A stretch of DNA of 55,164 nucleotides, taken from a virus. The notes under the pieces were generated by a model. That model worked only from the letters and a program-made list of their open reading frames with translations. It was not told where the DNA came from and did not search any database. The stretch lies in the IMG/VR virus record IMGVR_UViG_3300046816_000301, positions 1 through 55,164 of that record; one strand, 5' to 3'. Below, one piece after another: positions 1-55,164 of the stretch; the stretch's first letter is position 1, and each line of letters opens with the position of its first letter. The position numbers and the translations under genes were made by a program.

Positions 1-892
1 GAGATATCTTGGTCCCGTCTAACCCTGGTGCCAGATCAAACCGCTCGGGGTGCGTCGCGTCGAACTCGGCCTGTTCTTTTGGACCCATGCTTTGGCCGCT
101 GCCTCCGGTCCGATAAACCAGAAAAGCATCGCGGTTGAGCTTAGCGTCGCTGTCGTGAAGTATCCATTTCCACTTCTCGTCGGGGGCGTGATACCACCCT
201 GTCGCCTGGAATATGGTCTGCGGATCTTTACCCTGTTTCTCCATCTGCTGCGCCGCATCAAGCGGCATGCCCGGGCCGAGGTCGCTGGAAAGACGAGATT
301 TATTAACTATGTCAGCGCGCACCGCACCATGCTCGCCGCCCATCATCGCTTGGGCCGGGTTACTGGCCAGCACCGCACCGGCGACGGCACCGGCACCGGC
401 GACGGCACCGCCGACGCCAGCCGCCGCGCCGGTTAAATTCGTCGGTGTCATGGAGCGTGCGACAGCGGGCGGCACGCTACTCTCAGCAAGGCTTTGAGTA
501 GCGTGCGCAGTGACCCTGCCGCGCGGGTCGGCAAGCAGCCATGACCCGCCCGGCTGCGACGGCGGCACCACGTTGTAACCCTTGCCTAGAGAATAGGGCT
601 GCGGCCCCGCAGGCTGCGCCGTGGGTGCGACGGGAGCGTAGTTGTAGGGTGACCACGCCGCCGGCGCGGCCCGCGCAAGCGCACGGGTGGGCGCAGGCGC
701 CGGCCGCGCCCCACCACGCCGCGTCATGACACCGGACGCCGTCATGCCGTAGCGCTGCGTCGGTGTCATCGCGGCGGGACGCTCGGTTGGATCGAGCGCG
801 GCCGCCGGATCAGTCGGGTCGAAGGCACGCGGCGGACCAGGCGCGTTGGGCGCGCTCAGCACGTCCTGCATACGCTCGAGCACGTCGGCCAT
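1..892 (-). CDS. Large virion-associated protein, polyvalent-domain type (C-terminus cut by window edge)
   Basis: The frame is open from an ATG at 892 to the window edge, giving 297 codons with no stop. The start overlaps the stop of the upstream HNH gene as TGATG and has GGAG about eight bases before it. Residues 1-135 are rich in Pro, Ala and Thr. Around residues 150-185 is an Ala/Gly/Val-rich stretch. At about 226-245 comes TGWYHAPDEKWKW followed by an acidic DSDAKL. That segment resembles the TGW...DGKWR...DD motif of large-polyvalent-protein-associated domains (LPD23 type) found in phage and plasmid giant proteins. It lies downstream of the portal, so it is probably packaged or structural. 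The domain call is from memory of the motif. Confidence 0.6.
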   Translation of the reverse strand, partial: MADVLERMQDVLSAPNAPGPPRAFDPTDPAAALDPTERPAAMTPTQRYGMTASGVMTRRGGARPAPAPTRALARAAPAAWSPYNYAPVAPTAQPAGPQPYSLGKGYNVVPPSQPGGSWLLADPRGRVTAHATQSLAESSVPPAVARSMTPTNLTGAAAGVGGAVAGAGAVAGAVLASNPAQAMMGGEHGAVRADIVNKSRLSSDLGPGMPLDAAQQMEKQGKDPQTIFQATGWYHAPDEKWKWILHDSDAKLNRDAFLVYRTGGSGQSMGPKEQAEFDATHPERFDLAPGLDGTKIS

Positions 893-1401
893 CAGGCAGC
901 TCCTGCGTTGGCAAATTCGCCGAAGACCGTCTGAGCTGCGTTTACGTAAGCAAGATGCGCATCTCGCTCATTGTCGAAATACCCTAGGTGCCTAATCCGG
1001 CCGTGATCCCAGATCTGCGACTGCCACCTACTTGAGCGTTTGTGCCAGTAGGCCCCCTTTAGCCCGCCTCGACGTGCACCGGAATTCGCGACGTTCTGGC
1101 CATGGGTCGCAAGGCGTAAATTATCCCACCGGTTATCGGCCTTATTGCCGTTAATATGATCTACTTCTTGCTCCGGCCATTCACCAGTCATTATAAGCCA
1201 AGCAATACGATGAGCTAGGTACGGAATTCTATATGCCTTTACTACAACATACCCATGGCTTCCGACGCACCCAGCTTTAATCCCATGAACGACCCCACGT
1301 CGACCTTTGTAAAACAAAGCGCCGGCACTGAGATCGTACCAAAAAATGCCGCGCATATACTCAGCGGTGGGATTTGCTTTGATCGGAGCGCGCTTCATCA
1401 T
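892..1401 (-). CDS. HNH homing-type endonuclease with AP2 DNA-binding domain
   Basis: This 169-residue protein has an HNH core: HRIAW at 64-68, DHINGN at 81-86 and N..NL at 90-95, as in homing endonucleases that nick or cut DNA at a specific site. Residues 117-166 (KGAYWHKRSSRW...HLGYFDNERDAHLAY) form an AP2-like DNA-binding module. The first ATG overlaps the portal stop, and its own TGA overlaps the next ATG. It thus sits in the head operon without a gap and probably relies on translational coupling. Its DNA looks more AT-rich than its neighbours, which fits a mobile freestanding endonuclease. ATG 1398 is an alternative start. Confidence 0.85.
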   Translation of the reverse strand: MMKRAPIKANPTAEYMRGIFWYDLSAGALFYKGRRGVVHGIKAGCVGSHGYVVVKAYRIPYLAHRIAWLIMTGEWPEQEVDHINGNKADNRWDNLRLATHGQNVANSGARRGGLKGAYWHKRSSRWQSQIWDHGRIRHLGYFDNERDAHLAYVNAAQTVFGEFANAGAA

Positions 1402-3677
1402 TCGACCCGCATGTACTTACCGGCACGCCCAGGCCGAGGATCTTGCACGTAGTGGTTGCCGTCGGGCGCCAGCCTCGCCCCCGGTAACGGGGGCGGGGGC
1501 GGGGGCGCCTGGTCTTGACCCTGGGCTGCAGGCGCGGGGCCGGGAGGAACCTGCCCCGCTTGTCCACCAGGCGCCCCACCCGAAGGGGCGCCCCCAGCGC
1601 GACCCCCCTGGGCTTTCGCCGCCGCAAGCCCAAGCTGCATCTGTTGGGCTGCAGCCTGGGTCTGCTTCTGCTGCGCCGCCTCCTGCTGCACCGTGTCGTC
1701 ATCCGGCACGACGTCGTCGCCGAGACCGAGACCGGTGGCAAGCGAGCGCAATACACGAGCGCGTCCGACCTCGCCGACGATCTGCGCGTCGATCGGGTTG
1801 CCGGTGATCTGCAGGAACTGTAGTTGTTTTTGCTGCTCAGTCTCTTTTTGCAGAGCGACGACGACACCGTTGACCTGAACCTGCTCGTCACCCGACAGGA
1901 TGCCGGTGTCGTCGGTCAGCATGATCATGTCGTAGAGACCGTCGAGCACGCCCTTCATGACATCGAGGTCGATATTGGCGGCGACGGTCTGCAGGACTTT
2001 CTGGGCGTTGCCCATCAGCATCGAAAGACCAGAGGCCGTGCGGCCGGCGCCGCCCTTGAGGCTCTCGCCGGTGGTGTAGCGCGGGATCGCGCTGATATCG
2101 TCGCCCATCCCGCTGACCGCCGAGTAGATCGCCATCAGCTCCTGGGCGTTGGACCCAGGCTGAAAAAAGGTCACCGGCTCGCGATTATTACCCAGCGGGT
2201 CGCTGACTACCTTCCACCGCTTCCACGGGTAGAGCTGATCCTCGTTAACTGTAGGATCTAAGAGTTCGGTGTTGATAACTACTTGAGGCCCACTGGCGAT
2301 CGAGATATTGTTGACTAGAGCGCGAAGAGTTGCGTTACCGATTTCTTGCAGATCCCCGAGGATATCGGGCAGGCCGTGGCCGGCTATAGTACCAGGCACC
2401 TTCTCGAACGAGCTGACAAAATACGGATGCCGCTTACGCGGGCTGGGGTTGATCTGGGTCTTGATGGTGTGCCGGCCGACGACCCAGGTCTGCACCATGT
2501 AGTCGCGGGTCGGATCGGGCACCTGATCCGGCCCCACGCCCTGGTCGAGCAGCATTGAGCCTTGAATACTCCCGTGATACTCAAGCCCGTCGATCAGGTG
2601 AGTCTCGTTGCGCTGCGGCGCCTCGCGCCCGGCGTTCAGCGCTTGCTGGGTGTCGGGGGCGTCCAACCAATCCCTGAGGCCGCTCGAGTAATCATCAAGC
2701 GCGCCACGTATAGCTTGATCATTAAATCCTGGTAATCCGAGCAGATCGTTCAGATCTGCTCTACTAAACTTCTTGCGCTCGATGCACTCGGCGTCCTCGA
2801 TGTAGGCCGAGCCGGGAGACCAGTAAAAGTTAAACGGGTCGACGCGCTCCCAGAACATCTGCGGCACGGTCTGCATCGTCGGCTGCTTGCCCTGCCAAAC
2901 AAGCTTAGGGACCATGCGCACCACTGGACCCTTGAGCACCGCGAAGGGGTAGAGCGCGATGTCCACCAGGAACTCGGCGAGCGCGTCGTAGAACTTTCCC
3001 GCTATCAAGATGTCGTCGATCTTGTCGGCCGCCGCCTCGGCCTGGGACTGCGCGATGCGCTTGGCCGCTGCCGTGGCCTGGCGCACCAAGCCGATATACC
3101 TGGCGTGGAGGTCGCTCGGCATCACCGCCTGCCCGGCGAGGCGCATCTGCTGTGCCTCGACCTGTATGGCCTGGACGATGGCCATCATCGCATCCGGGTC
3201 CACCGGCGGGTCAGGCTGCGGCTCGATCGACCACGGACGCTCCGCGCCGAGGTAAACGTCACGAAGCAACGATGTTGCTCCGCGACATTTAACAGCGACC
3301 ATACGGGAATAAACCTCAGACCCCCCGAAGCGTCTTATTTCTACTAGCTTAGCCGGGTCGTACTGCCCCTCGAACATGCGCTGGGCGCGCAGCAATCTTT
3401 CGTTCAACGGGTTCTGCCCACTGTTGCGGGCGTTTCTAAAGGCTTCCCAGCGCTGTCTGATATAGGCCCCGAGGTCGTCGGGGAGCGGCTGCGGGCGTGC
3501 TGCGGCCGAGGCCGCAGCGAGCTGCGCCGCCTCGTTGCTATTGAGGTCAGCCGGGCTGACCACGCGCAGAAACCCGGTCGCGCCTCTCCCTCCGCCTAAG
3601 GCGGAGAAAGCTGGTTGAGAACCAGGTTGCGAACCAGGTATCGGCAGCGCAGGCGGCAAGCCCCGACCCCCTACCAA
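1398..3677 (-). CDS. Portal protein (head-tail connector)
   Basis: This 759-residue protein has the look of podovirus portals, which form the dodecameric ring through which DNA is packaged and ejected. Supporting segments are the helical region after residue 65 (QRWEAFRNARNS), the clip/stem-like WERVDPFNFYWSPGS, the HPYFVSSFEKVPG...GHGLPDILGDLQ region and the RALVNNISIASGP segment. The C-terminal 100 residues are Gln/Ala/Pro/Gly-rich. The start is TTG at 3677, preceded by AGGAAC on the minus strand inside a TATAG-type box. It is divergent from the terminase genes, with only 54 bp between them. The N-terminal coding DNA carries two perfect hairpins (3546-3560 and 3590-3606). Confidence 0.85.
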   Translation of the reverse strand: MVGGRGLPPALPIPGSQPGSQPAFSALGGGRGATGFLRVVSPADLNSNEAAQLAAASAAARPQPLPDDLGAYIRQRWEAFRNARNSGQNPLNERLLRAQRMFEGQYDPAKLVEIRRFGGSEVYSRMVAVKCRGATSLLRDVYLGAERPWSIEPQPDPPVDPDAMMAIVQAIQVEAQQMRLAGQAVMPSDLHARYIGLVRQATAAAKRIAQSQAEAAADKIDDILIAGKFYDALAEFLVDIALYPFAVLKGPVVRMVPKLVWQGKQPTMQTVPQMFWERVDPFNFYWSPGSAYIEDAECIERKKFSRADLNDLLGLPGFNDQAIRGALDDYSSGLRDWLDAPDTQQALNAGREAPQRNETHLIDGLEYHGSIQGSMLLDQGVGPDQVPDPTRDYMVQTWVVGRHTIKTQINPSPRKRHPYFVSSFEKVPGTIAGHGLPDILGDLQEIGNATLRALVNNISIASGPQVVINTELLDPTVNEDQLYPWKRWKVVSDPLGNNREPVTFFQPGSNAQELMAIYSAVSGMGDDISAIPRYTTGESLKGGAGRTASGLSMLMGNAQKVLQTVAANIDLDVMKGVLDGLYDMIMLTDDTGILSGDEQVQVNGVVVALQKETEQQKQLQFLQITGNPIDAQIVGEVGRARVLRSLATGLGLGDDVVPDDDTVQQEAAQQKQTQAAAQQMQLGLAAAKAQGGRAGGAPSGGAPGGQAGQVPPGPAPAAQGQDQAPPPPPPLPGARLAPDGNHYVQDPRPGRAGKYMRVE

Positions 3678-3678
3678 A

Positions 3679-3731
3679 TATAGTTCCTATAGGATATACA
3701 CAGCTAACTCTACCCACGCAAGTTTATAGAT
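3679..3731. promoter_or_regulatory. Divergent intergenic region with palindromic box
   Basis: This 53-bp gap separates the portal (minus) and terminase (plus) genes. It contains TATAGTTCCTATAGGATATA, whose core TCCTATAGGA is a perfect palindrome. On the minus strand this places AGGAAC just before the portal TTG. No clear sigma-70 promoter is visible. Confidence 0.4.
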
Positions 3732-4334
3732 ATGAGCGTTGCAGACCAGGAAGCAGAGCTGGACGATATCATCGATCGCGTGCTCGTCCTCTCGGACAAC
3801 CCGGACGTCGAGGACGCGCTGATCCTGCGCCTGCAATACGACATCGCCGCGAAGATCCATCTCCCCGAGGAAATCGTCCGGCGCTACGGCCTGCCGGACC
3901 TGGATGCCTTGAAGGAATACCTGGTCCAGCACCCGCAAGTGGTGTTCGGCGCTAAAAAACTCCGGGCGCTGTTCGAGAGCGGTGAGGGCGTCGAAGCCCG
4001 CATGCGGGCCAAGTTTCAGTTCGCCACCGAGGACTGCATCCCGGTGATCAGCCAACTGGTGAACAACCCCTCGGTGCCGTTCGCGGCGAGGATAGATGGT
4101 TTCAAACAACTACAGAGAGGGGCGGGCGCCGACGGCGCCGGCCGCGCCGAGGGACGTGGGCCGCTCAGCAGCGGGCAGAGTTTTGTGTTGAATATTTTCC
4201 TAGACCCGAAGCACCGCACGACGATCTCGGGGACAACAGTAGATAACCCCGGAGACATTCCGGGGGCGTATGACCCGCCGAGATTAGCTCTCGGCGAGGA
4301 GGGCGAGGAACCCGACGAGGAAGCTGATGTGTGA
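3732..4334 (+). CDS. Probable small terminase subunit
   Basis: The gene encodes 200 residues and lies 72 bp before the large terminase on the same strand, the usual place of the small subunit that recognises the packaging site. The N-terminal half is helical (DQEAELDDIIDRVL, then LPEEIVRRYGLPDLDALKEYL, a possible helix-turn-helix). The middle has a GAGADGAGRAEGRGP linker. The C-terminus is acidic (EEGEEPDEEADV). No strong Shine-Dalgarno precedes the ATG. Two perfect hairpins lie near the 3' end (4247-4265 and 4276-4296). The function is inferred mainly from position and size. Confidence 0.55.
   Translation: MSVADQEAELDDIIDRVLVLSDNPDVEDALILRLQYDIAAKIHLPEEIVRRYGLPDLDALKEYLVQHPQVVFGAKKLRALFESGEGVEARMRAKFQFATEDCIPVISQLVNNPSVPFAARIDGFKQLQRGAGADGAGRAEGRGPLSSGQSFVLNIFLDPKHRTTISGTTVDNPGDIPGAYDPPRLALGEEGEEPDEEADV
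4276..4296 (+). repeat. Intragenic perfect hairpin (8-bp stem, 5-nt loop)
   Basis: CGCCGAGA-TTAGC-TCTCGGCG lies inside the small terminase gene. It follows another perfect hairpin, CCCCGGA-GACAT-TCCGGGG, at 4247-4265. Neither is followed by a T-run. Confidence 0.7.
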
Positions 4335-4336
4335 GT

Positions 4337-4351
4337 TCCCTACCGTAGGGA
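4337..4351. repeat. 15-bp palindrome copy (TCCCTACCGTAGGGA)
   Basis: A perfect copy begins two bases after the small terminase stop and leads directly into the structured repeat upstream of the large terminase. Confidence 0.9.
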
Positions 4352-4354
4352 GAT

Positions 4355-4406
4355 GAGCGAAGTGCGCCGAGCAGTGCGCAGGCGCGCGGGAGCGAGTGGG
4401 AGATAA
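4355..4406 (+). repeat. Structured repeat, copy A, upstream of large terminase
   Basis: The layout is GAGCGAAG, a stem (GTGCGCC 4362-4368 pairing with GGCGCGC 4381-4387, one G-U), the loop GAGCAGTGCGCA, then CGGGAGCGAGTGGGAGATAA. The tail supplies a GGGAG Shine-Dalgarno and ends against the terminase ATG. From ATG 4353 it can also be read as a 17-codon ORF (MSEVRRAVRRRAGASGR) whose TAA abuts that ATG. It belongs to a five-copy family. Confidence 0.75.
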
Positions 4407-5810
4407 ATGGACTACCACGCCCCGCCCACCGTCGCCGCGTTTATGCTGGATAGCAAGACGCGGATACGTACCCTTGTTGGCCCACTTGGAAGTGGGAAAA
4501 CAATGGGGTGTGTTATGGAGTTGCTAAAGCGCGGCTGCGAGCAGCAGCCCCATAACGGCGTGCGCTACACCAGGTTCGCGCTGATCAGGAATACTTTACA
4601 ACAGCTCCGTCAGACAGTGCTCGCAGATGCACTGCAGTACCTCGGTCCCTGCGCGCATTTCTACACCACGGACTCGACCTTGCAGGTCAGGCTCCGCCTG
4701 CCTGACGGGACGGGGGTGCACTCCGACTGGCCGTTGATCCCGCTGGACTCGAAGGAGGACGTGCGCAGGTTGCTGTCCATGCAGCTCACCGGCGCTTATG
4801 TGAATGAACTACGAGAAGTTCCTTTTGAGATTATCAGGCCGCTGCTGGGAAGATGCGGAAGATATCCAAGCAAAGCTCTTGGGGGAGCTACCTGGAGAGG
4901 AATAATTTGCGACACCAACCCGTGGGATACCGACAGCCCGTATCACGACCGGATGGTGCTCAACCCGAAGCCCACCTGGAAATTATATCACCAACCCTCG
5001 GGCATAAGCTCCGACGGGGAAAACACCGAGAACCTGCCCGACGGCTATTACGCAGACCTGATGGAAGACCACGACGTGGACTGGGCGTCGGTCCATGTCG
5101 AGAGCCAGTGGGGGACTTCCAACGCCGGGCAGGCGGTGTTCAGAAAAACCTTTCACGCACCCACCCACGTCAAGGATATGGGGGTGCTGGTCAACCCCAA
5201 TAAGCCAGTGATGATCGGCCTGGACTTTGGCAGAACCCCCTGTGCCATAATAGGTCAACATGACAACTTCGGCAGAGCAATAATAATGAAAGAAGTTGTT
5301 ACGGAAGGTATGGGTTTAATTCAGATGATCGAGGAGCATCTTAAGCCAGTACTCCTCGCGCCGCCCTTCGCCGGCAAGCGCGTGTTTGTGGTAGCAGACC
5401 CCGCCGGGGCGCAGCGCTCGCAGCTCAGCGAGGAGACGGCGTTTATGGTGCTTAAAGATCAAGGATTTTTAGCTTATCCTGCTTCTACTAATTCTATAGA
5501 TCTAAGGTTACTAGCAGTAGAAAAACTACTCCGCCAGCAAATATTAGGGGAACCTGCTCTACAGATTAGTAGAGCAGGTTGCCCAATACTTATTACGTCC
5601 CTCGGTAATAAGTACCGCTACCGGCGTCGTCGAGATGGCAATCTCGACGATATCCCCGAGAAGCTCCACCCGTGGAGCGATATCTCCGACGCCCTGCAGT
5701 ATTTTTGCCTAGGCACCCAGAGTAATTTAACCGGGCGGGTGCTCAACCGCGACCGCCCGAGGATCATGAACAATAATCAAACACTGGTGTCGGCGGCGGG
5801 GTGGACATGA
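4407..5810 (+). CDS. Large terminase subunit (packaging ATPase and nuclease)
   Basis: This 467-residue protein is the DNA-packaging motor. The Walker A motif GPLGSGKT is at residues 25-32. A Walker B-like segment is around MQLTGAYVNELREVP, with the acidic pair expected for ATP hydrolysis. The C-terminal RNase H-fold nuclease starts at IGLDFGRTPCAIIGQ, whose first Asp is a likely metal ligand. A second acidic motif is VVADPAG, and a final DISDAL lies near the end. The length is normal for the family. ATG 4407 has GGGAG in the structured repeat as Shine-Dalgarno. The 3' part (5551-5678) holds four perfect hairpins within 130 bp, which do not break the frame. Confidence 0.93.
   Translation: MDYHAPPTVAAFMLDSKTRIRTLVGPLGSGKTMGCVMELLKRGCEQQPHNGVRYTRFALIRNTLQQLRQTVLADALQYLGPCAHFYTTDSTLQVRLRLPDGTGVHSDWPLIPLDSKEDVRRLLSMQLTGAYVNELREVPFEIIRPLLGRCGRYPSKALGGATWRGIICDTNPWDTDSPYHDRMVLNPKPTWKLYHQPSGISSDGENTENLPDGYYADLMEDHDVDWASVHVESQWGTSNAGQAVFRKTFHAPTHVKDMGVLVNPNKPVMIGLDFGRTPCAIIGQHDNFGRAIIMKEVVTEGMGLIQMIEEHLKPVLLAPPFAGKRVFVVADPAGAQRSQLSEETAFMVLKDQGFLAYPASTNSIDLRLLAVEKLLRQQILGEPALQISRAGCPILITSLGNKYRYRRRRDGNLDDIPEKLHPWSDISDALQYFCLGTQSNLTGRVLNRDRPRIMNNNQTLVSAAGWT
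5551..5580 (+). repeat. Intragenic perfect hairpin (12-bp stem, 6-nt loop)
   Basis: AACCTGCTCTAC-AGATTA-GTAGAGCAGGTT lies in the terminase gene. Further perfect hairpins follow at 5587-5614 (10-bp stem, 8-nt loop), 5627-5650 (10-bp stem, 4-nt loop) and 5663-5678 (7-bp stem). Confidence 0.8.
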
Positions 5811-5857
5811 GCGAAGCTCGCGCGGATCAGCGCGCAGCGGGAGCGAATGGGAGATAG
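5809..5857 (+). repeat. Structured repeat, copy B, at end of large terminase
   Basis: GAGCGAAG is followed by a stem (GCTCGCGC 5816-5823 with GCGCG-C-AGC 5830-5838, one bulge), the short loop GGATCA, and CGGGAGCGAATGGGAGATAG. It overlaps the terminase stop codon. ATG 5807 opens a 16-codon ORF (MSEARADQRAAGANGR) like the one in copy A. Confidence 0.7.
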
Positions 5858-6035
5858 GAGTGATCTACACGACCACTGGGAGAGAGGCCCAGCCTTGTGG
5901 AGGGGCTGGACCCCGCTACTACCGACGAACTATGATGAGCTTGATCCTGACGGACCAAAGTACCATAATCCACGGCAGGAGCCGGCGATGGGTACGAGCC
6001 ATCGTTTTCTCTCCTGTGGTGCGGCGCCGGGCTAA
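5847..6035 (+). CDS. Hypothetical small protein (doubtful)
   Basis: This 62-codon frame runs from ATG 5847, inside structured repeat B, to a TAA inside the following terminator. The product is Pro/Trp-rich, with a NYDELDPDGPKYHNPRQE segment that looks more protein-like than the alternatives. A competing frame from GTG 5859, which has a better-placed GGAG, would run to 6072 through the terminator. I cannot tell which is real, or whether either is. Confidence 0.3.
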   Translation: MGDRSDLHDHWERGPALWRGWTPLLPTNYDELDPDGPKYHNPRQEPAMGTSHRFLSCGAAPG

Positions 6036-6055
6036 TCCCCGGCGCCGTTTTCATT
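6022..6055 (+). terminator. Rho-independent terminator after terminase block
   Basis: CGGCGCCGGG (6022-6031), loop CTAAT(C), and CCCGGCGCCG (6038-6047) form a 10-bp GC stem. TTTTCATTT follows. Confidence 0.75.
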
Positions 6056-6075
6056 TATGGCACAGGGGATAAATA

Positions 6076-6306
6076 ATGGAAGTAATTAGAACTCCCAGCG
6101 TCACCGGCATCGTCGAGTATCTTGAGCGCCTGCTGAAGCAAGCCCACGCCGGCGAGCTGTCAACCGTGTTCGTCGTATCGTTCAAGGCCGGAGACAGCAC
6201 CTGGCTGTCGGTCGAGAAGGGCGTGCGCCTGGATCGGCTAAGAGCGATCGGGGTGCTCGAGTGCATGAAGCTCGACCTGATGCGCTCGATGGATACTGAG
6301 GAGTGA
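6076..6306 (+). CDS. Hypothetical protein, 76 aa
   Basis: This small soluble protein has a helical start (GIVEYLERLLKQAHAGEL), a strand region (STVFVVSFKAGDSTWLSVEKG) and a helical end. GGGGATAAATA precedes the ATG. It is the first gene after the terminator, and its stop overlaps the GTG of the next gene. I recognise no family. Confidence 0.65.
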   Translation: MEVIRTPSVTGIVEYLERLLKQAHAGELSTVFVVSFKAGDSTWLSVEKGVRLDRLRAIGVLECMKLDLMRSMDTEE

Positions 6307-6584
6307 GCCACGACCGCCTGATCTGGGCGGCGTTTGCTGCGGTGGCCCTGCTGGTTGTGGTAACCGGCGCCCTGGTCTTTGGCGGCGTTTTCTTCGCCCC
6401 GGGCAGCGACAGCGTTATCAGGCAGATGATCGAGGGGCGGGTGCTCTCGCGCGGGATCGCCCTCTTCCTGATCATCCCGACGATTGCACTGCTATGCCTG
6501 CAAAACAAAATCCACGGCGACGCCGCGCTGGCCGCGCTCTCGGCGATCGCCGGCTACATCCTCGGCAGCACTTCCGGTCAGTGA
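6303..6584 (+). CDS. Small membrane protein, three predicted TM segments
   Basis: The start is GTG 6303, overlapping the previous stop, with GAGGA before it. The 93 residues contain hydrophobic segments at about 4-30, 51-66 and 74-90, separated by short charged loops (APGSDSVIRQMIEGRVLSRG and QNKIHGD). Size and topology suit a holin or superinfection-exclusion protein, but nothing in the sequence distinguishes these. Confidence 0.65.
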   Translation: MSHDRLIWAAFAAVALLVVVTGALVFGGVFFAPGSDSVIRQMIEGRVLSRGIALFLIIPTIALLCLQNKIHGDAALAALSAIAGYILGSTSGQ

Positions 6585-6631
6585 CGAGCTGCGCTAGTAT
6601 CTATAGTAGTTATATTAGTAGGGGAGGTAAC

Positions 6632-6859
6632 ATGAGCAACCCACGGGCTTACGTGCGCTGCGACGGGCGGCGGATCGAGCTGAACCTCTACGACAACGCG
6701 ATCGTCAATCAAGTGACGATCGCGGCCGACGACGCGATCCTCCTGGCCAAGGAGCTGCTCACGCAGGCGCTGCGCATGAAAGACGTAGAGGCGAGGGATA
6801 AACGCGCCGACGCTTACGCGGCGGGGAACGCCAGGCACCCCTTACCTTTATCCCGATGA
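6632..6859 (+). CDS. Hypothetical protein, 75 aa
   Basis: ATG 6632 has a strong GGGGAGG seven bases upstream. The N-terminus is beta-rich (AYVRCDGRRIELNLYDNAIVN) and is followed by a helix (DDAILLAKELLTQALRMKDVEARD). The stop overlaps the next ATG (ATGA). No family was recognised. Confidence 0.65.
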   Translation: MSNPRAYVRCDGRRIELNLYDNAIVNQVTIAADDAILLAKELLTQALRMKDVEARDKRADAYAAGNARHPLPLSR

Positions 6860-7113
6860 AAAAACATCCCCCGCCCGGACCCGACGACCCCTTGGTCAAG
6901 GCCGCGCAGCCGTTCAGGGAGTGGCAGCGCCCCAAGGTGTGCGACTACCGCGAGGGATGCTGGGTCAACGACGGGCCGAGCGCGTGCAGCCACGTATCGG
7001 GCGGCGGGTCTTTTTGTAAAGCGTGCGACGGCGACATCCGTCACCAGAGCATGCGCCACTTCAAATGGAGTGAAGCGCTAAAACAAGCGGAAACATTAGT
7101 CACTGGGGATTAA
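6856..7113 (+). CDS. Hypothetical Cys-rich protein, possible zinc binder
   Basis: This 85-residue protein starts in the ATGA overlap with the upstream gene. It has five Cys and several His in its second half (CDYREGC, CSHVSGGGSFCKACDG), a pattern fitting one small zinc-binding fold. The tail is basic and helical. A hairpin directly follows the stop. Confidence 0.6.
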   Translation: MKKHPPPGPDDPLVKAAQPFREWQRPKVCDYREGCWVNDGPSACSHVSGGGSFCKACDGDIRHQSMRHFKWSEALKQAETLVTGD

Positions 7114-7114
7114 A

Positions 7115-7150
7115 GGGAGTGACACTTGGACCAACCAAAGTGTCACTCCC
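7115..7150. repeat. Perfect 13-bp hairpin after small-gene operon
   Basis: GGGAGTGACACTT (7115-7127) and AAGTGTCACTCCC (7138-7150) pair around a 10-nt loop. No T-run follows, but a second, T-tailed hairpin lies 25 bp on. The half AAGTGTCACTCC recurs at 10153-10164, so the sequence may be a protein-binding site. Confidence 0.6.
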
Positions 7151-7174
7151 GCTACCGGCTCGAAGCTAGGAGAT

Positions 7175-7201
7175 AACCCCACCGGCTGACGGGGGTTTTT
7201 C
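7175..7201 (+). terminator. Rho-independent terminator
   Basis: An ACCCC/GGGGT stem around CGGCTGAC is followed by a T-run (GTTTTTCC). It ends the plus-strand block before the minus-strand regulatory island. Confidence 0.65.
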
Positions 7202-7261
7202 CGGCGCACTCCCCGCCTTACCGCCCCGGAGGTAAATGAGTAAAACCCTCCGGTAGTTTAG

Positions 7262-7313
7262 TATCTTACCATTCGCTCTCGCACCGCTCCGTACTACTCG
7301 CGGTGCTTCGCTC
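7262..7313 (-). repeat. Structured repeat, copy E
   Basis: Read on the minus strand: GAGCGAAG, stem GCACCGC (7300-7306), loop GAGTAGTACGGA, stem GCGGTGC (7281-7287), then GAGAGCGAATGGTAAGATA. The 7-bp stem is perfect but differs entirely in sequence from copies A, C and D, while the loop and flanks are conserved. Confidence 0.7.
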
Positions 7314-7375
7314 TTCTTTTCGTTTGCCGCAGCCTGCTTCCTTCGGCAGAGGAACGCCGAGCATATAAACCATTT

Positions 7376-7677
7376 TCATCCGTTAAACAACTCGCCAGGG
7401 CGCACCCCTAAAGCTCGAGCGAGCTTTATGAGGTTATCCAAACCGATGTTGCGCTCGCCGCGCTCTACACTCCCGACGTAGGTCGGGTGGAGCTGCGCCG
7501 CCGCGAGAGGGCCGCCGAGGGAGCTTAGAGCTTCGTCGGGTAAAGAGCCGCTGGGGGCGGCTCCCCGACGCGCGACAGGGTTTAATACTTAGGCTCCTCC
7601 TGTGTCCAGCCGCGTGCCATACGCAGCTGGCGCACGCGCTGCCCGAGCCGCTCTCTGTCTGACCGCCCCACCGGCAT
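7376..7677 (-). pseudogene. Cro/C1-type (XRE) repressor gene split by an insertion
   Basis: The first frame from ATG 7677 encodes MPVGRSDRERLGQRVRQLRM, continues ARGWTQEEPKY and stops. The rest of a normal XRE helix-turn-helix resumes after about 83 bp in another frame: PLAAAQLHPTYVGSVERGER, then NIGLDNLIKLARALGVRPGELFNG, ending at 7376. Removing 83 bp between two CCT codons restores WTQEE-PLAAAQLHPTYVG at exactly the usual spacing of the family. XRE proteins bind operators as dimers and maintain lysogeny or control restriction-modification genes. As it stands only a 31-residue fragment can be made, so repression by this gene should be lost unless the RNA is processed. Confidence 0.7.
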
Positions 7678-8099
7678 AGCGGTATTCCCGACGCCGGTAC
7701 AAAAATAAGTCCACAGACGATGGCGCGCTGGTCTCGACGATCCTCTGCCTCCGCTTGGTGAACCAAGCGGATCAGCTCCTCGCACGGCTCGATCATGCGG
7801 TGGCGCACGGTGGAGACCCGACGCCTGACATTCCCTTGAGTAAACTCAAGGCGAATGGAGATGTGCTTGGTGCCTTGACGCTGCGATAGAGCAGTGTCAA
7901 TGAGCGGTATCGACACGCCGAGATGTTGGGCAACATCCCGGCGCGGCGGGAACGGCTCGCCGGCGTCATGCAGTATAACGCAGAAGACCAGAAACTTCGC
8001 CGTCGCCACGGGCGGCCGCATGATCGGTTCCTCTTCCTGAAGCCAGGTCATGACGGCGCGCACCGCATGTTCCGAAGGGCGCGGCAGATCAACTCCCAA
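7434..8099 (-). CDS. Probable winged-helix DNA-binding protein (C-terminus uncertain)
   Basis: The start is TTG 8099 with a very strong AGGAGG on the minus strand. The first 130 residues look genuine. They have a helix-rich segment (ATAKFLVFCVILHDAGEPF) and a recognition-helix-like PPRRDVAQHLGVSIPLIDTA. A strand-like SIRLEFTQGNVRRR and a final helix (MIEPCEELIRLVHQAEAEDR) follow, as in wHTH regulators. From about residue 140 on, the frame overlaps the split XRE gene in another frame and becomes low-complexity Arg/Ser/Pro, so the natural end may have been lost. It probably belongs to the same regulatory unit. Confidence 0.45.
   Translation of the reverse strand: MGVDLPRPSEHAVRAVMTWLQEEEPIMRPPVATAKFLVFCVILHDAGEPFPPRRDVAQHLGVSIPLIDTALSQRQGTKHISIRLEFTQGNVRRRVSTVRHRMIEPCEELIRLVHQAEAEDRRDQRAIVCGLIFVPASGIPLCRWGGQTESGSGSACASCVWHAAGHRRSLSIKPCRASGSRPQRLFTRRSSKLPRRPSRGGAAPPDLRRECRARRAQHRFG
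7511..7593 (-). repeat. 83-bp palindromic insertion in the XRE gene
   Basis: The insert has imperfect inverted ends (GGAGCTTAGA at 7520 against GGAGCCTAAG read from 7597). Inside is a long hairpin: CGTCGGG (7534-7540), a TAAA bulge, GAGCCGC, loop TGGGG, GCGGCTC, CCCGACG (7564-7570). It carries stops in the repressor frame. It looks like a small non-coding palindromic element; no other copy is in the window. Confidence 0.55.
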
Positions 8100-8243
8100 G
8101 TTTTCCTCCTCTGGAAATACGCGAGCCTTGTGCTCAGCGCAGAACCTGTGTTGTGCTCCACGTTAGTCCATAAGAGCTATATTTATATGACAGCGAGGGA
8201 CAGCAAGCTACAAAATACGTCGGAGCGTAATATGGGGGTAATT

Positions 8244-8274
8244 CGCTAATCCCTTACGAGCCAAGGGATTAGCG
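8244..8274. repeat. Perfect 12-bp hairpin
   Basis: CGCTAATCCCTT (8244-8255), loop ACGAGCC, AAGGGATTAGCG (8263-8274). There is no T-run on either side. It lies between the winged-helix and zinc-ribbon genes. Confidence 0.6.
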
Positions 8275-8285
8275 GTGGATATGCC

Positions 8286-8294
8286 TGTGGATAA
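8286..8294 (-). promoter_or_regulatory. Consensus DnaA box
   Basis: TGTGGATAA is the reverse complement of the DnaA box TTATCCACA. It is the only exact copy I noticed in this island. One box between two hairpins is weak evidence for an origin. Confidence 0.35.
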
Positions 8295-8323
8295 CTCTGT
8301 GAGTAACCCGACAAGTACAAACA

Positions 8324-8353
8324 AATACAGCCGCGTCATGACGCGGCTGTATT
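8324..8353 (-). terminator. Terminator of zinc-ribbon gene (perfect 30-bp palindrome)
   Basis: AATACAGCCGCGTCA and its exact reverse complement are joined without a loop base. On the minus strand it is followed by TTTGTTTGT, 28 bp after the zinc-ribbon stop, so it works as a minus-strand terminator. Being symmetric, it could also be a protein-binding site. Confidence 0.6.
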
Positions 8354-8380
8354 GTGTGGTGTTTAGGGTGTAGCGCGGCG

Positions 8381-8686
8381 CTACAAAACTTTGTCGTGTG
8401 CCGGGACGTACATAATGTCGCAGGGTTCGTAGTCGTCGCCGCCGGCGCCGCAGTCGCGGCACCCACCGACCGAGTCGTCGCTGTCGGTGCACCATTTCTG
8501 CTTCCTGATATTCCAGAAAGCGGAGGCGTCAACTATCTTGACGCGAGCGCTGCCACAGGTGCCGCAGACCGCGAGCATTATCTCCCGCTCGCTCCCGTGC
8601 GCCTGCGCACTGCTCAGCGCACTTCGCTCGTCGCCGTCCGGCGATGACGCCGGAGGCGGAAAGATATTGTCCTCCCTGTCGTCCAT
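8381..8686 (-). CDS. Small zinc-ribbon protein carrying a structured-repeat insertion
   Basis: ATG 8686 has AGGAAAA upstream, giving 101 residues; a longer frame upstream has no ribosome site. The C-terminal half has paired cysteines (CGTCGSARVK, WCTD, CRDCG and a later C), like a two-knuckle zinc ribbon. Residues about 19-37 (DERSALSSAQAHGSEREI) are encoded by copy C of the structured repeat read in frame, so that stretch probably arose by insertion. The following palindrome acts as terminator. The role is unknown; it is possibly a transcription or nucleic-acid-binding factor. Confidence 0.65.
   Translation of the reverse strand: MDDREDNIFPPPASSPDGDERSALSSAQAHGSEREIMLAVCGTCGSARVKIVDASAFWNIRKQKWCTDSDDSVGGCRDCGAGGDDYEPCDIMYVPAHDKVL
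8579..8630 (-). repeat. Structured repeat, copy C, inside zinc-ribbon gene
   Basis: Read on the minus strand: GAGCGAA, stem GTGCGC (8617-8622), loop TGAGCAGTGCGCAG, stem GCGCAC (8597-8602), then GGGAGCGAGCGGGAGATA. It is read through in frame by the zinc-ribbon gene. Confidence 0.75.
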
Positions 8687-9069
8687 GCGTTTTTTCCTGC
8701 ATATAGGTTTTATAGATAGGTAGCTTAGCTTACGATGTTCCCTGTAGAATGCCAACGCAATAAGGCGTGAATTTAGGTTCGTAATATACATAAAATGCTA
8801 GTTATTACGAAATTTAATAACCTCGAATTTTAACCACGACGAAACGTAGCATTTTAGTGACTTCGGAAATTTATCATTCTCGTGGCGACGCGTTACGTGG
8901 GCGCCCGGCCTGGCCGGCCCCCCTTGGACAGCTACCCCCCGGGGGCCTGGCCGTGCCTTGGCCGGTGACAGAAAGCGGTGACAGAAAACCCTACCGTAGG
9001 GAATTTGGGCAGAAACTATCGGATGACACAGTAGTGAGGGTTCCCCTCGTTTTCATAGGAGATACTAAA
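8687..9069. other. Intergenic region between divergent genes
   Basis: About 200 bp of AT-rich DNA (8700-8880) next to the zinc-ribbon start is followed by a GC-rich block at 8900-8965 with CCCCCCGGGGGCC and GGCCGGCC palindromes. A 15-bp palindrome lies at 8989-9002. Promoters for both flanking genes should be here, but I see no convincing -35/-10 pair. Confidence 0.5.
8989..9002. repeat. 15-bp palindrome copy (first base A)
   Basis: CCCTACCGTAGGGA preceded by A instead of T. It lies 68 bp before the GTG of the next gene, where an operator would be expected. Confidence 0.85.
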
Positions 9070-9867
9070 GTGAGTGAGAAGAAATTGACTGGAAAGCTGT
9101 TGGTCGCCGATATTGTCGGGAAGCAAATCGCAACTCTTGAAGACGTTTACGCTGACGTGAACGTTGCGACCGATGGTCTTAGTGTCGCCAACAAGGCAGC
9201 ATCCGCCGAGCGCCGCACCATAATGGATAACTGCGCTGCACTCGCACTTACGCACAACTTCACGGCTGAGGAAATAAAGCTTGGCGTAGAGGCAGCAATC
9301 ACCAGCTACAAGGGCAATGCGCTGGCACAAAAGACGCTCGACAACATCAAGAGCGAACTTAAGTCCGTAATGCATCCAAACGTTCGAGCCAAGCTGCCAG
9401 AACTACGCAAACTTGCGAAGAGCGTCATCGCCGATAAGACGCGGTATGCCGATCTTGCTGACGCATTTAGCGGCAGGGAAGATTTCATCGTGGCACGCGT
9501 TGCGGCTGACGCTGCCAAAGCGCGCCACGATTTGAAGGAACCGCCAGTCACAGTTGAGGGTCTACGGTCGCTTGTGACCAAACGTGACACGGCACGTTCG
9601 CAAAGCATCCCGCGCGTAAAGGGTAAGCTGAAGACGATGATAACCATCTGCAACGAGGCGGAAGCTATCCTTAAGCTGCCGCAGTTCGCCAAGATCCGAG
9701 TACTATGCGAAGCGTTGAACGATGACGCTACCCTAAAGGCGGCGCTCGCCAAATACATAACGGAAACGAAAAACGCCAGCAACCTGCGCGGCGCGAACGG
9801 CAAGGAAAAGGCCGCACCTGCGGAAGGCGCGAGTGATATGGATGACGTGCTAAACGACGCGGCCTAG
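9070..9867 (+). CDS. Hypothetical protein, 265 aa
   Basis: I chose GTG 9070 because AGGAGA lies 10 bases upstream; a frame open to 8857 runs through intergenic GC hairpins. The protein is mostly helical and lysine-rich, with an N-terminal strand region (KKLTGKLLVADIVGKQIATL), repeated amphipathic helices (TAEEIKLGVEAAITSYKG, KLPELRKLAKSVIADK) and an acidic end (SDMDDVLNDAA). It has no signal peptide or membrane segment. It is monocistronic between its own operator-like palindrome and a double terminator. The base composition is less GC-biased at third positions than its neighbours, suggesting later acquisition. I recognise no family. Confidence 0.7.
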   Translation: MSEKKLTGKLLVADIVGKQIATLEDVYADVNVATDGLSVANKAASAERRTIMDNCAALALTHNFTAEEIKLGVEAAITSYKGNALAQKTLDNIKSELKSVMHPNVRAKLPELRKLAKSVIADKTRYADLADAFSGREDFIVARVAADAAKARHDLKEPPVTVEGLRSLVTKRDTARSQSIPRVKGKLKTMITICNEAEAILKLPQFAKIRVLCEALNDDATLKAALAKYITETKNASNLRGANGKEKAAPAEGASDMDDVLNDAA

Positions 9868-9892
9868 CAAACCGCACTACCTACACCTACCC

Positions 9893-9921
9893 TGCCCCCA
9901 GTGAAAACTGGGGGCATTTTT
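9893..9921 (+). terminator. Rho-independent terminator
   Basis: TGCCCCCAGT-GAAA-ACTGGGGGCA followed by TTTTTGCG, 26 bp after the preceding stop. This is a textbook GNRA-looped terminator. Confidence 0.92.
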
Positions 9922-9966
9922 GCGTTTAAAACGCAACGGTATCGTGGCGTTGATAAACCATCTAGG

Positions 9967-9995
9967 AAGGCCGCCAGTGCGGCCTTTTGTGTTTT
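9967..9995 (+). terminator. Second tandem terminator
   Basis: AAGGCCGC-CAGT-GCGGCCTT followed by TTGTGTTTT. It backs up the terminator 50 bp upstream. Confidence 0.8.
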
Positions 9996-10635
9996 GGCTA
10001 GGGAGGTACCTGCGACACGCTAGACCCTACTCACGCGCCACGAGGCGCCGGCGCTGGCCTATTCTACGCGTGACCCATGCCCTACAAGTCCTATAGACGC
10101 CCTGCCGACGCCGTGCCGACGCCGTGCCGACACGGTGTAAGTAACACAGCGCAAGTGTCACTCCAAAAACCTACACTGTCACGTCGCAGTAGTTGGGAAA
10201 CTAGATAGTAATTCGCCACTACGAGGGTATAACATACTGATAACGCGTAATCTTACGCGTTCCGCCGAAACGCGAGCGATGGAAGAGAGCTGAATTAGTC
10301 CGCACGTTTTACGATAGGACGCGGCGCCGTACCCGACAATTTTATCCGTAAGACGCGAACTAGGGGCAAACACGGGGTATAAACCGCTGATATTTATATA
10401 TATTATTTTAAGACTATTATTATTATTATACTAACTCGGTTTGACGATACGTGGATTTAGTCGATTTCCTAATTGCTATGGTCGCCGTCGATGTCTCTTT
10501 ATGTACCCCTATCTTTCCGGTTTAGATTAATAGAGTAGGTACTAATAGAAAAACATTGTTTGTTATGAATGGTTTAAACCCCCGGCATTATTCTAGGATG
10601 CTGACATTGCGACGCTGAATTTGCTACCCACAAAA
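9996..10635. other. Gene-free AT-rich region, candidate origin or control region
   Basis: I see no convincing gene here. The stretch has a tandem GCCGACGCCGT repeat (10101-10135), the sequence AAGTGTCACTCC at 10153, and a perfect hairpin AACGCGTAA-TC-TTACGCGTT at 10242-10261. It also has a very AT-rich tract at 10388-10432. It ends at a 15-bp palindrome and the direct-repeat array. An AT-rich tract beside an iteron-like array is typical of replication origins, but no DnaA box cluster is visible. Confidence 0.5.
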
Positions 10636-10650
10636 TCCCTACGGTAGGGA
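10636..10650. repeat. 15-bp palindrome copy (TCCCTACGGTAGGGA)
   Basis: A perfect copy with G centre, abutting the first repeat of the TGACCCC array without a gap. Confidence 0.9.
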
Positions 10651-10900
10651 ATGACCCCTATTTGGCGCTTAGCCGCTACCATAAAAATATTATTTCTATA
10701 AAGTGACCCCTATTTGGCGGATGCTATCGTCGAAAGTGACCCCTATTTGGCGGATGCGAGTGTGAAAGTGACCCCTATTTGGAGCGTGCGATGTCGAGTG
10801 TGACCCCTCAATCGTCGCGTATCAAGATCACTTTGACCCCTATTTTGGAGCGTAGGGTCCGCGACACGCAGATTGCAGCCGGAAATGTGACCCCTTTTTC
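10651..10900 (+). repeat. Iteron-like array of seven TGACCCC repeats
   Basis: The core (G)TGACCCCTATTTGG starts at 10651, 10703, 10736, 10768, 10800, 10833 and 10887. Spacings are 52, 33, 32, 32, 33 and 54 bp, close to three or five helical turns, so all copies face the same side of the DNA. Repeats two and three share GTGACCCCTATTTGGCGGAT. The last three lie inside the RHH gene and encode its VTP, LTP and VTP residues. The array could be an operator or a replication origin. Confidence 0.8.
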
Positions 10901-10994
10901 GCGCTTCATCGTGCATCTGATCGAGCGCGGACTGGATCAGCTCGACGCGGAATTGATAGGAGAGGAGCAAACGGATGAGCAAGAGGAAGCGTAA
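10791..10994 (+). CDS. Ribbon-helix-helix (CopG-like) DNA-binding protein
   Basis: This 67-residue protein has a strand (RIKITLTPILE), helix 1 (RRVRDTQIAAG) and helix 2 (TPFSRFIVHLIERGLDQL), the order of RHH/CopG repressors, which bind DNA as dimers through the strand. The C-terminus is acidic (EEQTDEQEEA). ATG 10791 uses the GGAG of the fourth array repeat as Shine-Dalgarno; TTG 10779 is an alternative. The gene lies within the repeat array, so autoregulation by binding those repeats is the simplest idea. A plasmid-like replication-control role is also possible. The end overlaps the next gene. Confidence 0.7.
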   Translation: MSSVTPQSSRIKITLTPILERRVRDTQIAAGNVTPFSRFIVHLIERGLDQLDAELIGEEQTDEQEEA

Positions 10995-11169
10995 ACGCAC
11001 CGTAAAAACATCCACCGTAGAAATAGGTATGTGGTCGAGACCGGGGTTCCGTCGAGTGGAACCCCTGTCTTCACCGCTCGCAGGTACCTTAGACTACGAT
11101 CAGCTCGGCCGTCACCGTCATACACTAAACGAACTACGTGACCGGAGGAAAGGTTATGTCACTTACTAA
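10975..11169 (+). CDS. Small basic protein, 64 aa
   Basis: ATG 10975 has GGAGAGGAG just upstream and overlaps the RHH gene by 20 bases. The product starts with a very basic SKRKRKRTVK and has an Arg-rich end. It contains no recognised domain and may bind nucleic acid. The end overlaps the next gene. Confidence 0.6.
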   Translation: MSKRKRKRTVKTSTVEIGMWSRPGFRRVEPLSSPLAGTLDYDQLGRHRHTLNELRDRRKGYVTY

Positions 11170-11413
11170 GCTGACCGTAATGCAAGAGGTCGTGTTACAC
11201 CGCGACGTGAGCCTAGCGCTGCGCTCGACGCTGCGCGACTGCGAGAACGGTATGCCGGAAGAGTTGGTAGTAAACTCGCTCGCGCTTAATAATGTCCCGG
11301 TCGAGATCACGCGCGGCGTGATCGCGTTGCTTCTTAATGCTGAGTGGATCGCCCGTCGAGATGGGCGCTTGTACTATGTGAGTTACGACGAAACAAAGGA
11401 TCAAAAACTATGA
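11156..11413 (+). CDS. Small protein with winged-helix-like pattern
   Basis: ATG 11156 follows GGAGGAAAGGTT. The 85 residues run through helices (LRSTLRDCENGMPEELVVNS; VEITRGVIALLLNAEWI) and end in a hairpin-like RRDGRLYYVSYDE. Helices followed by a beta-wing suggest a small wHTH regulator. That is a structural impression only. Confidence 0.6.
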   Translation: MSLTKLTVMQEVVLHRDVSLALRSTLRDCENGMPEELVVNSLALNNVPVEITRGVIALLLNAEWIARRDGRLYYVSYDETKDQKL

Positions 11414-11449
11414 CCGATCAGAGGTATACTTGGTAAAACAAAGTAATAC

Positions 11450-11478
11450 TTGACATTTACAATAACGTGTGGTATAAT
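11450..11478 (+). promoter_or_regulatory. Consensus sigma-70 promoter of the early operon
   Basis: TTGACA (11450-11455), a 17-bp spacer and TATAAT (11473-11478) match the vegetative promoter exactly. Transcription should start near 11485 and read into the long plus-strand operon. A 15-bp palindrome at 11506-11520 lies in the expected 5' leader, suited to a repressor site or leader hairpin. Confidence 0.85.
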
Positions 11479-11505
11479 CAAAATAAAACCCAAGTAACCG
11501 CAAAT

Positions 11506-11520
11506 TCCCTACTGTAGGGA
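11506..11520. repeat. 15-bp palindrome copy (TCCCTACTGTAGGGA)
   Basis: A perfect copy with T centre, between the consensus promoter and the first ribosome site of the early operon. Confidence 0.9.
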
Positions 11521-11540
11521 AAATCTTTAGGAGAGTAGAA

Positions 11541-11576
11541 ATGGACGAGTTGAACATGACAGACTGTCGAGTTTGA
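11541..11576 (+). CDS. Possible leader peptide, 11 aa
   Basis: ATG 11541 has a good Shine-Dalgarno (AGGAGAG) and encodes MDELNMTDCRV, then TGA one base before the next ATG. The strong ribosome site belongs to this mini-ORF, so the next gene is probably translated by coupling. Confidence 0.45.
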   Translation: MDELNMTDCRV

Positions 11577-11577
11577 G

Positions 11578-11718
11578 ATGACCGACACAATGGAAAACTT
11601 CCTTGCCGATCTTCGTTTCATTCTGTCAACGCGCGGTGCTTTGCGGCATCAGCCGCTTGTGCGCAGCCATTTCTGGCGTCGGCTCGAAGAATTGCGCGGG
11701 CGAGCGGCTTTTCGATAA
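11578..11718 (+). CDS. Hypothetical small basic protein, 46 aa
   Basis: It opens one base after the leader-peptide stop, with no Shine-Dalgarno of its own. The product is helical and Arg-rich (HFWRRLEELRGRAAFR). It is the first gene behind the strong early promoter, a slot often used for host-takeover proteins. No family was recognised. Confidence 0.5.
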   Translation: MTDTMENFLADLRFILSTRGALRHQPLVRSHFWRRLEELRGRAAFR

Positions 11719-11776
11719 AACCGCAGTCGCGGCCAAGGTGGGCGCGCGCTGTAACCCTTAACCAAGGAGAGACTAA

Positions 11777-12073
11777 ATGACTGAGTATGTTTCCGAGTTC
11801 GGCAAACGGTGGGACGCTCGTGTCCCGCGAGGTGATATTCACTGGTACATGGGTCGCGTCCACGTCGCCACGTCCGACGAAGACGTCGCGGCCGATATCC
11901 GCAAGCGCTGTACCGCGCCGGGTTTCACCGAGACGCTTATCAAGGCGTCGATCAGGTATGCGCTCGTGTGTCACAAGCGCAATCGTCAGCTATACCACTA
12001 CGTCGCCCATCCGCGTGGCGACGCAGAGCTGCGCCACAACATGGACCGTTGGCAGAGGGAGCTAAAGCGGTGA
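11777..12073 (+). CDS. Hypothetical protein, 98 aa
   Basis: AAGGAGAG precedes ATG 11777. The protein combines strands (GDIHWYMGRVHVATSD) with helices (DEDVAADIRKRC; FTETLIKASIRYALVCHK) and ends in a basic helix. It has two Cys and many aromatic residues. It overlaps the following GTG gene. No family was recognised. Confidence 0.65.
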   Translation: MTEYVSEFGKRWDARVPRGDIHWYMGRVHVATSDEDVAADIRKRCTAPGFTETLIKASIRYALVCHKRNRQLYHYVAHPRGDAELRHNMDRWQRELKR

Positions 12074-12264
12074 AGAAACTGCACTGTGAAGCTCGCTCGG
12101 CTCCACTGGCTGAGCCTGTCGGGTTGTGTAAGCGCGGCAGCGTGTTTACGACGATCACCCGTCGCGCGTTCGACCGTGTCGTGCCGGCGCGAGCGTGCGC
12201 GAAGTGCAGCTACCAGCTGCGCAAGCTCAAGCGCGGTGCTACCGCGCCCACTTGGTACAGATAA
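12070..12264 (+). CDS. Small Cys-containing protein, 64 aa
   Basis: GTG 12070 overlaps the previous stop. The product has C..., GLC and CAKC, a possible single zinc site, in a basic background (RRAFDRVVPARACAKCSYQL). An overlapping plus-two frame from ATG 12086 exists but has no ribosome site. Confidence 0.5.
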   Translation: MKKLHCEARSAPLAEPVGLCKRGSVFTTITRRAFDRVVPARACAKCSYQLRKLKRGATAPTWYR

Positions 12265-12278
12265 TATAGGAGTGATAG

Positions 12279-12500
12279 ATGTCTGAATTGTTCGTAGGTA
12301 TCATGTTCGTCGGGTCGTGGGTGTTCTTCGCGGCGATAACAGAACCGCCGTGGGTAGGCGTGTTCCTCATCGGGTTGGCATCGTGCGGCGGGCTGTACGG
12401 TCTCGCCAACCACGTCGACGCATCTGCTTGGCAAGCGTGGGGCGGCATCATGCTGCTCGGCGTCGTCATCCTGATCGGCCAATACAAATACGGCCGTTAA
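12279..12500 (+). CDS. Small inner-membrane protein, three TM segments
   Basis: ATG 12279 follows TATAGGAGTGATAG. The 73 residues contain three hydrophobic helices (about 4-20, 25-43, 53-69) with few charges and end YKYGR. It could act in superinfection exclusion or membrane association of replication; no family was recognised. Confidence 0.65.
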   Translation: MSELFVGIMFVGSWVFFAAITEPPWVGVFLIGLASCGGLYGLANHVDASAWQAWGGIMLLGVVILIGQYKYGR

Positions 12501-12505
12501 ACCCG

Positions 12506-12520
12506 TCCCTACCGTAGGGA
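12506..12520. repeat. 15-bp palindrome copy (TCCCTACCGTAGGGA)
   Basis: A perfect copy, six bases after one stop and 19 before the next ATG. Confidence 0.9.
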
Positions 12521-12539
12521 CTTTTTAGGAGCATGAAAA

Positions 12540-12719
12540 ATGGCACGTTATGAGGTTCGGGTTGTCTATCGCGGTCTGTCTAACTTCATCGTCGAGGCCG
12601 CGACGCCGGAAGAGGCCAAGGAGAAGGCACGGGAGATGTTCAACAACGGCGAGGAGGCGCCGGTGCTCGGCAACGAGTGGGAAGAGATCGACACCGTTCA
12701 CATGCCTATCCAGATCTAA
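12540..12719 (+). CDS. Hypothetical protein, 59 aa, beta-alpha-beta-like
   Basis: The segments read MARYEVRVVYRGLSNFIVEA (strand-strand), TPEEAKEKAREMF (helix) and EEIDTVHMPIQI (strand). TAGGAG lies upstream of the ATG. It resembles the small single-domain proteins common in phage early operons. It immediately precedes the AAA+ gene. Confidence 0.6.
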   Translation: MARYEVRVVYRGLSNFIVEAATPEEAKEKAREMFNNGEEAPVLGNEWEEIDTVHMPIQI

Positions 12720-12736
12720 ACTCAGGAGAACTTCAA

Positions 12737-13993
12737 ATGAACTTATCAGAAGCAAAACAGGTGATGCTGCGCACCCACATCGGCGCGATCGAGCATGAGC
12801 TGCGAGCGGTCTCCATCACGATGGAGAGCATGCCTGGCGTGGGTAAGAGCGAGGCGCTCTTCCAGTACGCGCAGATGCTCGCGCACCGCCTCAACGAACC
12901 CGTCGGGGTCGTTGTCTGCATGCTCGCGTCCATCAGCTCGGCCGATGTTCGCGGGTTCATGATCCCCATGCGTGGATCTCCACCCAAGAGCGTGTTCTCG
13001 CTCCCGCCGTGGTACCCCACCAACGACGAAGAGGAGGTGGACGGGGAGGTCACAACCAAATCGGTGAACTACTGGGTGATTGACCCGTCGGGTCAGTGGT
13101 ACCGCGAAAGCGGTTGGCACGACGCGATGCCCGAGACGGGGATCGTGTTCCTCGACGAGTGGGGCCAGGCCGAGGAGGACGTCAAGAAGCCCGCAGCTGA
13201 ACTCCAGCTTAATGGGAACGTCGGGACCCACCGGCTCCCCATCAAGTGGCGCGTCGTCGCCGCGCAGAACCGCACGAGCGACCGCTCGGGTGTCATGCGT
13301 GAGATGATGCACATTATTAATAGGAGGATGTTGTTAAAAATAGATAGCTCCGTCCCGACGTGGCTGCAGTGGACCGACGAGCAGGTGGGCTTTATGCGGC
13401 CACACTTTATGACCGTCGCGTTCGCGAGACAAAATCCCGATATTGTCTTCAGGGACTCAGTTCCTGATGGCACCGATCCCTACTGCACACCTAGAACACT
13501 GTGCATGATGGATCGCACGTTGAGGATGTTGGTGGAGTACGAGCCTCGCAGGCTCGATCCTTCGGGAAGCTCGGCGAGCAGTGCGCAGCCGAGCGGGAGC
13601 GAGTGGGAAAAAGAACTCCCCACTGATGATATAGCGAGGGAGTGCGCAGCGGGATTGATCGGCGGCGCGGCCGCCGGTCAGTTCATGACCTTCCTCAAGT
13701 ACTTCGACCTCCTGCCCACGATCGAGGAGATCATAGATGATCCGAGTGAGGCAAAACTCCCGTCGGGTCACGACGCCCAGATGGTCGCGGCGTTTATGCT
13801 AGCTCATCATATTGATGAGCAGAACGCCGATCCGTTCCTGAAGTACATTTTCAGGATGGTCCCCGAGATGCAGATACTCAGCGTGCAGATCGTCAACGCC
13901 GATCCCAAGCGGGCGCAGTTTTTGTATCCGCTGCCGGGGTTCCAGCGCTTCCTCACCCAGCACAAAGATCTGCTGGTCGGGAGTTACATGTGA
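12737..13993 (+). CDS. MoxR-type AAA+ ATPase
   Basis: ATG 12737 has CAGGAGAA upstream, giving 418 residues. Walker A is PGVGKSE (33-39) and Walker B is GIVFLDEWGQ (about 135-144). A sensor-like VVAAQNRTSDRSG follows, with the double arginine NRRMLL after it, all as in MoxR ATPases. These remodel protein complexes together with a VWA-domain partner, here encoded at 15413. Residues about 276-292 (SGSSASSAQPSGSEWEK) are encoded by copy D of the structured repeat read in frame, between two helical parts. Given phage context, an assembly or host-remodelling chaperone is plausible; the substrate is unknown. Confidence 0.85.
   Translation: MNLSEAKQVMLRTHIGAIEHELRAVSITMESMPGVGKSEALFQYAQMLAHRLNEPVGVVVCMLASISSADVRGFMIPMRGSPPKSVFSLPPWYPTNDEEEVDGEVTTKSVNYWVIDPSGQWYRESGWHDAMPETGIVFLDEWGQAEEDVKKPAAELQLNGNVGTHRLPIKWRVVAAQNRTSDRSGVMREMMHIINRRMLLKIDSSVPTWLQWTDEQVGFMRPHFMTVAFARQNPDIVFRDSVPDGTDPYCTPRTLCMMDRTLRMLVEYEPRRLDPSGSSASSAQPSGSEWEKELPTDDIARECAAGLIGGAAAGQFMTFLKYFDLLPTIEEIIDDPSEAKLPSGHDAQMVAAFMLAHHIDEQNADPFLKYIFRMVPEMQILSVQIVNADPKRAQFLYPLPGFQRFLTQHKDLLVGSYM
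13564..13611 (+). repeat. Structured repeat, copy D, inside the MoxR gene
   Basis: GGAAG, stem GCTCGG (13569-13574), loop CGAGCAGTGCGCAG, stem CCGAGC (13589-13594), then GGGAGCGAGTGGGAAAAA. The 5' flank has diverged from GAGCGAAG. The 6-bp stem is perfect but different in sequence from copies A, C and E. Confidence 0.75.
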
Positions 13994-14097
13994 TCGAGCA
14001 TCGATCGCATGTCCCGCCATGCGTTTCCCCGATCAGGGGATACGTTGATCGGAAGCTACATGTAGCTTAACGTGTATCAAATATAGGAGCTGTAGAA

Positions 14098-15012
14098 ATG
14101 AACGATTTAGATGTGACGACGGCCCTGCGTCAGGCAGGCATGCTCGCGGATGTGAGCATCAGTACGTGGGGAGGTACACGTACTGATAATGGGTTACTCA
14201 ACGAGGTCAAGCGCCAGCACAACGCCCACGGCGACGTGGGGCGCATGATGAAGAACCTACTGGCCGGGCACGATGCTAGATTAAAAGCCGCCAGGGGCGC
14301 CTACAACGCGGTCAGGCAGCGCTATTACGAGCTGACCCTGCCGTGGACCTCGGACCCTCATGCCTTGCGGCAAACAGGCCCGCGCCTGTTGACGTTCCCG
14401 CTCTTCGACAACTTCATGAAGGAGATGGCGGCAGCCAAGCGCGTCGCGTTCGACGCTAGAGATACGTTTGTCGAGCACTACGACGAGGACGCCGAGGCGG
14501 CGAGGGGTAATTTGGGTGGGTTGGTTCTCGAGACGGAATATCCGTCTCGAGACGAAGTCAGTGCTGCGTTCCGCATCCACTTCGACATTGAGCCTATCCC
14601 CGAAAGCTCTACCTTTCGGGGGCTTCCGGACCTCGCGCTGAACTCCCTTAAGAAAAACCTCGACAAGAAGCGCGAGGCACAGGTGAAGGCAGCCCAAAGC
14701 GCAGCTTGGGCTGAGTCACGGGAGCGCGTCGAGCATCTTATTAAGCGCCTCACCGAAGCGCCGGTGCCTACTGCACCGGACAAATCCCCGCGCTTTAAAA
14801 ACTCCACGGTCGAGAACGTGCGCGAGTTACTTGAACTTCTCCCTGGCTGGAACATTACCGACAATCCGCTGGTTGCGGATATCGTCGGCGATCTGAAGCA
14901 AATGCTTCAGAACGTGACGGCCGAGTCCCTACGTAGGGACGACGCGCTGCGCGCTGCTACTGCGCAGAATGCGCAGAGCGTGATTGATAAGATGAAGGGA
15001 TGGGGTATGTGA
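14098..15012 (+). CDS. Hypothetical helical protein of the MoxR/VWA cassette
   Basis: ATG 14098 has TATAGGAGCTGTAG upstream. The 304 residues are mainly helical, with a charged coiled-coil-like part (LKKNLDKKREAQVKAAQSAA) around 180-210 and a C-terminal helical bundle. It lies between the AAA+ ATPase and its VWA partner, overlapping the next gene, so it may be a substrate or adaptor of that pair. Its DNA carries at least seven perfect inverted repeats, among them 14158-14187, 14524-14550 and 14598-14621, plus a 16-bp palindrome at 14925. I recognise no family. Confidence 0.7.
   Translation: MNDLDVTTALRQAGMLADVSISTWGGTRTDNGLLNEVKRQHNAHGDVGRMMKNLLAGHDARLKAARGAYNAVRQRYYELTLPWTSDPHALRQTGPRLLTFPLFDNFMKEMAAAKRVAFDARDTFVEHYDEDAEAARGNLGGLVLETEYPSRDEVSAAFRIHFDIEPIPESSTFRGLPDLALNSLKKNLDKKREAQVKAAQSAAWAESRERVEHLIKRLTEAPVPTAPDKSPRFKNSTVENVRELLELLPGWNITDNPLVADIVGDLKQMLQNVTAESLRRDDALRAATAQNAQSVIDKMKGWGM
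14524..14550 (+). repeat. Intragenic perfect hairpin (12-bp stem, 3-nt loop)
   Basis: TCTCGAGACGGA-ATA-TCCGTCTCGAGA, in frame inside the cassette gene. Nearby perfect hairpins are 14158-14187 (11-bp stem) and 14598-14621 (9-bp stem). Confidence 0.8.
14925..14940. repeat. Palindrome copy without centre base, intragenic
   Basis: GTCCCTACGTAGGGAC is a perfect 16-bp palindrome inside the 304-residue gene, encoding SLRRD. Confidence 0.85.
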
Positions 15013-15401
15013 GAATAACATCGTCGAGTTACGCGATGCAGTGGTGGGAAACCTTAACCGAAGGAGGTTTACCAAGGTTCTACATCTTCTGCTCGAACCC
15101 TTCGACAATGTCGAAGGGTTACCGCGCCACGTACCAGCACATCAACGTGGTCGAGCTTAAACCTACCACCAAAGACCTCCCGCGCTCCGTCAGGAGCGCG
15201 GGGGTGAAGCAAGTACTATTACACACCGTGCCCCTGCATCTCGACACGCAGGGGCGGCGGGTGTGGGAGAGAGCTGAACGTGTCGTGAGTAAGCTAAACT
15301 CGATGACGCTCTCGGTGCTTGCACACGAGAACGAGCGCAAGGGTATAAGTGAGCTGTTCGCTCACTTATGGTCCGAGGATGTTGAGAACAACTCTTGTTA
15401 G
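15000..15401 (+). CDS. Hypothetical protein of the MoxR/VWA cassette, 133 aa
   Basis: ATG 15000 overlaps the preceding gene by 13 bases. The product starts with a strand-rich part (YVRITSSSYAMQWWETLTEG), has a basic middle and ends in an acidic helix (ISELFAHLWSEDVENNSC). Four perfect hairpins lie in only 400 bp (15096-15120, 15179-15202, 15230-15255, 15345-15369). No family was recognised; overlap and order tie it to the AAA+/VWA pair. Confidence 0.6.
   Translation: MGYVRITSSSYAMQWWETLTEGGLPRFYIFCSNPSTMSKGYRATYQHINVVELKPTTKDLPRSVRSAGVKQVLLHTVPLHLDTQGRRVWERAERVVSKLNSMTLSVLAHENERKGISELFAHLWSEDVENNSC
15096..15120 (+). repeat. Intragenic perfect hairpin (12-bp stem, 1-nt centre)
   Basis: AACCCTTCGACA-A-TGTCGAAGGGTT. 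It is followed by 15179-15202 (CCCGCGCTCC-GTCA-GGAGCGCGGG), 15230-15255 and 15345-15369 (ATAAGTGAGC-TGTTC-GCTCACTTAT). Confidence 0.8.
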
Positions 15402-15412
15402 GAGATAAATAA

Positions 15413-16693
15413 ATGAACCGCTTACCAAACAAGCTTGAGCTTACGGATGCTCAAGAACGTCAGATGACCGAGGCGCGCGTCGCGTTCATGCGGGCGTGCG
15501 CGTTCTTCGGGTACTACTATTGGGACAAGATGGTCGAGTGGCCCACCGACGAGGTGGCCACGGCGGCCACCGATGGCAAGAGGATTATGTTCAACCCCGC
15601 CTATTTGGCGGGGTTGAAACCTCAGGAGCGGTGCTTTGTGCTGGCGCACGAGGTGTATCACACGATCCTGCGGCATCCGCAGAGGATGGCCACGTACCGC
15701 AAGACAGGTAAGGTACGCGGGTTACCTTATGATGCGCAGCTGTTTAATATCGCCGCCGACTACGTGATCAACGACATGCTGGTAAAAAATCATATCGGGT
15801 TGTGTAACCCGAGCTGGCTGCACGATCCGCAGTATACCGAGCAGATGTCGGTCGAGGACGTCTACGAGAAGCTTTACAAGAAACTTCCACCACCTCCGGG
15901 CGGGGGCGGCGAAGCGGAGCGGGGAGATAAACCCAAGACGCGCGGCGAGACACATAGGGGAGGGAAACCTGATCCGCAAGCGCAGGAGGGCAGGTTCGAT
16001 ACGGTTCATGAACCCTACCAAGATCCCGCGACGGGGCGCGAGGATGCTCCGGGCGAGACCGAGTTCCGCGAGGCGATAGCCAAAGCGGTCGCGGCAGCGA
16101 AAGCCGTAGGGACGCTGCCCGGTTCGTTACAACGAACCGTGGACGAGATCATGGAGCCGCAAATTGATTGGAAGGAGCACATACGCATGGAGCTGACCGG
16201 CAAGCTGGGAGCCAGGCGCGAGACCTGGGACCGGCCCAACCGGCGCCGGCTGGTGCTTAATCCCATAATCTATCTTCCTGGGAAGAAAGGTTATGGGGTG
16301 GAGCTGGTGTGCGTTGCAATCGACAGCTCGGGTTCGATCGGCGAGGCGGAGTACTCGGCGTTCTTCGCCGAGACGGCAGCCGTCCTCAGTGACTGCCGGC
16401 CGCGCGAGGTTATGATGATATGGTGCGACGCGCGAGTTCAACGTGTTGAACGAGCACGCTCGCTCGACGAGCTAGAGGCAATACGGGTATCACCGACACC
16501 AGGCGGCGGGGGGACGAGCTTTATCCCACCCTTTGAATATCTTGCAGAGCAAGATGTGAGACCAGATACCCTCGTGTATCTTACCGACATGATGGGTCCG
16601 TTCCCGCAAGCTAAACCAAACTACCCGGTAATTTGGTGCAAGACCACGGACTACAAGGCGCCGTGGGGTGAGGAGGTGCGCATCACGATCTGA
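15413..16693 (+). CDS. Zincin-like/VWA-domain protein (DUF2201 type), partner of MoxR ATPase
   Basis: The ATG follows TTAGGAGATAAATAA, giving 426 residues. The N-terminal half is a metallopeptidase-like domain with HEVYH at about 79-83 (HExxH zinc motif) and a later NIAADYVINDML segment. A Pro/Gly-rich linker follows (about 160-215). The C-terminal domain is von Willebrand A: the MIDAS motif DSSGS is at about 303-307, GGGGTSF supplies the Thr and YLTDMMG the Asp, so metal binding looks intact. Such proteins pair with MoxR ATPases in bacteria and some large phages. The linker contains a degenerate fragment of the structured repeat (15909-15930). Confidence 0.85.
   Translation: MNRLPNKLELTDAQERQMTEARVAFMRACAFFGYYYWDKMVEWPTDEVATAATDGKRIMFNPAYLAGLKPQERCFVLAHEVYHTILRHPQRMATYRKTGKVRGLPYDAQLFNIAADYVINDMLVKNHIGLCNPSWLHDPQYTEQMSVEDVYEKLYKKLPPPPGGGGEAERGDKPKTRGETHRGGKPDPQAQEGRFDTVHEPYQDPATGREDAPGETEFREAIAKAVAAAKAVGTLPGSLQRTVDEIMEPQIDWKEHIRMELTGKLGARRETWDRPNRRRLVLNPIIYLPGKKGYGVELVCVAIDSSGSIGEAEYSAFFAETAAVLSDCRPREVMMIWCDARVQRVERARSLDELEAIRVSPTPGGGGTSFIPPFEYLAEQDVRPDTLVYLTDMMGPFPQAKPNYPVIWCKTTDYKAPWGEEVRITI
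15590..15618 (+). repeat. Intragenic perfect hairpin (12-bp stem, 5-nt loop)
   Basis: TTCAACCCCGCC-TATTT-GGCGGGGTTGAA in the VWA gene. The same gene also has perfect hairpins at 15795-15812, 16130-16149, 16436-16451 and 16539-16555. Confidence 0.8.
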
Positions 16694-16742
16694 GGAGTTT
16701 GCGTCACGGCGGGCTTGACCTTGCCTATCGCGCAAATGCCAG

Positions 16743-16770
16743 CCGGGACGGTGGTGCACCACCGTCCCGG
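16743..16770. repeat. Perfect 28-bp intergenic palindrome
   Basis: CCGGGACGGTGGTG and its exact reverse complement meet without a loop base, 50 bp after the VWA stop and 46 bp before the next ATG. No T-run follows, so it is more likely a binding site or mRNA-processing hairpin than a terminator. Confidence 0.8.
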
Positions 16771-16815
16771 CCCAAGCGCTTTAAGGTTCCCTCTACCCCC
16801 AGCAGGGAGAACCAC

Positions 16816-17109
16816 ATGCCAACGTTAGCACCTGGGGTCCACGACCCCAGCGAGGCACCGTGGTGGGAGTTCCACTGCGAAGACTGTGCCACCGTCGTGG
16901 CGCAGTGGATGAGCCACGCGGCGCGGGATATATCCCAGCAGGTGATCAACCGCGCCGCCGGTGGTTACGTTCATTCCGTCGAGGTTTTATTTACTTCGCT
17001 CGACGGGATGAGCGGCCACTACCGTTGTCGTGCCAAGCTGCACCCCGGGCGCTGGTGGTATTTCACCGTGAGCAGAGGTAATCAAGTGTCAGTACCGACA
17101 ACTCATTAA
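16816..17109 (+). CDS. Hypothetical protein, 97 aa
   Basis: ATG 16816 has AGGGAGA upstream. A possible metal site (WEFHCEDC) lies near the N-terminus, followed by alternating helix and strands ending in RWWYFTVSRG. A perfect hairpin (16832-16850) lies at the 5' end. No family was recognised. Confidence 0.6.
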   Translation: MPTLAPGVHDPSEAPWWEFHCEDCATVVAQWMSHAARDISQQVINRAAGGYVHSVEVLFTSLDGMSGHYRCRAKLHPGRWWYFTVSRGNQVSVPTTH

Positions 17110-17120
17110 GGGAGAACTGC

Positions 17121-17219
17121 ATGGTGTTGTTCTGGCAGGTGCTTAAATACACAGCGGTCAGCCTGTTCATCATCTTCATGTTGATGATGATCTACCATGC
17201 GCGGTTAGTTTGTTCGTAA
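17121..17219 (+). CDS. Single-pass membrane peptide, 32 aa
   Basis: GGGAGAACTGC precedes ATG 17121. The product has one hydrophobic helix (YTAVSLFIIFMLMMIY) between short ends. The ribosome site and its own slot between two genes argue that it is real. Confidence 0.55.
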   Translation: MVLFWQVLKYTAVSLFIIFMLMMIYHARLVCS

Positions 17220-17223
17220 CCCA

Positions 17224-17238
17224 TCCCTACCGTAGGGA
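17224..17238. repeat. 15-bp palindrome copy (TCCCTACCGTAGGGA)
   Basis: A perfect copy, four bases after a stop and 43 bases before the next ATG. Confidence 0.9.
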
Positions 17239-17281
17239 TTTGCCTCCACCCGAAACCTTTAAATTCATAGGAGAATTTAAG

Positions 17282-18103
17282 ATGTCCAACTACCAGTTCA
17301 GTCCAAATCAAAAACTCGATCTGATGAACTACGCGCGGCAGGCGTTCGATCGTCGCGCGCTGCTCATGGAGGGAAGCTTCCCGCTCACGCAACAACAAGT
17401 TATTGATGCGTGCTCCCCTGCGGAGGTGCGTAAAACTCTGCGCGAGCTGCACACCCAAGGGGTGCAGAGCATCAGGACCACCAACCATTTATTTGCCGAG
17501 GTGAGGGGCATACTGGACTACCCGGTATACCTCCGCTTCCAGACCGAGGCGAAGAGCTACTACGTCTACGAGGCGCAGATCAGCGATTACGAGGCGCAAG
17601 CGCTGCTCCGCACAACCGCCGGCATCGCGTCAAAGATAAATTTCGATATCACCTCGCTCGACGAGATTTCACTTGCGAACCTTCGCAAGTGGCTCACCGT
17701 CGCGGCGCGCGAGAAGCGCTTCGCCGCGCTGGCCAAGGATCTCGTCGCCAAGTTTGTTAACCTCTACTGTCCGTCGCTCTACCACCTCGCGGCGCGGTGG
17801 CCCGAGTTGAAAATTATTGTGGGCAAACTGGGTGATGCGTGGCCTAATAGGGTGGCCGAGCTGCCGTCGGAGTACCGGCTGCTTAGCTGGGGCTGGTCCG
17901 ACAACGAGGACGATCCCGGCGAGCAGTGGCGGGCGCGGAACCATGCGGCGCTGGCGATGGCCGGCGAGGTGCTGGTGTCGGCCGAGATGCTGCCGCAGCA
18001 CGGGCGTCACGGTGAACTCCGGTCCCACAGCATGACGCCCGCCGATCCGGTGAGTGCTATCGTCAAAGGGTGGCGGGTCAAGGACAAGTGGGCGCTTATC
18101 TAG
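17282..18103 (+). CDS. Hypothetical protein, 273 aa
   Basis: The start is ATG 17282 with AGGAGAA upstream. The protein mixes helices and strands (LDLMNYARQAFDRRALLMEG; LRFQTEAKSYYVYEAQISDY) and ends in Trp- and Arg-rich segments (RLLSWGWSDNEDDPG). It sits just upstream of DNA polymerase, so a replication or nucleotide role is possible. A perfect 10-bp hairpin lies at 17670-17691. I recognise no family. Confidence 0.65.
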   Translation: MSNYQFSPNQKLDLMNYARQAFDRRALLMEGSFPLTQQQVIDACSPAEVRKTLRELHTQGVQSIRTTNHLFAEVRGILDYPVYLRFQTEAKSYYVYEAQISDYEAQALLRTTAGIASKINFDITSLDEISLANLRKWLTVAAREKRFAALAKDLVAKFVNLYCPSLYHLAARWPELKIIVGKLGDAWPNRVAELPSEYRLLSWGWSDNEDDPGEQWRARNHAALAMAGEVLVSAEMLPQHGRHGELRSHSMTPADPVSAIVKGWRVKDKWALI

Positions 18104-18142
18104 GGCGGGCAACTATAGGATCTATATCTATAGGAATGCTAG

Positions 18143-20062
18143 ATGATCGTTAGCATCGACTTCGAGACCTTCTACGACCGGGAGTACTCGCTCTCCAAGA
18201 TAAGCGAGGTCGAGTACGTCCTCGATCCTCGGTTCGAGACCATCATGTGCGCGGTCAAGATCAATAACAAACCGACAAATACCTACGTAGGGAAGCGAGC
18301 GGTAGCGTCGGCGCTATCCCAGATCAACTGGGAGAGTGCGGCGCTGCTCGCGCACAACAACCGCTTCGACGGTGCGATCCTGGCGTGGCACTACGGGCAC
18401 ATCCCTAAGCTCTATCTCGATACCCTAAGCATGGCGCGCGCGACCACGCACTGGAACATCGGTCGCTCGAGCTTGAAGGCAGTCTCCGACTACCTCGGGC
18501 TGCCGCCCAAGGGGGACGAGGTGGTGCGCGCTATCGGTAAGCGTCTGCGTGACTTCGCGCCTGACGAACTCGCTGCGTATCGCTCGTACTGCGAACGCGA
18601 CAACGAGAACTGCTACGACATTTTCCAGATCATGCGCCCGTGTTTTTCCAACGAAGAGCTGCAGCTCATCGACCTGGTGATGCGCATGTATATTTTACCC
18701 CAGGTGCAGCTCGATCGAGCTGCACTCAGCTTGTATCTCGACGAGCTACAAGCTGAGAAGGCGGCGATCATGGCCGAGATCGAGCAGCTCACCCTCGACC
18801 GCTCGGTGTTCAGCTCGAATATCAAGTTCGCGGATTTACTCCGCGAACTTGGCGTCGAGCTGCCGATGAAGGTATCTCCTACTACTGGTGAGGAGATACC
18901 TGCGCTCGCTAAGAACGACCGGGGCTTTAGAGATCTCTTACAGGACGAGAACCAGCCCACCATCGTGCAGTGCGTCCTCGCTGCCAGGATGGCAACCAAG
19001 TCCACCTTGGAAGAAACAAGGACGCGACGCTTGATAAACCTGGCGGAAACTACCTGGCCGGTGCAGGGCACAGGCTGGGGTCCGGTGCCGCTTAAATATT
19101 CTGGCGCGCGGACCCACAGATTTAGTGGGGATGATGGAACTAACTGGTTAAATTTTAGACGAGGATCAAAGATCAAAGCCGGTATCTGTGCACCGTCGGG
19201 TTACCGGGTGGTGCACAGAGACAGCTCGCAGATCGAGGCGCGCATGGTCGCGTGGCTCGCCAGGTGCAGCTACCTCGTCAATGCCTTCGCCGAAGGCATC
19301 GACGTGTACTGCCAGTTCGCCTCGGAGATCTATAACCGTGTCGTCACGCGCGACGACACGCTCGAGCGCTTCGTCGGCAAGACGGGGATTTTATCCCTCA
19401 ACTACGCGGCGGGGCCGGCGCGCTTCCGTCACATGCTGTTTGTTGGCAACGGTGGTGTTTCAGTGAACGTCACACTGGAACAGGCCGAGCGCATCGTCTA
19501 CCGCTACCGTGATCTCCTCCCCGAGATCCCGAACCTGTGGACCGCCGGCGAGCATCTGCTGCGCGACGTGACGCAGGTCTCCGGGAGACCTGCGAAGAAC
19601 GTCAGCCGCATAGTCCACGACAACCAGCTATACCCAAAGGCCGCTGGACCGGTCCAAGTAGGCTTCGACAGTTTATGGTTACCCAGCGGGCTGTGTATCA
19701 GCTACCCCGGCATCCACGCCGAGCGCACACCCGAGGGGGCGGAGCTGTTCTACGACGATCCCTACGGCGGGAAACGCAAGATCTACGGCGCCAAGTGCAT
19801 CGAGAATATTTCTCAGGCGCTGTCGCGCATCATCGTCACCAGCATCGCTGTCCGCGTCTACGCGGACACGGGCTACCATCCGTTCCTGTGCACCTACGAC
19901 AGCTTGGATTATGTCGTACCGCTTGATCAAGCGGCAGACATGGATGAGAGGCTCGAGCATGAGTTCAGCCAGGTGCCCTCGTGGGCGCAGGGCCTGCCCC
20001 TGGCCAGCGAGGGCGGGTGGGGTGTGAGCTTGCTTGAGGCGGAGAAGGGAGTGAACCAATGA
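18143..20062 (+). CDS. Family A DNA polymerase with 3'-5' exonuclease
   Basis: The product has 639 residues. The exonuclease domain starts at once: IDFETF with Asp6 and Glu8, then HNNRFDGAILAWHYG, and YCERDNENCYDIF as the third motif. The polymerase domain has motif A VVHRDSSQIEARM (Asp about 360), motif B RFVGKTGILSLNYAAG and motif C FLCTYDSLD (about 585-590). Motif C reads YDSLD instead of the common HDE, as in a group of phage PolA proteins. It replicates the phage DNA with the nucleases and helicases downstream. The gene holds at least eight perfect inverted repeats without frame damage. Confidence 0.93.
   Translation: MIVSIDFETFYDREYSLSKISEVEYVLDPRFETIMCAVKINNKPTNTYVGKRAVASALSQINWESAALLAHNNRFDGAILAWHYGHIPKLYLDTLSMARATTHWNIGRSSLKAVSDYLGLPPKGDEVVRAIGKRLRDFAPDELAAYRSYCERDNENCYDIFQIMRPCFSNEELQLIDLVMRMYILPQVQLDRAALSLYLDELQAEKAAIMAEIEQLTLDRSVFSSNIKFADLLRELGVELPMKVSPTTGEEIPALAKNDRGFRDLLQDENQPTIVQCVLAARMATKSTLEETRTRRLINLAETTWPVQGTGWGPVPLKYSGARTHRFSGDDGTNWLNFRRGSKIKAGICAPSGYRVVHRDSSQIEARMVAWLARCSYLVNAFAEGIDVYCQFASEIYNRVVTRDDTLERFVGKTGILSLNYAAGPARFRHMLFVGNGGVSVNVTLEQAERIVYRYRDLLPEIPNLWTAGEHLLRDVTQVSGRPAKNVSRIVHDNQLYPKAAGPVQVGFDSLWLPSGLCISYPGIHAERTPEGAELFYDDPYGGKRKIYGAKCIENISQALSRIIVTSIAVRVYADTGYHPFLCTYDSLDYVVPLDQAADMDERLEHEFSQVPSWAQGLPLASEGGWGVSLLEAEKGVNQ
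18704..18725. repeat. Perfect 22-bp palindrome in DNA polymerase gene
   Basis: GTGCAGCTCGA and its reverse complement. It is followed without a gap by CTCAGCTTGTA (18725-18735) pairing with TACAAGCTGAG (18747-18757). Two more 10-bp-stem hairpins lie at 18824-18850 and 18871-18900. Confidence 0.8.
19572..19594. repeat. Intragenic perfect hairpin in DNA polymerase gene
   Basis: CGCAGGTCTC-CGG-GAGACCTGCG. Others in the same gene: 19281-19299 (ATGCCTTCG-C-CGAAGGCAT), 19337-19360 (9-bp stem) and a 16-bp palindrome at 19919-19934. Confidence 0.8.
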
Positions 20063-20331
20063 AGATGGCTGAGATCAGGACCGAGCTGCACCGCTTCGCC
20101 GGTACGCTGCCTAACCCCGACGACGCGGCGTGGGTGCACTTCCTCGCCGAGCAGACCCGTCGCCGGCGGCCGGTGCGCCGCGCGCCGAGGCAGCGCTACA
20201 ACAAAATCACCCAGCCGCAGGTGATTGACTTCTTTCGTAGTAACCCAAGAGCGGACTACATGACCTGCGCTTCGGTGCTTGGTTCCAACATCGGTCGGGT
20301 GTCCGAGAAGCTAACGGGGTATCGCACATGA
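20059..20331 (+). CDS. Hypothetical small DNA-binding-like protein, 90 aa
   Basis: It overlaps the polymerase stop (ATGA). An Arg-rich central stretch (TRRRRPVRRAPRQRY) is followed by a helix-turn-helix-like part (ITQPQVIDFFRSNPRADYMTC...GSNIGRVSEKLTG). Position between polymerase and nuclease suggests an accessory replication or regulatory role. Confidence 0.6.
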   Translation: MKMAEIRTELHRFAGTLPNPDDAAWVHFLAEQTRRRRPVRRAPRQRYNKITQPQVIDFFRSNPRADYMTCASVLGSNIGRVSEKLTGYRT

Positions 20332-20987
20332 CATTCACTTGGAGCTACTCCGCATTAAAAAATTACGAGACCTGCCCGAAGCGTCACTACCACTACGACG
20401 TGGCCAAGGACATCAAGGACGAGACCTACCAGCAAGGTGAAGGACATCTCGCGCACAAGGCGTTCGAGGAGTTTGTCCGCAAGGGAAAATCCCTACCGTT
20501 GGGATTGGTTCAGCACCAGGAGATGCTTGAGAAGCTTACTAAATTACCGGGCGAGACCTATGCCGAGCAGAAGCTCGCTCTAACAAGCGAGTTTAAACCA
20601 ACCGGGTTCTTCGACAAGCGGGTGTGGTTCCGCACGGTGGTGGACTTCTGCAACGTGCAGGGATCAAACGCCGTGGTGATTGACTGGAAGACCGGGCGGC
20701 CGAGCGCCGACATGACGCAACTGCAACTCCTATCGGCGACCGTGTTTCACTATTTGAGCACGGTCAAGCGGGTAAAGGCGGCGCTGCTGTTTGTCAACCA
20801 CAACGGCGCGGAGCGCGCCGAGTTTGTGCGCGGTGACCTGCCCGAGATCTGGAACGAGATTTTACCTCGGGTGAAGCAGCTCGAGAAGGCCCGCCGGACG
20901 GAGGAATACCCTCCAACCCCGTCGGGTCTCTGCGTCAAGTACTGCGGCGTGGTGAGCTGCCCCTATCACGGGAGGGGGACGCGATGA
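20328..20987 (+). CDS. PD-(D/E)XK nuclease, RecB/Cas4-like
   Basis: This 219-residue protein begins WSYSALKNYETCPKRHYHYD, the Cys-containing start typical of PDDEXK_1 nucleases. GEGHLAHKAFEEFV follows (His motif). The catalytic core VVIDWKTG lies at about 117-123, with a Gln motif after it (MTQLQLLSATVF). A Cys-rich tail (CVKYCGVVSCPYHG) could, with the first Cys, hold an Fe-S cluster as in Cas4/AddB-like enzymes. It probably processes DNA ends during replication or recombination. It overlaps both neighbours by four bases, so it is part of one operon. Confidence 0.82.
   Translation: MTFTWSYSALKNYETCPKRHYHYDVAKDIKDETYQQGEGHLAHKAFEEFVRKGKSLPLGLVQHQEMLEKLTKLPGETYAEQKLALTSEFKPTGFFDKRVWFRTVVDFCNVQGSNAVVIDWKTGRPSADMTQLQLLSATVFHYLSTVKRVKAALLFVNHNGAERAEFVRGDLPEIWNEILPRVKQLEKARRTEEYPPTPSGLCVKYCGVVSCPYHGRGTR
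20490..20504. repeat. 15-bp palindrome copy, one mismatch, intragenic
   Basis: TCCCTACCGTTGGGA lies inside the RecB-like nuclease gene and encodes SLPLG. Confidence 0.65.
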
Positions 20988-21253
20988 GTTACATCGAGCA
21001 GATGAGTACGTTCGTTGACCTGCAGGATACGGTGATGGAGCAGCTCCCCGAGGCGCTGCGGCCTAGGCTGCACGTGACTATCATCAAAGCTGATCCGTAT
21101 TTCCTGCGTGCCGAGGTGGCGTTCTACGACGTGACCGGGCCGCTGGAAAAACACATCCTCGACGTCAAGCTCGAGCGCGACCGGCTGCCCGGCATCGACC
21201 GGCAGGCGGCGTGGAAGCTGCCCGATACCGCGCTGGCATACCTATGTCTCTAA
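20984..21253 (+). CDS. Hypothetical protein, 89 aa
   Basis: It overlaps the nuclease stop (ATGA) and the next ATG. The segments are a helix (VDLQDTVMEQLPEALR), strands (LHVTIIKADPYFLRAEVAFYD) and a Pro-containing end. No family was recognised. Confidence 0.6.
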   Translation: MSYIEQMSTFVDLQDTVMEQLPEALRPRLHVTIIKADPYFLRAEVAFYDVTGPLEKHILDVKLERDRLPGIDRQAAWKLPDTALAYLCL

Positions 21254-21687
21254 TAAACTCCCCGTGGAACGGCGATCTGTGGAAGAGCCTGTTCGGAGAT
21301 CCGTCGATGGGTTCTGGGATACTAGCGCAACCGCCGCTTAGCGCATTCCAGATACAGCAGGCGCAGGCTTTGGCGGCGCAGCAGAACGCCGGTATCGGCA
21401 TAGGCGTGCCGGACAGCTACTGCGCACGCACCTCACCGGCTCACGTCAAGATACAGGAAGCAATCAACAAGGCTGTCGCGCAGCTACCCTTCCGCTTGGC
21501 GTTGAAGATCGACCACATCAAGTTTGGACCAGAAGTTGTCGGGTTCAACCAGCTCACCTTCGAGCACGAATACAAAGATTTAGGATTTGTGGTGAAGTAC
21601 ATCAGCGGTAAAGAGATTAAGTTCTACGACATAGACGAGTTCCCCACCGACGCCGACATTGCGCGGATTGCTTTGGAAGCTGGGTAA
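21244..21687 (+). CDS. Hypothetical protein, 147 aa
   Basis: ATG 21244 overlaps the previous gene; the ribosome site is weak, so coupling is likely. The N-terminal half is low-complexity Gln/Ala/Gly-rich (AFQIQQAQALAAQQNAG). The C-terminal half is alpha/beta (AINKAVAQLPFRLALKIDHI; FEHEYKDLGFVVKYISG). It abuts the VRR-NUC gene. The function is unknown. Confidence 0.6.
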   Translation: MSLINSPWNGDLWKSLFGDPSMGSGILAQPPLSAFQIQQAQALAAQQNAGIGIGVPDSYCARTSPAHVKIQEAINKAVAQLPFRLALKIDHIKFGPEVVGFNQLTFEHEYKDLGFVVKYISGKEIKFYDIDEFPTDADIARIALEAG

Positions 21688-22004
21688 TGACGCCAGAAGG
21701 AAAGATAAAAAAACAAATACGTCACGTACTCGCTATATATAGCGAGTACGTCTACGAGTTCTGGCCGGTGCCGGGAGGATACGGGCGGTCCACGATAGAT
21801 TGCTTGGGTTTTGTTTGTGGCTTCGGGTTCGCGATCGAAGCCAAAGCACCGGGCGAGAAGCCCACCGACAGACAGGAGGTGATCATCGCGCGTATTAAGC
21901 AAGCACAGGTGAAGGTGTTTATCATCGACGGCCCCGATGGTCTGGCCGAGCTGGACCGTTGGTTATCAGCAGTAACTAAACCTTATAACAGATCCCTACC
22001 GTAG
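21687..22004 (+). CDS. VRR-NUC domain nuclease
   Basis: This 105-residue single-domain protein of the PD-(D/E)XK fold has a helix (PEGKIKKQIRHVLAI), RSTIDCLGF with Asp38, the core FAIEAKAPGE (Glu51, Lys53) and then PTDRQEVIIARIKQAQ. Stand-alone phage VRR-NUC proteins are nucleases acting on branched DNA. Next to an SNF2-like helicase, as here, is a common phage arrangement. The helix near residues 13-23 is encoded by a perfect 28-bp palindrome. Confidence 0.85.
   Translation: MTPEGKIKKQIRHVLAIYSEYVYEFWPVPGGYGRSTIDCLGFVCGFGFAIEAKAPGEKPTDRQEVIIARIKQAQVKVFIIDGPDGLAELDRWLSAVTKPYNRSLP
21724..21751. repeat. Perfect 28-bp palindrome inside VRR-NUC gene
   Basis: ACGTACTCGCTATA and its exact reverse complement join without a centre base, encoding part of HVLAIYSEYV. 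As RNA it would form a hairpin of at least 12 bp. Confidence 0.85.
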
Positions 22005-22007
22005 GGA
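21993..22007. repeat. 15-bp palindrome copy (TCCCTACCGTAGGGA)
   Basis: A perfect copy that overlaps the end of the VRR-NUC gene and lies 14 bases before the helicase ATG. Confidence 0.9.
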
Positions 22008-22021
22008 CGGAGAGAGTTGAA

Positions 22022-23575
22022 ATGTTCGTAACCCCAGACACTAAGCACATTGTCGTGCCGTGGCGCCCCGACCTGGCCCAGGTGATCCCGCACGCTCGCG
22101 AGTTCGCCTACCAGGGCGAGCGCATGTTATTATTACCCAACGACCACGCCGAGGCGAAGGTTGCGCGCAACCTCGGGGTGCCGGTGCCGGCGCCCATACT
22201 CACCCGCTACGACTGGCGCGGCGGCACACCGTGGGAGACCCAGAAGATTACCTCGGCGTTGCTCACCGAGAGTGAGCGCGCTTATGTTTTAAATGAATTT
22301 GGTACGGGTAAAACAAGAGCCGTGATCTGGGCGGCGGACTACCTGCGCCAAGCAGCACGCGCCGGTCGCGTGCTGATCACCGCGCCGCTGTCGACGCTTA
22401 CCCCGGTGTGGGAGCTAGAGCTGTTCAAGGTATTACCCCGGTCGCGGGTGCGCGTCCTGCACGGCGATCGGGCGAAGCGTCTCTCGCGCCTCGCCGAGGA
22501 CGCCGACTACTACGTGATCAACCATCACGGCCTCGTGATGCTGCAGGACGAGCTGACCCGGCGCGGCTTCTCGATCTTTGTCATCGACGAGCTGGCCACG
22601 TTCCGCAACCGCACCACCGGATTGTGGAAGGCGGCCAACGCGATCATCCAGAACTCGAAGAAGCTCGAGTATGTCTGGGGCCTGACCGGGTCGCCGACCC
22701 CTCGGGCGCCGACCGACGCCCACGCGCAGACCAGGTTACTGACACCCGACCGGGTGCCGCGCACCATGTCCCGCTTCAAGGACATGACGATGAAACAAAT
22801 ATCCGGCTTCAAGTGGGTCAAGCGCCCGCAGGCGCAGGACATCGTGCACCAGGCGATGCAGCCCAGCGTGAGATTTTCTTTATCTGATGTGGTCGAGCTG
22901 CCGCCAACTAACTACCGGGTGCAGACGGTTGACTTAAGCAAGGAGGCCAAGACCGCCTACAAGGTGATGTTCGACAAGATGGTGGTGATGACCAACCGGG
23001 GCGAGAGCATCACCGCTGTCAACGAGGGTGTGCTGCAGATGAAGCTGATGCAGGTCGCGCTCGGCTACATCTACACCGACAAGCATGGCGTGTATGAATT
23101 ACCCAACCAGCCCCGCCTGGATGCTCTAAGTGAGGTGGTCGAGCAGAACACGCGCAAGGTGATTGTCTTTGTGCCGTTTATTCACGCACTGGAAGGAGTG
23201 GCTAAGCATTTGCAGCAAACTGAAAGCATCGCCGTGGTGCATGGTCAGACACCCGTCGGCGCGCGCAACAAGATCTTCAAGAGTTTCCAAGAGGCGGCAG
23301 AGCCTAGAGTTCTTGTAGCTCATCCCGGTTGTATGTCACACGGGCTGACACTGACGGCAGCATCTACAATTGTGTGGTTTGGTCTGGTTAATAATTTCGA
23401 GACCTACGAACAGGCCAACGCCCGCATCATCCGGCCGGGGCAAACAGACAAGACGTTGATATTGCACCTTGTCGGGACACCGGTAGAGAAGCTAGCATAC
23501 CGGCGGCTGCAGGAACGTGGAAGCTTCCAGGGCATGCTGCTTGAGTTGTTTAGGCAACAGGAACTGGACTTCTGA
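22022..23575 (+). CDS. SNF2/DEAD-like superfamily 2 helicase
   Basis: The 517 residues carry motif I NEFGTGKT (91-98), Ia TAPLSTLTPVWE and motif II VIDELATF (about 188-195), with DEL in place of DEAH. Motif III is WGLTGSPTPRAPTDAH, and motif VI QANARIIRPGQTDKT (the Q..GR-like arginine finger region) lies near the C-terminus. It belongs to the phage SNF2-like helicases that accompany VRR-NUC proteins and remodel or unwind replication forks. The start is ATG 22022 with GGAGAGAG upstream. Confidence 0.9.
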   Translation: MFVTPDTKHIVVPWRPDLAQVIPHAREFAYQGERMLLLPNDHAEAKVARNLGVPVPAPILTRYDWRGGTPWETQKITSALLTESERAYVLNEFGTGKTRAVIWAADYLRQAARAGRVLITAPLSTLTPVWELELFKVLPRSRVRVLHGDRAKRLSRLAEDADYYVINHHGLVMLQDELTRRGFSIFVIDELATFRNRTTGLWKAANAIIQNSKKLEYVWGLTGSPTPRAPTDAHAQTRLLTPDRVPRTMSRFKDMTMKQISGFKWVKRPQAQDIVHQAMQPSVRFSLSDVVELPPTNYRVQTVDLSKEAKTAYKVMFDKMVVMTNRGESITAVNEGVLQMKLMQVALGYIYTDKHGVYELPNQPRLDALSEVVEQNTRKVIVFVPFIHALEGVAKHLQQTESIAVVHGQTPVGARNKIFKSFQEAAEPRVLVAHPGCMSHGLTLTAASTIVWFGLVNNFETYEQANARIIRPGQTDKTLILHLVGTPVEKLAYRRLQERGSFQGMLLELFRQQELDF

Positions 23576-23597
23576 ACAGGGGAGGAATTAATGAACG

Positions 23598-24056
23598 ATG
23601 CGACTCATAGTGCCGATGGGCTGCGGCGCTACCAAATTACTATTATCTCCAAGCTTCTCGATGCTGACCACTAGGATAGTTCCTCGGCGGCGCATCAAGC
23701 TGCGCCCCGTAGAACTGCCACCACCTCCTCGGAGCCGGCGCATCAAGAAATCCGAACAGCTGCGCATGGCGGGCATAACTTATGTCCCGCCTAAGTCTTA
23801 CAGTATTGGTGTACCAAACCGAGGCTTTGCCTGTTTACTCATGCAGTGGGCGCACGAGGCTGGGATCGAGATCCGATGGGTGAACCGGTTCGACGCCGTC
23901 TGGCACGACGACGCCGGCCCGATCGTCATCGCCTTTAAGAGTATCGAGGACCGCACCGCGTTGATGACGGTGGCGCGGCGCAAGATCGGCGCGCTCGATA
24001 GGTTTACCGCGAGGAACATCCTACGACAAAGGTTTGACGAGATAACCCCTACGTAG
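23598..24056 (+). CDS. Hypothetical protein, about 130-152 aa, start uncertain
   Basis: The only strong ribosome site (GGGGAGG) leads to ATG 23591, which opens a 27-codon frame (MNDATHSADGLRRYQ...) ending at 23674. The main frame could start at ATG 23598 or, by coupling to that stop, at ATG 23660 (MLTTRIVPRRRIKL). The conserved-looking part is C-terminal: RGFACLLMQWAHEAGIEIRW, then AVWHDDAGPIVIAFKSIEDR, an alpha/beta domain. A basic Pro-rich stretch (ELPPPPRSRRIKK) precedes it. A frameshift joining the two frames is another option. The function is unknown. Confidence 0.55.
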   Translation: MRLIVPMGCGATKLLLSPSFSMLTTRIVPRRRIKLRPVELPPPPRSRRIKKSEQLRMAGITYVPPKSYSIGVPNRGFACLLMQWAHEAGIEIRWVNRFDAVWHDDAGPIVIAFKSIEDRTALMTVARRKIGALDRFTARNILRQRFDEITPT

Positions 24057-24059
24057 GGA
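24047..24059. repeat. Palindrome copy without centre base (CCCTACGTAGGGA)
   Basis: It overlaps the end of the upstream gene. Its right arm, GTAGGGAAA, is also the Shine-Dalgarno of the next gene. Confidence 0.85.
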
Positions 24060-24067
24060 AAGTGACG

Positions 24068-24367
24068 ATGTACCGCAAGTACCGTCGATCGAAGTCATCG
24101 GTAGTTGACTGGGTGCCCGACATGACCATCGCAGAAACGGACCTGTCCAAGCGGGCGAAGCGGGTACTGGCCGGCGCGCTCATAGTTACGTTCGAGGAGC
24201 TGCTCGAGCAATACAGGGACGAGCGTTACACTGGTCGGGTGAACCTCTTGCGGCTGCCGTACTGCGGCCCCAAGACGGCGGATGAGATTGAGAAATTTCT
24301 CAGGGAGGAGATCTATGACCCCGGCAGTAATGATCGAAAAATATCTCGAGCTGCGCCGCGCCGTTGA
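24068..24367 (+). CDS. RNA polymerase alpha-CTD-like helix-hairpin-helix protein
   Basis: This 99-residue protein's segment at 25-80 follows the alpha subunit C-terminal domain: DLSKRAKRVLAGALIVTFEE (first helices, as in LS.RA.N.L), then LLEQYR, then LLRLPYCGPKTADEIEKFL (the helix-hairpin-helix with G.K...EI). In bacteria that domain contacts UP elements and activators. A free phage copy could bind DNA, redirect RNA polymerase, or serve replication through its HhH motif. The start is ATG 24068; a GTG six bases earlier is possible. The Shine-Dalgarno lies in the palindrome. Confidence 0.65.
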   Translation: MYRKYRRSKSSVVDWVPDMTIAETDLSKRAKRVLAGALIVTFEELLEQYRDERYTGRVNLLRLPYCGPKTADEIEKFLREEIYDPGSNDRKISRAAPRR

Positions 24368-24695
24368 TACGATCAAAGAGAAGCACAAGGTCGAGCTGGC
24401 GCCCTACGTCGAGGTGATGACGCAGCTCGAGAACGAGCTGCTCTCCCATCTTAACCAAGCTGGTGTGGACTCCACGAAATCCTCCAAGGGCACCGCGTAT
24501 AAGAGCACAGCGACGAGCGTGACGGTGGCCGACTGGCCCAAGACACTGGCCTATATCCGCGAGCATGAGCTGTGGGACTTGCTCGAAGCGCGCGTGGCTA
24601 AGAGCGCAGCGGTCGAGATCATCGAGGAAACCAAGCGGGCCATACCCGGGGTGCAGATTTCCCAAGCCGTGGTCTTGCGCGTCCGGGCGGGATGA
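24315..24695 (+). CDS. Conserved-looking phage protein, coiled coil plus alpha/beta, 126 aa
   Basis: GGGAGGAG precedes ATG 24315, which overlaps the end of the HhH gene. The first 55 residues form a coiled-coil-like helix (YLELRRAVDTIKEKHKVELA; VEVMTQLENELLSHLNQAG). Then follow SSKGTAYKSTATSVTVADWP, a helical KTLAYIREHELWDLLEARVA and a strand end. Coiled-coil proteins of this size next to the SSB-like protein are common in phage replication modules. I cannot name the family. Confidence 0.65.
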   Translation: MTPAVMIEKYLELRRAVDTIKEKHKVELAPYVEVMTQLENELLSHLNQAGVDSTKSSKGTAYKSTATSVTVADWPKTLAYIREHELWDLLEARVAKSAAVEIIEETKRAIPGVQISQAVVLRVRAG

Positions 24696-24759
24696 GCAAC
24701 GATAGTTCCTGTAGACATCTCATCTCCCCTTGATGAGGTCATCCCCCAGGAGAAGCTCA

Positions 24760-25812
24760 ATGGCGAATAGCTTGGTCCCGTTAACGGGTGCGATCCCCCA
24801 ACGCTTTATGGGCCGCAAGCCCAGCGGCATGCTGCAGGCAGCCAAGGCCGGGATACAACCAAGCTTCGGTGTCGTCGGGTACAAGGGGCGCAACTGGTGG
24901 CTCAAGTGGCAGGGTGAGAACCTCCTCTTAAAAGACCCACAGACCGGCGCGCCCAACCAGTCGCTCGATGTGGTGATCGTCGGCGTCAGTGAAGCAATCT
25001 CCAAGATCTATTACTCCAAGCCCTATGTCGAAGGCGACGACGCGGCGCCGGACTGTGCTTCGACGCGCGGCATCACCCCCGATGCCGGCGTGCCGCACAA
25101 GCAGAGCGACGTGTGCGCGACCTGCCGCCACGCCCAGTGGGGCAGCCGCATCACCGACGCCGGCAAGAAGGCCAAGGTGTGCCAGGATAGTCGCCGCATC
25201 GCCGTGGTGCCGCTGACCGATATCATCAACGAAGCCTTCGGCGGTCCGATGCTGCTGCGCATCCCCGCGACCAGCATGCAGAACCTGTCGAAGTATTCCG
25301 ACTTCCTCACCACCAAGGGCGTCGACATGCCGTGGGTGGCGACCCGGCTGTCCTTCGACTACTCGGTGGCGTACCCCAAGCTGACCTTTGAAGCCCTCGG
25401 GTATCTCGACGACGGGCAGCTCGCCGACTCCGACGAGACCGCGCATCATCCGCTGATCGGTCAGCTCTTCGACACCACCGACACCGACGACATCGAGCCG
25501 CAGGCGACCGACGAACCTCGGGGCTTGCATGTGGTCGGCGGCACGCCGGAACCGGCCGAGCCTCCGGGTGAGGCTCCGCCCCCACCGCCGGAAGAAGAGG
25601 AAGAGGTCGAGGAGGCTCCGCCGCCCCCGCCGCCGGCAGCAGCGGCGAAGCCGGTCAATCCCTTTCAGGCCGCGACCAAGGCGGCCGGTGCAGCTCAAGC
25701 TGCCCCTGCTGCTAAGCCAGCGGCACGACGCGCCGCGTCAACCCCCGCGCCTACCCAGGCCCCGCCGGATCTGCTGACCGCGATCGACGAGCTTCTGGTA
25801 CAGCCTGCCTAA
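24760..25812 (+). CDS. Probable phage ssDNA-binding protein with zinc site and acidic tail
   Basis: ATG 24760 follows AGGAGAAG. The 350 residues have an N-terminal beta-rich domain (PSFGVVGYKGRNWWLKW; LDVVIVGVSEAISKIYYSKP). A Cys cluster follows (DCAS...DVCATCRHAQWGSR...KVCQDSRR), then PMLLRIPATSMQNL. The tail is long, Pro/Ala/Glu-rich and low in complexity. This matches a phage protein group with the same ISKIYY...C..C..NQWGSR layout, usually taken as a ssDNA-binding protein lying beside primase and polymerase. The tail (about 245-350), with poly-Pro and poly-Glu, could recruit partners. Confidence 0.65.
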   Translation: MANSLVPLTGAIPQRFMGRKPSGMLQAAKAGIQPSFGVVGYKGRNWWLKWQGENLLLKDPQTGAPNQSLDVVIVGVSEAISKIYYSKPYVEGDDAAPDCASTRGITPDAGVPHKQSDVCATCRHAQWGSRITDAGKKAKVCQDSRRIAVVPLTDIINEAFGGPMLLRIPATSMQNLSKYSDFLTTKGVDMPWVATRLSFDYSVAYPKLTFEALGYLDDGQLADSDETAHHPLIGQLFDTTDTDDIEPQATDEPRGLHVVGGTPEPAEPPGEAPPPPPEEEEEVEEAPPPPPPAAAAKPVNPFQAATKAAGAAQAAPAAKPAARRAASTPAPTQAPPDLLTAIDELLVQPA

Positions 25813-25821
25813 ATAAAAAAC

Positions 25822-25854
25822 CGGCGAGACTCAGGTGCCAGCCTGGTCTCGCCG
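25822..25854 (-). terminator. Hairpin with minus-strand T-run, possibly bidirectional
   Basis: CGGCGAGAC (25822-25830) pairs with GTCTCGCCG (25846-25854), with CAGG/CCTG inside. On the minus strand it is followed by a TTTTTT run; on the plus strand only by CGCTCTTACTTTG. It lies in the 84-bp gap before the primase gene. Confidence 0.55.
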
Positions 25855-25896
25855 CGCTCTTACTTTGCCTTTTACCCTTGCTTCAAGGCCAACCAG

Positions 25897-28836
25897 ATGG
25901 ACTTGGAAGCGTTCCTTGATCGGGTAGTATCACCAGGAAATTTTCTGGCGCTAGCCTATAAGATGCCCGGCAGGGGCATGGTCCCCCGGTTTTTTCGCCG
26001 CACCGATATTCACGGCGCCGCCGGGTTTGCGCGCTGGGTGTCGGGTAAAGGCGGTGACGTGTGGCACGCACTCGCATCCTATACAGATGCTGCGTTAAAG
26101 CGCGATGACAAGACTGGCAACGAGCACTACACCGGCGCCCGCACCCAGGCCAACGCACAGTCGCTGCGCTGCTTCTGGTTCGACGCCGACATCAAGCGCG
26201 ACGGTGACGGCAAGGACCCGAGCAAAGTCTTCGCCGATCTGCCCGAGCTAGTAAGCTGGGTCGCGTCGTTTAGAAACTCCACCGGTATCCCGCTGCCAAA
26301 CCTGTGGGTCCGCAGCGGCTACGGGATGCACCTCTACTGGATCGTCGAGGACGCGCTCGACAAGGCGGCGTGGCAGCCGCACGCCGAGGCGTTGAAGGCG
26401 GCGCTCATCGGCAACGGCGCTAAAGGCGACTTCGCGGTGGTCGCCGACGCGGCGCGCATCCTGCGCCCGGTGGATACCTTCAACTACAAAATCCCGGCGC
26501 AGCCGGCGCCGTGTTATGTCTTCATGGAAGACAAGCTGTGCCTGCCCGACTATCCCAACACGGTCTTTCTCGGCACAATCCCTACCGTAGGGCAGTCCTC
26601 CCCTGCAAGCGGGGGAGGGGGTCTGCACGGCCCGCCGCCCCGGCGCGGCGCCACCCCGGTCGCTGCCGCTGCGCGACAGGGCACCGGTGCTCAACCGCGC
26701 GACTTCGCCCTCATCGCCAACGAGTGCGGCCAGGTTTCTCGTTCATTGAACGAGAATGGGGCCAACGACGGGCGGCAGATGTGGCACGCCCTCGTGACCC
26801 TTGCCTGGTTCTGCGAGGCTGGCCGCCACTGGGCGCACCAGGTGGGCGACCAGCATCCGCAGTACACCCCAGCTGGCACCGACCACGAGTTCGACCAGAT
26901 CGATGCTGAGCACAGACGCAAGCCCTTCGGACCGCCGCTGTGCCGGACGCTCGACGCTGAGCGCGGCGGAGTCTGCGCGCTCTGCCCGCACTGGGGAGCG
27001 GTGACTTCGCCTTATCAGCTAGGACTGCTCACCAACACCGACGACCTCCCGACGGGCTACCAGCGCAACAACGGCTGGATCGAGCATCAGGTCAGGGTTA
27101 AGGACGATTTCGAGTGGCGGCGGCTGATCGTTGGAGACATGACTGGGCCGCTGCTCGAACAGGTTGGGGGACACTTCCGGCTACGCTTCGTCTACACCTA
27201 CGGTCGCTTTTCCGGCGAGATTGCGATCGAAGAATTTGACGTTATACCGGAAGTGACGCGCTTCAAGACTAACATGGCGATGCAAGGGCTGACCCTCAAT
27301 TTCGATAACACGCGTGGCGTGGGACAGATGCTCATGGCATGGATTGAGAAGCTGCGCGGCAGCGCGTTGCATCGCTCCTTACCCGCCTTTGGCTGGGCCA
27401 AGGACGGTAAGGACCAGATACTCGGGTTCGCCACGGGCGGTACCTGCTACCGCTCGACCGGCGAGGTCGAGCGGGCGCGAGGTGACGACGAGATGATCCT
27501 GCGCTACACGCCGCGCGGCACCCTCGCCGGCTGGCAGTCGGCGGTCGAGTATGTAATCAAGGATCAGCCGCTGCTGCAGATCGTCGTTGCCGGTGCCTTC
27601 GCCGCGCCGTTGATCGAGTTCTCCAATGCCTACGGGATATGCCTCTCCATCTGGTCGATGCGCAGCGGCACCGGCAAGACCAGCGCCTTCCGCCTTGGCG
27701 CCAGTGTGTGGGGCAACCCGCGCCACAACATCTTCACCCTCGACGACACACCCAACTCGATCATGCACAACATCAGCGAAGCTCGCATGCTTCCGGCTTA
27801 CTGGGACGAGGGGGCGCTGGTCGACGACCGCAAGGACGCGGTCAAAAACTTCATCTTCAAGCTGAGCCACGGCCGCGATAAGTTTCGCATGTCGGCTGAT
27901 ATCAAGGTGCGCGCACCCGGCGAGTGGAACACGCTGCTGGTGATCTCCGCCAACCGCTCGATCCGCAGCCTGCTCAGCCAGGACGTATCGACCGACGCCA
28001 CCGCGCTGCGCGTGATGGAGCTGCAACATACCCGCGCACCCATGCCGTACTCGCCGGCAGCGGCGGGCGCCATCGCCAAGCTCGACGAGAATTACGGCCT
28101 GGCGGGTGTCGAGTACGCGCGGTTCATCGCCACCCATGTCGATCAGGTGCGCTCTCTGATTACTAGATCAGAGAGCGCACTGCAGGCGCAGACCAGCGCG
28201 TCGAGTGAGGAGCGCTTCTATGTCTCGGGCGCGGCGTGCATCCTCGCCGGCGCCGGCATCGCCAAGCGCCTCGGCCTCATCGACTTCGACATCAACGCCA
28301 TATTCGCCGAACTATGCACCGTCATTACCGGCTCACGCATCGAGCGCATGGAGACCGATGAGGCGCCGATCTACGACGCCGAGGACCGCGCCGCCTACAT
28401 CATCAACGAGTTCTGCAACCACCACCGGCGCGAGCGAGTAGTGACCCGGCGCTTCAAACCCAGCGGGCCGATCGACAAGGCGGAGCAGTTGCTCGCTGCG
28501 CCGCTCGAACTCAACCCGAGGCTGGCGACACCGGCCTACCAGATTGCGATCGTCGAGAAGCGGCTGCGCATCGACCGTCGGGCATTCGCCGACTTCTGCC
28601 GGCATCGTAACTATCACCCGTACAAAGTTGCCAACGACGCCAGGTATTACTTTATCGACCGGCTAGTGCTGCTGCACGGCCCGGTGCAGGGTCCGATTGG
28701 CGCCGGTACGCTCTACATGACGCCGAGGGTTAACCTTCTCGAGGTCTCACTCGAGCACCCCAAACTGAAATACCTACTCGCTGAGTTCGCCGCCCCCGCC
28801 GTCGGGAACAACATCATTCCGTTGCGCCCTCGTTAG
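25897..28836 (+). CDS. Primase-helicase (AEP-like primase fused to DUF927-type ATPase)
   Basis: This 979-residue protein has, in its N-terminal part, archaeo-eukaryotic primase-like motifs: LRCFWFDAD (about 91-98), WVRSGYGMHLYWIVED and ARILRPVDTFNYK. Residues about 229-265 are a low-complexity linker rich in Gly, Pro and Arg that contains a palindrome copy. The C-terminal half is a helicase-like ATPase: Walker A MRSGTGKTSA (about 588-597), Walker B MLPAYWDEGAL (about 632), then NTLLVISANRS as sensor. Similar fusions prime and unwind DNA for phage and plasmid replication. A 14-bp-stem hairpin lies at 28147. The stop overlaps the convergent excisionase gene. Confidence 0.85.
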   Translation: MDLEAFLDRVVSPGNFLALAYKMPGRGMVPRFFRRTDIHGAAGFARWVSGKGGDVWHALASYTDAALKRDDKTGNEHYTGARTQANAQSLRCFWFDADIKRDGDGKDPSKVFADLPELVSWVASFRNSTGIPLPNLWVRSGYGMHLYWIVEDALDKAAWQPHAEALKAALIGNGAKGDFAVVADAARILRPVDTFNYKIPAQPAPCYVFMEDKLCLPDYPNTVFLGTIPTVGQSSPASGGGGLHGPPPRRGATPVAAAARQGTGAQPRDFALIANECGQVSRSLNENGANDGRQMWHALVTLAWFCEAGRHWAHQVGDQHPQYTPAGTDHEFDQIDAEHRRKPFGPPLCRTLDAERGGVCALCPHWGAVTSPYQLGLLTNTDDLPTGYQRNNGWIEHQVRVKDDFEWRRLIVGDMTGPLLEQVGGHFRLRFVYTYGRFSGEIAIEEFDVIPEVTRFKTNMAMQGLTLNFDNTRGVGQMLMAWIEKLRGSALHRSLPAFGWAKDGKDQILGFATGGTCYRSTGEVERARGDDEMILRYTPRGTLAGWQSAVEYVIKDQPLLQIVVAGAFAAPLIEFSNAYGICLSIWSMRSGTGKTSAFRLGASVWGNPRHNIFTLDDTPNSIMHNISEARMLPAYWDEGALVDDRKDAVKNFIFKLSHGRDKFRMSADIKVRAPGEWNTLLVISANRSIRSLLSQDVSTDATALRVMELQHTRAPMPYSPAAAGAIAKLDENYGLAGVEYARFIATHVDQVRSLITRSESALQAQTSASSEERFYVSGAACILAGAGIAKRLGLIDFDINAIFAELCTVITGSRIERMETDEAPIYDAEDRAAYIINEFCNHHRRERVVTRRFKPSGPIDKAEQLLAAPLELNPRLATPAYQIAIVEKRLRIDRRAFADFCRHRNYHPYKVANDARYYFIDRLVLLHGPVQGPIGAGTLYMTPRVNLLEVSLEHPKLKYLLAEFAAPAVGNNIIPLRPR
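26579..26593. repeat. 15-bp palindrome copy, last base C, intragenic
   Basis: TCCCTACCGTAGGGC lies in the linker of the primase-helicase. A CCTCCCC/GGGGAGG hairpin follows at 26597-26618. Confidence 0.8.
28147..28180. repeat. Intragenic perfect hairpin (14-bp stem, 6-nt loop)
   Basis: GTGCGCTCTCTGAT-TACTAG-ATCAGAGAGCGCAC inside the primase-helicase gene, encoding VRSLITRSESA. Confidence 0.85.
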
Positions 28837-29018
28837 TTACCCAGTCTGTCGATAAACTCCTGCGGCGGCGTCGTGATTAATCTTGTATGCCCGACCCGCA
28901 CCGAGCGGATCTTTTCCTCGGCGATCATCTTATGGGTGTAGGACACCGAGAGGCTGACCTGCTCAGCCCATTCCTTGACCTTCCACGCAACCTTGGTGGG
29001 AGCCTTCGCATCGTCCAT
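28833..29018 (-). CDS. Excisionase-like HTH protein
   Basis: ATG 29018 has CAGGAGCTATAC upstream on the minus strand. The 61 residues contain a MerR/AlpA-type helix-turn-helix (WKVKEWAEQVSLSVSYTHKM) and a basic wing (EEKIRSVRVGHTRLITTP). Small proteins of this kind assist excision or control integrase. The gene is near the integrase in the same direction. Its end overlaps the convergent primase stop. Confidence 0.7.
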   Translation of the reverse strand: MDDAKAPTKVAWKVKEWAEQVSLSVSYTHKMIAEEKIRSVRVGHTRLITTPPQEFIDRLGN

Positions 29019-29077
29019 GTATAGCTCCTGTAGTTGCTGGCGTCATTCAACGCCAATTGAGGAGCGGCGGCAACGAT

Positions 29078-29111
29078 AAAAAAGGCCCGCTGCCTGTCTG
29101 CGATCAGCGGG
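29078..29111 (-). terminator. Minus-strand rho-independent terminator
   Basis: Read on the minus strand, CCCGCTG and CAGCGGG pair around a 12-nt loop and are followed by CC and six T. The stop codon of the gene at 29104-29403 lies in the stem. Confidence 0.8.
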
Positions 29112-29403
29112 ACTCAAAGCCGCAGATCGCGCAACGCTTTAACGACTCGTCTGGCTGGCACGCGTCGCCGCTGGCGAGCGCCGACAAGCAGGGCGTTTGA
29201 TGACCCTCCCTATCAGCCACCGCTCGGGCGGCGAAGGCGTCGATCTTGCGAATATGCGAGGAATACTCGATCGCGTTGGCAAACCAACCGATCATCCATC
29301 CTTCGTCGATATCGTGCCCAAGGTCGCGGGCAATCTTGCAAAACTCGGCCGCCCATTTGGCCGCATCATCGCCCATGTAGGCGAGCAATTCCCCGTCCGT
29401 CAT
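29104..29403 (-). CDS. Hypothetical protein with C-terminal zinc-knuckle-like motif, 99 aa
   Basis: ATG 29403 has AGGAGG upstream on the minus strand. The first 60 residues are helical and acidic (LLAYMGDDAAKWAAEFCKIA; DEGWMIGWFANAIEYSSHIR). The end holds PCLSALASGDACQ and CAICGFESR, a possible zinc site. No family was recognised. It is the last gene before a terminator. Confidence 0.65.
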   Translation of the reverse strand: MTDGELLAYMGDDAAKWAAEFCKIARDLGHDIDEGWMIGWFANAIEYSSHIRKIDAFAARAVADREGHQTPCLSALASGDACQPDESLKRCAICGFESR

Positions 29404-29439
29404 ATGAACCTCCTGTGGTAAGCTCTCCCTAGCTCTCCT

Positions 29440-29619
29440 TCATGCACCGAACAACACACGCCCTAGCGCGATGCCGGCGCCGACCGCCGCCGCTATGGCG
29501 ATGATGGTTTGGAGCATGACCTTACGGCCTTCCCATTTAAGCTCGCTGCGCAGCTTTTGAATGTTAACGGTCATTTGCTCGATCCTCAGATCCTGTTCTT
29601 CAAGGTCGCGCTCGGTCAT
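29440..29619 (-). CDS. Small membrane-anchored coiled-coil protein, 59 aa
   Basis: ATG 29619 lies just behind the integrase stop, without a clear Shine-Dalgarno. Residues 1-33 are charged and helical (TERDLEEQDLRIEQMTVNIQ), and residues 38-56 form one TM helix rich in Ala and Gly. Similar small proteins are common next to prophage integrases. Confidence 0.6.
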   Translation of the reverse strand: MTERDLEEQDLRIEQMTVNIQKLRSELKWEGRKVMLQTIIAIAAAVGAGIALGRVLFGA

Positions 29620-29625
29620 ATGTGG

Positions 29626-30828
29626 CTACGCTTTTAGCGGCACCACGACGCCGCTGGTTGTCGAGCCGCAGACCCGGCCCCAGTGTTCGAGAAACTCCCG
29701 CCGTCGCTCAATCATCTCAGCCCGATCATAGGCTGCCTGGACCCGGTCCCTGATCTTGTGCGCCAGCACGACGTTGACGAGGTCGTCGTCGTAGCCCTCG
29801 ACCTTCATCTTGGTTCCCTCCCTGACCCACTCCCACATCGTCGCGCGGAAGCCGTGCAGTGTGATCTCAGCGCGCACCTCCTGCACCGCGCGCAAGATCG
29901 CCCCCTCGTGCAGCGGCCCGTGCAGGCCGGGGAAGACCCACTGGTTCTGCCGGATCGCCGCCATTTGAGTAAGCACGGCCAAGGCGGCGCTGCTCAGCGG
30001 CACGACGTGCTGCTTGCGCGTCTTCATCCGGCTCGCCGGGATCGTCCACATTCCGCGTTCTAGATCGAACTCCTGCCACGAAGCCTCGCGTACCTCGTCG
30101 CGGCGCAGCCCGGTTAGCACGACCATCTCGGCTGCCCGGTAGGCGATACCATCGAGGTCGCGCAGCTCGTCCATGAAGGAGCCAATCTCGCGCCACGATA
30201 GGGAAGGGCGGTGAGTTGTCGCGTGCGAGAACTCCGGCAGTAGGAATTTAAGCACGCCCCACTCTGCCGGGTTGTCGTCGCGATACCCCTGCGCCTTGGC
30301 CCAGTTGCAGACCACGGATAATCGTTTCACCGCCTCGCGCGTCACGACGCCGCCCCAGATCGGGCGGAACACATCCGCGATCTCCTTGGAGGTGATCGTC
30401 GCGATGTCCCGTTGCCCCAGCGTCGGGTAGACGCGAGCGGCAATCGAGGTCTCCCACGTCGCGCGATAGCGCGGCGTCTTCCCCTGAAGATGATCCTTCA
30501 CGTAGGCGCGGACGCACTGCTCGACCGTGTGCCTGTGCACCGGCTGAAGCGCTGCGCGCTGCTCCCTGCGCGCGGCAAGCGGATCGACGCCGTCTTGAAG
30601 GTCGGCGTGCAGCGCCCGTACCTTGCTGCGCGCCTTCGCGAGCGGGACGTGGAGAACGGAGCCAAGCCCCATGTCATGACGCTTACCGGCGAAGTGATAG
30701 CGGAAGACCCAGGACTTCGATGACTCACCGACGGCCAGGTACAGCCCGAGGCCGTCGCAGTAGTATCCGGGGCGCGCCTCGGTCTCGACGCGCCGGACAG
30801 TTAACCTGTTTTGAATGAGCTTTGGCAT
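29626..30828 (-). CDS. int: Tyrosine integrase, P4 type with DUF4102 arm domain
   Basis: I chose ATG 30828 (MPKLIQ...) because TAGGGAGC precedes it; an upstream start at 30855 lacks a site. The 400 residues have the DUF4102-like N-terminal arm-binding domain (GYYCDGLGLYLAVGESSKSW, WVFRYHFAGKRHDMGLGS). A core-binding domain follows. In the catalytic domain are LTGLRRDEV (Arg about 240), HGFRATMW (His-x-x-Arg about 323) and AAYDRAEM (Tyr about 367), with LAHK as the His before it. It recombines attP with attB, often in tRNA genes. It makes the phage temperate or formerly so. Confidence 0.92.
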   Translation of the reverse strand: MPKLIQNRLTVRRVETEARPGYYCDGLGLYLAVGESSKSWVFRYHFAGKRHDMGLGSVLHVPLAKARSKVRALHADLQDGVDPLAARREQRAALQPVHRHTVEQCVRAYVKDHLQGKTPRYRATWETSIAARVYPTLGQRDIATITSKEIADVFRPIWGGVVTREAVKRLSVVCNWAKAQGYRDDNPAEWGVLKFLLPEFSHATTHRPSLSWREIGSFMDELRDLDGIAYRAAEMVVLTGLRRDEVREASWQEFDLERGMWTIPASRMKTRKQHVVPLSSAALAVLTQMAAIRQNQWVFPGLHGPLHEGAILRAVQEVRAEITLHGFRATMWEWVREGTKMKVEGYDDDLVNVVLAHKIRDRVQAAYDRAEMIERRREFLEHWGRVCGSTTSGVVVPLKA

Positions 30829-31074
30829 GCGGCTCCCTACTGCCTGCGTTACCATCTATCGGATGGAGTACGCCAGTATGCCACATAGATCAGTGTGGAG
30901 GAACTATAATTTGTATTTGGCCAATATCAATGGCTTAGAAGCGTATCGTGGACGATAGTAAATATAGGAACTGTGTTTGAAGCAAGTAAGATAAATGATT
31001 TTATATCAATATGTTACGAAGATTAATTTTTATGTTACTGTCGTCCGTCCCTCCTGCGGATCTACTCAAACTTT

Positions 31075-31089
31075 TCCCTACCGTAGGGA
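31075..31089. repeat. 15-bp palindrome copy (TCCCTACCGTAGGGA), first of a pair
   Basis: A perfect copy in a TTTT-TCCC...GGGAG context, upstream of the integrase. Confidence 0.9.
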
Positions 31090-31128
31090 GTAAGCATTAG
31101 ACTCAGCCCTAACGATCGATCAAGTTTT

Positions 31129-31143
31129 TCCCTACCGTAGGGA
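31129..31143. repeat. 15-bp palindrome copy (TCCCTACCGTAGGGA), second of a pair
   Basis: A perfect copy exactly 54 bp from the first, with the same flanks. It abuts the stop of the small membrane gene at 31145. Confidence 0.9.
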
Positions 31144-31144
31144 G

Positions 31145-31282
31145 TTATGCACACCATATTATGAGCGCCAGCAGGGCTACCCAAAGCACTACATTCCCTA
31201 TGATATAAAACAAAAAACCCCAATTCAGTCGGGGCTTGCGGCGTTGATTAATTTCGACGAGGTGGAGGTATAGGCGGCTCAC
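31145..31282 (-). CDS. Small single-pass membrane protein, 45 aa
   Basis: The start is GTG 31282, preceded by GGAGGTGCCCCC on the minus strand. The N-terminal 19 residues are polar and basic; residues 21-43 are hydrophobic (WGFLFYIIGNVVLWVALLAL). A CCCC/GGGG hairpin with a T-run at 31210-31232 lies inside this gene and encodes PRLNWGFLF. It is the last gene of the late operon; a holin or spanin-like lysis role is possible but unproven. Confidence 0.55.
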   Translation of the reverse strand: MSRLYLHLVEINQRRKPRLNWGFLFYIIGNVVLWVALLALIIWCA

Positions 31283-31298
31283 GGGGGCACCTCCACGT

Positions 31299-31463
31299 TC
31301 AGCGCTGGCGTGGTATAGGAGCTATATTTGTGCTCCCAAGCATCCCCTTTTGCAACTTGAAAAAATTGACCGGGTCAATCTCCCATTCCAGCATGCGCCG
31401 CTGCAGCTCCTCGCAGTAGCGGCGCTCCTCGTCGCGAAATCTTTCCTCGTCTTTGTCGGTCAT
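31299..31463 (-). CDS. Small charged helical protein, 54 aa
   Basis: ATG 31463 overlaps the upstream stop (ATGA). The product begins with a dense run of Asp, Glu and Arg ([19 protein letters not shown]), a likely amphipathic helix. It ends in a region encoded by the TATAGGAGCTATA box. No family was recognised. Confidence 0.55.
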
Positions 31464-31594
31464 TTCTTTCCGGGTTTCTTGCGAGCCGTGCTAAGCGCGA
31501 TCGCAACAGCTTGCTTCTGCGGCCTGCCGGCGGCGATCTCGGTCTTGATATTCTGACTGATCGTCGCGCGCGACGTGCCCTTCTTTAGTGGCAT
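31460..31594 (-). CDS. Short basic phage protein (MPLKKG type), 44 aa
   Basis: The start [20 protein letters not shown], followed by [20 protein letters not shown], closely follows a very common short phage protein with MPLKKG...I..NI...[10 protein letters not shown]. Its function is not established to my knowledge. It lies four bases from the upstream gene and overlaps the next. Confidence 0.75.
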
Positions 31595-31595
31595 C

Positions 31596-31757
31596 TTATC
31601 CTCTCAGCCCGGGCAGGAAGATAAACAACCCCAATAGTAACACGGCGGTGAACGCGAGGAAGGCCCGGCCCTGCGCATAAGGCGCGAGTGGGGGGAACGG
31701 GATCAGCGTCATGAACCATAGGAACATGGTCACGACGAAGAGGATCTCGAGGATCAT
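31596..31757 (-). CDS. Two-TM small membrane protein, holin candidate
   Basis: ATG 31757 directly follows the TAG of the upstream gene. The 53 residues have two hydrophobic segments ([38 protein letters not shown]) with a short polar turn and a basic end, the topology of small holins. The location at the end of the late operon supports a lysis role, but sequence identity to a known holin is not visible. Confidence 0.6.
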
Positions 31758-31886
31758 CTACTTACCCTTCTTTTTCATGTTCTCGGCCTTCTCTTCCTTG
31801 ACCGTAGGGATCTTGCCCAGCTTGCGCTCGGCCTTGTCCTCCTTGTCGGGGTAGGTCCGCGCTGCGAAGAGTTTTGATTTAGCCAT
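31758..31886 (-). CDS. Lys-rich small protein, 42 aa
   Basis: ATG 31886 has GGGAGC upstream. The sequence is almost entirely charged in its second half (YPDKEDKAERKLGKI, VKEEKAENMKKKGK). It may bind nucleic acid or another virion component. A palindrome half-site (ACCGTAGGGA, 31801-31810) is within the gene. Confidence 0.55.
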   Translation of the reverse strand: MAKSKLFAARTYPDKEDKAERKLGKIPTVKEEKAENMKKKGK

Positions 31887-31888
31887 TG

Positions 31889-32113
31889 CTATGCTCCCAC
31901 CGTAGTGCGTTTGTCGTAGACCGAGACGCCGCCGTCGAGCGCCTGGATCACCTTACCCAGACGCATCGACGCGTCCTCGAGGTGGCGATACGCAAGCATG
32001 ACGTTGGCGATGGCTTCGCTGTTGGTCATGCCGCTCCTGAGCGCAAGCACAGCGGCGGCAGTGGCCTTGAGTTGTGCTCGTTGCTCATTTGCTTCATCGA
32101 TATGCGAGGTCAT
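31889..32113 (-). CDS. Hypothetical helical protein, 74 aa
   Basis: I chose ATG 32113 because GTAGGAGC precedes it. The protein is a helical hairpin (DEANEQRAQLKATAAAVLAL; MTNSEAIANVMLAYRHLEDA) resembling small phage accessory proteins of late operons. It lies two bases from the next gene and 125 bp after the giant gene. No family was recognised. Confidence 0.6.
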   Translation of the reverse strand: MTSHIDEANEQRAQLKATAAAVLALRSGMTNSEAIANVMLAYRHLEDASMRLGKVIQALDGGVSVYDKRTTVGA

Positions 32114-32238
32114 TGCCGTAGCTCCTACGATAGTTGTAGACTTCAAACGTGGTCCTGATCGGGGGTCACACTCTCCACGTATAACTTGGCTCTCATCCCC
32201 CTCACAGGGAGCCACTTTCTTGCCCAATAGGACTCGTC

Positions 32239-35200
32239 CTATTGCGGCAGGTAGCGGGTCTGTTGCCGCACCTGCTGCAGCTGCTTCGGCGATACGGTCA
32301 GCCCGTAGGTACCCGGCGCATTCTTACGTGCTTCCTGTTGTGCTTTAACAAGCGAGTCGTAGGTGATCGGGTTCCCCGGATAGTTCCGGTTGAACTCCGA
32401 CACTGCCTTCCCGACCGCGCCAAGTCCGTCGATCACCGCCCGGTTAAAGATCTGCGAGCGCTCGTCTTTTTCCTCGGCCATAAAGTCGTTGATCGCCTTG
32501 CGGCCAGCGTAAAAATCACTGATGTCCATCGGGTTAAAGCCGATCGCCTTAGCGATCACGTCACCCGTCGAGATTTGCGACGAGGGGAGGATCACCCGGC
32601 CGCGCGAGTCCTTTACCCCGACCCGGCTGTACTCTTCAGCAGTTACCATATCGCGCAGGATACGCGCCGGAACCATCTTGATTAGCCCTGCTGGGTTGCC
32701 GCGAAACAGGTCGTAGACACCCTGTGCCAACGACGCTACGTCGCCACCCGAGACGCCAAAGAGTTGGTTCGCCACCGTCTTCGACATCTCCTGCGGGCTG
32801 AGATCGCGGAAGTCGGGGAGCATGAGTAAATTATTCAGCCCGAGGCTCGAGCTGACGTCGACCCCGGCGAGCGACGGCAACCCCTTGGTCGCCACCATCG
32901 CCATCGTCGGCCCGATCTGATCGGCAAGCGCCGTCCGGATAATGCGGTCAAAGTCGCGCGGCTGCTTGCGGCCGGTGATCCAGTCGTAGGCGCCGAGCAG
33001 GCCCTTAGCGACTTCTTCGGCGATCGGGATCGACGCGCCGCCAACCAGAGCGTGGTACGCGACGATGCCGCCGAGTTGCTTGAGGGCGATCGCGCGCTCT
33101 CCTGCGTCCCCGCCCCGATAAGCCTCGCGGGTGAGGTTGGCGTAGAGGCCGAACTGGTGCAGCGCGAAGTTGCGGAACTGGAATAAAGGTTTCGCCAGCG
33201 CACCCAGCGGGCCGCGCTGCGAAGCCAGCCACGGCGCGTTGTAGGCGTTCCAGTTGGGTGTGACGACACGGGCATGCTCCATCGCCTTGTCGAGCGCCGC
33301 ATCCAGGTTACCACCGTTCTTTGCCAGCTCCAGATCCACCGCAGCCTTGGCGAAGGTCATGCGGCCCATCGTCTCGACCGCGTTGTCCATCTGCGACATG
33401 GCGCCAAGGGTGCGCTCCTGCAGACTGGCGAGCTTGTTCCAGCTCGAGCCGGGTCGCCCCATCTCCGCCGCCACCGAGGCATGGCTGATGTCGATCATAT
33501 TGGCCGCCACCATGCGGTCGTAGAGCTTGTTCGCCAGTTCAGGGTTGACCCCGTTGGCGATCATCCGGTCGCGGATCAGCGCGCCGTTTTCCCAGTTCAC
33601 CTTCTTGAGGTTGCCCCCCATCTGGGAGAGCATGTTGTTCATTCCCAACCGTAGGGATTTCCCGAACCCGACCTCGCCCTGTGCTTTGGCGGTGGCACGC
33701 AGCGCCGCTGCCTGGCCGTAGCGCCCGCCCAGCAGGGACTGGTTCATCGCGTGCATCCCGACCAACTCGATGGGCATTCGGGCCGGGCGCAGCAGCGACG
33801 AGATAAAGCCGAAATTGGTCAGGAGCTTCGCCGCGCCGTTGACGAACCCCTGGCTCTCGTCGAGGTTCGGCATCCGCTTGCGCATCTGGTTGACGTAATC
33901 CTGCGCCGTGATGCCCTCACCGGGTTTGCCGGACCGCCCCAGATAGTCCGCCCTAGCCTGCATCCGGTTGAGCGTTTCCTCGCGGCCGACATGGCTGGCG
34001 AGGAACCCCATGCGCTGGGCATGGGTATCGTAGGCGTCGCGGTCGACCCGGTTCATATCCTCCGACGCACCGAGCACGCCCTTGCGCGCGCCCATGCGCC
34101 GCGCCGACGCCTCAGTGGCGCGTTTTAAAAAGATCGAGGTGAAGACGTCGTGCACACTCGCAGCCGACTGGTCGGACCAGCCTCTGCGGCGCAACTCCTC
34201 ATCGAGCGCGCTCATCAGCTCGCTCGGCACCTGCTGGCGTCGCGCATACTCAGCCTTGGTCTGCACCTGGCTCGGCTCGAGCTTATCGGCGGCGAACTGC
34301 GCCCGCGCCCGCTCCGCGTCGTAGCGGCTCTCGAACATGTGGACGCCGTAACCCGGTGTGCCCTGGTCGCCGTAAGTGACCATGTAGTCGCCAAAGCGGC
34401 GCAGCGGGAAGTAATCCCCCTGCACCCGGTTCATGTCGTTAAACCGCGCGACCATATCTACCAGCTTGCGGCTGTTCTGGTAACGCTCGCCCATCGTCAT
34501 CGCCAGTGGGCTGGCGTCGGGGTTGGCGAGGAACTCCTGAGTGCCGGCGCGGGTGTAGAACTGCTGCTGCGCCGCCGCGCGATCGGCGGGGGTCGAGTCG
34601 GGTGCGGCGAAGCGCATCATCGAGTCGAGATCGCCGGCGCGTTCACGCTCGTAGAGCTTCTGGTGAAACTCCTGACGGTCCTGGTAGATCCGCTTCGAGG
34701 TGTCGGGCAGGTCATTCCAGTTTGCCTGTAACCGTTGCAGCTCCTTCAGCTGCTCGCTGCTGGTGAGGTGCGCGTTAGCGGTGGGGTCGCTGGTTCCCAT
34801 CTTGGCGTTGAGGTACCCGACATCGTTGGTGAACTGCGCCAGCGCGGTGCGGTCGCGCTCGCCGAGGCGGCCAATGTCCTCGTTGAGTTTCTGCTGAGTG
34901 TCCTTGAATAATTTGCGCTCAGCGCGGCTCACCTCGGCGCCGCGCTCGGTCTCTGCCCGGTGATCGGCGAAATGGTTAGCGCCGGTGTCGGGGTCGCGGA
35001 AGAGGTTACCACTGGCACGGATCATCGCGTCGACGTTTGACCCGTTCATCTCGCCCCTACGTAGGGACTCACCCAGGCGGCTGCCGCCTCGCGCCACCTG
35101 CTCGGTCACCATGTCGCGTGCCCGCTCGGACAGCGGCGGGGCGCTGAGCACATGACCGCCCAGCTCGACGGCGCTTCGTAGTCTAGCATCCTGGATGCCA

Positions 35201-38200
35201 CGCAGGATCGCCGGGTCGCGGCGGTAACGCGCACCGGCGTCGGCCACGTCGCCGAGCGCCCGCATCGCGTGGCCCAGCACATTGTCGGTGCTCGACGTGA
35301 GGCCAAAGGCCCGGCGCAGAAACCCACGGAACGCCGACCACGGTGTAGCGCGTTCCTCCTTGTTGTAACCCAGCCGCTCCATCGTGCGCTGGAACTCAGA
35401 GCTGGGGGTGCTGCGTGCTAGAACATTTTGAGCATGGGCGCTAGTAAGCAACGTCGCCGTTAACTCATGAAAGTCCGTAGTCGCATAAAGTGAGTGCGCC
35501 ATCTCCATGTCGGTCATGGCCGAGTCGCGCATCATGATATCCGCGACTTCCTTGCGGATCGCTTCGAGCGCGTCGAGGTGACGGATCTGCTCGGGCGTTG
35601 CCCGCCCTTCGCTTCGCGCCTTAACGGCTGCGTTGATATAATGCGCCGTCGCCGCATGCACAGCTTCGTGCAGCGCCGTCTCGACGCCACCACCGCCGTA
35701 CCTCCCGACGATGACAGTGTCTGTAGCAGGGTCGTAATAGGACGGGCCGTCTATAGACCGTTCGAGACCAAAGAGGTGCGCCGCGTCCTCGTGGATCACC
35801 CGCGTCGACGCTGGTATTATCTTCTTCAAAATCGCCGCGAGTGCACGAGCGTGGTGCAGCCCCGCCGTGCTGAGCTTGGAGTTGTCGGTGATCGCGTCGA
35901 GTACCTCGTGCAGACTTGTACTTGCCTGCTCTCGCGTCGCCCCCTCGGCTGTACCGCTCGCCTCGATGCGATTGTAGATCGCTTCCAGTGGTTCGTTGAC
36001 GCCGGGGGTACCGAAGCGGTTCGCCACCTGGCGATCGGGTGACGGCGGGGCGTTGTGGGTCTGATCCTTAGCTGCCTTGATGCGCGCCAGCTCGGCGTCG
36101 AGTTCATCCTCGGCTGATTTGAGCGCAGCGGCGCCTTCGGGGCGCGGCTCCAGCGACTCGCCGATCTGTTGCTGGATTTCAGCCTGGTGCTCGCGGAGGT
36201 CCTTGTAAAACTGGATGTCGTCCTCGATCCGCCCCCTCGCCTCGGGGGTACGAGCACGTTCTTGCTTAGCTTGGAGATCGGGGATGGTGTTGTCGTCGCG
36301 CGCCTTAACCAATTCGTCGTGGAGATATTTTACAAAGCTTGGACGCTGCGGACCGCGCGTGCCGGCTTGTGGTAGCTCACGCATTACCTGGTCGACAAAG
36401 TTGGTCCCGCCGGCGATCTCCTTGGCGCGGCTGCGGTAGACCGATTTGTAGTCCGACGAAGGAGCTTCCTTCTTGCCGGTGCTCTCGTCGGGAATATCAC
36501 GGGCGCGGCCGGCCGGCTCCGCCGTGCGCGCCGCGCGCACCTCCTGCGCCATACGCGACTGGCGCTTGGGAGCAACATTACCTTCCTCGACGGTCTTAAA
36601 CTCGGGAGCTTCGCCCTCGGCGACCGCGACAGAACCACGTTCTGGCGTGATACCTAGCTTCTTGCGCAGCTGCTCGCGGGTTACCAACGCGACGCCGACC
36701 GGCTCACCCCTCGCCTTGGCCGCTGCCGTTGCTTCCCGTGCCGTCGGCGCCGGAGTAGGAGCTGGCGCCTGCTCGGCAGGCTTCTCTAATACCGCGACCT
36801 CGCCCGCCGGCGCTGCTTCGGTTGCCGTTCCCGCCTTACCCTCGGCAATAATTTGATCCCGACCTTCGTTTAACCGTCGGGTCTGCTCCGCTAATGATGC
36901 AGCTCGCGCTGCCGGTTCCGCCTCACTCCCTACCGTAGGGAGTTCACCTCGTGCCGTCGCCCGATCGGCGCGGTCGCGCGCGGCCTGCATCGCCTCCTCG
37001 GGCGAGCTGCCCACCGACAAGACGTCCTTGCCGTGCTTGACGACATACTGTCCTGGTGTCTGGTCGTCCGGCTCGACGCGCCATCCGGTCTGATCGGCGA
37101 GCTTAAAAGGTAAACCTTGCTGCTCTTCGAGCGGCAACCCGGGCTGCTCGCCCGCACGCCCCTCCGGCCCGCCTAGAGGCGGCTGACGTAGAGGAAGCTC
37201 GCCTTGAGGCGGTGCAGGCTCGACGCCGGGAAGCTCACCCTGGCGTGCCTCTGGCGGCACACCTTCGACAGGGCGCGGCGGCGCCTCGGCCGGCGTGATG
37301 GGTTGTTCAGGAACAGCGCGGCCAAACGGCAGCTGTGGCTGGTCGCCCAGCGGCAAGCCGGGACCACCACCACCACCACCACCACCGTCGGGTGGTCCCC
37401 CGCCGGGTGCCTGTGGCGGCAGTCTTGAGCCTGGCTGCAAGGGCAGCTCGGGTTGCACCGGCGGTGGCTCGACACCGGGCAAGCCAGCCTGTGTCGCCCC
37501 TGGCATACCGGGCTGCTCCGGTATTTGTCGCGCGCCCAGCGGTGGAGGAGGGGGCGGAGGTGGCGCCGACGGCGCTGGCCCTGCGGCACCGGGTATCACA
37601 TCACCCTCGGTGCCGGCAGCCTGCTGGCGTGCCTGCTCGACGGTGGCTGCCTGTGCTGCCAGATCGGCCGGGCCGCGCACCAACGGCGCGCCGGGGGGCG
37701 GTGGCGGCGGTGGCGGCTGCCCGATACCGCGAGCGGCGGCGGTTGCCGGCAGGCCGGGCAGGGTAGGGTTAAGCGCCATCGCCGGTGGCGCTGCGCCGGC
37801 GGTAGGCGGAGGTTGGACGTTCCCTTGCTCGACCGTACGAAAGGTATCCGAGGTCGTGCTCGGCTGATTGGGATTGATCGCTTGGTTGAGCGCCGCCTGC
37901 TGGTCGACATCGGCGGGGTTGCCGGGCACTACTTTAGTAACATCACGCGTCGGTTTAACTTCACCGGGGTGCAGGTAGGTACCCGCGCCGCCGATCAGCA
38001 CGCCTTGCACGGCACCGGTAGCAGCTCCCTCGACCAGCTGCTTCCAGTCCATATCCCCCATCTTATCGAGGAAGTCCCCGAACGATTTAGCCTGGGCGAT
38101 CGCCTGGGGCGTCTGGTTCTGCACCGCGCCGGCGGCACCAAGGATTGCGTTGATCCCGCCCGCTGTCGCGATGTTGCGGATGAGACCCTTGCCGGCGGTG

Positions 38201-39288
38201 GTTGCCAGCAGTGCCGGAGCGCCGCCCATCAGCACCGAGTTGGCGAGCATGCTCTCGGCGATCGCGTTATTATCGCCGTTGGTTTCGCGTCTTGCCTTGT
38301 CAAAACCGTAAAGCGCGCCGACCGCCGCGAATGGCAGCGAGGCGGCGAGCGCGCCCTGCCCGGCGCCAGGTGCCGCAGCAAAGACTGCAAGCTGCGGCGC
38401 CATCTCCGTAAGGCGCTCGGCAACATAAGTCAGCGCGTCACCACCCGACTTGATGTCTGCATAACTTTTGATCGTCGGCGGTAGCTGCTGATTGACCCAC
38501 TCGCCAACTTCGTTCGCCTTATTGGTAACCGCGCTGTAGACGTTCTTCTCGACCTCGGCAACCTTCGACGGCCCGGTTGGCGTCACCTGCTGACCCTCGG
38601 CGCCAAAGGGCATCGAGGGATCGAGGAAGCGGCTCGGGCTATTCGGATCGGTCTGCGTGCCAGCCCCGCCAATCCCCTGCTCGACCGCCGTCGCGGGACC
38701 TCCGACGACGCTCGACACCGTCTGCGTGACATACGGCACAATCGACTGCACCGCGCTGGCGATACCACGTCCTAGCGCCTTACCCTCGGTCGCCCAGAAC
38801 CCGGACTTATCTTCCGGCTCGGGGATGTTGGGCTGGCCCTGCGCCGCCGTCTCCTCGGGCGACATTTGATAGGCCGTGTCGACGCCGGGAATGTTTGTCA
38901 CCGTGCCTACGGCGCCGGGCGGTGGTTGTTGCGGCTGCATAAAGGCCGGCGCCGACAGCGGCGGCGGTGGAGTCGTCGCCAGCGCCCGGTAGGGCTGCAC
39001 GCGCGACCCCGAAAGCGCCTGTGTCGGCGACGCTCCTGGCACCGGAGCTTGGTACGAGTACTGCGGCAGCTGCGCCGGTGGTTGGTAGGGCGCGGCGGGG
39101 ATCGGTGAAGGTTGTGGCGCAGGCTGTGCGTAAGGTGAAGGTGCCGGCGCCTGCTCGGTGCTGGCCTGCTGCGGCCAGCCGGCGCTGAGCATCTGGTCGA
39201 TCTGCATCTGCGTCGAGTCGTAGCCACCCGACGATTGTTGTTCTTCCAGTTGGTCCTGGAGTTCTTCACTAGAAGTGTCGATGGCCAT
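32239..39288 (-). CDS. Giant polyvalent ejection/internal virion protein (2349 aa) with zincin domain
   Basis: The N-terminal 150 residues are Pro/Gln-rich. A hydrophobic Ala/Gly-rich region follows at about 290-430 (APQLAVFAAAPGAGQGALAA and after), suited to membrane interaction during DNA ejection. A long Pro/Gly tract lies at 480-720. Near residue 1205 is ALHEAVHAATAHYI, an HExxH zinc-peptidase motif, followed by FHELTATLL as a possible third ligand region. The C-terminal 700 residues are helical and end in a segment typical of polyvalent-protein domains (LPD38-like: PLFQFRNFALHQFGLYANLT). Such proteins are packaged and injected with the DNA. The palindrome occurs three times within the gene. 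Confidence 0.8.
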   Translation of the reverse strand: MAIDTSSEELQDQLEEQQSSGGYDSTQMQIDQMLSAGWPQQASTEQAPAPSPYAQPAPQPSPIPAAPYQPPAQLPQYSYQAPVPGASPTQALSGSRVQPYRALATTPPPPLSAPAFMQPQQPPPGAVGTVTNIPGVDTAYQMSPEETAAQGQPNIPEPEDKSGFWATEGKALGRGIASAVQSIVPYVTQTVSSVVGGPATAVEQGIGGAGTQTDPNSPSRFLDPSMPFGAEGQQVTPTGPSKVAEVEKNVYSAVTNKANEVGEWVNQQLPPTIKSYADIKSGGDALTYVAERLTEMAPQLAVFAAAPGAGQGALAASLPFAAVGALYGFDKARRETNGDNNAIAESMLANSVLMGGAPALLATTAGKGLIRNIATAGGINAILGAAGAVQNQTPQAIAQAKSFGDFLDKMGDMDWKQLVEGAATGAVQGVLIGGAGTYLHPGEVKPTRDVTKVVPGNPADVDQQAALNQAINPNQPSTTSDTFRTVEQGNVQPPPTAGAAPPAMALNPTLPGLPATAAARGIGQPPPPPPPPGAPLVRGPADLAAQAATVEQARQQAAGTEGDVIPGAAGPAPSAPPPPPPPPLGARQIPEQPGMPGATQAGLPGVEPPPVQPELPLQPGSRLPPQAPGGGPPDGGGGGGGGPGLPLGDQPQLPFGRAVPEQPITPAEAPPRPVEGVPPEARQGELPGVEPAPPQGELPLRQPPLGGPEGRAGEQPGLPLEEQQGLPFKLADQTGWRVEPDDQTPGQYVVKHGKDVLSVGSSPEEAMQAARDRADRATARGELPTVGSEAEPAARAASLAEQTRRLNEGRDQIIAEGKAGTATEAAPAGEVAVLEKPAEQAPAPTPAPTAREATAAAKARGEPVGVALVTREQLRKKLGITPERGSVAVAEGEAPEFKTVEEGNVAPKRQSRMAQEVRAARTAEPAGRARDIPDESTGKKEAPSSDYKSVYRSRAKEIAGGTNFVDQVMRELPQAGTRGPQRPSFVKYLHDELVKARDDNTIPDLQAKQERARTPEARGRIEDDIQFYKDLREHQAEIQQQIGESLEPRPEGAAALKSAEDELDAELARIKAAKDQTHNAPPSPDRQVANRFGTPGVNEPLEAIYNRIEASGTAEGATREQASTSLHEVLDAITDNSKLSTAGLHHARALAAILKKIIPASTRVIHEDAAHLFGLERSIDGPSYYDPATDTVIVGRYGGGGVETALHEAVHAATAHYINAAVKARSEGRATPEQIRHLDALEAIRKEVADIMMRDSAMTDMEMAHSLYATTDFHELTATLLTSAHAQNVLARSTPSSEFQRTMERLGYNKEERATPWSAFRGFLRRAFGLTSSTDNVLGHAMRALGDVADAGARYRRDPAILRGIQDARLRSAVELGGHVLSAPPLSERARDMVTEQVARGGSRLGESLRRGEMNGSNVDAMIRASGNLFRDPDTGANHFADHRAETERGAEVSRAERKLFKDTQQKLNEDIGRLGERDRTALAQFTNDVGYLNAKMGTSDPTANAHLTSSEQLKELQRLQANWNDLPDTSKRIYQDRQEFHQKLYERERAGDLDSMMRFAAPDSTPADRAAAQQQFYTRAGTQEFLANPDASPLAMTMGERYQNSRKLVDMVARFNDMNRVQGDYFPLRRFGDYMVTYGDQGTPGYGVHMFESRYDAERARAQFAADKLEPSQVQTKAEYARRQQVPSELMSALDEELRRRGWSDQSAASVHDVFTSIFLKRATEASARRMGARKGVLGASEDMNRVDRDAYDTHAQRMGFLASHVGREETLNRMQARADYLGRSGKPGEGITAQDYVNQMRKRMPNLDESQGFVNGAAKLLTNFGFISSLLRPARMPIELVGMHAMNQSLLGGRYGQAAALRATAKAQGEVGFGKSLRLGMNNMLSQMGGNLKKVNWENGALIRDRMIANGVNPELANKLYDRMVAANMIDISHASVAAEMGRPGSSWNKLASLQERTLGAMSQMDNAVETMGRMTFAKAAVDLELAKNGGNLDAALDKAMEHARVVTPNWNAYNAPWLASQRGPLGALAKPLFQFRNFALHQFGLYANLTREAYRGGDAGERAIALKQLGGIVAYHALVGGASIPIAEEVAKGLLGAYDWITGRKQPRDFDRIIRTALADQIGPTMAMVATKGLPSLAGVDVSSSLGLNNLLMLPDFRDLSPQEMSKTVANQLFGVSGGDVASLAQGVYDLFRGNPAGLIKMVPARILRDMVTAEEYSRVGVKDSRGRVILPSSQISTGDVIAKAIGFNPMDISDFYAGRKAINDFMAEEKDERSQIFNRAVIDGLGAVGKAVSEFNRNYPGNPITYDSLVKAQQEARKNAPGTYGLTVSPKQLQQVRQQTRYLPQ
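33643..33657. repeat. 15-bp palindrome copy, one mismatch, intragenic
   Basis: TCCCAACCGTAGGGA inside the giant gene. Confidence 0.65.
35055..35067. repeat. Palindrome copy without centre base, intragenic
   Basis: CCCTACGTAGGGA inside the giant gene, encoding the SLRRG stretch on the minus strand. Confidence 0.8.
36927..36941. repeat. 15-bp palindrome copy (TCCCTACCGTAGGGA), intragenic
   Basis: A perfect copy in the giant gene; with flanking bases the symmetry extends to ACTCCC...GGGAGT. Confidence 0.9.
37368..37386 (-). repeat. CCA/TGG triplet microsatellite
   Basis: A run of CCA triplets on the plus strand encodes a poly-Gly tract in the giant protein. Such runs can slip and change length. 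Confidence 0.75.
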
Positions 39289-39300
39289 CGCGCACTCCCC

Positions 39301-41976
39301 CTAGAACGACGGCGAGGCGAAGTTAGCGCCGGGAAGTGCCGGCCTGCCCAGCGGCGGCGCAGGTGCGACGCGGTTAGCTGGACCACTCGGCGGCGCGATC
39401 GGCTTGCCCGGGTCGTTGGGGTTCGCCATGTTGCGAGTCCACAACCCGGCCTGCTGCATGACATTAACCGGGAGATAGGTCAGCGCCGTCTGGCCGCCCT
39501 TAGCGGTGAGCGGCACGATCCAGTCGGGCTTCTGCGCCGTGCCCCGGTTAACCGGTGCGCTAGGCACAATGTTGCCCCCAAGCAGACCCTGCGCGTAATA
39601 AAAAGCCTGCTGCGGCGCGACACTTGCGTCGCGCGTCAGCATGTTATTCATGATCCCGCTGATCGCCTGCTTCTGGAACGCAGTCAACGTCGCGTCCGAA
39701 CCCGAACCGTTCAACAGCCCGTCGATCAACGGCGCGATGATCTTCTCGCGATCAATCGCGTGGCCAGCAGCGGCGGCTTGCGCTGCCTGCATGTTTTGCT
39801 GAAGCTTCAAATCAAAATCGCGTAGCTGGATTTGTTGTTGTTGCGCGGCGATGTCGCGGCGGGTCTTGTCGGCCTCGGCCGCCTGCGCCGCCTGGTTGGA
39901 ATAGTGGTCGGCCATGTCCTTGTAGTGGTCAGCGACCGACTGGTAGTGCAGCCGCTCGGCGTCGGTCTTCTGCATCTGGTCGAGAGTTTTGAGGTAGGTT
40001 TGCGGGTTCGAGGTGATGTTCAGCATGTTTCTGACCATCTGCGGGTTGACCTGAAACGGCTCGCCGATGCGATCGCCGGTGTGCGGGTCGAACCGCTCAC
40101 CCCAGATGTTTTGCTGCCCCGGTGCGCCGGTCACCCGAAACCTGGTGTTCTCGCCATTGGGAAAATACTTGTAAGCCTGTGCGTACTCGTTGGCGGCGCC
40201 CTGCGCGTCACCGACGCTCTGCATCTCAAAGCCACGCTTCAGATGTTGGAACGTGCCCTGCTGGGCAAACATGGTGACAAATTCCTGACCCTGCTCCATC
40301 GCCGCCGGCCCGAGGTGCATCGTCCACGCGAGCATCGAGTTCTGCGCCGTACGCAACAAATCATCCGAGGTCATCCCCCGAGGGTTAGAATTTTGTAAGT
40401 AAGTCATCCCGGCGTCGGGGCCGCCTTGCGAGACGTTAGACACCAGGGTTCTGAAATCGGTCTGGCTGCCGGGGGTCAGCGGTTGCGGAGATTTAGCGTT
40501 GACGTTGACCTGGGGGAGCGGCAACGCGGTCGATGCGCCACCCGGCGCAGGAGCGGCGGACGCTACCTGGCTACCAGTCGGGCCGCCGGTTGCGTTGGCG
40601 CCGTCGGTGATCTGTGTCTGATCGCGCGACCCTGGCTGATTAGATACCGCCAGAGTGCTAGGCGCGCTCCCAGGAACCTGAAAATTCTTAGTGTCACCAG
40701 CCGACGCCGCCGTCATGCCGATGCGGTTGGGCTGACCGGGTTGTTGTGTCAGGCCGTGGTCGGCAAGGGTCTGTGCCATCTCCGGCGTAATGCCGTCGAT
40801 GGTTACCCCAGTCGCGTCGCCACCACTAGCCTTTACCTGCGCGCGCTGTTCCGGCGTAAGAGCAGCAAGCCAGTCAGCGACCCTTGACTGAACAAGAGCC
40901 TGAGCGTTAGCCGGCGACGTGCTGGCGCCCCGGTGATCATCCACCGTGCCGGCGCCGGGGCGCACCACACCGTTGAGCTTGTCCTGCGCGATCTGCTGCG
41001 GGTAATCCAGGACGTGCGGAAACTGCTTGCGCTGATCATCCGGTGATAACCTAGCGATGGCGTCAACCCCACCCGGCCCGGCAAAATACGCGGCGTAGGC
41101 CGAGGCCGTACCTTGGCCGTATTTAGCAAACATCTTATTGAGGTACATCGACCCGAGGATCAGATTATCGTGCGCGTTGTAACGGTCCAGCCTACCAGTA
41201 GGATCAACGTCAGCCGCCGCTGCCGGGGTCACCTGCATCAACCCGACCGCGTGCTTGGAGTTCTCCGGCTCGTTGACGTTCCACCGGCTCTCCAGATACG
41301 CCACGTTGGCGACGGCCACGGGGTCGACGCCGGTCAGTATCCCAGCTTGATTTATATTTTCCCACAGCGTCGGGTCGCTCTTTTGTAATTCAGTGTAGCG
41401 GTACATCGACGGCTTAATCTGCGGTGTCGGCGGCACGGGTTGTTGGTCTGTCTGGGGGGCAGCGCTAGGCAGCGCTGTCTCTGGCGGGCCGGGGTTGGCC
41501 TGCGGCTTGGGCGGGTCCTTGAATAAATCCTTGGGCGGCTTCTCCGCACCCTCTTGAGTATCGGGCGGAACCTGCGGCGCCGGCGATGCCGCTGTAGCCG
41601 GGTCCATGCCGCCGCCTTGCACAGGTGGTAGCGCGGGAGCGAGCGCCGCAGTTGCTGTCTGCGACGGAGTCGTCGTAGTCCCAGCGGGAACAGCAGGCGC
41701 CGACGGCGCCGTGGTTCCGGGCGGCGGGATCGTCCCAGTGGCGTAGGGCTGACCCGGCGTAACACCGGCGGGGGGTGTGTTCGGGTCGAGCGCCTGCGTA
41801 GGTGCGGCCGCCACAGGAGCAGCGGCGACCGCCGGTGCGGGCGCCGCACCCGACAACGCTTGGGTCGGCGGATACCCATTCGCCAGCATCTTGTCAGACG
41901 CCGCGTTGGCGGCGTCTGCAGCGGGGTTTGGCGCGTAAGGGTCGGGTCCCTCGTCGGGATCAGGCACACCAGCCAT
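39301..41976 (-). CDS. Virion lytic transglycosylase, internal virion protein (891 aa)
   Basis: Residues 1-180 are Pro/Ala/Thr-rich and low in complexity. At about 195-340 is a soluble lytic transglycosylase domain: GVDPVAVANVAYLESRWNVN with the catalytic Glu, AVGLMQVTPAAAADV (the G.MQ motif), DNLILGSMYLNKMF and YAAYFAGPGG. It cleaves peptidoglycan during DNA entry. The C-terminal 500 residues are mostly helical, with coiled-coil-like repeats (AADKTRRDIAAQQQQIQLRD). It precedes the giant protein by 12 bases, so the two probably form the ejection machinery together. Confidence 0.85.
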   Translation of the reverse strand: MAGVPDPDEGPDPYAPNPAADAANAASDKMLANGYPPTQALSGAAPAPAVAAAPVAAAPTQALDPNTPPAGVTPGQPYATGTIPPPGTTAPSAPAVPAGTTTTPSQTATAALAPALPPVQGGGMDPATAASPAPQVPPDTQEGAEKPPKDLFKDPPKPQANPGPPETALPSAAPQTDQQPVPPTPQIKPSMYRYTELQKSDPTLWENINQAGILTGVDPVAVANVAYLESRWNVNEPENSKHAVGLMQVTPAAAADVDPTGRLDRYNAHDNLILGSMYLNKMFAKYGQGTASAYAAYFAGPGGVDAIARLSPDDQRKQFPHVLDYPQQIAQDKLNGVVRPGAGTVDDHRGASTSPANAQALVQSRVADWLAALTPEQRAQVKASGGDATGVTIDGITPEMAQTLADHGLTQQPGQPNRIGMTAASAGDTKNFQVPGSAPSTLAVSNQPGSRDQTQITDGANATGGPTGSQVASAAPAPGGASTALPLPQVNVNAKSPQPLTPGSQTDFRTLVSNVSQGGPDAGMTYLQNSNPRGMTSDDLLRTAQNSMLAWTMHLGPAAMEQGQEFVTMFAQQGTFQHLKRGFEMQSVGDAQGAANEYAQAYKYFPNGENTRFRVTGAPGQQNIWGERFDPHTGDRIGEPFQVNPQMVRNMLNITSNPQTYLKTLDQMQKTDAERLHYQSVADHYKDMADHYSNQAAQAAEADKTRRDIAAQQQQIQLRDFDLKLQQNMQAAQAAAAGHAIDREKIIAPLIDGLLNGSGSDATLTAFQKQAISGIMNNMLTRDASVAPQQAFYYAQGLLGGNIVPSAPVNRGTAQKPDWIVPLTAKGGQTALTYLPVNVMQQAGLWTRNMANPNDPGKPIAPPSGPANRVAPAPPLGRPALPGANFASPSF

Positions 41977-41977
41977 C

Positions 41978-42649
41978 TCAGGCCCTCCCTACGGTAGGGA
42001 AATTAGCGCCGGCCAGCGCCGTCACCTGCGACGGCGGAGCGCGCTGTTGAGTTGCTTGTGCCTGGCTTCGCGTCTGCGCCGAGAACTGCCCTGGCGGCAG
42101 ATAAACCAGCGGCGCATCCGACGTATAATTCTTCCCTCCCGACGCATCTGCGGTCTGGGTCTGACCAGCACTAGTATACGCCGTGCCGCCGAGCGCACTC
42201 GTCTTAGCTGGCGCAGCCGGCGCGGGAGCCGCCGGCACAGCAGGTGCAGGCGTCGCCGCCGTAGCCGGGTCATAACCACCAGCCTGTGGCGTGATAGGTG
42301 CCGGCACCGTTGTCGCCGGCGCAGGCGTCGGCGCTTGCACGGTTGGGGTCGTCGTAGACGGTACTTGGGGGCTGCCAGCCGGGCTAAGCGGCACCGCAGT
42401 CGAGACATCCGGCGCTGGTAGTGGTTCCGTTGTCACGGGGGTCACTGGCGCACTGGGCAGCGCCGTCGCCGGTTGCGTTGGCTGTGTTCCCTGGGGCTGG
42501 TTCGTAGCGATGGCGTTACGATATGCCTGAGCGCGGTCTTGGAACGTCGCCTCGTTCTCCTTGTACTTCTGAACCTCACCCATCAGCTGGATGGTGTTCT
42601 GCGCACCGGAGAACAGGCCATCGGTGAAACTACCAAGAGGGAAAGACAT
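41978..42649 (-). CDS. Low-complexity virion-associated protein, 223 aa
   Basis: The start has TATAGGAACTACAG upstream on the minus strand. The first 48 residues are helical (FTDGLFSGAQNTIQLMGEVQ, KYKENEATFQDRAQAYRNAI); the rest is Pro/Ala/Thr-rich with repeated TPAPA-like units. It ends ANFPTVGRA, close to the ending of the lytic transglycosylase product (ANFASPSF), and the 375-residue neighbour ends ANIGGRA. This may be a shared C-terminal packaging or assembly tag. No domain was recognised. Confidence 0.65.
   Translation of the reverse strand: MSFPLGSFTDGLFSGAQNTIQLMGEVQKYKENEATFQDRAQAYRNAIATNQPQGTQPTQPATALPSAPVTPVTTEPLPAPDVSTAVPLSPAGSPQVPSTTTPTVQAPTPAPATTVPAPITPQAGGYDPATAATPAPAVPAAPAPAAPAKTSALGGTAYTSAGQTQTADASGGKNYTSDAPLVYLPPGQFSAQTRSQAQATQQRAPPSQVTALAGANFPTVGRA
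41986..42000. repeat. 15-bp palindrome copy (TCCCTACGGTAGGGA)
   Basis: A perfect copy at the 3' end of the 223-residue gene, ten bases before the next ATG on the minus strand; the right arm offers GTAGGGA as ribosome site. Confidence 0.88.
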
Positions 42650-42664
42650 CTGTAGTTCCTATAT

Positions 42665-43792
42665 TTATGCCCTGCCGCCAATATTAGCGCCGGTCAGCGC
42701 ACCCGCCGGCCCGCCAAGCGCAAAGCCAAGACCGCCACCCACCAACGAACCGATGCCCTTCACCGTGTTCTGCAACGCCGCCTCGTTGGCGTTGTACTCG
42801 CTCATCTGGTTCTGGAACCCGGTGTTCAGTATGTTAGCTGACTGACCGATCGCAGCGGTGCCCTGGCCAAAAAAGTTCGCGCTGGTGTTGGCCAGGCTCG
42901 AGCCGCTCGAGCCGAACGGCCCAAGCGCGTTGATGTAGGGGTTGAGCGCAAGACCACCGAGGCTGGCCGCCGGCGAGAGCGAACTCTGCGTCGAGGTAGC
43001 GCTGAGACCCGCGTTGACCCCGGCGACCCCGCTGGTATTAGCGGCGTTGAACCCCGCAGTCCCAACTGGTCCAGTCAAGGCCAAGGCTTGCGCAACCTGC
43101 CCCGGCGCACCTGTAGCCATGTCGTTGACCGCGCCGAGCAGGGACAGCCCTCGCGTCGTAGACTGGATACGCGACTGCGTGCCGGCGGCCGAGGCCGCTG
43201 CGTGCTCAGCAACCAGCTGCGCCCGGTTGAGTCCCTCCGATCGTCCCTGACTAGGATCGATGCCATAAGATCGAAGCTGTTGATCGGCATTGACCCGCGC
43301 CGCGTCCATCGACGTATAGACGTCCGCCTTGGCCGCTGCCGCCTGCTGGTCGGCGTAAGCGTTACCAGCGGGTGTCCCCGGCGCCTGCGACTTCGCATAG
43401 TCGATCAGCTGGTTCTGCACCGGCACCAATTGATTAGTGTAGCGGTCCCATAGGTACTTAGACTGATCGGCGGCCTGGTTGGCGTTGGCGATCTGCGTGT
43501 CGAGATAAGTACCGGCCTTTTGCGAAGTATCCAGCTGCGACTGCATCTCGGCTTTTACGGTAGGCATGACGTCAGACAGGTATTGCTGGTTCTGATCCTG
43601 CTGCTTTTGATAAGCAGCGAAATACTCAGCGCCTTGGCTCGCCGCCGTGTCGTACGCCTGCTTCTGAACATCGAGCTGCTGCCGGGCGATATCCGCCGAC
43701 TCTTGGGACGCCTGCGTCGCGGCCTGGGTTTGCGCCAGCGATGCCGCAGCAAGTGGCGCATAATTTGGAGGTGAGGGAGCTTTCCCGCCCAT
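42665..43792 (-). CDS. Internal virion protein-like, 375 aa
   Basis: ATG 43792 directly follows the previous TAA, with AGGAAGG upstream. The N-terminal half is a long Gln/Ala-rich coiled coil (LAQTQAATQASQESADIARQ; YFAAYQKQQDQNQQYLSDVM). The C-terminal third is Gly/Ala/Ser-rich and hydrophobic (GIGSLVGGGLGFALGGPAGA), like the membrane-active part of ejection proteins. Context between acetyltransferase and transglycosylase matches podovirus internal proteins. Confidence 0.7.
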   Translation of the reverse strand: MGGKAPSPPNYAPLAAASLAQTQAATQASQESADIARQQLDVQKQAYDTAASQGAEYFAAYQKQQDQNQQYLSDVMPTVKAEMQSQLDTSQKAGTYLDTQIANANQAADQSKYLWDRYTNQLVPVQNQLIDYAKSQAPGTPAGNAYADQQAAAAKADVYTSMDAARVNADQQLRSYGIDPSQGRSEGLNRAQLVAEHAAASAAGTQSRIQSTTRGLSLLGAVNDMATGAPGQVAQALALTGPVGTAGFNAANTSGVAGVNAGLSATSTQSSLSPAASLGGLALNPYINALGPFGSSGSSLANTSANFFGQGTAAIGQSANILNTGFQNQMSEYNANEAALQNTVKGIGSLVGGGLGFALGGPAGALTGANIGGRA

Positions 43793-44239
43793 TTACGCCG
43801 CCTTCCTGACCAGTACCCGAGGCTGGTGATTAAGCCAGGGGCAAGCGTCCTTGGTCATCGCCAGGACGACCATGTGGGTACCGGGGGCGTAGATATCCTT
43901 TAGCACAGCCTCGACCTGCCAGCCAGCTCTTGTATCGAGCGCCAGCGCCACGGTGTTGTCGGAGCGCACCGGGGCCAGCATCTTGTTACATTTACAGTGG
44001 TTAAAGCCGTAGTCGAAGACGAACCATAAAAGATCACGCGAGCACCAAAACTTATCCTCGCCGGCCATGTGCACGGTTATCGAGTTGCCGAAATAGTCGC
44101 ACAGCACAAAACCGCCAAGGATCTCGCCGTCGCGATGCGTCGTGAACGAGTGATCGTGCCCGGGCGTGAAATAGCCCTGCACCCGGCTCATCACCCACTC
44201 ACCGGCCCCCGGCGCATCAAAAAAGATCTCGCGACTCAT
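43793..44239 (-). CDS. GNAT-fold acetyltransferase-like virion protein, 148 aa
   Basis: Strands and helices follow the phage GNAT-like proteins: GEILGGFVLCDYFGNSITVH, DLLWFVFDYGFNHCKCNKML, APVRSDNTVALALDTRAGWQ and the final VEAVLKDIYAPGTHMVVLAM. Podoviruses often carry such a protein next to internal virion proteins; whether it still transfers acetyl groups is unknown. It is in tight operon spacing. Confidence 0.75.
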   Translation of the reverse strand: MSREIFFDAPGAGEWVMSRVQGYFTPGHDHSFTTHRDGEILGGFVLCDYFGNSITVHMAGEDKFWCSRDLLWFVFDYGFNHCKCNKMLAPVRSDNTVALALDTRAGWQVEAVLKDIYAPGTHMVVLAMTKDACPWLNHQPRVLVRKAA

Positions 44240-44529
44240 GTCACTCCAAGCGCGTTCAACTCGGCAGTAATTGCGCTGTCGCGCGCCGCCAGTTGCGCAC
44301 GCACCGCCGTCAATGTTTCCTTGGACGTATCGACGGAGGCGATCGAGACCGACATCCGCGTCGCCTGCATCGGTGAGCGCATCATCGGCGCGTCCTCAGG
44401 CGGTGGTGCCGGCGCAACCGTCAAGGACGATACGGTGCCACCATCGTCGAGCATCTCAATCGCCGACTGCACCGTCTGCTGCTCGGCGTAAAGCGCATTG
44501 ACCTGCGGCACGTCACTATATTTGGTCAT
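44236..44529 (-). CDS. Hypothetical helical protein, 97 aa
   Basis: It overlaps both neighbours. It has a coiled-coil N-terminus (VNALYAEQQTVQSAIEML), a Pro-rich hinge (VAPAPPPEDAPMM) and a second helix (TSKETLTAVRAQLAARDSA). It is probably a minor structural protein. Confidence 0.6.
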   Translation of the reverse strand: MTKYSDVPQVNALYAEQQTVQSAIEMLDDGGTVSSLTVAPAPPPEDAPMMRSPMQATRMSVSIASVDTSKETLTAVRAQLAARDSAITAELNALGVT

Positions 44530-44740
44530 GGGCCGGCTCCTGGAAGGTAGAGTGCCTATCGAGGCCGTTAGCGACCGAAGCCTGCGACTGAAGCTGCGAC
44601 TGAAGCTGCTCCGTCATAACTTGCCACAGCGACAGCGCATCCTTCAGCTTCAGCTCGGCCACCCCAGCCATGACGACATTCCATTGCTGAGCTTCGAGTT
44701 TCACTACCAGTAGTGCGTCGGGTGCTAAAACCCCATTCAT
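44516..44740 (-). CDS. Hypothetical protein, 74 aa
   Basis: GAAGGAGC precedes ATG 44740. Mostly helical (LKDALSLWQVMTEQLQSQLQ). A GCGACTGAAGCT tandem repeat in the DNA (44580-44607) encodes the doubled LQSQ. It overlaps both flanking genes. Confidence 0.6.
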   Translation of the reverse strand: MNGVLAPDALLVVKLEAQQWNVVMAGVAELKLKDALSLWQVMTEQLQSQLQSQASVANGLDRHSTFQEPAHDQI

Positions 44741-47700
44741 GCTACAGCTCCTTCGAGTATCTCAATACGCGCCATCGCTTCCTGCAGCGCGCGAGCCAGG
44801 GCGGCGACAACCGTCGATAGATTAGGGGATTGGATGCAGTTAGGCGCGTCCTTATAACCGTTCGCGGCGCTCTGGATCAGCGTCTCCTGCAACTCGTGCG
44901 CGACAAAGCCCCAGCGTTCCAGCGGGTCCGCGACTGTCTTGAGTTCTGCGTTGCCCCTGATCGTGTAGGATATCGGGCGCAGCGCCTTGACCATCTCCCA
45001 AGTCGACGGCAGCTCGACGACATTCTCCTTGATCCGATAATCCGAGCTGACGGTGATCACTCCCGTATCGACCGTATCCACCCACAGGTGAAAGGCCGCG
45101 CCGGTCCACTGCAGGTTAAAGGCGTTGCCCTGAGCCGGCCCGCTAAATCCCGACCGTGATTGAAAACCCGGCGCGCCAAAAACACCATTATTAGCGATAG
45201 CTACTGTCGTACCGCCTATGGCGAACTGGATTTGACCCGTGCCACCATGTTGCAGTGTCGTATTGGCGTTGGCACCGGCTAGCCGAATAATCCTAAAATC
45301 AAGGCTGTTTGTCGTATTAGTTTTGAAGTCTAGATAAACATTTCCATTAGCAGTCCTAGCATTACTACCGAGCTGCAACTGAACATCACCCGCACCGATC
45401 TCGTTGACGCGAGCATTGGCTCCGTTCACCACCAGCGTACCGCCGAGCGTCGTGGAGCCGCCGACGCCCAGCGATCCGGTAAAATTCGCCAAGCCGTCGC
45501 CGCGCACCGTGAAACCCGCCGTGCCCGGTGCATTCTGTCCGTAGATCATCCAGTCCGATGCGTTCGTACCGGCTGACACATACAACCCATCCGAGCTGCC
45601 AGCAGTGTTAGGGCTGGTGACGGCCACAGAAAACCCACCCGCCGTGCCGTTGACCGTGAGGTCCCCAGACAGCGTGCCGCCGGCCAGGGGCAAGTAATTC
45701 CCAAGCTGCGCCACCGTCGCGTAGCTCTGATTGACCGCCGCCGTCACCAGACCCTTGGCGTTGACGGTGAGGCCCTGGAACGTGCCGACGTTAGCATTGA
45801 CTGTCGCGAGGGTATTAACCGTTCCGCCAGCCGCGCTGGTCACGTCCCCCGTATAGGCCGGCACAGCCGTCAGGTAAGCAACGTTGGAGCCGGCAGTAGC
45901 CAGCCCCTTAGCATTGATCGTGATGTTATTCCAAGTGCCGATATTCGAGTTCACAACTGGCAGCGTGTTGACCGTCGAGCCGGCGGGGCTGGTGACATCG
46001 CCAGTGTAGGCGGGCATAAAGCTCGCGGCCAATGAGGCGGTTGACGATGTGATTGTTGTCGCGCTCGCAGCGATCGGGAGCTGCCCGGCGACCATCCCAG
46101 AAAGCCCGCTGCTGCCGGTGATGACCGGCACATTGTTGACAAAAAGCCCTGTCGCGTTAAGCGTGCCGGCACCCTTATTACCGCCAGTCGGCGCGCCGAG
46201 GACGACCCCACCCACGCCGCTCACCGAGAACCCGTTGGAGACAAACGCCGTCGTCAGCGTCGCATGGCTGAGATCGATACCCGTCGCGTAAGTAAACGCC
46301 CCGGTGTTAAATAAAGTGCCGGTTGGCTTAACCCCGCCGGCCCCGCCGTTCGCCGCCGGGAACGAGCCGATCTTGATGCCGTCCTGAAACCCGACAGATG
46401 ACGGCCCCGGTGTCGCCGAGCTGTTTTCGATACACAACCCGACATCGCGAAACGAACCCACCCCGGTCGAACCACCGATATCGACGATCTGTACGCCAAT
46501 CTTCTCAACTACATTGGCGTGAAGCAGAATGTCGGCTTCGATCACGCACGCTGCAGTCGACGCGCTGACCGCGCTCGCATTGATCGTAACAGTCGGGTTA
46601 GCCCCTTCAAAATACCCCGAACCTCCGTTGCATATCGCGTTGGGTTGTACGCCTACGTAGAACTGATTGGGCTGACCATACCCGGTCTGCATGTTGATAT
46701 CGAGGGCGAGTCGACAGCCAGTGCCGCCCGAGTTCATCGTCTCCTGTATCAGCGTCCCGACGTAGAAATTATTGGTCGCGAGCGGGACAGCATCAGCCGC
46801 CGAAAACATGTAAGCCCCAAACCCAGTCGTGCTGGGGCCACCAGTGACGCTTACGTCAGACCTGACCCCCCATTTAGGTGTTGAAAATGTAATAGCCTGA
46901 GTAGCTGCTCCGCTGCCGTCGATGGATATACCCTTAGTGACAAACGCGTTATTAGTGAAGGTCGCACTCCCCAGGTCGATACCGGAGCCAAACGTATTCG
47001 CCGCCGTCGTAAACAACGTACCCGTCGTCTTGACACCGTGGCTCCCGCCGCCGCTGCCGATCAGAATACCGGTAAGATACCCTACGGCACTCGTGTCGCT
47101 GTCGATCACCAGCGCCGCGTCGGCAGCGGAGCCGATCCCGATAGATCCCGGCACATCGGCGATCTTAATGCCGATCTTGTTTGCTACCGACGATCTCTGG
47201 ATCAGCGTGTCAACTTCCAGTCCTGCCGCCAGCACCGTAGACGCCGCGCTCGCGCCGATCGTCACCGTCGGGTTCGCGCCGATAAACGCCCCGCTACCGC
47301 CGGTACACACCGCGTTGGTTTGCAGCGGCACGTAAAAATGGTTAACCCCGCCAAACCCCGTAGTCATGTCGACATCGAGTGTCACACGATGCCCGGTCCC
47401 GCCCGAGTTCATCTGATCGGCGTAATGCGCCATCGTGTAAAAATTAGATCCGGTCTGAAACGTCTCACCAACCGAATAGATGTAAGTACTTGGAGGCGTG
47501 CTAGACCCGGAACCGGTGACGTTCGAGACAATCGCACTCGACGACGTAACCGACATCGTCTGTCCGAGCGTACCCGTCAAAACACCGCCGGCGAGTGGAA
47601 GAAACGGTACGCCGCTAGAGCCGCCACCGCCGCCAGCACCGGGGGCCGATCCGCTGGGGCTTTGCACCGCCGCCGGGCTGAGTACCCCAAAACCTATGAG

Positions 47701-47907
47701 ATCGCGAAACGTCACTGCCCGGTTAGATGCGTCGCCGCGCTGTCCGATCAGGCTCTCAGTGGATGCCTTGAGCGCCTCGACGCAAGCACGCAGGTTATTT
47801 ACGTCGGTCGTCGGCGCGGGAATTGGCGGCGTAAACGGATTGTTGTTGGGACGCGTCGAGACCCGCCGGGGCAGCTGCGAGCCAATAGGCGGTGCAACGC
47901 CGGCCAT
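44737..47907 (-). CDS. Tail spike/fibre with duplicated domain and S74 chaperone
   Basis: The 1056-residue protein is Gly/Thr/Ser-rich like beta-structured tail fibres. Two related blocks follow one another: one with MNSGGTGHRVTLDVDMTTGF...GANPTVTIGASA (about 165-245) and one with MNSGGTGCRLALDINMQTGY...GANPTVTINASA (about 390-460). Later come repeated AYTGDVTS and NAKGL(A/V)TA motifs, as in phage collagen-like stalks. The last 110 residues are the intramolecular chaperone/peptidase S74 domain (SDYRIKENVVEL, WGFVAHELQETL), which trims itself off after trimerisation. It recognises host surface sugars. Confidence 0.88.
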   Translation of the reverse strand: MAGVAPPIGSQLPRRVSTRPNNNPFTPPIPAPTTDVNNLRACVEALKASTESLIGQRGDASNRAVTFRDLIGFGVLSPAAVQSPSGSAPGAGGGGGSSGVPFLPLAGGVLTGTLGQTMSVTSSSAIVSNVTGSGSSTPPSTYIYSVGETFQTGSNFYTMAHYADQMNSGGTGHRVTLDVDMTTGFGGVNHFYVPLQTNAVCTGGSGAFIGANPTVTIGASAASTVLAAGLEVDTLIQRSSVANKIGIKIADVPGSIGIGSAADAALVIDSDTSAVGYLTGILIGSGGGSHGVKTTGTLFTTAANTFGSGIDLGSATFTNNAFVTKGISIDGSGAATQAITFSTPKWGVRSDVSVTGGPSTTGFGAYMFSAADAVPLATNNFYVGTLIQETMNSGGTGCRLALDINMQTGYGQPNQFYVGVQPNAICNGGSGYFEGANPTVTINASAVSASTAACVIEADILLHANVVEKIGVQIVDIGGSTGVGSFRDVGLCIENSSATPGPSSVGFQDGIKIGSFPAANGGAGGVKPTGTLFNTGAFTYATGIDLSHATLTTAFVSNGFSVSGVGGVVLGAPTGGNKGAGTLNATGLFVNNVPVITGSSGLSGMVAGQLPIAASATTITSSTASLAASFMPAYTGDVTSPAGSTVNTLPVVNSNIGTWNNITINAKGLATAGSNVAYLTAVPAYTGDVTSAAGGTVNTLATVNANVGTFQGLTVNAKGLVTAAVNQSYATVAQLGNYLPLAGGTLSGDLTVNGTAGGFSVAVTSPNTAGSSDGLYVSAGTNASDWMIYGQNAPGTAGFTVRGDGLANFTGSLGVGGSTTLGGTLVVNGANARVNEIGAGDVQLQLGSNARTANGNVYLDFKTNTTNSLDFRIIRLAGANANTTLQHGGTGQIQFAIGGTTVAIANNGVFGAPGFQSRSGFSGPAQGNAFNLQWTGAAFHLWVDTVDTGVITVSSDYRIKENVVELPSTWEMVKALRPISYTIRGNAELKTVADPLERWGFVAHELQETLIQSAANGYKDAPNCIQSPNLSTVVAALARALQEAMARIEILEGAVA

Positions 47908-49655
47908 CAGACGCCCTTCAGCTCCGCCAACGTCGTCGAAAGTTGGATCGACGATATAGGCACCCGCGCGACGATTTCAGCTTGGTGATCAAACGCCTTA
48001 AATCCCTTAGGCAGTCGGAAGATTTCCATCTGCTTCGTGAGGTCGCGGGTCATAATGAGAACAAGCTTAGGCCCGGCATAGTAACGAAACTGCGCGTTTA
48101 TGCCGGCCGGCAGCTGCATCGTCGGATCGCCGTTATCAAGCGGGATCGGATCGCTCGGCGGCGTATCAAGGACCTGCGGATCAAGCTCGACCTGCGCGGC
48201 TCCCAGGTTGATCGGCATCGGCGAGAAGAACTGCTTCGACCGCCAGCGATAAATCAACGGAGCAGAAGTCGGGCAGTCCCATTCATAAATCTTACCGCCC
48301 GAACACACCAACGTGTCACCGGTATACTCATCGTTCCAGATGCACACCACATTATTAAGCGTGCTCAGATCCTCGACGCCGAGCCGCTGCGGCTCGGAGT
48401 AGTCAATGATAAACCCAAGGGGTGTTTGGTTTATGGCGATGTATTGCGACCGATGCCGCGCCGAGATCAAACTATCGGCGTGATACCTCGTCAGCCAGTT
48501 ATTCTTGGACAGGAGCTGCTCGGTGATGTTCTGCACACCATACCCGGTCAGCTCGATCAGACCGTTATGTGATGCGTAATACACCCCTGTCGTGTCAACC
48601 ACCACCGACCCCCGGGCGATGCACGGCTCAGCCACCTGGGTCTGTGTAATAACGATGTTGGACGGCATATTGCCGGACCCCGTCGAGGGGTAACCCTGCG
48701 TCAGCACCATAAGGTACTGCTGCCATACCGCTAGCGCGACGACGGTGTAGTGAGCACTCTGATCGTAGACGCTAGGCCAAGTGTGCGGCCGGTCCGGCTC
48801 GGTGAAGTGCACGGTGTTGGTGGTGAAGCCGCAGAGAAACCCACCCGGCATCGCCACCAACCCGTCGAGACCAGTCGGCGGGTTTTCCCAAGTAGAAGAC
48901 TCAAGTATTAAATTACTGACAATCTCCCCATCAAGGTGGGTATCGACAAAGACGTCACTACCCTGCGGCAGAACGATGTCGCCTACTTCATAAAACTGCG
49001 CCCCGGTCGTCGTGCTGGTGATCGTCCGATAGATCCTATATTTAATTATCGCCGGATAAGTAACCCCAGGCGGGTTAGCAGGGGCAGCTGTCGGAAACCC
49101 CGAGACCGTCCATGTCGCATCAGGCAAGCCTGCCACGACGTCGCTCGCCGCAGAGGGCGCGCTCTCCTCGCCAAACTCATTGATGTAGGTGTAGAGGTAG
49201 CTACGCTCAATCTCATCCACCCCCGTCGTACCGCCAGTCACGCTGACGATAACCGGCGCCGGCCCCGACGGCTGGACAATCCCGAGATTATACGGCGGCT
49301 GACTGGCCGCAATCCGTGCCCGCGTATTAAACCACGGCACCGGATCACCGGGGTTGGTCCAGTAGATCCGCTGCTGTGTGTCGTTGGCTAGCGGCGAGCG
49401 CACTACGCAGCTGTAGCGCGAGGGGAGGGGTAGCCAGACTTCTGGCCCAGTGCTGTCAGCCGGGAAGCGGTAAGCCCGCTCCACGACCGGCAGCGCGCCG
49501 GAGAGGTCAATCTCAAATTCGACCTGGGGCAGCCCCTGGAGCTGCCCCCCAGTCAGGTCGCAGTTCACCGCCTCGACCGCCATGTTGTCGCCGATCAGAC
49601 GGTTGTCGGTGCGGGGGATCATGCCCCCCATACCTTTGATCTCCCAGGCGACCAA
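47907..49655 (-). CDS. Tail nozzle/hub protein, 582 aa
   Basis: This is a mainly beta protein starting IKGMGGMIPRTDNRLIGDNM and MAVEAVNCDLTGGQLQGLPQ. An immunoglobulin/fibronectin-like part follows (YLYTYINEFGEESAPSAASD), then a propeller-like series (AMPGGFLCGFTTNTVHFTEP, VVVDTTGVYYASHNGLIELT, NVVCIWNDEYTGDTLVCSGG). This layout matches podovirus tail nozzle proteins (P22 gp10 or T7 gp12-like). It overlaps the tail spike start, and lies with the adaptor genes. Confidence 0.7.
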   Translation of the reverse strand: MVAWEIKGMGGMIPRTDNRLIGDNMAVEAVNCDLTGGQLQGLPQVEFEIDLSGALPVVERAYRFPADSTGPEVWLPLPSRYSCVVRSPLANDTQQRIYWTNPGDPVPWFNTRARIAASQPPYNLGIVQPSGPAPVIVSVTGGTTGVDEIERSYLYTYINEFGEESAPSAASDVVAGLPDATWTVSGFPTAAPANPPGVTYPAIIKYRIYRTITSTTTGAQFYEVGDIVLPQGSDVFVDTHLDGEIVSNLILESSTWENPPTGLDGLVAMPGGFLCGFTTNTVHFTEPDRPHTWPSVYDQSAHYTVVALAVWQQYLMVLTQGYPSTGSGNMPSNIVITQTQVAEPCIARGSVVVDTTGVYYASHNGLIELTGYGVQNITEQLLSKNNWLTRYHADSLISARHRSQYIAINQTPLGFIIDYSEPQRLGVEDLSTLNNVVCIWNDEYTGDTLVCSGGKIYEWDCPTSAPLIYRWRSKQFFSPMPINLGAAQVELDPQVLDTPPSDPIPLDNGDPTMQLPAGINAQFRYYAGPKLVLIMTRDLTKQMEIFRLPKGFKAFDHQAEIVARVPISSIQLSTTLAELKGV

Positions 49656-49661
49656 GAGAAA

Positions 49662-50315
49662 CTACTCCCTGCGATGCCTGCCACGATGATTATCGTGCTC
49701 TTCGGGTTCCTGCCGTGGCACCGATCGTGCCGGTTCAGACGCCGCCGGTGCAGCTGCGACGACAGCAGCGGCGATCGCCACCGCGTTGGACGGCGGAGCA
49801 TCGGTCGCGCCGTAATCGTTAGTCGCGGTCACGACACTGGTCAGGCTGTGCCCCGCGTCGCCAGGCTGGATCGTGTAAAAAGTCCCCGCCGCGATCTGGG
49901 TCTCGCCGTCGCTCATCCAGACGCTGGAATAGAGCTTTGGCTCGCCCTCCCAGTTACCCATCGTACACGAAAGCTCGTCGCCGACGGCAGCCGAGGCTGG
50001 CATCACCGCCGGCACGTCGACGTTCTTAGGCGGCAATCCTGGCACGGGATTACCCCCCGCGTCAGGCGGGATCGAGTCGAGCATCGTCCCATAAGGCACC
50101 GTATCCGGCGGCACGACGAGCGTAACTCCACCCTGTTCCGGGTGTAGGTAGGGGTCCGGGACATTAGCTGCGTCGGCAGCCGCCCAGGCCACGTACGCGT
50201 CCCACTCGGCGCTGTTAGCCTCGCAGGCAACCCAGGTACCATCGGCTTTGATCACCCCCGAATAGGGTGGGCAATCCGGGACGTAATCGGAAGCGTGCTG
50301 ATAAGCTGCGGCCAT
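49662..50315 (-). CDS. Ig-like domain virion protein, 217 aa
   Basis: I chose ATG 50315 because AGGAGGAAC precedes it; the longer frame runs through the palindrome. The C-terminal half has an Ig-like domain: SAAVGDELSCTMGNWEGEPK, YSSVWMSDGETQIAAGTFYT and VVTATNDYGATDAPPSNAVA. Such domains decorate capsids or tails and bind carbohydrates. The N-terminus has a chitin-binding-like YVPDCPPYSGVIKADGTWVA. The end is Ala/Arg-rich. Confidence 0.72.
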   Translation of the reverse strand: MAAAYQHASDYVPDCPPYSGVIKADGTWVACEANSAEWDAYVAWAAADAANVPDPYLHPEQGGVTLVVPPDTVPYGTMLDSIPPDAGGNPVPGLPPKNVDVPAVMPASAAVGDELSCTMGNWEGEPKLYSSVWMSDGETQIAAGTFYTIQPGDAGHSLTSVVTATNDYGATDAPPSNAVAIAAAVVAAAPAASEPARSVPRQEPEEHDNHRGRHRRE

Positions 50316-50329
50316 GATGTTCCTCCTCT

Positions 50330-50343
50330 TCCCTACGTAGGGA
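50330..50343. repeat. Palindrome copy without centre base (TCCCTACGTAGGGA)
   Basis: A perfect 14-bp copy in the short gap between two late genes, 15 bases before the Ig-like protein start on the minus strand. Confidence 0.9.
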
Positions 50344-50592
50344 CTAAACGCTCCCCGCGCCGGTGGTGTTGCGGTTGGGCAAAGCCGGCCCGCCAAGGGA
50401 GCCGCTCTTCTTCGCCAGCGCCCGCTTCAGCGAGACCGGGCCGCCAGTCGATGCCGGCCCCGGGATCGGCCGCTGCGGCACGGAGTGCCCCCAAGTACCG
50501 CCCGAATTATTAACGTTGTTGTCGTCGCCGGTGTCGTTAGTGCCGCCGCCCTTGCCTTTGTAATAAGGCCCACCAATTTGCCCGTGCATCAT
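50344..50592 (-). CDS. Small Gly/Asn-rich protein, 82 aa
   Basis: ATG 50592 overlaps the tail-fibre stop and has GGAGGAC before it. It has a Gly/Asn/Thr-rich first half (GPYYKGKGGGTNDTGDDNNV) and a Pro/Gly/Lys-rich second half. Low complexity; probably a minor virion protein. Confidence 0.55.
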   Translation of the reverse strand: MMHGQIGGPYYKGKGGGTNDTGDDNNVNNSGGTWGHSVPQRPIPGPASTGGPVSLKRALAKKSGSLGGPALPNRNTTGAGSV

Positions 50593-52244
50593 AGTCCTCC
50601 TGCGTCGAGACGATCCGCGATCTGCTGGATCGCGCGGATAATCGCGTCGAGACGATCCGCGATCTGCTGGATCGCGCGGATAATATAGGGGGTGAGGTTC
50701 TGGTTGTTGATGTACATCGGCTCGTCGGCAAAAGGCGCGGTACCTGTCGCAACCGGTATTGTCTCCTCGAGTTCCTGCGCGACGAGACCGCATTCCACCG
50801 GGCTGGCCCAAGGCATAAGCTCGCGCCCCTTAGCGTTCCACTCAAACGCGCGTACCGGAGTTTGGCGAAGTATCTCCAGAGCATCCACGTCGGTATCGCG
50901 GATATTATCCTTGAGACGGACATCCGAATACGAGCTGTCACTATTAAAAATAAAACCGCTGGTTCCGCCGTCTGGGCTAACGCTCAAATGGCCGGTAGTC
51001 ATACCAAACTGCATGCTATCCCAATCACCGGCCCAGCACTCGACCCTGGCACCTTTTGAACCACCTATAGTCCGGCGAAAAACACCTTGGGCAGCAATAT
51101 CGTTAGTTACATTCATGTTACGACCTGCAGTGACATCACGGCCGGCAATGAGATCCAGTTGCGTACCGATATTCTGACCCGAGCTGATGGGCGTGTTAGA
51201 CGCGAGGACGGCACTCGTCCATTGCCCGAGGGGCGTGGCGGCGTTCGTCTCAAAAACATGCGTATCGGCACGGTACATATTCGTGTTATTCGCCGTGCTC
51301 CCGAGCAAGAGGCACTGACGCTGCGAGGCGTCGTAGACCACATTGTAGTTGGCGTCGCCACTAAGAACTGTTTTTCCGTTCAGGGCCAAAATACCTACCC
51401 CGCTAACAAAAAACCGTTCAAAACCACTATGGTCGTGAACCGCAAAACCGGCGTTGTTAACACCTAGTTGTATCTGAACATAATTAGCATCGCCAAAAAG
51501 AAACGGACCACCAACAGAGTTGACGTTACCATTTGAACTGTTGAGATAAAGGTAATTTCCGCAAGTAATATTTCCGCTGGCGAAACTAACAAGCGCAGTA
51601 GGCGTACCCGAGCTGCTCGTAATAATCAATGATCCATTACCAGATCCTGGACGCAGCGACATATTTGTCCCGTCAGCCGATATATTCGGCCCTGCCGAAG
51701 ACGCGCCGAAGAAAAACGCTGACTGTCCTGAAAGATATAGTGAGCCGCTAGCAGTAAGATTACCGGATACGCTAAAACCGGTATTAGTAAGACTCGCCAT
51801 TGTAGTTACGTTCTGATCAAACCAGAGATACGCGCCGCCGCTGGGACCGAGCCTAAAAGCAAAATTCGTATCAGCCTGGATGTTTGGTCCTGCACTGATC
51901 GAACCATTGAAATGAATAGACGGACCACCAAGATAAAGATTGCCCGTCGTCGTCAGGTCGCCGTTCCAACCGCCCTGAAAGCTAAAAGTATTTCCCGCAA
52001 TATTAAGCGTGCCCAGCGTCGCCCATTCAGACGCCACGTAGCTCCCCGCTGTCGCCCGGGCTGCCGTCGCCATGCGCAGCGACGGTCCGGGCGGCGGGCC
52101 GCCGGTCGCCATCCACAACTTGAACTGACCCGCCCCGCCGCCCGCGCCGCTCGGCGGAACTGTACCGGAAGACAGCTCAAGATCGTTGTCGAGGCGCAGG
52201 CCGACCAGGCGGTCACCTTGGAGATAGGGATAGTTACGCGGCAT
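50589..52244 (-). CDS. Tail fibre with C-terminal S74 chaperone, 551 aa
   Basis: A short N-terminal adaptor part (RNYPYLQGDRLVGLRLDNDL) is followed by Ser/Gly/Asn-rich repeats (LYLGGPSIHFNGSISAGPNI; SLYLSGQSAFFFGASSAGPN) of a beta-helical shaft. From about 430 on is the S74 domain (SDVRLKDNIRDTDVDALEIL, CGLVAQELEETI). The last 35 residues contain a perfect 14-residue tandem repeat (IIRAIQQIADRLDA twice), a trimeric coiled coil in this fold. It is the second S74 fibre of the window. Confidence 0.87.
   Translation of the reverse strand: MPRNYPYLQGDRLVGLRLDNDLELSSGTVPPSGAGGGAGQFKLWMATGGPPPGPSLRMATAARATAGSYVASEWATLGTLNIAGNTFSFQGGWNGDLTTTGNLYLGGPSIHFNGSISAGPNIQADTNFAFRLGPSGGAYLWFDQNVTTMASLTNTGFSVSGNLTASGSLYLSGQSAFFFGASSAGPNISADGTNMSLRPGSGNGSLIITSSSGTPTALVSFASGNITCGNYLYLNSSNGNVNSVGGPFLFGDANYVQIQLGVNNAGFAVHDHSGFERFFVSGVGILALNGKTVLSGDANYNVVYDASQRQCLLLGSTANNTNMYRADTHVFETNAATPLGQWTSAVLASNTPISSGQNIGTQLDLIAGRDVTAGRNMNVTNDIAAQGVFRRTIGGSKGARVECWAGDWDSMQFGMTTGHLSVSPDGGTSGFIFNSDSSYSDVRLKDNIRDTDVDALEILRQTPVRAFEWNAKGRELMPWASPVECGLVAQELEETIPVATGTAPFADEPMYINNQNLTPYIIRAIQQIADRLDAIIRAIQQIADRLDAGGL
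50602..50685 (-). repeat. 42-bp tandem duplication in tail-fibre gene
   Basis: Units 50602-50643 and 50644-50685 differ at one base. The duplication is in frame and adds 14 residues to the C-terminal coiled coil. Confidence 0.9.
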
Positions 52245-52252
52245 TGCTCACC

Positions 52253-53038
52253 TCACCCGAGGAATGCGTATCGCGACGCCAGCACGATCCAGTGTGCGCC
52301 GGTCCACTCGAAAATCAAATCGTCATAGTTGATATCGCTGACAAAACTAGAGGCGGCGTAAATCGTATTACCGGGCGCGCCCTGGTAAGTAATCGGAAAA
52401 GCCCCGGCGTTGCCGGTAATATCCACCGGCGCGACCCGCTGTAGCTGGGTCGGGGTTATCGGCAAGGTGACGATGATCGGCGCACCGCTGGTGTTCTGTA
52501 CGTAAACCCGGCCGTTGTAACCCATCGGGATTGTCGTAGAGCCGTTGACGATGATCGGCTGGCCCCCGGCGGACGGGTCAGGCGTTGCCGCCGCGACCAT
52601 GTTCAGGTTGAGTGGCTTTTCAATCGTCACAAGACAGTCGACCTGCTTGCGCCGAGGCTGCGCCTCCGACGAGGTGGCAATTACGCTAACCACGTAATTC
52701 AAGCCTGGCGTCCCAGCCGAGACGCGAACCTGGACCTGAGATGCCGACAAGGTAATCGCCGCCGACTGGATCATCAGTGGGTAGGTATCCGCAGGGGGTT
52801 GAGTGACGGACGTATTATCCAGCGGATAGTCGTTCTGCCAAGGCGGAACCGGCACCGCGCCCTCAAGCTGCACCGCCGGCTGCGCAATCGCGCCGATCGT
52901 CTCGCCTGCATTGAGCCAACAGGTAAAGTCGAATACCAACAAGGTAACGTCGAGGTTTTCCTTGGTCACCGGCCCAAACGGCTGAACCGTGTAAGGCATC
53001 ACACTAAAAAAATAATCGCCGCCGCTGCCACCGTCCAT
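52253..53038 (-). CDS. Fibre-tail adaptor-like structural protein, 261 aa
   Basis: The N-terminal QPFGPVTKENLDVTLLVFDF and CWLNAGETI match the group of phage fibre-tail adaptor proteins (GPVTKE..DV...FDF..WL...ETI). A beta-rich middle (AAITLSASQVQVRVSAGTPG) and a C-terminal half with beta-sandwich look (VYVQNTSGAPIIVTLPITPT) follow. It lies between the tail fibre and the adaptor genes. Confidence 0.7.
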   Translation of the reverse strand: MDGGSGGDYFFSVMPYTVQPFGPVTKENLDVTLLVFDFTCWLNAGETIGAIAQPAVQLEGAVPVPPWQNDYPLDNTSVTQPPADTYPLMIQSAAITLSASQVQVRVSAGTPGLNYVVSVIATSSEAQPRRKQVDCLVTIEKPLNLNMVAAATPDPSAGGQPIIVNGSTTIPMGYNGRVYVQNTSGAPIIVTLPITPTQLQRVAPVDITGNAGAFPITYQGAPGNTIYAASSFVSDINYDDLIFEWTGAHWIVLASRYAFLG

Positions 53039-53049
53039 CGGCGTTCTCC

Positions 53050-53712
53050 TTACCAGCGACCGGGAAAGTGGCCGCCGCCACGCCCGCTCGGATACCCACC
53101 CGCCGCAAAGTACGGGAAGCTCCAGCTCGACCCCTCACGGACGTGCGCCGCTTGCGCCTCGGCGCGGGCGCCTGCGACGCCCTTGCGGTACATAGAGGTG
53201 CAAAGCTGCGCTGCTTTCATATCGCCGTAAGGCTTCGCCGGCTGCATGTAGAGCCGTGCCAACGCACCGTTGTAGAGCGCATCGAAGTAAGTCGTCCACA
53301 CATCGTATGGCAGGCAGGTATTGATGCTCCTAGGCTTGAGCGACAGCAGGACCTCGCCGTTGCGCGTCGTGGTAGGCGGTGGCGAGGTCAGATCACGGAT
53401 GCGCCCCGGCGGCTCGAACTTAACCCGATCGAGACCACTAAACCCAAGAAAGCGTGACACGCGCCAGTCCTGATCGTAGGGGTCAAAACTTATGGTCAAA
53501 ACACCGGGGTCCAGACGCCAGTAGACATGTTCCCGACGATAGGTGCTCGTCATGTAAAAATCCTCGATGGTGTTCCAGATCACCATCGACAGGACTTCGG
53601 TCGTCAGCCCGGGAATGATCGCCCCGATATTGTCAAACAACCGGTCAACGTTCGGCTCCGGCGACAGGTAGCCAGGCAGCTCGCAGATCGGGGTCGAGGA
53701 GGGACCGCTCAT
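53050..53712 (-). CDS. Tail tube/head-completion adaptor, 220 aa
   Basis: It overlaps the upstream adaptor gene by four bases. Helical start (VDRLFDNIGAIIPGLTTEVL), central strands (VYWRLDPGVLTISFDPYDQD), then ALYNGALARLYMQPAKPYGD and a Gly-rich tail. The order capsid, gp4-like adaptor, this gene, fibre-tail adaptor fits a podovirus neck or tail-tube protein. The exact family is uncertain. Confidence 0.6.
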   Translation of the reverse strand: MSGPSSTPICELPGYLSPEPNVDRLFDNIGAIIPGLTTEVLSMVIWNTIEDFYMTSTYRREHVYWRLDPGVLTISFDPYDQDWRVSRFLGFSGLDRVKFEPPGRIRDLTSPPPTTTRNGEVLLSLKPRSINTCLPYDVWTTYFDALYNGALARLYMQPAKPYGDMKAAQLCTSMYRKGVAGARAEAQAAHVREGSSWSFPYFAAGGYPSGRGGGHFPGRW

Positions 53713-54074
53713 GATTGCACCGAGAGAATTTGTGCGACGAACTTATTCATCAACGACACCGCGCGGCCGTCGGTGCTAAAAGTGTCCTCGGTCAACTCCG
53801 AGCGCCCGACGACATAAAACAGGCACGGCGCATAAAACAAAATGTCACTTACCGGAAACGGCGTATCGGCGTCGGTCGGCATCACGTATTGCGGCACTGA
53901 CAGGCGCAGCCCAAAGCCGAGCCACGCATCCGGGCGCTTGTTGCGAAGCTGGTACAACGCGTCGTTGAGCGCGTGTACCAGATCGCTGTCCTCAAAGCGC
54001 GGGGCGCCCGAGATCGGAACGGTGTCGTTCAATATCTCGCGCGCCTCGCCAAGCAAGTCACCAACGGTCTTCAT
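53709..54074 (-). CDS. Head-tail adaptor, P22 gp4-like, 121 aa
   Basis: This small helical protein begins MKTVGDLLGEAREILNDT. DSDLVHALNDALYQLRNKRP follows, a pattern common to phage head-completion adaptors, which bind beneath the portal. The end is helical (RAVSLMNKFVAQILSVQS). It lies between the capsid and the tail genes. Confidence 0.72.
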   Translation of the reverse strand: MKTVGDLLGEAREILNDTVPISGAPRFEDSDLVHALNDALYQLRNKRPDAWLGFGLRLSVPQYVMPTDADTPFPVSDILFYAPCLFYVVGRSELTEDTFSTDGRAVSLMNKFVAQILSVQS

Positions 54075-54102
54075 CTGCGCCTCCGTAGGGAGGGTTATAC
54101 TC

Positions 54103-54117
54103 TCCCTACCGTAGGGA
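54103..54117. repeat. 15-bp palindrome copy (TCCCTACCGTAGGGA)
   Basis: A perfect copy in the gap between capsid and adaptor genes; a second half-site (CTCCGTAGGGA) lies at 54081-54091. Confidence 0.9.
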
Positions 54118-54144
54118 ACGGTCTACAGAACCTGTAGATACCGA

Positions 54145-55098
54145 TTACGACGGAGCCGCGTACAACTCAACCAGGGTCGTCCCGTCGATGACCTTGTAGC
54201 CATAGACCTGCAGGCCGCGCAGCAGCGTGCCGAAAGTGCTCTCGGAACGCAGCGTCTCCATCTCGCTGATCTGCGAGGCGAAGGTGAGGCCGGCCGGGTG
54301 CCCGCCAAAGACGCGGGTCACGGTATGCGTCGTGTCGGTCACCGTCGGCAGCAGGTTCGAGCTGTAGAGGGTGAACCGATCAATCATACCGAGCCGCCCG
54401 TTACGCACCAGCGAGACGCCGTCACCCGAAATCGAGGCGTTGCGCAGGTCCGACTTCTTAATCAGCGAGCCGATCCAGGGCGGGATGACCAGCCATCTCC
54501 CGGTCTCCGGGATGTTCTGCTCGTCGAGGCACTGACCCATATTGACGATCGAGTCGAGGATCGTCGTACCGGTCGGGATCACCGGCGCGCCGGTGGCGCC
54601 AAGGTTGACGTTGCCGCTGACCTTGCCCGCCGTCACGCCCTTATTCTTGACGTCGACACCGGCGTCGATACCTAACAGAACAGCGGCGTCGATGGTGATC
54701 TTGAGCTGCTCCGACGCGTCGTCCGCCCACATCGACAACAAATTCATGTCGCTTTGCCGCTCCATGATGTCGTCGAGCACCAGGTTAAAGTACTTAGCAT
54801 AATCAATCGTCAGCTCTACCGCCGTTGAGCTAGGCCGGTCGACGGTCAGCACCTGGTCGAGCTGGTAGTCGCGGATGGTGATCGTCGGCTTAGTGCGGAT
54901 CTTCACCTTATCGCCGAAGTTCCTGATCTCACCCTCGTAGTCGGTGTTGCTGATAGCAGCAAGCACCGTCGCGGCGTAGAACTTCTCGATGAGCTTACCA
55001 GACCAGATTTCCGGGATGAACACGCCACCAGCCGGCGCCCCGCTATAGGCGGGGTTCGCGGCCGATCCCAGATATGGCGTACCTTGTGCAATAGGCAT
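54145..55098 (-). CDS. Major capsid protein
   Basis: The 317 residues have the layout of an HK97-fold coat protein of the P22-like/short-tailed group. These are the N-arm with FIPEIWSGKLIEKFYAATVL, the beta part EIRNFGDKVKIRTKPTITIR and the spine-helix-like LVLDDIMERQSDMNLLSMWA. ETGRWLVIPPWIGSLIKKSD and an A-domain end (VYGYKVIDGTTLVELYAAPS) complete it. GGAGG precedes ATG 55098. Scaffold and protease genes are expected upstream, beyond the window. Confidence 0.88.
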   Translation of the reverse strand: MPIAQGTPYLGSAANPAYSGAPAGGVFIPEIWSGKLIEKFYAATVLAAISNTDYEGEIRNFGDKVKIRTKPTITIRDYQLDQVLTVDRPSSTAVELTIDYAKYFNLVLDDIMERQSDMNLLSMWADDASEQLKITIDAAVLLGIDAGVDVKNKGVTAGKVSGNVNLGATGAPVIPTGTTILDSIVNMGQCLDEQNIPETGRWLVIPPWIGSLIKKSDLRNASISGDGVSLVRNGRLGMIDRFTLYSSNLLPTVTDTTHTVTRVFGGHPAGLTFASQISEMETLRSESTFGTLLRGLQVYGYKVIDGTTLVELYAAPS

Positions 55099-55118
55099 TG
55101 ACGGCCTCCGAGATTAGA

Positions 55119-55164
55119 TCATTGACGGATGCGCCCTTCGGCCGATGCCGCAAAGATGTCGGTC
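55119..55164 (-). CDS. C-terminal end of an upstream gene (possible scaffold), partial
   Basis: Fourteen codons are visible up to TGA at 55119 (TDIFAASAEGRIRQ). They lie 20 bp before the capsid start on the same strand, where a scaffolding protein would normally be. Too short to identify; a second frame also runs to a stop nearby. Confidence 0.35.
   Translation of the reverse strand, partial: TDIFAASAEGRIRQ

Follow-up and report, generated by a model that had tools for sequence, protein, structure and literature searches.

Introduction

In bacteriophage lambda, the iterons of the replication origin are embedded in the coding sequence of gene O, whose product is a large initiator. Among ribbon-helix-helix (RHH) proteins, MetJ is an autorepressor, and the core of its binding site, the MetJ box, is GACGTC. 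Plasmid pMBL6842 encodes an RHH antitoxin, PrpA, that blocks the initiator and binds iterons of the origin, which adjoin an AT-rich element (PMC7848731). It is common for RHH proteins to occlude the promoters of their own genes and to polymerise on the operators (PMC5569661). The RHH protein omega, which is the ParB of pSM19035, binds non-palindromic 7-bp repeats, and these heptads form parS arrays over the promoters of its own and its partner genes (PMC9499535).

Here we analyze an array of seven TGACCCC iterons that runs into the gene of a 67-aa RHH-like protein in one virus record 55,164 bases long (hereafter, the window). As for PrpA, the proposal is that an RHH-type protein acts on arrayed iterons near an AT-rich element and regulates itself. 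Unlike PrpA, the protein belongs to a phage and not a plasmid, no toxin partner was identified, the iterons extend into the gene, and no initiator was recognised. The locus shares with omega an RHH-type protein and non-palindromic 7-bp direct repeats in arrays overlapping control regions, but the heptads of omega are contiguous, whereas the repeats here lie 32-54 bp apart and no ParA accompanies them. The presence of iterons within the coding sequence of a candidate replication-region DNA-binding protein recalls lambda; unlike O, this protein is small and RHH-like, and in a distant relative (L049) the array lies at the 3′ end of the gene. The predicted strand-helix-helix is in register with the strand of CopG and has an R-x-K-x-T strand, and the L049 motif TGACGTCA resembles the MetJ box core. 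In contrast to CopG, MetJ and other RHH autorepressors, the similarity in sequence is sub-threshold, the array is long and spaced, and the gene is inverted in a relative.

Results

The phage and its relatives

The window encodes a large terminase, a portal, a major head protein, a family A DNA polymerase and an SNF2-type helicase, as well as a DUF927 primase/helicase, a MoxR-like ATPase with a DUF2201 metallopeptidase partner, and a tyrosine integrase. When region 8800-13000 was used as query, no DNA match was found among 50,697 phage records. Rhizobium phages, RHph_TM27A among them, come closest of the annotated phages, but at 27-28% protein identity the relation is only distant; RHph_TM27A has an AT-rich gap, without an array and without an RHH homologue. 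Further relatives were gathered by means of the MoxR ATPase aligned with its homologue in L030, which gave about ten phages with 43-49% identity. Two scans of bacterial genomes for relatives residing as prophages found none.

The iteron array

The initial annotation proposed seven TGACCCC repeats at spacings of 52, 33, 32, 32, 33 and 54 bp, with the last three inside a gene and one supplying its Shine-Dalgarno sequence. This was borne out exactly. The seven copies, all on the + strand, are located at 10652..10665, 10704..10717, 10737..10750, 10769..10782, 10801..10814, 10834..10848 and 10888..10901, so that the array spans 10652-10901. Copies 1-4 match the 14-mer TGACCCCTATTTGG perfectly, copy 6 has it with one extra T, and in copies 5 and 7 only TGACCCCT is retained. 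Copies 2-5 constitute a 32-33-bp tandem repeat. TGACCCC occurs 16 times in the window against 6.9 expected, a count reached by none of 100 shuffles. With a weight matrix the seven array copies scored 17.7-26.1, and the next best site in the 55 kb scored 10.8. The array is real, non-random and unique in this phage by a wide score margin.

The RHH-like gene (10791..10994, + strand) starts with the ATG at 10791. Its Shine-Dalgarno sequence GGAG (10781..10784, + strand) lies 6 nt before the ATG, and the tail of copy 4 is part of it. Copies 5, 6 and 7 are read as Val-Thr-Pro (residues 4-6), Leu-Thr-Pro (residues 15-17) and Val-Thr-Pro (residues 33-35). Thr-Pro is encoded by ACCCCT in all three cases, as opposed to 1 of the 75 other Thr-Pro pairs of the phage, and codon usage therefore does not explain these in-gene repeats. 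This bias and the intact copies in two close relatives support the view that the in-gene iterons are constrained as DNA.

The seven positions fit a period of 10.7-10.8 bp best (R=0.95). Such phasing has a chance of 0.04% if the spacings are taken as independent and of about 1.2% with copies 2-6 counted as a single tandem unit. The best period of the L049 array was also 10.7 bp, with p=0.08 by itself. Helical phasing at 10.7 bp is thus suggestive, and the proposal that the spacings are close to whole turns of DNA holds with modest evidence once the tandem unit is allowed for.

The RHH-like protein

AF2 modelling with three sequences predicted a strand at residues 8-12 and helices at 17-29 and 35-45, with low confidence (pLDDT 64). 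Foldseek returned no structural match for the protein and NCBIfam no family match, and the Pfam family RHH_5 gave E=0.09 and 13 bits, below its cut-off of 26. The alignment with CopG was weak and in register. Since no match exceeded a curated family cut-off, we call the protein RHH-like, and the RHH fold is one we infer from the predicted model. The LTP and VTP residues encoded by the in-gene iterons would suit the helix starts of such a fold.

Two other roles were considered and rejected. A toxin-antitoxin pair was set aside, as none of the neighbouring genes examined looked like a toxin and the next ORF (64 aa, 10975..11169, + strand), which overlaps the end of the RHH-like gene, has a homologue at the same place in L030, a phage without the RHH-like gene. 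Likewise, the protein was rejected as a small terminase bound to a packaging site; the small terminase is probably encoded by the gene preceding the large subunit (3732-4334).

Close relatives keep the array

The IMG/VR contigs L003 and L004 encode an RHH-like protein with 96-97% identity, and they keep all seven cores and every spacing. Between L003 and the window, 1 of 98 iteron bases differs compared with 20 of 152 linker bases, without indels; the corresponding p-value of 0.0003 is too optimistic, because the linker changes probably represent few recombination events. The L003 linkers include two exact copies of TGACCCCTATTTGGAGTGCGCGATGTCGAAAG, a unit holding the Shine-Dalgarno sequence and the ATG. 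A wide pattern search of viral contigs required three copies of TGACCCCT. Its matches beyond the two close relatives looked like simple tandem repeats, repetitive coding sequence or other kinds of repeats and were discarded.

At L003:7086-7160, the exact duplication of the 32-bp repeat with its Shine-Dalgarno sequence and ATG creates an upstream reading frame of 14 codons, MSKVTPIWSARCRK; the first three bases of an iteron serve as its TGA stop. In an unrelated phage contig (L019, 157-963), a 33-bp repeat, TTGACCCCTATCCCGGAGTCGAGGTCAAAAG, lies in an apparent replication gene and recalls the lambda O iterons; it was set aside, having no link to the RHH-like protein studied here.

A distant relative with an inverted gene

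In L049 (IMGVR_UViG_3300036846_000476, 59.5 kb), one of the phages reached through the MoxR ATPase, the RHH-like protein has a 63-aa homologue (phmmer 3.4e-9, 45% identity). Its gene occupies the same syntenic slot, with the AT-rich tract on one side and the early genes on the other, but it is inverted, on the minus strand. The L049 array consists of TGACGTCA at 6077, 6100, 6140, 6163 and 6239 and CGACGTCA at 6205, and these five are all the exact copies of TGACGTCA in the genome. The sites lie downstream of and inside the 3′ end of the gene, three of them within it. The start codon is about 95 bp away from the nearest site, and there are no sites upstream of the gene. When site positions are compared with the two proteins, each in its own numbering, they overlap only at residues 33-35.

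The motif TGACGTCA is palindromic and TGACCCC is not; the two have the half-site (A)GTGAC in common. The strand residues, R-x-K-x-T in the window and R-x-Q-x-T in L049, differ at one position, where the protein of the window has K12 and its L049 homologue Q5. The initial annotation had made conservation of spacing in relatives a check of its reading: spacing is kept in L003 and L004, and in L049 both motif and spacing have changed. The view that array and gene form one unit is supported by the conservation of spacing and cores in the two close relatives and by the L049 homologue, which also has an array running into its gene. The architecture of AT-rich tract, palindrome and array entering the gene is thus kept, with motif, spacing and gene orientation changed.

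The array lies in a conserved AT-rich slot

The array is part of a slot opened by an intrinsic terminator-like hairpin (9893..9916, + strand), which closes the upstream gene (about 9070-9867). L030 and L049 have a hairpin at the same place. The position of the upstream gene is conserved across the group; the gene is fast-changing, has no informative family match, and could be the missing initiator. Further along is an AT-rich gene-free tract (10378..10477) with 74% A+T against a mean of 40%, the highest A+T of any 100 bp in the window. A 15-bp palindrome, TCCCTACGGTAGGGA (10636..10650), lies 1 bp before the first repeat and is a probable operator of another protein. The array thus does adjoin both elements, as had been noted originally. 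A direct-repeat array next to an AT-rich tract is what an iteron-type origin would present. No known initiator was recognised near the array, the slot contains no DnaA box, and GC skew gave no useful signal there. Not every phage requires DnaA boxes.

Synteny and a high A+T content mark the slot, and several relatives without the homologue carry lineage-specific repeats in it: CATAGGCG seven times around a (TA)n tract in L030, ATACTTCC eight times in L050, and copies of AAACTTTAGGGTTA in L033. In L056 and L054, other genes that are RHH-like by eye directly follow the gap, the one in L056 with a weak NikA-like match, and no array was detected in either. Slot repeats in L055, L057, L058 and RHph_TM27A were not above chance. 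A fixed, AT-rich, gene-free slot with lineage-specific repeats would fit an origin-like control region with co-evolving binding proteins.

A tyrosine integrase was found in the window and L049 only among 11 records, the same two that have the RHH-like gene and array; two of the 11 records are short, at 34 and 41 kb, and the positives number just two. No serine recombinase was found in any of the 11. The link of gene and array with lysogeny is a lead only. The RHH-like gene itself is present in just two independent lineages.

A possible function of the locus

We tentatively favour the reading that the locus is an origin-like control region, at which the RHH-like protein would coat the phased iterons, restrain replication and shut its own gene; we rate it somewhat short of an even chance. 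In this temperate phage, the region would comprise the AT-rich tract, the operator palindrome and the phased array entering the RHH-like gene. Dimers of the protein may bind the iterons through the half-site (A)GTGAC, with cooperative loading on a single face of the DNA. By analogy with PrpA, the resulting nucleoprotein could restrain the use of the adjoining AT-rich tract in replication. Binding, cooperativity and the effect on replication are what we infer from this arrangement. Shutdown of the protein's own gene would follow as a by-product, since its translation begins within the array. Tandem duplication of the 32-bp unit that contains the Shine-Dalgarno sequence and ATG of the gene may have enlarged the array.

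The array might instead be bound simply to repress the RHH-like gene and the next one by covering promoter and translation start. The array does cover the translation start and Shine-Dalgarno sequence, and such occlusion of a promoter by its own product is common among RHH proteins, as is polymerisation on the operators (PMC5569661). However, the stretch from 10450 to 10790 yielded no good sigma-70 promoter, and the inverted gene of L049 has its array at the 3′ end and further downstream. An autorepressor acting at the promoter does not explain the L049 array, because none of its sites is upstream of the gene. The inverted gene and 3′ sites argue against simple self-silencing as the whole function, which we regard as rather unlikely; they suggest that binding of the array by the protein serves to control replication or an early switch region and not only the protein's own gene. 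A further alternative is that the array serves as an origin for another phage protein, an initiator, and that the RHH-like gene merely overlaps it as gene O overlaps the lambda iterons. Relatives without the homologue do have lineage-specific repeats around the AT-rich tract in the same slot, but no initiator was identified, and in both homologue-bearing phages the array enters the gene, from opposite ends, with sites that share a half-site. We consider this explanation unlikely.

Tandem duplication at the gene start with coincidental Thr-Pro codons, and no binding function at all, would account for the clear 32-33-bp repeat of copies 2-5 and for LTP and VTP falling where RHH helices start. 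It is a very improbable reading given the ACCCCT bias, the intact cores among variable linkers and the independent array in L049. Hardly any credence is left for a centromere-like partition site bound by an RHH protein of ParB type: omega does bind non-palindromic 7-bp repeats that overlap promoters, both its own and those of partner genes (PMC9499535), but neither the window nor L049 encodes a ParA (PF13614), the repeats here are not contiguous, and the phage encodes an integrase.

A more specific form of the origin-like control region, distinctly doubtful in our estimate, is a lysogeny-linked origin silencer. Temperate members of a mostly integrase-less group would have placed the RHH-like gene within origin iterons, so that protein, sites and translation start evolve as a unit and the prophage origin is kept shut. 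The specificities for TGACCCC and TGACGTCA would have arisen through one strand residue and tandem duplication of sites. The origin-like control region, if correct, would be a compact case in which the gene of a DNA-binding protein is part of its own binding array, would point to a replication-control region in a phage group where none was identified here, and could explain how an integrated prophage of the group keeps its origin silent. The two natural variants, with changed motif and inverted gene, would then let specificity and function be tested by swapping.

Palindromes elsewhere in the window

With up to two mismatches, the palindrome TCCCTACGGTAGGGA occurs 15 times in the window against 0.12 expected. 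Written as TCCCTACNGTAGGGA, its 15 places range from 4337 to 54103 (e.g. 10636, 11506, 12506, 31075 and 31129), mostly before genes, a spread like that of operators or stoperators of an immunity repressor. A 2349-aa protein of the late region (32239-39288) matches the DarB-like antirestriction family and not the N4-type virion RNA polymerase. The palindrome as an N4-type hairpin promoter was dropped, this protein having no RNA polymerase match.

Region 11450-11520 holds the sole perfect sigma-70 promoter in the window (TTGACA-17-TATAAT) and, after it, a palindrome copy immediately preceding the next gene. The same promoter and palindrome pair is present in L049 at 6739 and 6816, and the arrangement looks like a repressed early promoter. 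The relatives have their own versions of the palindrome: CACTACNGTAGTG in L030, TTACTCCNGGAGTAA in L053 and TTAGTACCGGTACTAA in L049, where it starts 43 bp before the first array site.
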